A stretch of 24,179 nucleotides of DNA from IMG/VR virus record IMGVR_UViG_3300046780_000180, positions 1 to 24,179 of that record; one strand, given 5' to 3'. Made by a program: the position numbers and the translations under genes. The notes beneath the pieces were generated by a model. It ran no database searches, was not told the origin of the DNA, and saw only the letters and a list, made by a program, of their open reading frames with translations. Positions 1 to 24,179 of the stretch are shown in pieces. Origin of the DNA: a virus. Numbering within the stretch: position 1 is the stretch's first letter; every line of letters begins with the position of its first letter.

Positions 1-67
1 GGCCTGCGATCTGCGTCAGGCCATCCAGGGCATCAACCGCTATCACCAACTCGCGGTGAACCTATGA
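1..67 (+). CDS. 3' end of an upstream gene, product unknown
   Basis: An open frame enters from the left edge (first full codon at base 2) and ends at the TGA at 65-67. The visible 21 residues include DLRQAIQGINRYHQLAVNL, an ordinary amphipathic C-terminus. The stop overlaps the ATG of the next gene by four bases (ATGA), the same junction type seen throughout the window, which supports this frame. Too little remains to name the protein. Confidence 0.6.
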   Translation, partial: ACDLRQAIQGINRYHQLAVNL

Positions 68-396
68 AGATCAACTGGCTGCGGATCTCACTCGGGATAC
101 TCGCGATACTCGCGGTGTCATACGTCGGCCTGGCGCATGGCGCCCTCACGATCTGGGAGGCTCCGGTCTACAGCACGGCCACCTACGTGTGGACCGATAC
201 ACCGTGTGGGACGACCGCCACGAAGACCATCGCCACGACAACCATTGCGCAAATCGATCTCAACCTCGCGCCGGGCTGCCACCTCATCCAAGCCACCGCG
301 AAGTCCGCAACCGCCGTGTGGAACGTCTATCCCGCGATTCAGATTGTCATCGCCCGGCCCGGTAAACCTCTCAACATCACCGTCAAAGGAAAGTAA
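64..396 (+). CDS. Small secreted or membrane-anchored protein of unknown function
   Basis: This 110-residue protein begins with a charged MKINWLR followed by a hydrophobic stretch at about residues 7-25. That is either a signal peptide, possibly cut near LAHG-A, or a single membrane anchor. The rest is Thr/Ala/Ile-rich and predicted to be beta-strand, with two cysteines (C48 and C72) that could form a disulfide after export. It is coupled to the gene before it by an ATGA overlap and ends 2 nt before the next start. No catalytic motif is visible and I do not recognise the family. An exported phage protein upstream of virion genes could act in lysis, superinfection exclusion or as a surface component, but nothing in the sequence decides between these. 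Confidence 0.65.
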   Translation: MKINWLRISLGILAILAVSYVGLAHGALTIWEAPVYSTATYVWTDTPCGTTATKTIATTTIAQIDLNLAPGCHLIQATAKSATAVWNVYPAIQIVIARPGKPLNITVKGK

Positions 397-398
397 CT

Positions 399-755
399 AT
401 GGCCCTTCCGCAAGTCTCACTCAGCGCCGGCAAAGTCAACTGGACCCCGCCCACGACCGATAACACCGGCGCCGCACTCGTGCCGGCCGATACGCCCACC
501 GGCTATGTCGTGGGCCTGCGCAGCCTCACAGCGGTCGGCAGTATCGCGGGCACCTATCCGATTCAAAGCCCACCCACGGCCGCTAATGCGGTCACCGAAG
601 CCCTCACCGCGATCAACGCCACGCTCAAACCCGATGACTACGCGGTGAGCGTACAAGCGCAAAGTGCGAACGGACCATCGGACTGGGCGAGTGAATTTCA
701 ATTCACGGGAGTAGTTCCGGTCCCAAACCGCCCGACCAACGTTTCTGCCGGCTGA
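399..755 (+). CDS. Fibronectin type III-like domain protein
   Basis: The 118 residues read as one fibronectin-III-like beta sandwich: an opening VNWTPPTTDNTG, a middle strand with GYVVGLRS, and a late YAVSVQAQSANGPSDWASE, which matches the Y-x-V-x-A-x-N strand typical of Fn3. The last residues, VPNRPTNVSAG, look like the first strand of a second Fn3 module that is then cut by the TGA at 753-755. The start is an ATG with a good Shine-Dalgarno sequence (AAAGGAAAG) just upstream. Fn3 modules are common on phage virion surfaces, where they can bind carbohydrate or act as spacers. Inference: a surface or tail decoration protein. The out-of-frame open stretch at 715-840 may be a remnant or continuation of this gene. 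Confidence 0.7.
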   Translation: MALPQVSLSAGKVNWTPPTTDNTGAALVPADTPTGYVVGLRSLTAVGSIAGTYPIQSPPTAANAVTEALTAINATLKPDDYAVSVQAQSANGPSDWASEFQFTGVVPVPNRPTNVSAG

Positions 756-756
756 T

Positions 757-840
757 CTGCTGGATGCGACGTTGGTTACCGCGAAACTGCCAAATCTGCA
801 AACGCTGCGACTGCTAGCCGCGGATGCGCCGGGGAACTGA
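757..840 (+). CDS. Possible small ORF or frameshifted continuation of the Fn3 gene
   Basis: The +1 frame relative to the Fn3 gene is open from 715 to the TGA at 838-840. From the CTG at 757 it reads LLDATLVTAKLPNLQTLRLL, then ends AADAPGN, a plausible leucine-rich helix with codon use like the neighbours. Its TGA shares one base with the ATG of the zinc-ribbon gene (TGATG), the junction used by most genes in this region. That is the main reason to think the frame is translated. No ATG or GTG exists in the frame. It would need a CTG (757) or TTG (772) start, or a +1 shift from the Fn3 gene. It could also be degraded sequence. Confidence 0.25.
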   Translation: MLDATLVTAKLPNLQTLRLLAADAPGN

Positions 841-1055
841 TGCCCGCGCCCGCTTCACTGTGGTGTCCGACCTGCGCAGAGCAGCGGCTGCACACGTGGA
901 GCGGGATGCGCTGGGGCTGCGTGCGCTGCGGACACCTGTTCGTATCGGTCGTGGTCACCCCGCGATCGAATCCGGAAGCTACGGCGAAGTCCTCGAAGGG
1001 CGGGAAGGCGATGCGCTCGGGGTTCCTGCGGGGACTGAAGTGGCGGCACGCTTGA
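840..1055 (+). CDS. Small zinc-ribbon protein
   Basis: This 71-residue protein has two CxxC knuckles, C9-P-T-C12 and C27-V-R-C30, separated by a 14-residue loop and followed by GHLF. This is the usual layout of a small zinc ribbon that binds one Zn2+. The C-terminus (about residues 40-71) is basic and unstructured (SSKGGKAMRSGFLRGLKW), suited to contact with nucleic acid. The ATG overlaps an upstream TGA (TGATG) and has GGGGAA upstream as a weak ribosome site. Phage zinc ribbons of this size are often called hypothetical. They can be nucleic-acid binders or structural stabilisers. It is the only obvious metal-binding protein in a run of beta-rich virion genes. Function unknown. Confidence 0.7.
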   Translation: MPAPASLWCPTCAEQRLHTWSGMRWGCVRCGHLFVSVVVTPRSNPEATAKSSKGGKAMRSGFLRGLKWRHA

Positions 1056-1092
1056 CGGACGGCTCGAAATGAAGTGCAACAAGTGGATCCTC

Positions 1093-1111
1093 GGGGGAGA
1101 TTGCCACCATT
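1093..1111 (+). promoter_or_regulatory. Shine-Dalgarno plus probable AUU start codon
   Basis: GGGGGAG at 1093-1099 is followed after 9 nt by ATT at 1109-1111, which begins I/M-A-T-F-Q. No ATG, GTG, TTG or CTG occurs in this frame between the stop at 1070-1072 and the TTG at 1181. The spacing is ideal for initiation at the ATT, and the protein family usually begins MATFQ-like. The inferred start is therefore AUU. Confidence 0.5.
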
Positions 1112-1555
1112 GCTACCTTCCAAGTCGTCGATGAGTTTGCGAACTACATAGCGACCGCAGGCGGTACGGCTGGTCCCGACTTGGATGCGGATACCTTCAA
1201 GGCCGCCCTCACCAACGTGGCTCCCACGAAAGCCGGCACGCAGGTACTGGCTGATATCACGCAGATTGCCGCTACGGGCGGTTACGCAGTGGTGAGTCTT
1301 GCATCCGTGACGTTTGCTGAGACGGGCGGTGGGACGGGGATCTGGCAGTTTACCTCGGCCGCCTTCTCCTGGACCGCCTCGGGTGCGGATTTCGCTACGG
1401 CTCGGTATGTCGTGATCTACGACGACACGGCCACGACACCCGCGAAACCGGTTGTGGGATACATCGACTACGGAACGACCTTTATCGTGACCAACGGCAA
1501 TTCGCTCACCGTGACGCCGGGCGCCAACGGAATCTTCCGTATCACGGTCAATTGA
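1109..1555 (+). CDS. Conserved phage structural-type protein, probable AUU start
   Basis: The protein is 148 residues from the proposed ATT start. The N-terminal pattern ATFQVVDEFANYI, then DTFKAALTNVAP and VLADITQIA, matches from memory a widespread small phage protein (typical start MATFQ, then LKVALTNTAP and LADITEIAA) usually found among virion genes. The C-terminal half is beta-rich (WQFTSAAFSWTASG, ARYVVIYDD, VVGYIDYG, VTPGANGIFRI). The first conventional start is the TTG at 1181, which would remove 24 conserved residues, so I prefer 1109. An alternative is a sequencing error or mutation that changed ATG to ATT, or a frameshift from the small ORF at 1069-1134. It ends in a TGATG junction with the next gene. 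Probable minor virion component. Confidence 0.75.
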   Translation: MATFQVVDEFANYIATAGGTAGPDLDADTFKAALTNVAPTKAGTQVLADITQIAATGGYAVVSLASVTFAETGGGTGIWQFTSAAFSWTASGADFATARYVVIYDDTATTPAKPVVGYIDYGTTFIVTNGNSLTVTPGANGIFRITVN

Positions 1556-2298
1556 TGTATTTCCGGGGGAAAATATACGGCGGTTCCCCCGATGCGCTGG
1601 GAATTTCGGACGTCCCCCGCTTTTCAAGCGAGATTCAGATTCCGGAAGTGCCGTTCTTCACCAACTTCCCCAACACTGAAAACCCGCTGTCAGAAAACAA
1701 TCGCTGGATCAACAACGGCGCTCCTGCCAACAGTTTCACGAAGTGTCGCTGTACCCCAGGGTTTGCCTTCGGCACCAACGTTGGCTCGGGCTTCGATGAT
1801 TCCTACGACCACTTAAGCGGGTTCACGGCCAACTACTCCGTCACCGTCACTCTCAAGGTAGCGGGGGGCCTGCCGAACGATGGCAATAGCCGCGAGATCG
1901 AAATCATTCTGCGGCAGAACGAGGACGACTCTAGCGGAGTGAAGTACTACGAAGTTGACGCTGCCTACCTGGGCGCGATCACGGTCGTGCGCCTGGAAGG
2001 GGCGTCGGGCAGCTTCACGGTCTCAGGCTACAACGGCAATGCGCCGGGCGCCTTTTCCACCGGGGACAAGCTGCGCGCTTCGGTCTCGGGAAACGTGATC
2101 ACGGTCGACTACGCGCCGGTGTCCACGGGCATTTTCGGCAATCTCGGATCGGTGAACGTGCTTACCGACACTGCGCTGGCCAACAACGGCAACAAACAGA
2201 ACTACACCACGGGGCAGCCGGGGATCGGCTTCTTCATCCGGCCCGGTGCGAACAATACCGATTTCGGCATTTCCGACTGCACGGTGGCGAACATCTGA
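1555..2298 (+). CDS. Probable virion protein with a lectin-like (LamG/ConA-type) beta sandwich
   Basis: The 247-residue product starts at the ATG in a TGATG overlap. After about 60 N-terminal residues (IPEVPFFTNFPNTENPLSENNRW) it has a long beta-rich segment. Stretches such as YSVTVTLKVAG, REIEIILRQNEDD, KYYEVDAAYLG, ITVVRLEG and GDKLRASVSGNVITVDY are the strand series of concanavalin/LamG-like domains, and it ends with GQPGIGFFIRPGANNTDFGISDCTV, typical of that fold. The role in the family is carbohydrate binding or passive virion decoration. Neighbouring genes encode other single beta domains, so a surface or tail structure is likely. No catalytic residues can be assigned. Confidence 0.7.
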   Translation: MYFRGKIYGGSPDALGISDVPRFSSEIQIPEVPFFTNFPNTENPLSENNRWINNGAPANSFTKCRCTPGFAFGTNVGSGFDDSYDHLSGFTANYSVTVTLKVAGGLPNDGNSREIEIILRQNEDDSSGVKYYEVDAAYLGAITVVRLEGASGSFTVSGYNGNAPGAFSTGDKLRASVSGNVITVDYAPVSTGIFGNLGSVNVLTDTALANNGNKQNYTTGQPGIGFFIRPGANNTDFGISDCTVANI

Positions 2299-3032
2299 TG
2301 CCCATCGTCGGCACGCCTACCACGAATACCAGCTCCGCGGGCACCTCGCTCAGCATCACGCGCGCCGGAGTCACTGCGGGCAACACGCTTATCTTCGCCG
2401 TGGGCTACAACGACACCTCGGGAGGCGCAGGCCCTCCGGCCACCGCCACCGATACGAACGGCACGGTATCGGTTGCCCTTAAACCTGCGGCTCAAACCGC
2501 GGGGGCCGTTTCCTGTGGTGTCGCGATCTTCTTTGTCCCGAACTGCAATTCCGGATCGCACACGTTTGCGATGGGCTCCATTGGCGGTGGGGGCACCCTG
2601 TATTCAGGGGGTGCGGTCATCGAATGGTCGGGCCTGACCAATACGCCGTTGGATCAGACCGCAGGACCGGGGACCTCGCAAGGCGCATCGACCACGACGG
2701 GCAATACGGGTACTTCAGCAGCGCTCTCGCAGGCGACTGAATTGGTCGTAGCGGTTCTGGCGATTGCTTCAGGGGCGGGGCAAGCCAACGCTGCCATTTC
2801 GACGGCGTCCAGCGGCTACACATCTGTCTTGACGCTGAACAATACATCCACAGGCCCAGGCGTGCAGATTTCTTACAAGGAACCTAATAGCACCGCGGGG
2901 CAGATCGCGACGTGGACGTGGTCCGTGGGCAGTCCGGATGCCACGCAGCTCTCGACCGAGCAGGGCCTGGCGACCTTTCTTGAAACCATTCCGCCCTTCG
3001 TGTCCTTCCTGCCGCTCTTGGGAGTGGGCTGA
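2298..3032 (+). CDS. Beta-rich virion-type protein
   Basis: The 244 residues are rich in Gly, Ala, Ser and Thr and nearly free of charge. The pattern VTAGNTLIFAVGYND, TDTNG, AIFFVPNCNSGSHTFAM, AVIEWSGL, PLDQTAG and ATELVVAVLA is a recurring beta-sandwich module in phage and secreted proteins (V-x-x-GN-x-L-x-x-x-V, then EYSG-like, then ELLV-like). Two cysteines lie in the middle (VSCGVAIFFVPNC). The start is an ATG in a TGATG overlap. The C-terminus, PPFVSFLPLLGVG, is hydrophobic. I infer a structural protein exposed on the particle. No enzyme motif is seen. Confidence 0.65.
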   Translation: MPIVGTPTTNTSSAGTSLSITRAGVTAGNTLIFAVGYNDTSGGAGPPATATDTNGTVSVALKPAAQTAGAVSCGVAIFFVPNCNSGSHTFAMGSIGGGGTLYSGGAVIEWSGLTNTPLDQTAGPGTSQGASTTTGNTGTSAALSQATELVVAVLAIASGAGQANAAISTASSGYTSVLTLNNTSTGPGVQISYKEPNSTAGQIATWTWSVGSPDATQLSTEQGLATFLETIPPFVSFLPLLGVG

Positions 3033-3424
3033 TGTATCAGAAAATCAAACTCGTCGGAGGCGCGGGCGATATGGAGTCGGAAAGCACACTATCGTTCAGT
3101 CTCCTCGCGGCCAACACCAACAACGCCACGCTCGTGAAGGCCGGCCCCTCGGTCCTGTATTCGATTCACGCGGTGAACGTGAATGCCTCGCCGCGGTATC
3201 TGAAGTTCTACGACATGAAGGCCGCTCCCCAAGGGGGCGCGGGCACGCCGACTCGTCGCTATGCCATTCCGGGTAACGCCTCGGGTGCGGGCTTCGTATT
3301 GCAACCGGTGATCCCGATGAAGTTCGTGAATGGCATCGCTTTCGCGTTGGTCACTGGGGTTGCGGACTCGGATAACACCTCCCCGAGCGCCAACGATGTG
3401 ATTCTGACCCTGGAGTACATCTGA
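3032..3424 (+). CDS. Conserved phage virion-associated protein
   Basis: The 130-residue product has the pattern NNATLVKAGPSVLYSIHAVN, VNASPRYLKFYD, TPTRRYAIPG, then FVNGIAFALVTGVADSD and a final VILTLEYI. I recognise this as a small conserved phage protein found beside capsid or tail genes. The fold is likely a single beta sandwich. Start and stop are both TGATG junctions, so it is translated with its neighbours. The exact place in the particle is unknown. A head decoration or tail surface role is the natural guess. Confidence 0.7.
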   Translation: MYQKIKLVGGAGDMESESTLSFSLLAANTNNATLVKAGPSVLYSIHAVNVNASPRYLKFYDMKAAPQGGAGTPTRRYAIPGNASGAGFVLQPVIPMKFVNGIAFALVTGVADSDNTSPSANDVILTLEYI

Positions 3425-3696
3425 TGGCCAATGACGCCTTTGTTCAGGTCGCCGTCGATGGCGCGGGCAAGAAGATCGCGATGGATCAGGGCACGGACGC
3501 GTTCGGCAACACCGTGCTGCTGCAGAAGGCGCTCCTCGTCGGTGATCCGGCGGACGCCATGGCCCAGATGATGGAACTGCAGCGCCAGCAATTGGCGACG
3601 CTGCGCGCGATTCTTCGAGTTTTGTCTGACGTCTCCAATACACGCACTACGGAGGAAGACTACACCTCCACACCAGGAGTGAACTTCGATGGCTAA
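3424..3696 (+). CDS. Small phage protein with a C-terminal helix
   Basis: The 90 residues divide into a polar N-terminal half (FVQVAVDGAGKKIAMDQGTDAFGNTVLLQ) and a helical segment at about residues 40-68 (DAMAQMMELQRQQLATLRAILRVL) that could form a coiled coil. It ends in a Thr-rich tail. The ATG lies in a TGATG junction, and the stop overlaps the next start by 8 nt. The same layout is seen in small phage structural genes that accompany the flanking genes. Function unknown. Oligomer formation through the helix is an inference. Confidence 0.65.
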   Translation: MANDAFVQVAVDGAGKKIAMDQGTDAFGNTVLLQKALLVGDPADAMAQMMELQRQQLATLRAILRVLSDVSNTRTTEEDYTSTPGVNFDG

Positions 3697-4315
3697 CGCA
3701 CCTGTTCTTGCAGTGGGCCCGCAGATTGGCTCGGATGGAGCGCTCATCGCACAGCGCGCCGGGCGTCTGGGGGATGCGATCGTCTCCGAACTGAACGGCC
3801 GCTATTACGAGCAGAGCGCTCGCGGGCGTTTGTTCCTGGCCACCGCGATCGTCACCGCGCCGGTCATCTTCTCGACCGCGGCCGGGACGGGGGGGCCGCT
3901 GATTTGGAATCCGTCCAACTCGGGAGTGAACGTCTCGGTGCTGGCGGTGCTGTGTGGTGTCACCGTCGTGACCACCGTGGCGGCGGCCTTGGGCCTCACC
4001 GGCAATACGGGCCAGACTTCCGCGCCCACCTCTACGACGACGATTGACTCGCGCTCGAGCGCGCTGATCGGCGGGGTGGCCTCGGCCTCGACTCCCTACC
4101 GTGTCGGCACGCCCTCGAACGCGGGCGGCTTCTTCCTCCCGCTGCTGGCACTCCACACGGGTGCGCTCACGGTCGACACCACCGATTTGGGGTTGATCGA
4201 TGTGGGGGGAGCTGTGGTTTGCCCCCCTGGTGCGTGGGTCTCGATTGCGGCTTCAGCAACGGCCACCACCACCGTGGCGCAGCTCGGGATGCTCTACGCC
4301 GAAGTTCCGATCTGA
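3689..4315 (+). CDS. Conserved phage structural protein
   Basis: The product is 208 residues, from an ATG with AGGAG about 9 nt upstream. The motif GRYYEQSARGRLFLATA, followed by PLIWNPSNSGVNVSVLAV, is characteristic of a small beta-rich protein family found in many phage structural blocks. A Thr/Ser-rich loop (TGQTSAPTSTTTIDSRSS) follows at about residues 110-127, then further strands ending QLGMLYAEVPI. The central hydrophobic run (VSVLAVLCGVTVVTTVAAALGLTG) is Val/Thr-rich and fits buried beta strands better than a membrane segment. Probable component of the tail or particle surface. Confidence 0.7.
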   Translation: MANAPVLAVGPQIGSDGALIAQRAGRLGDAIVSELNGRYYEQSARGRLFLATAIVTAPVIFSTAAGTGGPLIWNPSNSGVNVSVLAVLCGVTVVTTVAAALGLTGNTGQTSAPTSTTTIDSRSSALIGGVASASTPYRVGTPSNAGGFFLPLLALHTGALTVDTTDLGLIDVGGAVVCPPGAWVSIAASATATTTVAQLGMLYAEVPI

Positions 4316-4323
4316 CGTGATCT

Positions 4324-5073
4324 GTGTGGGCGGACTTACGGAGCCTATGGGAAGCCCCGGCAGGGACTTCCCTTTCGCTGGCGATCGATACGCCGGGTTC
4401 CGTCACGCTCGACGGTCAGTCGGTCGCGCTGTCGCTGGGCCTCGCACTGGATGCCGGGGCCATTTCCTTCCAAGGTCAGTCGATCACGGCCTCTATAGGC
4501 TTGCCGCTGACCGCTGGATCGCTGACGGTCGTCGGTCAGTCGGCGACTTTCGCGCTCAATCTCGCCGCGACCAATGGGTCGATCACGTTGGACGGGCAGG
4601 CGATTCCACTCAGCCTGAGTGGAGCACTTGCGCTCGCGATCGATGCCCCCGGGACGTTCAATCTCACGGGCCAAACGGTCGATTTGACGCTCACGGGTGG
4701 CACCGACGCCGGTCGTCCACGCCGTCGAATACGCGAAATCTACCGCGTGACGGTCGATGGCGAAGTCTTCGAGTTCGCAAGCCTCGCGGAAGCCCTGGAG
4801 CTGTTGAACCGCGCCCAGGCTCTCGCCGCGCGCGTCGCTGCTCAGAAGGCTCGCCAAGCGACCGAGCGGGCTATCCCGCAGCGATCCCAGCCCACTCTTG
4901 CGCTTCCCCGCATCGCCGTGAACTCCAGGGATCTGCGTCCCGCGGTAACAGAAACCAAGCGCGTGATTGCCGAAACCTACCGCCGCGCTCTGGTAGATGC
5001 TGAGATCGCCGTCCTCATCGAACTCAAAACCCGCGATGAGCAAAACGAAGATGCAATGTGGCTCCTGATGTAG
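4324..5073 (+). CDS. Repeat protein with G-x5-GQ repeats and a helical C-terminus
   Basis: This 249-residue protein starts at the first possible codon, GTG, 8 nt after the previous stop. No strong ribosome site is visible, so the start is uncertain. Residues about 25-126 hold five repeats built on G-x5-GQ (GSVTLDGQ, GAISFQGQ, GSLTVVGQ, GSITLDGQ, GTFNLTGQ), each followed by alternating L/A/S strands. Such repeats are seen in phage structural proteins and should stack as short beta hairpins. After a basic linker (RPRRRIREIYRV) comes an Ala/Leu/Arg-rich helical region (SLAEALELLNRAQALAARVAAQKARQATERA) and a final charged helix. This joins a repetitive shaft to a possible coiled-coil anchor. Likely a virion fibre-like or decorating protein. 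Confidence 0.65.
   Translation: MWADLRSLWEAPAGTSLSLAIDTPGSVTLDGQSVALSLGLALDAGAISFQGQSITASIGLPLTAGSLTVVGQSATFALNLAATNGSITLDGQAIPLSLSGALALAIDAPGTFNLTGQTVDLTLTGGTDAGRPRRRIREIYRVTVDGEVFEFASLAEALELLNRAQALAARVAAQKARQATERAIPQRSQPTLALPRIAVNSRDLRPAVTETKRVIAETYRRALVDAEIAVLIELKTRDEQNEDAMWLLM
4396..4701 (+). repeat. Five in-frame protein repeats, 60-nt period then one of 75 nt
   Basis: The glycine codon that opens each G-x5-GQ unit lies at 4396, 4456, 4516, 4576 and 4651. The first four units are spaced exactly 60 nt (20 residues) and the last by 75 nt. GGTCAGTCG recurs in the first three, but the rest of each unit has diverged, so this is an old duplication kept at the protein level. Confidence 0.7.
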
Positions 5074-5133
5074 TAAGACTGTAATTAAGCGCATTCCACG
5101 CGGCACTGCCCGGGAAAGCCATCCTCATTTCCA

Positions 5134-5490
5134 ATGGATGACTATCCCATGTCGCAGTACCTCGAAAACTCCAAACACGCCGCTGGAACGGCCGCTGTCG
5201 AAAAACATTTCGGCGGGGGCAATCAAGGTCAACGACCCGGGAGCGATTCGCTTCTAAAAGCGGCGCCCTACGGATCGGCTGACTGGAATCCCACTGTCAG
5301 CGTTCCCGGTGGCACCACGCAGGCTGGCCTTCAGAACACGGCCGTCACTTCGCGCGAGCGCAGTGAGTTCAATCCACCTGGACAGAGCCTGCCCCGCGAA
5401 ACCGGGGTGAACTACAAACCAGCCGCGAATGCCGGTCATACCGTCACGCAGGATCCATTCCAGTTGGCGGACGGCTTTCCTGGGAATTAG
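5134..5490 (+). CDS. Hydrophilic phage protein of unknown function
   Basis: The 118 residues are Gly/Asn/Pro/Ser-rich and appear largely disordered (EKHFGGGNQGQRPGSDS, SVPGGTTQAGLQN, FNPPGQSLPRE, GHTVTQDPFQLADGF). No domain is recognised. The ATG at 5134 has no clear ribosome site at proper distance. The ATG at 5149 (MSQYLEN) is an alternative that removes five residues. The gene sits in the widest non-overlapping stretch of the window: 60 nt before it and 50 nt after it. The upstream gap begins with an AT-rich GTAATTAAG but contains no convincing -35/-10 pair. Its position directly before the terminase genes suggests a link to packaging or a virion role, but this is only context. Confidence 0.55.
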   Translation: MDDYPMSQYLENSKHAAGTAAVEKHFGGGNQGQRPGSDSLLKAAPYGSADWNPTVSVPGGTTQAGLQNTAVTSRERSEFNPPGQSLPRETGVNYKPAANAGHTVTQDPFQLADGFPGN

Positions 5491-5525
5491 ATCGAGTCTC
5501 ACCGTGAATTCAGAACAAGCGCGAA

Positions 5526-5560
5526 TCAAGGCGCCTTGAGATGGCCTTCAAGAAAGGCCA
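5526..5560 (+). promoter_or_regulatory. Adjacent inverted repeats bracketing the small-terminase start
   Basis: TCAAGGCGCCTTGA at 5526-5539 is a perfect 14-nt palindrome that ends one base before the ATG at 5541. TGGCCTT (5542-5548) and AAGGCCA (5554-5560) form a second inverted repeat with a 5-nt loop, starting inside the start codon. The CTTGA arm of the first (5535-5539) can also pair with TCAAG at 5548-5552, so mutually exclusive hairpins are possible. The only SD-like bases (AAGG, 5528-5531) lie in the palindrome. It could be a protein operator, a translational switch or part of a packaging site. Confidence 0.5.
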
Positions 5561-5816
5561 GAGCGGCAATCCAGGGGGGCGGCCCAAGGAAGACAACGAC
5601 GTCAAGCAACTCGCTCGCGAGCATTCCGAGGAAGCCCTGCAGCGATTACTGACCTGGATGCGCAGCGAGAACCCGAAAGCTTCGGTCGCCGCTTGTCAGG
5701 CCGTTCTAGATCGTGCGTACGGCAAACCCGCTCAAGCACTGATTGGCGGAGACGAGAACGATCCGCCGCTGAAGATCCAGCAGGTCAAGCGCGTGATCGT
5801 CCGTGCGCAGTCTTAG
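5541..5816 (+). CDS. terS: Probable terminase small subunit (DUF5681-like)
   Basis: The 91-residue protein opens with FKKGQSGNPGGRPK, the hallmark N-terminus of DUF5681-type phage proteins, which sit directly before large terminases and are thought to act as small subunits that recognise DNA and regulate the motor. The middle (DVKQLAREHSEEALQRLLTWM, then ASVAACQAVLDRAYGKP) is helical and resembles the helix-turn-helix and oligomerisation region of small terminases. It is shorter than classical TerS proteins (about 140-180 residues). The gene overlaps the large subunit by 14 nt. Its start codon lies between two inverted repeats. The small-terminase role is inferred from domain and position. 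Confidence 0.75.
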   Translation: MAFKKGQSGNPGGRPKEDNDVKQLAREHSEEALQRLLTWMRSENPKASVAACQAVLDRAYGKPAQALIGGDENDPPLKIQQVKRVIVRAQS

Positions 5817-7140
5817 CCTCCCCACCGCCGAGGTCTTCGAGCCGCTCCTCGCGCCCGCTCGCTATAAGGGCGCGCATGGAGGTCGTGGGGGCGGCAAAAG
5901 CCACTTCTTTGGCGATTTGCTGCTGGAGGACTGTTTGGCCGAGCCCGGTATCAGTGGCGAGGGTATGCGCGCTGTTTGTATTCGCGAAGTGCAGAAGGAT
6001 CTCGCGCAGTCGTCCAAGCTGTTGATCGAATCGAAGCTTGTCACGCATGGATTGCGAGAGGCCGATGGCTTCAAGGTGTTTCACGACCGTATCGAGACGC
6101 CTCGGGACGGCATGATCATTTTCAAGGGAATGAACGATTACACCGCCGACTCGATCAAGTCGCTGGAGGGATTCAAGCGTGCCTGGTGGGAAGAAGCGCA
6201 AACCGCGCGATTGCATTCGCTGAATATGCTGCGCCCCACGCTGCGAGCGGAAGGCGCGGAGCGCTGGTTTTCCTGGAATCCGCGTCGCAAGACGGATCCG
6301 GTTGACGTCATGCTGCGCGGTATTGAGAGGCCCACTGGGTCCGCCGTGGTGCGCGCGAATTGGCGTGACAACCCATGGTTGACACAGGAACTCAAAAGCG
6401 AGCGTGAAGACTGTCTGCGGATGCAGCCGGATCAGTATCCGCACGTGTGGGAAGGCGAATACATTCAAATCCTGGACGGCGCGTACTACGCGAAATACCT
6501 GAATACCGCCCGCCTGGCAGGACGCATGGGCAAGATCGGCGCGGACCCGTTGCTGACGCTGCGCCTGTTTTTCGATATCGGCGGGACGGGAGCTCGCGCA
6601 GATGCGGTCGCGATCTGGGCCATGCAGTTCGTGGGCAAGGAAATTCGCGCCCTGGACTACTACGAAGCGGTAGGACAGCCGCTCGCCACGCATCTGGACT
6701 GGATGCGCGGGCGAGGTTATAGCCCGAAGCGCGCTCAGATCTGGCTCCCGCACGATGGGGAGACGCACGACAAGGTTTTCGATGTCTCCTACGAATCAGC
6801 CCTCAAGGCGGCCGGCTATGACGTCACGGTGGTGCCGAATCAGGGCCGGGGCGCAGCAAAAGCTCGTATTGAGGCCGGCCGGCGCTGGTTTCCATCCATT
6901 TGGTTCAACGAAGATCCGACGCCAGAAGCTCCAAGCGTGAGTGCGGGACTGGAGGCTTTGGGCTGGTATCACGAGAAGAAAGACGACGTACGCGATATCG
7001 GCTTGGGACCCGAACACGACTGGTCCAGTCACGGCGCCGATGCGTTTGGTCTTGCCTGCGTCTGTGTAGAGCGCGTGTTCGCTGAGAACGCGCGCAATTG
7101 GAACAAACAGGTGACCTACCCCAAGCGAGCCATCGCATGA
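5803..7140 (+). CDS. terL: Terminase large subunit (packaging ATPase and nuclease)
   Basis: The 445-residue motor protein that packages DNA through the portal. The ATPase has a Walker A motif GGRGGGKS at residues 26-33, a Walker B region AWWEEAQ at 127-133 with catalytic glutamate next to the acidic residue, and a coupling motif SWNPRR at 157-162. The C-terminal RNase H-like nuclease shows the metal-binding acids D258 (FFDIGG), D318 (PHDGE) and the late pair D406/D413 (HDWSSHGADAFG). All key residues are present, so it should be functional. The start is GTG, inside the end of the small subunit. The next gene starts in an ATGA overlap. At 445 residues it is on the short side for the family. 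The packaging type (headful or cohesive) cannot be judged here. Confidence 0.95.
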   Translation: MRSLSLPTAEVFEPLLAPARYKGAHGGRGGGKSHFFGDLLLEDCLAEPGISGEGMRAVCIREVQKDLAQSSKLLIESKLVTHGLREADGFKVFHDRIETPRDGMIIFKGMNDYTADSIKSLEGFKRAWWEEAQTARLHSLNMLRPTLRAEGAERWFSWNPRRKTDPVDVMLRGIERPTGSAVVRANWRDNPWLTQELKSEREDCLRMQPDQYPHVWEGEYIQILDGAYYAKYLNTARLAGRMGKIGADPLLTLRLFFDIGGTGARADAVAIWAMQFVGKEIRALDYYEAVGQPLATHLDWMRGRGYSPKRAQIWLPHDGETHDKVFDVSYESALKAAGYDVTVVPNQGRGAAKARIEAGRRWFPSIWFNEDPTPEAPSVSAGLEALGWYHEKKDDVRDIGLGPEHDWSSHGADAFGLACVCVERVFAENARNWNKQVTYPKRAIA

Positions 7141-7310
7141 GCGCTGCAGACGTCATGAACCGGCTGAAAGAGCTGGAACACCGCGTGGCCGCTCTAGAGG
7201 CAAAGTGGGGGAAGTTGGAAGACTCTCCCGAGCTGGTACCTCACGAAGTGGGGGAAGTGCCCGTCAAACGCGGCCCCGGTCGTCCACGCAAGGTGCCGTT
7301 GAGTGGCTAG
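7137..7310 (+). CDS. Small coiled-coil protein with a C-terminal AT-hook
   Basis: The start is the ATG in the ATGA overlap with the large terminase. A longer reading from 7098 would lie inside it and is less likely. The 57-residue product has an N-terminal heptad helix (MNRLKELEHRVAALEAKW, about residues 7-24) suited to dimer formation, an acidic linker, and K44-RGPGRPR-K52 near the end. This is a good match to the AT-hook, a motif that binds the minor groove of AT-rich DNA. A dimeric AT-hook protein between terminase and portal genes could help DNA recognition in packaging or condense DNA. The function is inferred from the motif only. Confidence 0.65.
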   Translation: MSAADVMNRLKELEHRVAALEAKWGKLEDSPELVPHEVGEVPVKRGPGRPRKVPLSG

Positions 7311-7536
7311 ATCAGAAATCCGCGAGGACTTGGAAGACGTGGTTCGGAGGCTCATGGATGTGTACGAGGAATCCCGCGATGCTTCCGTGGAGCGCTGTAA
7401 GCGCCTCATCGGTCATACGCGATATGCGAAGAATTACATTCTAGTGGACACCGAAACCGGCTTGCAGGCGATCCCTCGCAGCGTTCTGCAACAGTGCATA
7501 GACAACGTTCACATGCAGACAATCCATCGTGGCTGA
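7303..7536 (+). CDS. Small phage protein of unknown function
   Basis: This 77-residue, mostly helical protein (IREDLEDVVRRLMDVYEESRD, then VERCKRLIGHTRYAKNYILV) starts at a GTG that overlaps the previous stop by 8 nt, and its own stop overlaps the portal start by 8 nt. Being locked between AT-hook and portal genes by overlaps at both ends supports that it is real. It has no recognised domain. The ETGLQAIPRSVLQQCIDNV end looks like a folded C-terminal helix. A role in head assembly is possible from position alone. Confidence 0.6.
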   Translation: MARSEIREDLEDVVRRLMDVYEESRDASVERCKRLIGHTRYAKNYILVDTETGLQAIPRSVLQQCIDNVHMQTIHRG

Positions 7537-9934
7537 AGCTTCCCCCAGCGCACCGACCTCGGACTTAAGCGACGTCCCGCGCTTTGAGCCCAAGCCCATG
7601 GATGAGACCGCGCTCATTGCGGCCATCGATGACGCGGATAACCGGGCGTACGGGTCGAATCTGTCCAACCTCACCGCGCAACTCTCCGCCGAACGTGCGC
7701 TGAACATCGATCTGTATCTGGGCAAGAACGTGGATCCCGCGCCTGAGGGGCAGTCCAACGTCATCGATCGGTCGATATTTGAAACGGTGCAATGGATTCT
7801 GCCGTCGCTGTGTCGGATCTTCGCCAACGGCGATGACGTCGTGAACTTGGTTCCGAGTAACGAGGCCGACGTCGAGCCCGCGAAGCAGGAGAGCGCCTAT
7901 CTCAACTGGCTCGTGACGCAGAAGCATCCCTGGTTCGATCTCTTTCTGGAATGGTCCACCGATGCCCTCCTGACCAAGAACGCGTATTTCCTGGTCTACA
8001 AGGACCGCAAGCGCACGGTCGAAATCGAGCACTACGAGGAGCAGACGCGTCTTGGCGTCGCCTACCTGCTCAATGATCCGCATTGCCAATTGATCGACTC
8101 GCGCAGCTATGAGGCGCCTGATCTGCCGCCCGATCCCGTGACGGATCCCGTCACCGGTCAGCCGATGGTGAATGAGCAAGGCCAGCCGCTCACACTCCCC
8201 GCCAAGCTCTATGACGTCGTGATTCGCCGCACGGGTGAGGGCAAGGATTTGTGCATTCGTGTCCTGCCGCCCGAACGGGTGAAAGTCGATCAGCGCGCGT
8301 TTTCCTGGCGGATCGATGAGCGCTGTAACTATTTCGAATACTGGGAAGAGACCACGCTCACCGAACTGCGAGAGCAGGGCTTTGACATTCCCACCGATAT
8401 CGCGGATGACCCCGAACTCTATACGCAAGAGGACTACGCCCGCGATCAGTACGGGGAACGGCGGCTAGAGCGCTACAAACCCTCGGATCCGTCCATGCGG
8501 CGCGTGAAGGCGCGAATGATCTGGATTCGCGTGGATTACGACGGCGACGGTCAGGCCGAACTGCTGCAGATCATGCGGGTGGGGCGTCGGATCCTATACC
8601 AGGAAGAGGTGAGCCGTATTCCGGTCGCCTCGGGCGTGGCCTGCCCGCTCCCGCATCGCCATTTAGGGATTGCGGTCGCAGACATGGTGTCGGACATCCA
8701 GCGTATCAAGACCTCGATTCTGCGGCAGGGGCTGGACAACCTGTACCTCACGAACAACCCGCAGAAGATATTGGACGAAACGAAGGTCAATCTCGACGAC
8801 GCGCTGATCTCGCGAGCGGGCGGCATTACCCGTGCCACCGATATCAATGCGATCCGTTACGAGGAGACGCCCTTCGTCTTTCCGCAGGCCGTGGCGGGCT
8901 TGGACTACATGTCACAGGTCGCGCAGAACCGCACGGGGGTGAACAACGGCTTTGCGGGCGTGGACTCGGCGCAGCTCAACAACATCCAGCCCGGCACCGT
9001 CAATCAGCTTTCGAGCATGGCGGCCGAACGCGTCGTGCAGATCGCGCGCGTGCTGGCCTTTGCCATTGAGGATCTGTTTTCGATCATCCACGAGCAAGTG
9101 CTCAAGATGGGGCACAAACGCGAATCGATGCAGATCGCGGGCAAGTGGGTGGAAGTGGATCCGGGCTCGTGGAAGAAGCGCACGGCCTTTAAGATCGCGG
9201 TGGCGTTTGCAGCCGGCAATAAAGACGCGCAGATCGGGCGACTGATGGCGCTTGCGCAGAAGCAGGTTGAGGCGTTGCAGCTCGGAATCCCGGTGGTGAC
9301 GCCTGAGAACTACTACGTCACGTTGACCGAACTCACCAAGGCGATTGACTTCACGGCCACGGATCGCTTCTGGACGGATCCGATCAAGATGCCGCCGAAA
9401 CCGCCACCGCCTCCGCCGGATGCCGTGCAGACGGCCATGATCAAGGCCGATAACGACCGGCGTATCAAGGCGGCCGAACTTACACAGCAGGAAGTCGAGA
9501 GCCGCCGCAAGGCCGAGATGGAGAAGTACGCCGTGGATTCCAACGTGGGCTTGGGAATCATCAACACGGTGCAGGATCACAGTCACCAGATCGCCATGCG
9601 GCATCTGGAAAGCTCCCACAGCGCGGTATTGGACACCCTCGGCGCCGAAGTCAAGAAGGCCACCGAAGGGGTGGGGTCTACGAGTGCGGCCCTGGATCGC
9701 GCGCATACCGCGCTCACTGAGCAGTCGCAATCCATCGGGGAGTTGCACAAGACGCTGGGCTCGATTGCGCCGGGTATCAATAAGGCCGTGGCGATTGCCA
9801 CCGGTACCAAGCGCATTCGCAAGACCGACAAGGGCGAGATCGACGGGCTCGACATTCTCGATCCCGACGGCAACGTGATTCACCAGACCAAAGCGGTGAA
9901 GGATGCGCACGGTCGCATCATGGGGATGCAATGA
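7529..9934 (+). CDS. Portal protein
   Basis: At 801 residues this is a large, P22/SU10-type portal: the dodecameric ring at one vertex through which DNA enters and leaves. Family features are the N-terminal IDRSIFETVQWILPSLCRIF, the segment VNLVPSNEADVEPAKQESAYLNW, then ALLTKNAYFLVYKD, and PERVKVDQRAFSWRIDERC. A polyproline hinge (PPKPPPPPPD) at about residues 622-631 separates the core from a long helical C-terminal region (KAAELTQQEVESRRKAEMEK) that may form a barrel entering the head. The end, TKRIRKTDKGEIDGLDI with DPDGNV, is common in such portals. The start is GTG, overlapping the previous gene by 8 nt. The next gene begins in an ATGA overlap. Confidence 0.92.
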   Translation: MAEASPSAPTSDLSDVPRFEPKPMDETALIAAIDDADNRAYGSNLSNLTAQLSAERALNIDLYLGKNVDPAPEGQSNVIDRSIFETVQWILPSLCRIFANGDDVVNLVPSNEADVEPAKQESAYLNWLVTQKHPWFDLFLEWSTDALLTKNAYFLVYKDRKRTVEIEHYEEQTRLGVAYLLNDPHCQLIDSRSYEAPDLPPDPVTDPVTGQPMVNEQGQPLTLPAKLYDVVIRRTGEGKDLCIRVLPPERVKVDQRAFSWRIDERCNYFEYWEETTLTELREQGFDIPTDIADDPELYTQEDYARDQYGERRLERYKPSDPSMRRVKARMIWIRVDYDGDGQAELLQIMRVGRRILYQEEVSRIPVASGVACPLPHRHLGIAVADMVSDIQRIKTSILRQGLDNLYLTNNPQKILDETKVNLDDALISRAGGITRATDINAIRYEETPFVFPQAVAGLDYMSQVAQNRTGVNNGFAGVDSAQLNNIQPGTVNQLSSMAAERVVQIARVLAFAIEDLFSIIHEQVLKMGHKRESMQIAGKWVEVDPGSWKKRTAFKIAVAFAAGNKDAQIGRLMALAQKQVEALQLGIPVVTPENYYVTLTELTKAIDFTATDRFWTDPIKMPPKPPPPPPDAVQTAMIKADNDRRIKAAELTQQEVESRRKAEMEKYAVDSNVGLGIINTVQDHSHQIAMRHLESSHSAVLDTLGAEVKKATEGVGSTSAALDRAHTALTEQSQSIGELHKTLGSIAPGINKAVAIATGTKRIRKTDKGEIDGLDILDPDGNVIHQTKAVKDAHGRIMGMQ

Positions 9935-10209
9935 ATACCATCGAACGCGCTCAGCGCGCGCAAGCGCTCCTCAGCGATCCGATGCTCGAGGAAGCCTTTC
10001 AGCTCACGCGCCTACGGTTGATTGAAGGGCTCGAAGCGCTCCCTACGCACGAGACCGAGAAGGCCGAGGACTTCAGGAAGTGCCTGAAGATGCTGAAGGG
10101 CGTGCGAACGAATCTAGAGAGCGCGGTCAACAGCGGCAAGCTGGAACAGTTCCGGCTGGATGAAGCCGTTGAGCGCAAGAAGAATCCACTACGGGGTATT
10201 TTCCGATGA
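9931..10209 (+). CDS. Small helical phage protein between portal and scaffold
   Basis: The 92-residue product is almost entirely helical and charged: IERAQRAQALLSDPMLEEAF, then LIEGLEALPTHETEKAEDF and LKMLKGVRTNLESAVNSGKL. Small proteins with this pattern often lie directly after the portal in podoviruses of this type. ATGA overlaps at both ends tie its translation to portal and scaffold. No catalytic or metal site is present. It may be an assembly chaperone or a minor head component. The family is conserved but I cannot name a function. Confidence 0.7.
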   Translation: MNTIERAQRAQALLSDPMLEEAFQLTRLRLIEGLEALPTHETEKAEDFRKCLKMLKGVRTNLESAVNSGKLEQFRLDEAVERKKNPLRGIFR

Positions 10210-11123
10210 GTACTGAGAGTCAGACCCTCGAACAGACCAACGAAGGCGGCCAGTCCGTCGAGGACAGGATCCTGTCGCGGCTGGGAGGTCTGCCCGGCCC
10301 TGAGAAAACCGAAATCGGTCAGGACGAAACCGAAATCGGTCAGGAAGTCATTGACGACGGCTTCGATACCCTCGACTGGGACGGCCAGACCATCAAAGTG
10401 CCCAAGGGCTTGAAAGAAGCCGTGATGCGCACTGACGATTACACGCGCAAAACACAGGAAGTCGCCGAACAGCGCCGCTCGCTGGATCAGATGCGCGAAC
10501 TCGCGCAGACCCGGCAGTTGGAGGCGGCGTTCTCAGACTCTATTTCTGATGAGCGCCGCGAGATCTCGGTGATCGATGCGTATCTGGCGCAGGTTTCCAA
10601 GCTCGACTGGGCGCAGATGTCCGCCGAGCAGATGTTGAGACAGCGGCTCGAGATGGACCAAATTCGGGATCGCAAAGCGACCCTCGAAAAGTCCGTCGGC
10701 GAGAAGCGCTCCAAGTTTACAGGTGACATGCAGGCCAAGATCCAGGAGTTACGCGGAAAGTCCAAAGAACTGGCGTCCAAATCGATTCCCGGCTTCAGTG
10801 AGGAGACCGAAAAGGGCATGCGCGACTACGCGAAGTCCGAAGGTCTTACCGAGGCTGAGATCGACAACGTCCTTCTGGACCCGCGCTCCTACAAAGTGAT
10901 CTGGAAGGCCATGCAATTCGACAAGGTGAAAGCCGGCACTCAAAAGGTTGCCGCAGCCACTGAGCGGGTGCTTCGTCCTGGCGCTGCCGGCGAACGCATG
11001 CCCGCTGCCACAGCCGAAAAACTCAACTTCCAGAAGGCGATGAAAGCCGCGGGGAACAATTCCAACGCGAAAGCTCGCGTGATCGAGCAGCGCCTGATGG
11101 GGGTTTTTGCAAAGAGTAAGTAA
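10206..11123 (+). CDS. Capsid scaffolding protein
   Basis: The 305 residues are highly charged and helical, as expected for a scaffold that directs shell assembly and then leaves. The N-terminal part is acidic and contains a duplicated TEIGQ motif. Next comes DDYTRKTQEVAEQRRSLDQM at about residues 76-96, a signature of phage scaffolds in this position, followed by long coiled-coil segments (AEQMLRQRLEMDQIRDRKATLEK). The C-terminal region is basic (KARVIEQRLMGVFAKSK), which is the usual capsid-contacting end. The gene lies directly before the major capsid gene with the stop and next ATG touching (TAAATG). No protease domain is visible. Confidence 0.85.
   Translation: MSTESQTLEQTNEGGQSVEDRILSRLGGLPGPEKTEIGQDETEIGQEVIDDGFDTLDWDGQTIKVPKGLKEAVMRTDDYTRKTQEVAEQRRSLDQMRELAQTRQLEAAFSDSISDERREISVIDAYLAQVSKLDWAQMSAEQMLRQRLEMDQIRDRKATLEKSVGEKRSKFTGDMQAKIQELRGKSKELASKSIPGFSEETEKGMRDYAKSEGLTEAEIDNVLLDPRSYKVIWKAMQFDKVKAGTQKVAAATERVLRPGAAGERMPAATAEKLNFQKAMKAAGNNSNAKARVIEQRLMGVFAKSK
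10306..10347 (+). repeat. 21-nt direct tandem repeat, two copies, inside the scaffold gene
   Basis: Two consecutive 21-nt units (10306-10326 and 10327-10347) differ only near their last bases and encode the duplicated TEIGQ peptide in the acidic N-terminal part of the scaffold. The unit contains the inverted sequence ACCGA-AA-TCGGT. The near identity suggests a recent slippage duplication. Confidence 0.7.
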
Positions 11124-12137
11124 ATGACTGTTTTGACTGGAACGACCCAGGTCTTCGGCGTGACCTCTGCGGGAGGTGTGCGCGAGGATCTGGAAGATGT
11201 CATTTGGGATCTATTCCCTGAGGACACTTGGGCGGTATCGAACTTCGACAAGGTCGATGCCACGGCTACCACACACGAATGGCTCGCGCAGCAGTTGGCG
11301 GCGGCGAGCTCGAACATCGGAGTGGAGGGTGACGACGCCACGTTCACCTCACTCACCTCGCCGGCACGCTTCGGGAACTACCTGCAGATCATGAGCAAGA
11401 CCTTCCTGGTGTCCGACACCTTGGAAGCGGTCAAGAAGGCGGGTCGCGGGTCCGAAGTCGCGCGCGGTGCCATGGTGAAGATGCGCGAGCTCAAGCGCGA
11501 TATGGAATTCACCGTGACCGGGAACGCACTCGCTTCAGCGGGGGCGGCGGGTACGGGTCGCTCCATGTCGGGTATCGAAAACTGGATCGGCGGCTATCTC
11601 AAGAACGCGCTGGTGGGGACGACCGCGACGGCCTCCACGGCGGTGACGATCTCCACCAGCACCGTGGCGACGACGCCTTCGGCGGCTTCCGGTATTCCCA
11701 CGACCGCGTTGACGGACGGCACCGCGAACACGCTCACGGTGACCGCGTTGAACCTCGCGCTGCAGGGCGCTTGGAGCAACGGCGGCAATCCGTCGGTGGT
11801 GCTCTCGACGGCTAAGAATAAAGCGCTGATCGATGCTTTCACCTCCATTGCCACGCGGTTCGTGGACGTGGATGCCTCGACTCAGAGCCCGATCATCGGG
11901 GCAGCCAATGTGTATGTGTCGGACTTCGGTCGGCACACCATTGTCCTGCACCGCTATATGCGGGATGTGAACGTGCTGTGTCTGGATCCCAACTACTGGG
12001 CGCTCGCCTTCCTGCGACGTCCGATGGCGCGGGAACTCGCTCGCACGGGTGACGGTACCAAGTACCAGATCATCACCGAGGCAACACTGGTGGCGCGTAA
12101 CCCCCAGGCTTCGGCGAAAGTCGTGGGTTGTGCCTGA
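11124..12137 (+). CDS. Major capsid protein (SU10/DUF5309-like, HK97 fold)
   Basis: The 337-residue shell protein follows the scaffold directly. The N-terminal pattern VREDLEDVIWDLFPEDTW, ATATTHEWLAQQLA, then NYLQIMSKTFLVSDTLEAVKKAG and ELKRDMEFTVTGN is that of the SU10-type major capsid family (DUF5309), which adopts the HK97 fold. The segment at about residues 165-205 is unusually rich in Thr, Ser and Ala (TATASTAVTISTSTVATTPS) and probably an exposed loop. The C-terminal half contains NALIDAF-like and VYVSDFGRHTIVLHRYMRD sections, then DPNYWALAFLRRPMARELA, typical of the family. Being the most abundant protein, it has its own possible hairpin just downstream. Confidence 0.92.
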   Translation: MTVLTGTTQVFGVTSAGGVREDLEDVIWDLFPEDTWAVSNFDKVDATATTHEWLAQQLAAASSNIGVEGDDATFTSLTSPARFGNYLQIMSKTFLVSDTLEAVKKAGRGSEVARGAMVKMRELKRDMEFTVTGNALASAGAAGTGRSMSGIENWIGGYLKNALVGTTATASTAVTISTSTVATTPSAASGIPTTALTDGTANTLTVTALNLALQGAWSNGGNPSVVLSTAKNKALIDAFTSIATRFVDVDASTQSPIIGAANVYVSDFGRHTIVLHRYMRDVNVLCLDPNYWALAFLRRPMARELARTGDGTKYQIITEATLVARNPQASAKVVGCA

Positions 12138-12143
12138 TCTACT

Positions 12144-12165
12144 GGGCCAGGACTCCCACTGGCCC
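12144..12165 (+). terminator. Hairpin after the major capsid gene, weak terminator or processing site
   Basis: GGGCCAG (12144-12150) and CTGGCCC (12159-12165) form a perfect 7-bp GC-rich stem with an 8-nt loop in the 42-nt gap after the capsid stop. It is followed by TTCTC rather than a run of T, so termination would be weak at best. It may protect or process the capsid mRNA, or lower read-through into the genes beyond. It is one of few non-coding gaps in the window. Confidence 0.4.
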
Positions 12166-12179
12166 TTCTCGGGGGGTTC

Positions 12180-12533
12180 ATGAGCGATTTCTTTGAGATC
12201 GATCCGATCACCGGGATCAAGACCGATTGGAAGTGGAATGAGAACGACCAGCAGTACACGCTGATTCGCACGGCGGATGCGGAACCCGTGCTCGACTACG
12301 CCAAAGCGGTGAGTAACGAGGTCGGGATGAATCGCGAGGACATCAAAAAGGGCTGGTGGCTCTACGCGAAAGTGCCACCCATCGTCATCGTGCAGATGCG
12401 GGCCAAGGGCATCAATATCTTCGATCACACCCACCAAAAACGGATGTTCGAGGAGATCAACGCCTCGTACCCGCACCTGAAATGCACCACGGGGAAGGAA
12501 TTCGGCACACCCAAGCAGGTGTTCCTTGGATAA
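12180..12533 (+). CDS. Conserved small head-region phage protein
   Basis: The 117-residue protein begins FFEIDPITGIKTDWKWNEND and continues YTLIRTADAEPVLDYAKAV, GMNREDIKKGWWLYAKVPP, then MRAKGINIFDH. I recognise this as a small conserved protein encoded next to capsid genes in several podoviruses (FYDP-x-TG start, later K-x-x-WW-x-x-A-x-x-P), without known function. The ATG follows a G-rich stretch (GGGGGG) about 4-9 nt upstream that may serve as ribosome site. The stop overlaps the next start by 8 nt. A role in the head-tail region is possible. Confidence 0.7.
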   Translation: MSDFFEIDPITGIKTDWKWNENDQQYTLIRTADAEPVLDYAKAVSNEVGMNREDIKKGWWLYAKVPPIVIVQMRAKGINIFDHTHQKRMFEEINASYPHLKCTTGKEFGTPKQVFLG

Positions 12534-14007
12534 GTACCGACAGCTCGAGGAGTGGAGCGAGGGGCCGATTGAGAACTTGAAGCGCGCCTGGCTCACCTGT
12601 CAGGAGATGCTGATTCAGGATCCGAAAGACGTCCGCGCGCTGATCACGGCCTGTTTCATTGCTCGCCGACTGCAATTGCTCCCGCAGGCGTACCACTTCG
12701 GACGTTCCTGTGTGGAACTGTACCCGGACGAGCCCATCGGTTGGATCAACCTCGGGCATGCGTGCGCGGAGTTGTGGTTGGTCCAAGAGGCTGAAGGGTA
12801 CTACCAGAAAGGCTTGACGCTCTCCAAGACGCGTCAGAATCAACTGGCAGCGCTCCTGAATCTCGGGGCCATGTACGTCGATAACGGCTTGTTCGAACGC
12901 GGAGAGGCCGTGACGCGGGAGATTCTGAAGATCGATCCCGAGCACTCGAAAGCACTCGCGAATTTGGCGATCTGCCAGCTCGCTCGGCGGGACTGGTCGG
13001 GTTGGGCCGGCTATCACCGGCTGATCGGCACGCCGTATCGCACCAAAGTGCAGTACCGGGATGAGCCCGAATGGGATGGGACGCCGGGCAAGACCGTTGT
13101 GCTCTACGCGGAGCAGGGCTTAGGCGATGAAATCAGCTTTGCCTCGATGATCCCGGATGCCGCCGATGTCTGTCGCAAGGTCATCTTCGACTGCGACGGA
13201 CGGCTGGAGCATCTATTCCGCCGTTCCTTTCCGCACGTCACGGTGTATGGGACGCGGATCAAGGAGGAGAAGTGGGCGAAAGAGGACTGGAACTTCGATT
13301 GCAGTCTGCCGGTGGGTCAGTTGGGCGAATTCTTCCGCACCACCGATGAGTCATTTCCCGGCACGCCATATCTGAAGCCCTGTCCGATTCGTAGATCCAT
13401 GTGGCGCGAACAATGGACGAAGCCAGCGATTGGCATTGCGTGGACCGGCGGGGTGTCGCGGACGAATGCTCGGAATCGTCGAATCACCCTCGAAGACCTA
13501 TTGCCGCTCCTACAGTTGGATGCGCACTTCGTGTGCTTGCAATACAAGGACGCGAAAGCGGATATCGATATGTTCCACGTGGAACATCCTAACATCGATC
13601 TCACGCAGTATCCGTGGGCCACGCTCACCGACGATTACGATGATACGGCCGCTTTAGTGGCCTCCCTCGATTACGTCGTGACCATTCAAACAGCGGTCGC
13701 GCACACCGCAGGTGCCTTGGGAGTCCCGGTCTCGGTGCTCGTCCCCACCGCGACCAGTTGGCGTTATGGCACGCACGGCGACTGCATCCCCTGGTATCGA
13801 TCCATGAAAGTCATTCGGCAATCACGCGACGGGGACTGGAGAGGTGAAATTGAACGCGCAACCCAACATGTCCGCGCTCATCTCGGACAACTACCGCCAG
13901 GAGCAGGAGAGACTCCACGACACCGGACGTTACGGGGTGGCCTCCATCTCGTACGCCCCAATGGTCTCGCAGATCATCGAGAAGATGGGGATCACCCATC
14001 TCCTTGA
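12526..14007 (+). CDS. TPR protein fused to a glycosyltransferase-9-like (heptosyltransferase) domain
   Basis: The 493-residue product starts at a TTG that overlaps the previous stop by 8 nt. Residues about 20-165 are helical TPR-like repeats (EPIGWINLGHACAELWLVQEAEGYYQKG, cut here as IGWINLGHACAELWL and VQEAEGYYQKG). A GT-B half domain follows, with EQGLGDEISFA at about 196-206, a nucleotide-sugar side GIAWTGG and late motif VTIQTAVAHTAGALGVPVSVL at about 386-405, typical of GT9 heptosyltransferase-like proteins. The family usually ends soon after the R-Q-x4-GDW motif present here near residue 437. The final 50 residues are translated from DNA that also encodes the methyltransferase start. 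Likely adds sugar to a protein or to host lipopolysaccharide. Confidence 0.85.
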   Translation: MDKYRQLEEWSEGPIENLKRAWLTCQEMLIQDPKDVRALITACFIARRLQLLPQAYHFGRSCVELYPDEPIGWINLGHACAELWLVQEAEGYYQKGLTLSKTRQNQLAALLNLGAMYVDNGLFERGEAVTREILKIDPEHSKALANLAICQLARRDWSGWAGYHRLIGTPYRTKVQYRDEPEWDGTPGKTVVLYAEQGLGDEISFASMIPDAADVCRKVIFDCDGRLEHLFRRSFPHVTVYGTRIKEEKWAKEDWNFDCSLPVGQLGEFFRTTDESFPGTPYLKPCPIRRSMWREQWTKPAIGIAWTGGVSRTNARNRRITLEDLLPLLQLDAHFVCLQYKDAKADIDMFHVEHPNIDLTQYPWATLTDDYDDTAALVASLDYVVTIQTAVAHTAGALGVPVSVLVPTATSWRYGTHGDCIPWYRSMKVIRQSRDGDWRGEIERATQHVRAHLGQLPPGAGETPRHRTLRGGLHLVRPNGLADHREDGDHPSP

Positions 14008-14428
14008 CTACGGCTGCGGCTCGCAGGTCAATCTCGCCAAGCATCTGAAGGTCAAAACGAAGCTTACCTACCAGGCGTATGACCCTGGTGTGCCGCGCTT
14101 CTCCAGGGCGCCCTTGCCGGCACAGATGGTGGCCTGTATCGATGTGTTGGAGCATATCGAGCCGGACTATCTGGAAACGGTGTTGAATGACCTGTGTCGC
14201 CTCACGGAAGGCGTGATCTTCCTGACGATCGATACGGCGCCTGCGGTCAAGACGCTCTCAGACGGGCGTAACGCGCACCTGATCCAACAGGATATGGAAT
14301 GGTGGGTCCCTAAGCTCTGGGAGCGCTGGACACTGCAGACGATCCAGATGACCGGCGAGCATTCGTTTCTCGTGATCGGGCAAGCCAAAGCGCATATCGA
14401 AGACCTGGAGGGGAAGGCGATTGTCTAG
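13844..14428 (+). CDS. Class I SAM-dependent methyltransferase-like protein
   Basis: The 194-residue product has a SAM-binding motif I at residues 53-59 (LLDYGCG), an acidic motif II region around YQAYDPGVP, and DVLEH at about 100-104, where the proline-rich PxPADLV-like segment precedes it. The end DGRNAHLIQQDMEWW is a signature of a phage and bacterial methyltransferase family often encoded near glycosyltransferases. The start is GTG with GGAG upstream. An in-frame ATG at 13868 is an alternative. It overlaps the TPR gene by 164 nt in another frame. The substrate is unknown. From context it may methylate a sugar or a glycoconjugate rather than DNA. Confidence 0.85.
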   Translation: MKLNAQPNMSALISDNYRQEQERLHDTGRYGVASISYAPMVSQIIEKMGITHLLDYGCGSQVNLAKHLKVKTKLTYQAYDPGVPRFSRAPLPAQMVACIDVLEHIEPDYLETVLNDLCRLTEGVIFLTIDTAPAVKTLSDGRNAHLIQQDMEWWVPKLWERWTLQTIQMTGEHSFLVIGQAKAHIEDLEGKAIV

Positions 14429-15146
14429 GTCGATCCGCATCTTTGTCGGATATGACGCCCGCGAGGCCGTGGCCTATCACGTGTGCTGTCAGTCCATTTT
14501 GGAGAAGGCTTCCATCCCCGTGGCTTTCCTGCCGCTCACCACTCCGGACCAGCGCGGGGGATCGAACGCCTTCACGTTCTCGCGTTACCAGATTCCGTTT
14601 CTATGCGATTTCAGCGGCTGGGCGCTCTTTATCGATGGCGACATGGTGATCGATGAGGACATCGCGAAGCTGTGGGAATACACGTCCGTGTACTACAACA
14701 AAGCGGTGGCGGTGGTGAAGCACGATTACCAGACACGACATGCGCGCAAGTATGTAGGTTCGGCGATGGAATCGAAGAACGAGGACTACCCGCGCAAAAA
14801 TTGGTCGTCCGTCGTGCTGTGGAATTGTGCGCACTTTTCGAATCGGGTCTTGATGCCGGAATACCTCCAGGATGCGCCGGCTGCCTATCTGCATCGCTTT
14901 CAGTGGCTGGAGGACAAGGACATCGGGGAATTACCCATGGACTGGAATTACCTGATGGGCGAGTACCCGCCGCATTCCCCGAGCCTTTACCACCACACCC
15001 TAGGCATCCCCGCCTTGCGGCATTACAGCCAGGATTACGGCTCATGGAAGTGGCACGGCGCTTTGGTCCGAGCGTTGCAGTGTGCGGGTGAAACGCCTTC
15101 GCAGTACGTCAAGCGCGCCGAAGAAGCGGTAGGGGAGGGCACGTGA
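14421..15146 (+). CDS. DxD glycosyltransferase (GT-A type)
   Basis: The 241-residue enzyme begins IRIFVGYDAREAVAYHVCCQS, a clear start of phage and bacterial GT-A glycosyltransferases resembling family 8. The metal-binding DxD is D72-G-D74 in LFIDGDMVIDEDIAKLW. Further family marks are KHDYQTRHARKY, the run YPRKNWSSVVLWNC, and LHRFQWLEDKDIGELPMDWN, which shapes the acceptor site. It starts at a TTG that overlaps the methyltransferase stop by 8 nt. The donor sugar and the acceptor are unknown. Together with the two genes before it this forms a glycan-modification cassette placed between head and neck genes. Confidence 0.88.
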   Translation: MSRSIRIFVGYDAREAVAYHVCCQSILEKASIPVAFLPLTTPDQRGGSNAFTFSRYQIPFLCDFSGWALFIDGDMVIDEDIAKLWEYTSVYYNKAVAVVKHDYQTRHARKYVGSAMESKNEDYPRKNWSSVVLWNCAHFSNRVLMPEYLQDAPAAYLHRFQWLEDKDIGELPMDWNYLMGEYPPHSPSLYHHTLGIPALRHYSQDYGSWKWHGALVRALQCAGETPSQYVKRAEEAVGEGT

Positions 15147-15772
15147 ATTTTTCGAACTATGCGGATTTTCGTAATAAGGTCCAAGTGATGCTGGACGGCG
15201 ATGACATCTCGACGTCTGACCTGTCCGTGGCCGTGCTCGATCTCATTATCGGCGCGGGCGAACAGCGTCTCTACCGGGAACTGCGGTCGTCTACTCAAGA
15301 AGTCGCGCTTTCCGTCACGACGACCAACAACCTCGCCGCGTTGCCGGCCGACTTCCTCGAACTCAAGGGTGCGCCCTACGTGGCGAAGAAGATGGCCGCG
15401 ACTTATGCGCCGTGGGAAGTGGTGAACAACGCCATTCAGACGCAAACCACGACGTTCATCGCCTCGAATCCGATCCTGTACACGTTTCAATCTGACAGCC
15501 TGTTGTTCTTCCCCGCCCAGCCCGACGGCACGACCATCACGGGTACGTATATGAAGCGGTTCCCGGACCTCTCGACCGGTCTGAACGCGCTGTTCACGCG
15601 TCACCCGGACCTCTTTCTCTATGCGAGTCTCGTGGAATCGGCGGTATTCGTGGGCGAATCCGAACGGGGCCCGGCGTGGGAGTTGAAATACACCTCTCTG
15701 GTCATGGCGGCCAATGAACAGGAGCGGCGCCGTGTCACGCGAGGCAGCAAACTCCAGACGCGCGTCGCATGA
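15143..15772 (+). CDS. Neck/adaptor protein (SU10 adaptor-like)
   Basis: The 209-residue protein has the pattern of phage adaptors that sit under the portal: NYADFRNKVQVMLDGDDIS, then LIIGAGEQRLYRELR, ATLPADFLELKG-like NLAALPADFLELKG, and later LFFFPAQPDG-like LLFFPAQPDGTTITGTYMKRF. The helical C-terminus (ERGPAWELKYTSLVMAANEQERR) matches the end of these proteins. The GTG start lies in a GTGA overlap with the glycosyltransferase, and its stop in an ATGA overlap with the next gene. Such adaptors bind the portal ring and form the attachment platform for tail proteins. Confidence 0.85.
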   Translation: MNFSNYADFRNKVQVMLDGDDISTSDLSVAVLDLIIGAGEQRLYRELRSSTQEVALSVTTTNNLAALPADFLELKGAPYVAKKMAATYAPWEVVNNAIQTQTTTFIASNPILYTFQSDSLLFFPAQPDGTTITGTYMKRFPDLSTGLNALFTRHPDLFLYASLVESAVFVGESERGPAWELKYTSLVMAANEQERRRVTRGSKLQTRVA

Positions 15773-17175
15773 AGATCCCGTTTCTAGGCCAAGCGTATCA
15801 GTCGCGCTCGCCGGTCTTGGCGAGCCAGACGGCGATCAATATCTTTCCCGAGATGACCGAGGGCAACTCGGATGAGGTGGGCGCGTTTCTAGGCTCTCCG
15901 GGGTTGATTCAGAAATTCCAGGGCAGTGGCGAGGTGCGCGGGACCCATACCGCAGGCGGCTATCTGTGGGCGGTCATTGGTTCGACGGTCTGGCGGATCA
16001 ATAGCAGTTACGTCGGTACGAATGTCGGGACGCTGCCCAGCTCGTCGGGACGCGTGTCGATCATCCACAATGAAACTCAAGTCGCGATTGCTCACGCCAC
16101 GGGCTGGCACTGGATTGCCTTTAGCGGAACGACGATTGCAGCGGTGAGTGGCGCGCCCAGCAATTCGATCCTGACCTATCAGGACGAATACGGGCTCTAT
16201 ACCGATACCGGTGGGCTGTTTGGAATCACGGCGCTCGCGGATCTCTCCACGCTCGATCCCTTGGACGTCGCCGACGCGGAAGGGCTACCGGACAACTTGG
16301 TCTCCATCATCTGCGATCACCGCGAAGCGTGGCTCATGGGTGAGGAGTCGATAGAGGTCTGGGCCAATACGGGCGCGGCACTCTTTCCATTCGAGCGCAA
16401 TCCTGGCGGTCTGATCGAACAGGGCTGTGCGGCCGCGCGGTCACCGACCAAGATGGACAACTCCGTGTTCTGGCTGGGCCGCGATAGTAACGGCCAAGGG
16501 GTGGTGTATCGCTCCAACGGATACCTCCCGATTCGCATTTCCACGCATCCGATTGAGTACGCGATCAACAAGTACTCGGATATCTCGGATGCCATCGGCT
16601 TCTCGTATCAGGAAGAGGGCCATCTCTTTTACTGGCTTACCTTCCCGACGGGGGATGCGAGCTGGCTATATGACGTCGCGAGTAAGGGCTGGCATCGGCG
16701 TACGTGGCTCGACCCGTCCGGGTTGCTCCATCGTCACCGTGCGAACTGCTATGCGACGTTCAATGGCAAACACTTGGTGGGTGATTGGCAGAACGGCTGC
16801 ATCTATCAGATGGATTTGGACACGTATACCGACAACGGGGATGAGATCTACCGCGAACGCGCGTGGGATCTGCCGGAATACGAAAACCAGCGCATTCGTT
16901 TGGACAAACTCCAGATCTTCGCAACCATTGGTGATGGGGCTTCGCCGACCGATCCTACACCGGTGAAACTGTGGCTGCAGGTCTCCCGCGATGCGGGCCG
17001 CACATTCGGCTACCAGCGCATCATTCAGACCGGGGCCATTGGTCAGACCCGGGCGCGTGCGATGTGGCGACGCATGGGGACGGCGCGTAATCCGGTCATG
17101 CGACTCGCCACGACTATGGCGAACCGGATCCACTGGGTCGCGGCCTTCCTGGACGGGGAGGTGTTGAAGACATGA
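15769..17175 (+). CDS. Packaged DNA stabilisation protein (P22 gp10-like)
   Basis: The 468-residue product begins FLGQAYQSRSPVLASQTAIN and IFPEMTEGN, then FLGSPGLIQKF, the opening of the phage stabilisation family to which P22 gp10 belongs. In P22, gp10 binds beneath the adaptor and plugs the neck, keeping packaged DNA in. The bulk is beta-rich with repeated short strands (AYLWAVIGSTVWRINS-like GYLWAVIGSTVWRI, DHREAWLMGEESIEVWANTG, FWLGRDSNGQGVVYR), which would form a propeller-like fold. Length agrees with the family (about 450-500). ATGA overlaps at both ends. Confidence 0.88.
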   Translation: MKIPFLGQAYQSRSPVLASQTAINIFPEMTEGNSDEVGAFLGSPGLIQKFQGSGEVRGTHTAGGYLWAVIGSTVWRINSSYVGTNVGTLPSSSGRVSIIHNETQVAIAHATGWHWIAFSGTTIAAVSGAPSNSILTYQDEYGLYTDTGGLFGITALADLSTLDPLDVADAEGLPDNLVSIICDHREAWLMGEESIEVWANTGAALFPFERNPGGLIEQGCAAARSPTKMDNSVFWLGRDSNGQGVVYRSNGYLPIRISTHPIEYAINKYSDISDAIGFSYQEEGHLFYWLTFPTGDASWLYDVASKGWHRRTWLDPSGLLHRHRANCYATFNGKHLVGDWQNGCIYQMDLDTYTDNGDEIYRERAWDLPEYENQRIRLDKLQIFATIGDGASPTDPTPVKLWLQVSRDAGRTFGYQRIIQTGAIGQTRARAMWRRMGTARNPVMRLATTMANRIHWVAAFLDGEVLKT

Positions 17176-18044
17176 CCGTGCTCCTGCGTCGTGACATTCC
17201 TGTATTGGACGGCAACGGTCACTTCAATCGCGACTGGTACAACGCGTTGATCAATACTCAGAAGTCCACGGATGGGCTCGTGAGCGGTGTCACGATCTAT
17301 ACGGACGTCGGTGTGGTCAATGCGATGCAAATCCAAACGGGGTTGGCTCCAGCGGCACTGATTCGCAGTCTCACCCGGTACGTCAAACCGGCTTTCACGA
17401 ATACCTCGACCGCCGTCACGCTGAACGATACGGGTACGGGCGCGAAACCGGTGAAGCTGGGCGATGGATCGTTACCGGCGGTGGGGCAGATTCAAGCCGG
17501 CGTGACGCTGCAGTTGCAATACGACGGGGCCGCGTGGGAGATCCTGAATCTCTCGACCGCCGATCAGACGATTCCTGGAAATGTCACGGTGGGCGGTAAC
17601 GCCACGGTGGACGGTAACGAACACGTCGTCGGCACGTTGCAAGTGGACGGGCTCGCCACGCTGAAAACGGTGGATTCGACGGTCGTGGATGAGGCGGCGA
17701 ACGCGTTGCCCATCGGCTTCAAAGGTAAGCCGCAGGTCATTCAGAACGCGCACGCGAGTTTCGCGCTCTCCGACCGCTCGAAACACTGGTATCACAGCGA
17801 TGGCAGCGCCTACACCTGGACGATCCCGGCCAATGGGTCGATAGCCTTTCCCGTGGGGACGGAGATTGACTTGGTGTGCGCGGCTTCAGCGGCCGCGAGT
17901 ATCACACTTGCCATCACTACTGACACGTTGACGTGGCTCCCTACGGGTGGGACAGGATCCCGAACGCTCGGCCAGTATGCGCGGGCGAAGCTCATCAAAG
18001 TCGCTGCGACGCGCTGGACAATCGACGGGGTGGGCATCACATGA
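17172..18044 (+). CDS. Short fibre-like tail or virion protein
   Basis: The 290 residues open with IPVLDGNGHFNRDWYNAL, a motif (D-G-x-G-x-x-N/S-R-D-W-Y) common at the start of phage tail-associated proteins. The middle has a beta repeat NVTVGGNATVDGNEHVVGTL typical of trimeric fibre shafts. A C-terminal domain ends YARAKLIKVAATRWTIDGVG, which matches the final strand of a phage surface module. The start is in an ATGA overlap after the stabilisation gene, where P22-like phages have their tail needle, but it does not look like P22 gp26. A minor tail or neck-attached fibre is the best reading. Confidence 0.65.
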   Translation: MTVLLRRDIPVLDGNGHFNRDWYNALINTQKSTDGLVSGVTIYTDVGVVNAMQIQTGLAPAALIRSLTRYVKPAFTNTSTAVTLNDTGTGAKPVKLGDGSLPAVGQIQAGVTLQLQYDGAAWEILNLSTADQTIPGNVTVGGNATVDGNEHVVGTLQVDGLATLKTVDSTVVDEAANALPIGFKGKPQVIQNAHASFALSDRSKHWYHSDGSAYTWTIPANGSIAFPVGTEIDLVCAASAAASITLAITTDTLTWLPTGGTGSRTLGQYARAKLIKVAATRWTIDGVGIT

Positions 18045-18487
18045 CGCCTTCAAGGGATGCGGCCTTCCTCAATCGGGTGGTGAACGACGCGACGGTCTTT
18101 CGAGGGGCCACGCTCGGGATTCTCACGGATCCGGTGGACATGACGCCGCTGCTGGCTGACGAGCGCAACCTGTTCCTCGCCAATGAGCACGGCGGCTTTC
18201 TGCTGATCGACAAAGGCAGCGGGATCTACGAGATCCACACGCAGTTTTTGCCTGAGGGACGGGGGAAGTCCGCCATCGTGGCGGGACGTGACGCAATGAA
18301 GTACATGTTTAGTGAGACCCCGGCTCGAGCCCTGATGACGTTCTGTCCGCTCGACAATCCGCAATCGGCGTTTCTAGCGCGGGCGTGTGGAATGAAGCGG
18401 TTCAAGACGGTGACGGAACTCGGAGTGAAAGGGGATATGTACACGATCACCAAAGGGGACTGGTCATGCCTGCCGTCATCCCGATAG
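18041..18487 (+). CDS. DUF2824/GNAT-like phage protein (P22 gp14-like)
   Basis: I choose the ATG at 18041, in an ATGA overlap with the previous gene. The longer open frame from 17933 would extend back into that gene. The 148-residue product has LLADERNLFLANEHGGFLLI, then YEIHTQFLPEGRGKSAIVAG, AMKYMFSETPARALMTFCP, NPQSAFLARACGMKRF. This is the arrangement of a GNAT acetyltransferase fold (H-x-x-F-x-x-x-x-RG-K/R, then N-x-x-x-x-x-x-x-x-x-GF/M) and resembles DUF2824, which includes a P22 head-assembly gene. Whether it binds acetyl-CoA is uncertain. The last 22 nt overlap the next gene. Confidence 0.7.
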   Translation: MTPSRDAAFLNRVVNDATVFRGATLGILTDPVDMTPLLADERNLFLANEHGGFLLIDKGSGIYEIHTQFLPEGRGKSAIVAGRDAMKYMFSETPARALMTFCPLDNPQSAFLARACGMKRFKTVTELGVKGDMYTITKGDWSCLPSSR

Positions 18488-19452
18488 TTGCCGCCGTCGC
18501 GGGCGGGTTGATTGCAGCGAACGGCGCTGAAAGCGCAGCGAATACGCAGGCTGGCGCAGCGAACAATGCAACCCAAGTCCAGTGGAACGAATACCAGCAA
18601 AATCGCACCGATCAGGCCCCATGGCGGGCGGCCGGCGGTCAGGCCGTCAACGCGCTTTCGCAGTGGTATGGGTTGGGTGGAGTCGGTAATCCTCTCCAGC
18701 CTTCTGGGACGGCTCCCCCCTCTGCGGCACCCTCACCCATGCAGACCACGGGTGCTCCCGGCGTTGCGATGGGGCCTGACGGTCATCCCGCGCCCCCAGG
18801 CTACGCGTGGGTACCCAATGCTTACGGCGTCCCACAGCTCCGGCCCGCCGGTAGTTCGGGCGGTTCAGGCTACGCACCCACGCCTCAAGGCGGCATTCAG
18901 CAGACGTTGGCGGCGCCTGCGAGTACGCCCGCTGCTTCAGGAGGTGCTCAGAGCACCCCGGATTACAACGCTATTCTCTCGGGACTTCCCGGCTACCAGT
19001 TTCAGCTTGCGCAGGGCCAGCAAGCGGCCGAACGCAATCTTTCCGCTGCGGGACTTCTCAACTCGGGGGCGGCCGGCAAAGCGCTCACGCAGTACGGGCA
19101 AGGATTGGCTTCGAACTACGCCACACAGTACGTCAATGGGCTGCAGAGCCTGGCGGGTTTGGGTCAAACCTCGGTACAGGCTACCGGTGCGGCGGGCGCG
19201 AATGCCGCCAATCAGATCGGCCAGAACTACTTGTATGCCGGTAATGCAGCCGCGACCGGAAGCGTGGGAACGGCCAATGCGGTGAACGCGGGTCTGCAGG
19301 GACTGGTGAGTTCATACGGCCAATACCAGACGCAGCAGAATCAGCAATACAACCAGCAGTACGACAATCTCCAGCCGTTCTATCCGAATCAGCCCCGGAT
19401 GTACGAGCCGCCACCGGATACCGGCACCACGACGTATTACGGGGGGCCGTGA
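18466..19452 (+). CDS. Ejection (DNA transfer) protein, P22 gp7-like
   Basis: The start is the ATG at 18466 with AGGGG upstream. An earlier possible start at 18385 lies well inside the previous gene. The 328-residue product has a hydrophobic N-terminus (VIPIVAAVAGGLIAANGA), then the family pattern QVQWNEYQQNRTDQAPWRAAG, a Pro/Gly-rich linker at about residues 75-155, and DYNAILSGLPGYQFQLAQGQ, AERNLSAAGLLNSGAAGKAL, VNGLQSLAGLGQ, which is the conserved part of P22 gp7-like proteins. In P22, gp7 leaves the head at infection and forms part of a channel across the envelope. Gln-rich C-terminus. The stop shares one base with the next ATG. Confidence 0.82.
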   Translation: MPAVIPIVAAVAGGLIAANGAESAANTQAGAANNATQVQWNEYQQNRTDQAPWRAAGGQAVNALSQWYGLGGVGNPLQPSGTAPPSAAPSPMQTTGAPGVAMGPDGHPAPPGYAWVPNAYGVPQLRPAGSSGGSGYAPTPQGGIQQTLAAPASTPAASGGAQSTPDYNAILSGLPGYQFQLAQGQQAAERNLSAAGLLNSGAAGKALTQYGQGLASNYATQYVNGLQSLAGLGQTSVQATGAAGANAANQIGQNYLYAGNAAATGSVGTANAVNAGLQGLVSSYGQYQTQQNQQYNQQYDNLQPFYPNQPRMYEPPPDTGTTTYYGGP

Positions 19453-21083
19453 TGGCTGATTTCTACCCCGCCGCACTCCAGGTTCAACAGCCCGATATCT
19501 ATGGGGCGTATCTGCGCGGCCGAATGGCGCCCTTTCAGCTCCAACAGGCCCAACAACAGACTCAAGAGGGCGGTCTGCAGCTCGATCAGTTGCGGCTGGC
19601 CCTGCAGAACCAGCAGACCTATCGCGATGTCGCAGTCAACGCGCTACAGCAACAGGGCGCACTCCCCGGTGGCCAACCACCTACTGGAGCACAGAACGCG
19701 AATACCTCTGCGGGAGGCGTCCAGAACGGCCCGCAGGGCTCGGTGAGCGCTCAACCCGCAGGCAACGTGAGCAGCATGGCGCCCTCGACGCTCATGGCGC
19801 TGGAGTACTTGAAGCCCGGCGGGGGCGACCCGCTCAAGACCGCACAGGGCGTTCAGGAGTATCAGATCAAGCAGCGTCAGTTGCAGGTACAGGGACCGAT
19901 GGCCCTCGCGGAGACCGTATCGAGTTCACCGCAGGCGGACGTGCTGATCCGCAATAATCCAGGGTTGCAACAGCAGTGGATGCAGATCGCGCCGCAGTTG
20001 GGGTTAGATCCGTTTCGCGATCTCACGCCCGCGAACGCCCGTAAAGCCGCTGTATTCGGTTACAACCAACTTGCGGGCTCCGCAGGGCTGCCGCCGAAGC
20101 CGATGCCCAATCCCATGGAGACGCTCCCGGGTGCCTTGGGATCGGTCTATCAGCGCGATCCGATGAGCCAGAAGATCACGCAAGTCAAGGGCGAGGAACC
20201 GCTCAAGGATGTGATCGGATCGAATGGATTGCCAACCAACCAGCGGGCATCCGAAGCCGAGGGTAAACAACCCTTCAATCAGTCCATTTTCGGGGCTTCA
20301 AACCTATCCGATCAGGCGAAGGAATTCGCGTATCAGTCCTTTGTGGCCACAGGGAAAATGCCCGCGAATTACGGCCGTAATCCGGCGATGCAAGCCTCGT
20401 TGATGGACTACATCAGTAAGCGCGCGGCATCAGAGGGGAACAGCGCGGCATCGATTGCCGCAAAAGGACAGGCGTTCACCGCCTCTCAGGGCGTGGTGAA
20501 CGATTTCACCAAAGGCAAGAGCGCGCAAGCGCTGAATGGCATCAATACCGCCGTACAACACATGACGGCGTTGGATCCACTCATCGATGCCCTTGGTACC
20601 AACGACGTTAAGGTTGTCAATCGCGTGTCGAACTTCTTCAAGGAGCAGACGGGGCAGGCCGCGCCGACGAATTATGCCGCCCTCAAAGAATTCGTAGGGG
20701 GTGAAGTGGCCAAGGCGGTCCTTCCCGGTGGCGGCGGTGAGAAAGAGCGCGAGGCATTGACGGCACCTTTGAATGCCGCCAACAGTCCCGACCAGTTGAA
20801 GCAGGCGGTGCAGACCATCAAAACCGCACTGGCGGGCAAGACCGAGGCGCTGCGTAATCAGTGGGACGTGGGGACGATGGGGGCACAGGGTAACTTCGAC
20901 AAGTTCCTGCTCCCCGAGACCAAGAAGGCACTCGGGATTGCCGATACCTCGGCCACTACAACGGCGCCAGCGGGCGGCAAAACCGTCTCGGCCGCTCAGG
21001 TCCATGACTATGCCGTCAAGCACAACTTGACCGACGCCGCCGCGACGGCGCACGTCAAGGCTAGTGGATATATGGTGCAATGA
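19452..21083 (+). CDS. Probable internal virion/ejection protein
   Basis: The ATG at 19452 shares a base with the previous TGA (TGATG). A GTG three bases earlier is less likely. The 543 residues begin with a Gln-rich helical part (LQQAQQQTQEGGLQLDQLRLALQNQQ), then a low-complexity Gly/Ala/Gln linker. The C-terminal half has the recurring phage pattern VNDFTKGKSAQALNGINTAV, ALIDALG-like PLIDALGTNDVKVVNRVSNF, EFVGGEVAKAVLPGGGGEKE and LRNQWDVGTMG, seen in internal proteins released with the DNA. By position it corresponds to one of the P22 gp20/gp16 type ejection proteins, though direct similarity cannot be claimed by eye. Confidence 0.72.
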   Translation: MADFYPAALQVQQPDIYGAYLRGRMAPFQLQQAQQQTQEGGLQLDQLRLALQNQQTYRDVAVNALQQQGALPGGQPPTGAQNANTSAGGVQNGPQGSVSAQPAGNVSSMAPSTLMALEYLKPGGGDPLKTAQGVQEYQIKQRQLQVQGPMALAETVSSSPQADVLIRNNPGLQQQWMQIAPQLGLDPFRDLTPANARKAAVFGYNQLAGSAGLPPKPMPNPMETLPGALGSVYQRDPMSQKITQVKGEEPLKDVIGSNGLPTNQRASEAEGKQPFNQSIFGASNLSDQAKEFAYQSFVATGKMPANYGRNPAMQASLMDYISKRAASEGNSAASIAAKGQAFTASQGVVNDFTKGKSAQALNGINTAVQHMTALDPLIDALGTNDVKVVNRVSNFFKEQTGQAAPTNYAALKEFVGGEVAKAVLPGGGGEKEREALTAPLNAANSPDQLKQAVQTIKTALAGKTEALRNQWDVGTMGAQGNFDKFLLPETKKALGIADTSATTTAPAGGKTVSAAQVHDYAVKHNLTDAAATAHVKASGYMVQ

Positions 21084-22597
21084 GCGACAACCCGCTCGAC
21101 TCGTTGCCACCGCCGAATCCGCTGGATGCGCTTCCCCCGCCCGCGGCGGGGCCCGCTGCTGCGCCGTATTCCTTCGGGCAGTTCCTTAAGGAAGCCGGGA
21201 GTGAGCTGATCCGCGCGCCAGTCAAGGCGATCTCCGGCATCCCGCTCATGGCGATGGATACGGGCGTGGGGATTCGCAATCTCGTGACCAACATCTCGGA
21301 AGGCCACTATCCAAAGTTGAATGACTTCAACCCCTTTCCTAACACGGGACCGAAATCGCCCACGCCCTATGAGATGCCGTCCACGACGTTCAATCGAACG
21401 CTGGATCAATATACGGTGGCGCCCACGGGGTTTCTGGGCAAGGGCTCAGAGTTTGTCAGTACAGCGATGCTGGGCTCGCAACTCCCAGCACCTCAGGGCG
21501 TGGGCACAGTTCAGGGCGCTGTCAAATCGACATTCGGGGGAACTTCGGAAGCCTCGGGGCTCGCGCCAGCGAACTTTGCGCCCGCAGCGGACATGCTCAA
21601 GCGTCAAGTGCTGGAGAAATCTCAGAACGCCGGCTATGTCGTGCCGCCTTCCACGGGCAATCCGTCGTTCATGAATCGCTTGCTCGAGGGGGTTTCGGGG
21701 AAGCTCAAACTTCAGCAGGAAGCTGCCCTGCGTAACCAAGCTGTGACCAATGAACTCTCCGCTACGGGGATCGGTCAAGCTGCGGGCTCGCCCATCACGC
21801 AAGGCGCACTGAGCGCGATTCGCGATGAGGCCGCGCAGAAAGGATACGAACCGATCAAAGGCATCGGGCAGATCATCGCCGATGCGCAGTACGGGAAAGA
21901 CTTGGATAGTCTCAACCAGGCCGCGCAGGGAGCGGCTAAGAGCTTTCCGGGAATCAACCCGAGCAATGACATCGATAACATCGTTGCCGCGCTCAAACAG
22001 CCTGCGTTCGATTCAAAGGATGCCGTGGATGCGATTCGCTTCCTGCGTTCGCAGGCTGATGATGCGTTTCGGTCTGGATCGGCTTCGCAGGGACAAGCCT
22101 ATAAGGGCGCGGCTCAGGCTATCGAGGATCAGATCGAGCGACATCTCGTCAATCAGGGCGACAGTGGATCGGCAATGCTCGCCGCTTTTCGCAATGCGCG
22201 CACGCAGATGGCGCAGACTTATACGGCAGGTCGTGCGCTCGTGGGGGAAACAGGAGACTTTAACGCGCGGGCCTATGCGTCCGAGTTAGCGCGGAATAAA
22301 CCGCTCATCGGGGATCAGCGAACGATCGGACAATTCGCTACCGCCTTCCCCAAGGCAGCACGTCTAACACAGGAATCCTATCCCTCGATTTCTCCGTTGG
22401 ATGCGTACGGCTCAGCGATTGCTTCAGCCGCTTCAGGGAGTGCCGCACCTCTGATGATTCCCCTGACGCGTATCGGAATTCGCGAATACCTGCTTTCTGG
22501 AGCGGGCCAGGCGAGAGCGTTACCGCCGATGACAGGGGCTGCGCCACAGACGCTGGGCGGACTGGGCTCGCTAGTCCCGGCGTACTTTGCGCAATAG
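21080..22597 (+). CDS. Probable second internal virion/ejection protein
   Basis: This 505-residue protein starts in an ATGA overlap. Its proline-rich start (NPLDSLPPPNPLDALPPP) is typical of large phage internal proteins of this kind, followed by FGQFLKEAGSELIRAPVKAI and a Gly/Ala-rich helical region. The middle and C-terminal parts contain charged helices (RDEAAQKGYEPIKGIGQII, DAVDAIRFLRSQADDAFRSG, YKGAAQAIEDQIERHLVNQG). The arrangement gp7-like, Gln-rich, Pro-start helical matches an ejection block. No lytic transglycosylase or peptidase motif is visible. The stop is overlapped by a possible antisense ORF. Confidence 0.7.
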   Translation: MSDNPLDSLPPPNPLDALPPPAAGPAAAPYSFGQFLKEAGSELIRAPVKAISGIPLMAMDTGVGIRNLVTNISEGHYPKLNDFNPFPNTGPKSPTPYEMPSTTFNRTLDQYTVAPTGFLGKGSEFVSTAMLGSQLPAPQGVGTVQGAVKSTFGGTSEASGLAPANFAPAADMLKRQVLEKSQNAGYVVPPSTGNPSFMNRLLEGVSGKLKLQQEAALRNQAVTNELSATGIGQAAGSPITQGALSAIRDEAAQKGYEPIKGIGQIIADAQYGKDLDSLNQAAQGAAKSFPGINPSNDIDNIVAALKQPAFDSKDAVDAIRFLRSQADDAFRSGSASQGQAYKGAAQAIEDQIERHLVNQGDSGSAMLAAFRNARTQMAQTYTAGRALVGETGDFNARAYASELARNKPLIGDQRTIGQFATAFPKAARLTQESYPSISPLDAYGSAIASAASGSAAPLMIPLTRIGIREYLLSGAGQARALPPMTGAAPQTLGGLGSLVPAYFAQ

Positions 22598-22711
22598 GTT
22601 CTCTACTGCGCCGTACGACAAGATGGCTACAAAAATCCCTAATCCCGGGTGGATCGCGAAGGCGCCGAAGATCAGAAGCGCGGCGATGCCAATAATCAAG
22701 AAAGCTCGCAT
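22571..22711 (-). CDS. Possible antisense small membrane protein
   Basis: The - strand encodes 46 residues from the ATG complementary to 22709-22711. The product has an N-terminal MRAFLI, a continuous hydrophobic segment (LIIGIAALLIFGAFAI then HPGLGIFVAIL) and a basic end LLRKVRRD, with correct positive-inside character. This looks more protein-like than chance. However no Shine-Dalgarno precedes it (CTTCCCTC), it overlaps the previous gene's end by 27 nt, and it would be the only - strand gene here. A basic sense ORF occupies the same DNA. Confidence 0.35.
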   Translation of the reverse strand: MRAFLIIGIAALLIFGAFAIHPGLGIFVAILSYGAVENLLRKVRRD

Positions 22712-22730
22712 GAGGGAAGTATACCTGTGA
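22623..22730 (+). CDS. Possible small basic sense protein before the fibre genes
   Basis: A 35-residue frame begins at ATG 22623 (MATKIPNPGWIAKAPKIR, then MPIIKKARMREVYL) and ends at the TGA 22728-22730. That TGA overlaps the GTG start of the fibre gene by four bases (GTGA), the junction type used elsewhere in the window. The peptide is strongly basic. There is no strong ribosome site before the ATG. It competes with the antisense membrane ORF, and at most one of them may be real. Confidence 0.3.
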   Translation: MATKIPNPGWIAKAPKIRSAAMPIIKKARMREVYL

Positions 22731-23566
22731 GCGCACCGATTCTCTTCCCGCCGCTGTTTCGGGCGTTTGACTCCGCCGGCAATCCCCTCGCGGGCGGCCA
22801 GCTTTTTACATATGCTGCCGGCACCACCGCCCCGCAAGCGACCTATTCGGACGATGCGGGCACGGTGCAGAACACGAATCCGGTGATCCTGGACACTACG
22901 GGATCCGCAGTGGTGCGTCTCGGCGCCTCCGCCTACAAGTTCGTCCTCAAAGACGCAGGCGGTTCGACGCAGTGGACGGTCGATCACTATTTGGGGGTGA
23001 GTGATAATCCGACCCTCACTACGCTTACCGTATCGGGCCTCTCGACGCTCGATAGCATTCACGCCTCGTCTATCGCGGTCACCGGAACCGGAACCTTTGG
23101 GGCACTCAGCGCACCGGGAATACCTCTCGCGGCGATCAAATCGAGCGATGAGCCGCGTAGCAATACCCAGACTTATGCGAACGATTCGGCTCTCACGCTG
23201 ACACTCGGTGTCGGCACCTATGAGATTGAAGCCGCGCTGTTCTTCAATTGCACCACGACGGGAACGCAAGGCTTTAAGGCGAAGTTGACAGGAAGTGCGA
23301 CGGCGACTGGACTCGGGGTCCTCGCGTACTATGCCAATAGCGTTTCTACGCCGGTTCCCGCGCTCAATACCTACAACAATGCGTGGTATGCGGGGCAGGC
23401 GGATCTGGCCGGTAGCACGACCGACTACGTCCAGTTCCGGGGCACCCTGATTGTGACCGTGTTAGGCACGGTTACGATCCAGTGGGCGCAAAACTCGGCC
23501 ACCAATCAGGCCAATAACACGACGCTCTACGCGGGCAGTCGGTTGGTGGCGGTGCAACTCGCATGA
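22727..23566 (+). CDS. Receptor-binding or fibre protein with anchor domain and beta-sandwich tip
   Basis: I choose the GTG at 22727, with GAGGGAAG 7-8 nt upstream. An ATG at 22649 would add 26 charged residues not seen in the paralogue that follows. The 279 residues have an N-terminal domain (about 1-90: FPPLFRAFDSAGNPLAGGQL, YAAGTTAPQATYSDDAGT, NPVILDTTGSAVVRLG, YKFVLKDAGG) shared with the next gene, which is expected to attach to the particle. A short linker with a beta-strand pattern follows, then a C-terminal beta sandwich (SALTLTLGVGTYEIEAALFF, later YVQFRGTLIVTVLGTVTIQW) of the kind found at phage fibre tips. No enzyme motif is seen. Confidence 0.75.
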   Translation: MSAPILFPPLFRAFDSAGNPLAGGQLFTYAAGTTAPQATYSDDAGTVQNTNPVILDTTGSAVVRLGASAYKFVLKDAGGSTQWTVDHYLGVSDNPTLTTLTVSGLSTLDSIHASSIAVTGTGTFGALSAPGIPLAAIKSSDEPRSNTQTYANDSALTLTLGVGTYEIEAALFFNCTTTGTQGFKAKLTGSATATGLGVLAYYANSVSTPVPALNTYNNAWYAGQADLAGSTTDYVQFRGTLIVTVLGTVTIQWAQNSATNQANNTTLYAGSRLVAVQLA

Positions 23567-24179
23567 CGATACCGATTCCGTTTCTTTTTGTTCCGACCTT
23601 CCGCGCGTTCGACACGGCCGGTAATCCCTTGGCGGGCGGCTTTCTCTATACCTATGCCGCCAACACCCTGACACTGCAAACCACGTGGAGCGATGCGCTC
23701 GGCGCCACTCCGAACAGCAACCCCGTGGTGCTCGATTCAACGGGCTCTGCGACGGTGCGGTTGAGTTCAGCCGCCTATAAGTTCGTGTTGAAAGATGCCT
23801 TGGGTACGACGCAATGGACGCAAGATTTCTATCAAGCGAGTTATCTGGGGCAATCGGACATCGTGACCTTATTGGGGGTTGATCCGATCCAGCGGCAGAC
23901 GGCGGCCGAGACGGCTGCCGGGGTGACCCCGCTCAATTATGCTTATGAGCCCGGCGATTTGCGGCGTTACGCCACCTTTGTCACCGGGGGAGGCGATGTC
24001 ACCACGGCGCTAGCGAACAATGCTTCCCAGGCCCAGCAAGCCGGGGGTGCTGCGATTTATATCCCCGGCTCCATGGGGGCACTTACTGTTACAGCAGGCG
24101 TGACATTCACTTCGCCGGTCAAGATGCACGGGGATGGCTACCAGCAATCGCAGATCTCGACTTCCAATGACATCACCAT
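23563..24179 (+). CDS. Tailspike with the same anchor and a beta-helix start, cut by the window end
   Basis: The frame opens in an ATGA overlap and stays open to the end: 205 residues, incomplete. Residues about 6-90 repeat the anchor of the previous gene (FVPTFRAFDTAGNPLAGGFL, YAANTLTLQTTWSDALG, NPVVLDSTGSATVRL, YKFVLKDALG). Then, after YEPGDLRRYATFVTGGGDV, the sequence TTALANNASQAQQAGGAAIY and IPGSMGALTVTAGVTF matches the first coil of pectate-lyase-type right-handed beta helices, common in tailspike depolymerases. The catalytic part lies beyond the window, so a polysaccharide-degrading activity is only likely. Confidence 0.8.
   Translation, partial: MTIPIPFLFVPTFRAFDTAGNPLAGGFLYTYAANTLTLQTTWSDALGATPNSNPVVLDSTGSATVRLSSAAYKFVLKDALGTTQWTQDFYQASYLGQSDIVTLLGVDPIQRQTAAETAAGVTPLNYAYEPGDLRRYATFVTGGGDVTTALANNASQAQQAGGAAIYIPGSMGALTVTAGVTFTSPVKMHGDGYQQSQISTSNDIT

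Follow-up and report, generated by a model that had tools for sequence, protein, structure and literature searches.

A putative AUU start codon in a predicted phage virion gene and sporadic near-cognate codons at the same position in its family

To our knowledge, near-cognate start codons are known from a handful of cellular genes and have rarely been sought in phages. Phage T4 gene 26 contains an internal AUU start. A search of open-access papers returned no direct phage example of an AUU start. Among bacteria, Xanthomonas infC begins at an ATT for which there is peptide support (PMC5559785), and S. aureus cvfC1 has an AUU start with a strong Shine-Dalgarno sequence and is expressed in poor medium at about 10% of the level obtained with AUG (PMC13009471). 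Here we describe a gene with an ATT at its initiator position, located in a 24,179-base virus record (hereafter the window, meaning the whole stretch of DNA analysed). The virus is a podophage whose portal and major capsid genes are of the SU10 type. The features of the locus are listed in Table 1.

The reading frame 1073-1555, which ends with the TGA at 1553-1555, contains no ATG, GTG, TTG or CTG before the TTG at 1181, as the earlier note had stated, and an NTG start farther 5' is impossible in this frame because the upstream TGA closes it. The earlier note had also proposed that conserved coding sequence begins before 1181, with the ATT as start; alignment with homologues bears out the earlier beginning and places no codon but the ATT at the initiator position. 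In BLASTN comparisons, DNA homology with the nearest relatives, L001 and L002, starts exactly at the ATT (about 77% over 451 bases). The relatives' start codons fall at 1109 and not at 1181: the codon aligned with the ATT is ATG in L001, L071, L074, L003 and L005 and GTG in L006, MW202691 and L073. Over codons 2-24, which precede the TTG, the amino acids of the window gene and L001 are identical (23/23), and the 13 nucleotide differences comprise 13 synonymous and 0 nonsynonymous changes. Judged by this comparison, codons 2-24 are under strong purifying selection right up to the proposed start. We consider a gene start at 1109 nearly certain, and this claim is much firmer than that of AUU being the true and used codon.

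Table 1 Features of the locus around the proposed AUU start (window coordinates).
Feature	Position	Strand	Basis or remark
Gene 5' of the 1109 gene; 71 aa, with a weak resemblance to zinc fingers	840..1055	+	53 nt separate its stop from the ATT
Small ORF MKCNKWILGGDCHHCYLPSRR, out of frame with the AUU and overlapping it	1069..1134	+	No convincing relative
In-frame TGA, upstream limit of the frame	1070..1072	+	Reading-frame inspection
GGGGGAG, Shine-Dalgarno-like site, 9-nt spacer to the ATT	1093..1099	+	Sequence inspection, pairing energy
Imperfect 9-nt tandem repeat ATTGCCACC ATTGCTACC across the start	1100..1117	+	Sequence inspection
ATT at the initiator-methionine position, proposed AUU start codon	1109..1111	+	Aligned with relatives' ATG/GTG/TTG; L001/L002 homology begins there
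Coding sequence, 148 aa + TGA; PHROG 644, probable virion protein of tail-fibre adaptor type	1109..1555	+	Profile match, AlphaFold2, VIA-align
Downstream gene	1555..2298	+	Its ATG shares one base with the stop codon of the 1109 gene

The gene product matches the profile phrog_644 over residues 14-147 (E=2.2e-17), which places it in PHROG 644, a family of unknown function. The AlphaFold2 model (pLDDT 87) has its first strand at residues 3-6 and its first helix at residues 8-16, both before the TTG at 1181. When the model was compared with solved structures by VIA-align, it resembled the T4 baseplate chain 5iv5_BJ (Z 12.6, 132 residues, 2.4 A), a baseplate chain of a Klebsiella phage (KP1-like; Z 13.3) and chain a of entry 8jou, which holds the fiber and fiber-tail adaptor of phage GP4 (Z 9.3, 3.3 A, 122 residues of the 136-residue chain). 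The GP4 adaptor and 5iv5_BJ thus share a fold with the window protein but have no detectable sequence homology to it, and fold alone is no proof of function. Predicted viral structures were matched as well, among them tail-collar fibre and structural proteins. A Foldseek search against the PDB gave nothing below E 0.001 (best match 9d93_Ra, Bxb1 tail tip, E 0.0085), and the family profile had no match among PDB sequences. In Pam1, a relative of the gene lies between the needle-head and needle genes. From fold and gene position, the product is most likely a virion adaptor joining fibres to the tail, and the resemblance of the predicted fold to the GP4 adaptor and the T4 baseplate protein makes the earlier description of a virion-type gene plausible.

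Downstream of the 1109 gene, a relative of the gene at 1555-2298 also occurs near the family member of L003. In the window the 1109 gene and the gene at 3032 are separated by two genes (1555-3029), but their counterparts in L001 and L002 lie side by side; this suggests that 1555-3029 is an inserted or replaced module, perhaps fibre-related. Elsewhere in the window, a TPR gene (12526-14007) overlaps the next, methyltransferase gene (13844-14428) by about 140-160 nt, where the TPR gene of the related MW202512 overlaps its neighbour by 14 nt. The large overlap possibly reflects a frameshift or a lost stop.

We then recorded the codon at the aligned initiator position throughout the family. In a first census an NTG was found at this position, or at most 2 codons from it, in 100 of 101 matched frames, the window alone being without one. 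A wider set, built with an HMM of 19 members, comprised 162 distinct members, with 146 ATG, 10 GTG, 2 TTG and four other codons: the ATT of the window, ATC in L204, ATC in L315 and CTG in L262. After clustering at 98% amino-acid identity, ATG, GTG or TTG was present at or near the position in 165 of 168 clusters and the remaining three had ATT (window), ATC (L204) and ATC (L315). At this threshold L262 joins siblings with ATG; at 90% the window joins L001. On these alignments the putative AUU start of the window gene is not unique, two further distinct members carrying ATC. The scan was also run on all gene families of the contigs, leaving out L169 and L185 (odd consensus columns, NTG farther upstream). 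Of the 335 distinct ORFs for which the initiator column had a clear consensus, four strict cases lacked ATG, GTG and TTG: the window (ATT), L204 (ATC), L262 (CTG) and L179 (ATC, in another family). All four are near-cognates and never ACG, AAG or AGG, a pattern that at n=4 is suggestive only. The L179 gene (L179:7254, IAIITDYPSLNQAVSDYLDR...) carries ATC in the consensus initiator column; its first NTG is codon 24, and GCGGAG lies upstream.

The other family members with unusual codons were inspected individually. L204:582-1007 (IMGVR_UViG_3300044454_000043) reads TAA, AGG AGA ACA AAA and then ATC GCG ACC TTC, so that an in-frame stop lies 4 codons 5' of the ATC; AAAGGAG ends 7 nt before the ATC and the next NTG is codon 29. 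L315:1501-1929 (G987 contig 97) is a prophage-type member from a bacterial genome of 8.8 Mb, where it lies on a contig of 980 kb. Its ATC is preceded by TAGGAGGCGACA with an in-frame stop 3 codons upstream: the TAG overlaps AGGAGG, which is followed by CGACA and the ATC. The identical leader, aggaggcgaca, precedes an ATG in its relatives L329 and L331. Read by eye, L315 and L317 have identical residues 2-10, and the four differences in their DNA there are synonymous. Because there is an in-frame GTG at codon 11, a shorter L315 product is possible by codon content alone. L262:1501 has CTG where the near-identical contigs L265, L268 and L269 have ATG. The start codon holds the single mismatch between L262 and L265 in 2,130 aligned bases, a warning that this codon can be altered in a single contig alone; the change may be an error or natural variation. 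In all, the near-cognate changes in these alignments are sporadic and are not conserved in nearest relatives.

Upstream of the ATT, the GGGGGAG reported in the earlier note was found at 1093-1099, with a spacer of exactly 9 nt. Its pairing energy is -8.6 kcal/mol, a value that 5.4% of randomly chosen window positions equal, and among 37 sampled family members the site comes 7th; for this reason the Shine-Dalgarno sequence is good but not exceptional. The four members lacking ATG, GTG and TTG nevertheless pair more strongly than the canonical ones, for which the median is -6.5 (one-sided p=0.012, n=4), in agreement with the extended Shine-Dalgarno sequences at near-cognate starts of S. aureus (PMC13009471). 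The tandem repeat across the start is possibly a slippage product or due to chance, adjacent 9-mer pairs of this kind occurring at 19 positions in the window against 4.25 expected, many of them from a repetitive stretch at 90-99. Folding of the RNA of 1056-1160 revealed no unusual structure (z 0.21).

The reading that we favour, with a probability of about 0.64, is that translation of this phage virion protein would initiate at the AUU at 1109. On this reading the AUU would be a recent, sporadic and tolerated change from an ATG or GTG in the ancestor, and would not act as a conserved regulatory element. By the simplest mechanism, ordinary 30S initiation, the GGGGGAG would position the ribosome on the AUU and the initiator tRNA carrying fMet would pair with it, so that the protein would still start M-A-T-F-Q. 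Weak initiation and a reduced protein level are expected, published AUU and AUA sites working at about 10% of AUG. Sensitivity of the AUU to IF3 is plausible because excess IF3 inhibits non-canonical starts (PMC2268962). Conservation of the near-cognate codon among relatives, as in infC, was not seen: the closest relatives of the window gene have ATG, and neither L315 nor L262 shares its codon with its nearest relatives. This lack of conservation argues against a conserved or selected IF3-controlled switch.

A first alternative, which we judge unlikely, is that the start position is right but that an error in sequencing or assembly has altered the base, and that the phage population has ATG or GTG at 1109. 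The ATG of all nearest relatives and the lone start-codon mismatch between L262 and L265 would fit such an error, and the ATT is known from a single IMG/VR contig. Neither a near-identical second copy of the contig, sought by exact and degenerate DNA patterns, nor syntenic relatives with an intact start, sought by pattern search via the 840-1055 and 3032 genes, were found. However, none of the window's large reading frames is interrupted and there is therefore no sign of a poor consensus; the confinement of the four strict cases to ATT, ATC, ATC and CTG, albeit in small numbers, and the location of the L315 ATC on so long a bacterial contig also speak against error. Less probable still is that the DNA is right and the allele a recent down- or null-mutation yielding little or no full-length protein. 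The ATT is indeed not conserved in nearest relatives and prophages such as that of L315 can carry decaying genes, but purifying selection acts on the 148-codon frame, which is intact, and the Shine-Dalgarno sequence has been retained.

Two further alternatives would place the start elsewhere and we regard both as very improbable. The earlier note had considered translation from the ATG at 1069 followed by a +1 shift in the G run (or a missed indel), giving an N-terminally extended protein. The small ORF does overlap both the G run and the ATT, but no family member has such an extension and a search for relatives of the small ORF and its peptide found none that was convincing, so that the shift is unneeded and unsupported; moreover, the G run is an ordinary one of five G only, and loss of the initiator codon would still have to be explained independently. 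The small ORF is probably not a gene, although translational coupling through it is possible. Least credible is a start at the TTG at 1181-1183 (+ strand), with the conserved part 5' of it untranslated: it is the earliest NTG of the frame and the choice of an NTG-limited gene caller, but it lacks a Shine-Dalgarno sequence at the usual spacing, would delete strand 1 and helix 1 of the predicted fold, and is ruled out by purifying selection on codons 2-24, the synonymous-only divergence of which needs translation of 1112-1180.

Beyond AUU initiation at this gene, we propose tentatively that AUU, AUC and CUG may be the main starts of phage structural genes at the per-cent level, with strong Shine-Dalgarno sequences compensating, expression low and IF3-sensitive, and standard gene callers truncating the products systematically. 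The scale behind this proposal is about 2% of the distinct members of the family and 4 of the 335 ORFs evaluated across families. Weak start codons that escape gene-finding software seem to be tolerated in phages, or at times put to use. Gene callers limited to ATG, GTG and TTG truncate or drop genes with near-cognate starts, and should the rate seen here hold, the N-termini of a few in every hundred genes would be wrong in some phage families. If the favoured reading is true, the AUU-started tail protein would be a simple natural reporter of start-codon discrimination by IF3 during infection.

The window gene resembles known genes with near-cognate starts: it has a near-cognate codon at the aligned initiator position and no in-frame NTG alternative, a Shine-Dalgarno sequence at usable spacing, and selection on the protein that reaches the proposed start. 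T4 gene 26 offers AUU initiation in a phage tail gene, as proposed here, but its AUU is the internal start of a shorter product whereas that of the window would be the main start. In S. aureus, cvfC1 (AUU) and ccpN (AUA) likewise combine a near-cognate codon with a strong Shine-Dalgarno sequence (PMC13009471); their starts are conserved and were mapped by ribosome profiling, whereas the start in the window is proposed from sequence comparison. The gene for initiation factor IF3 itself, infC, has an AUU initiator with no NTG alternative and a Shine-Dalgarno sequence upstream, and its AUU, like that of the window, was found through homology or upstream peptides (PMC5559785, PMC1805508). In infC the AUU serves autoregulation and has been conserved across bacteria, whereas the window AUU is sporadic and lies in a phage structural gene.
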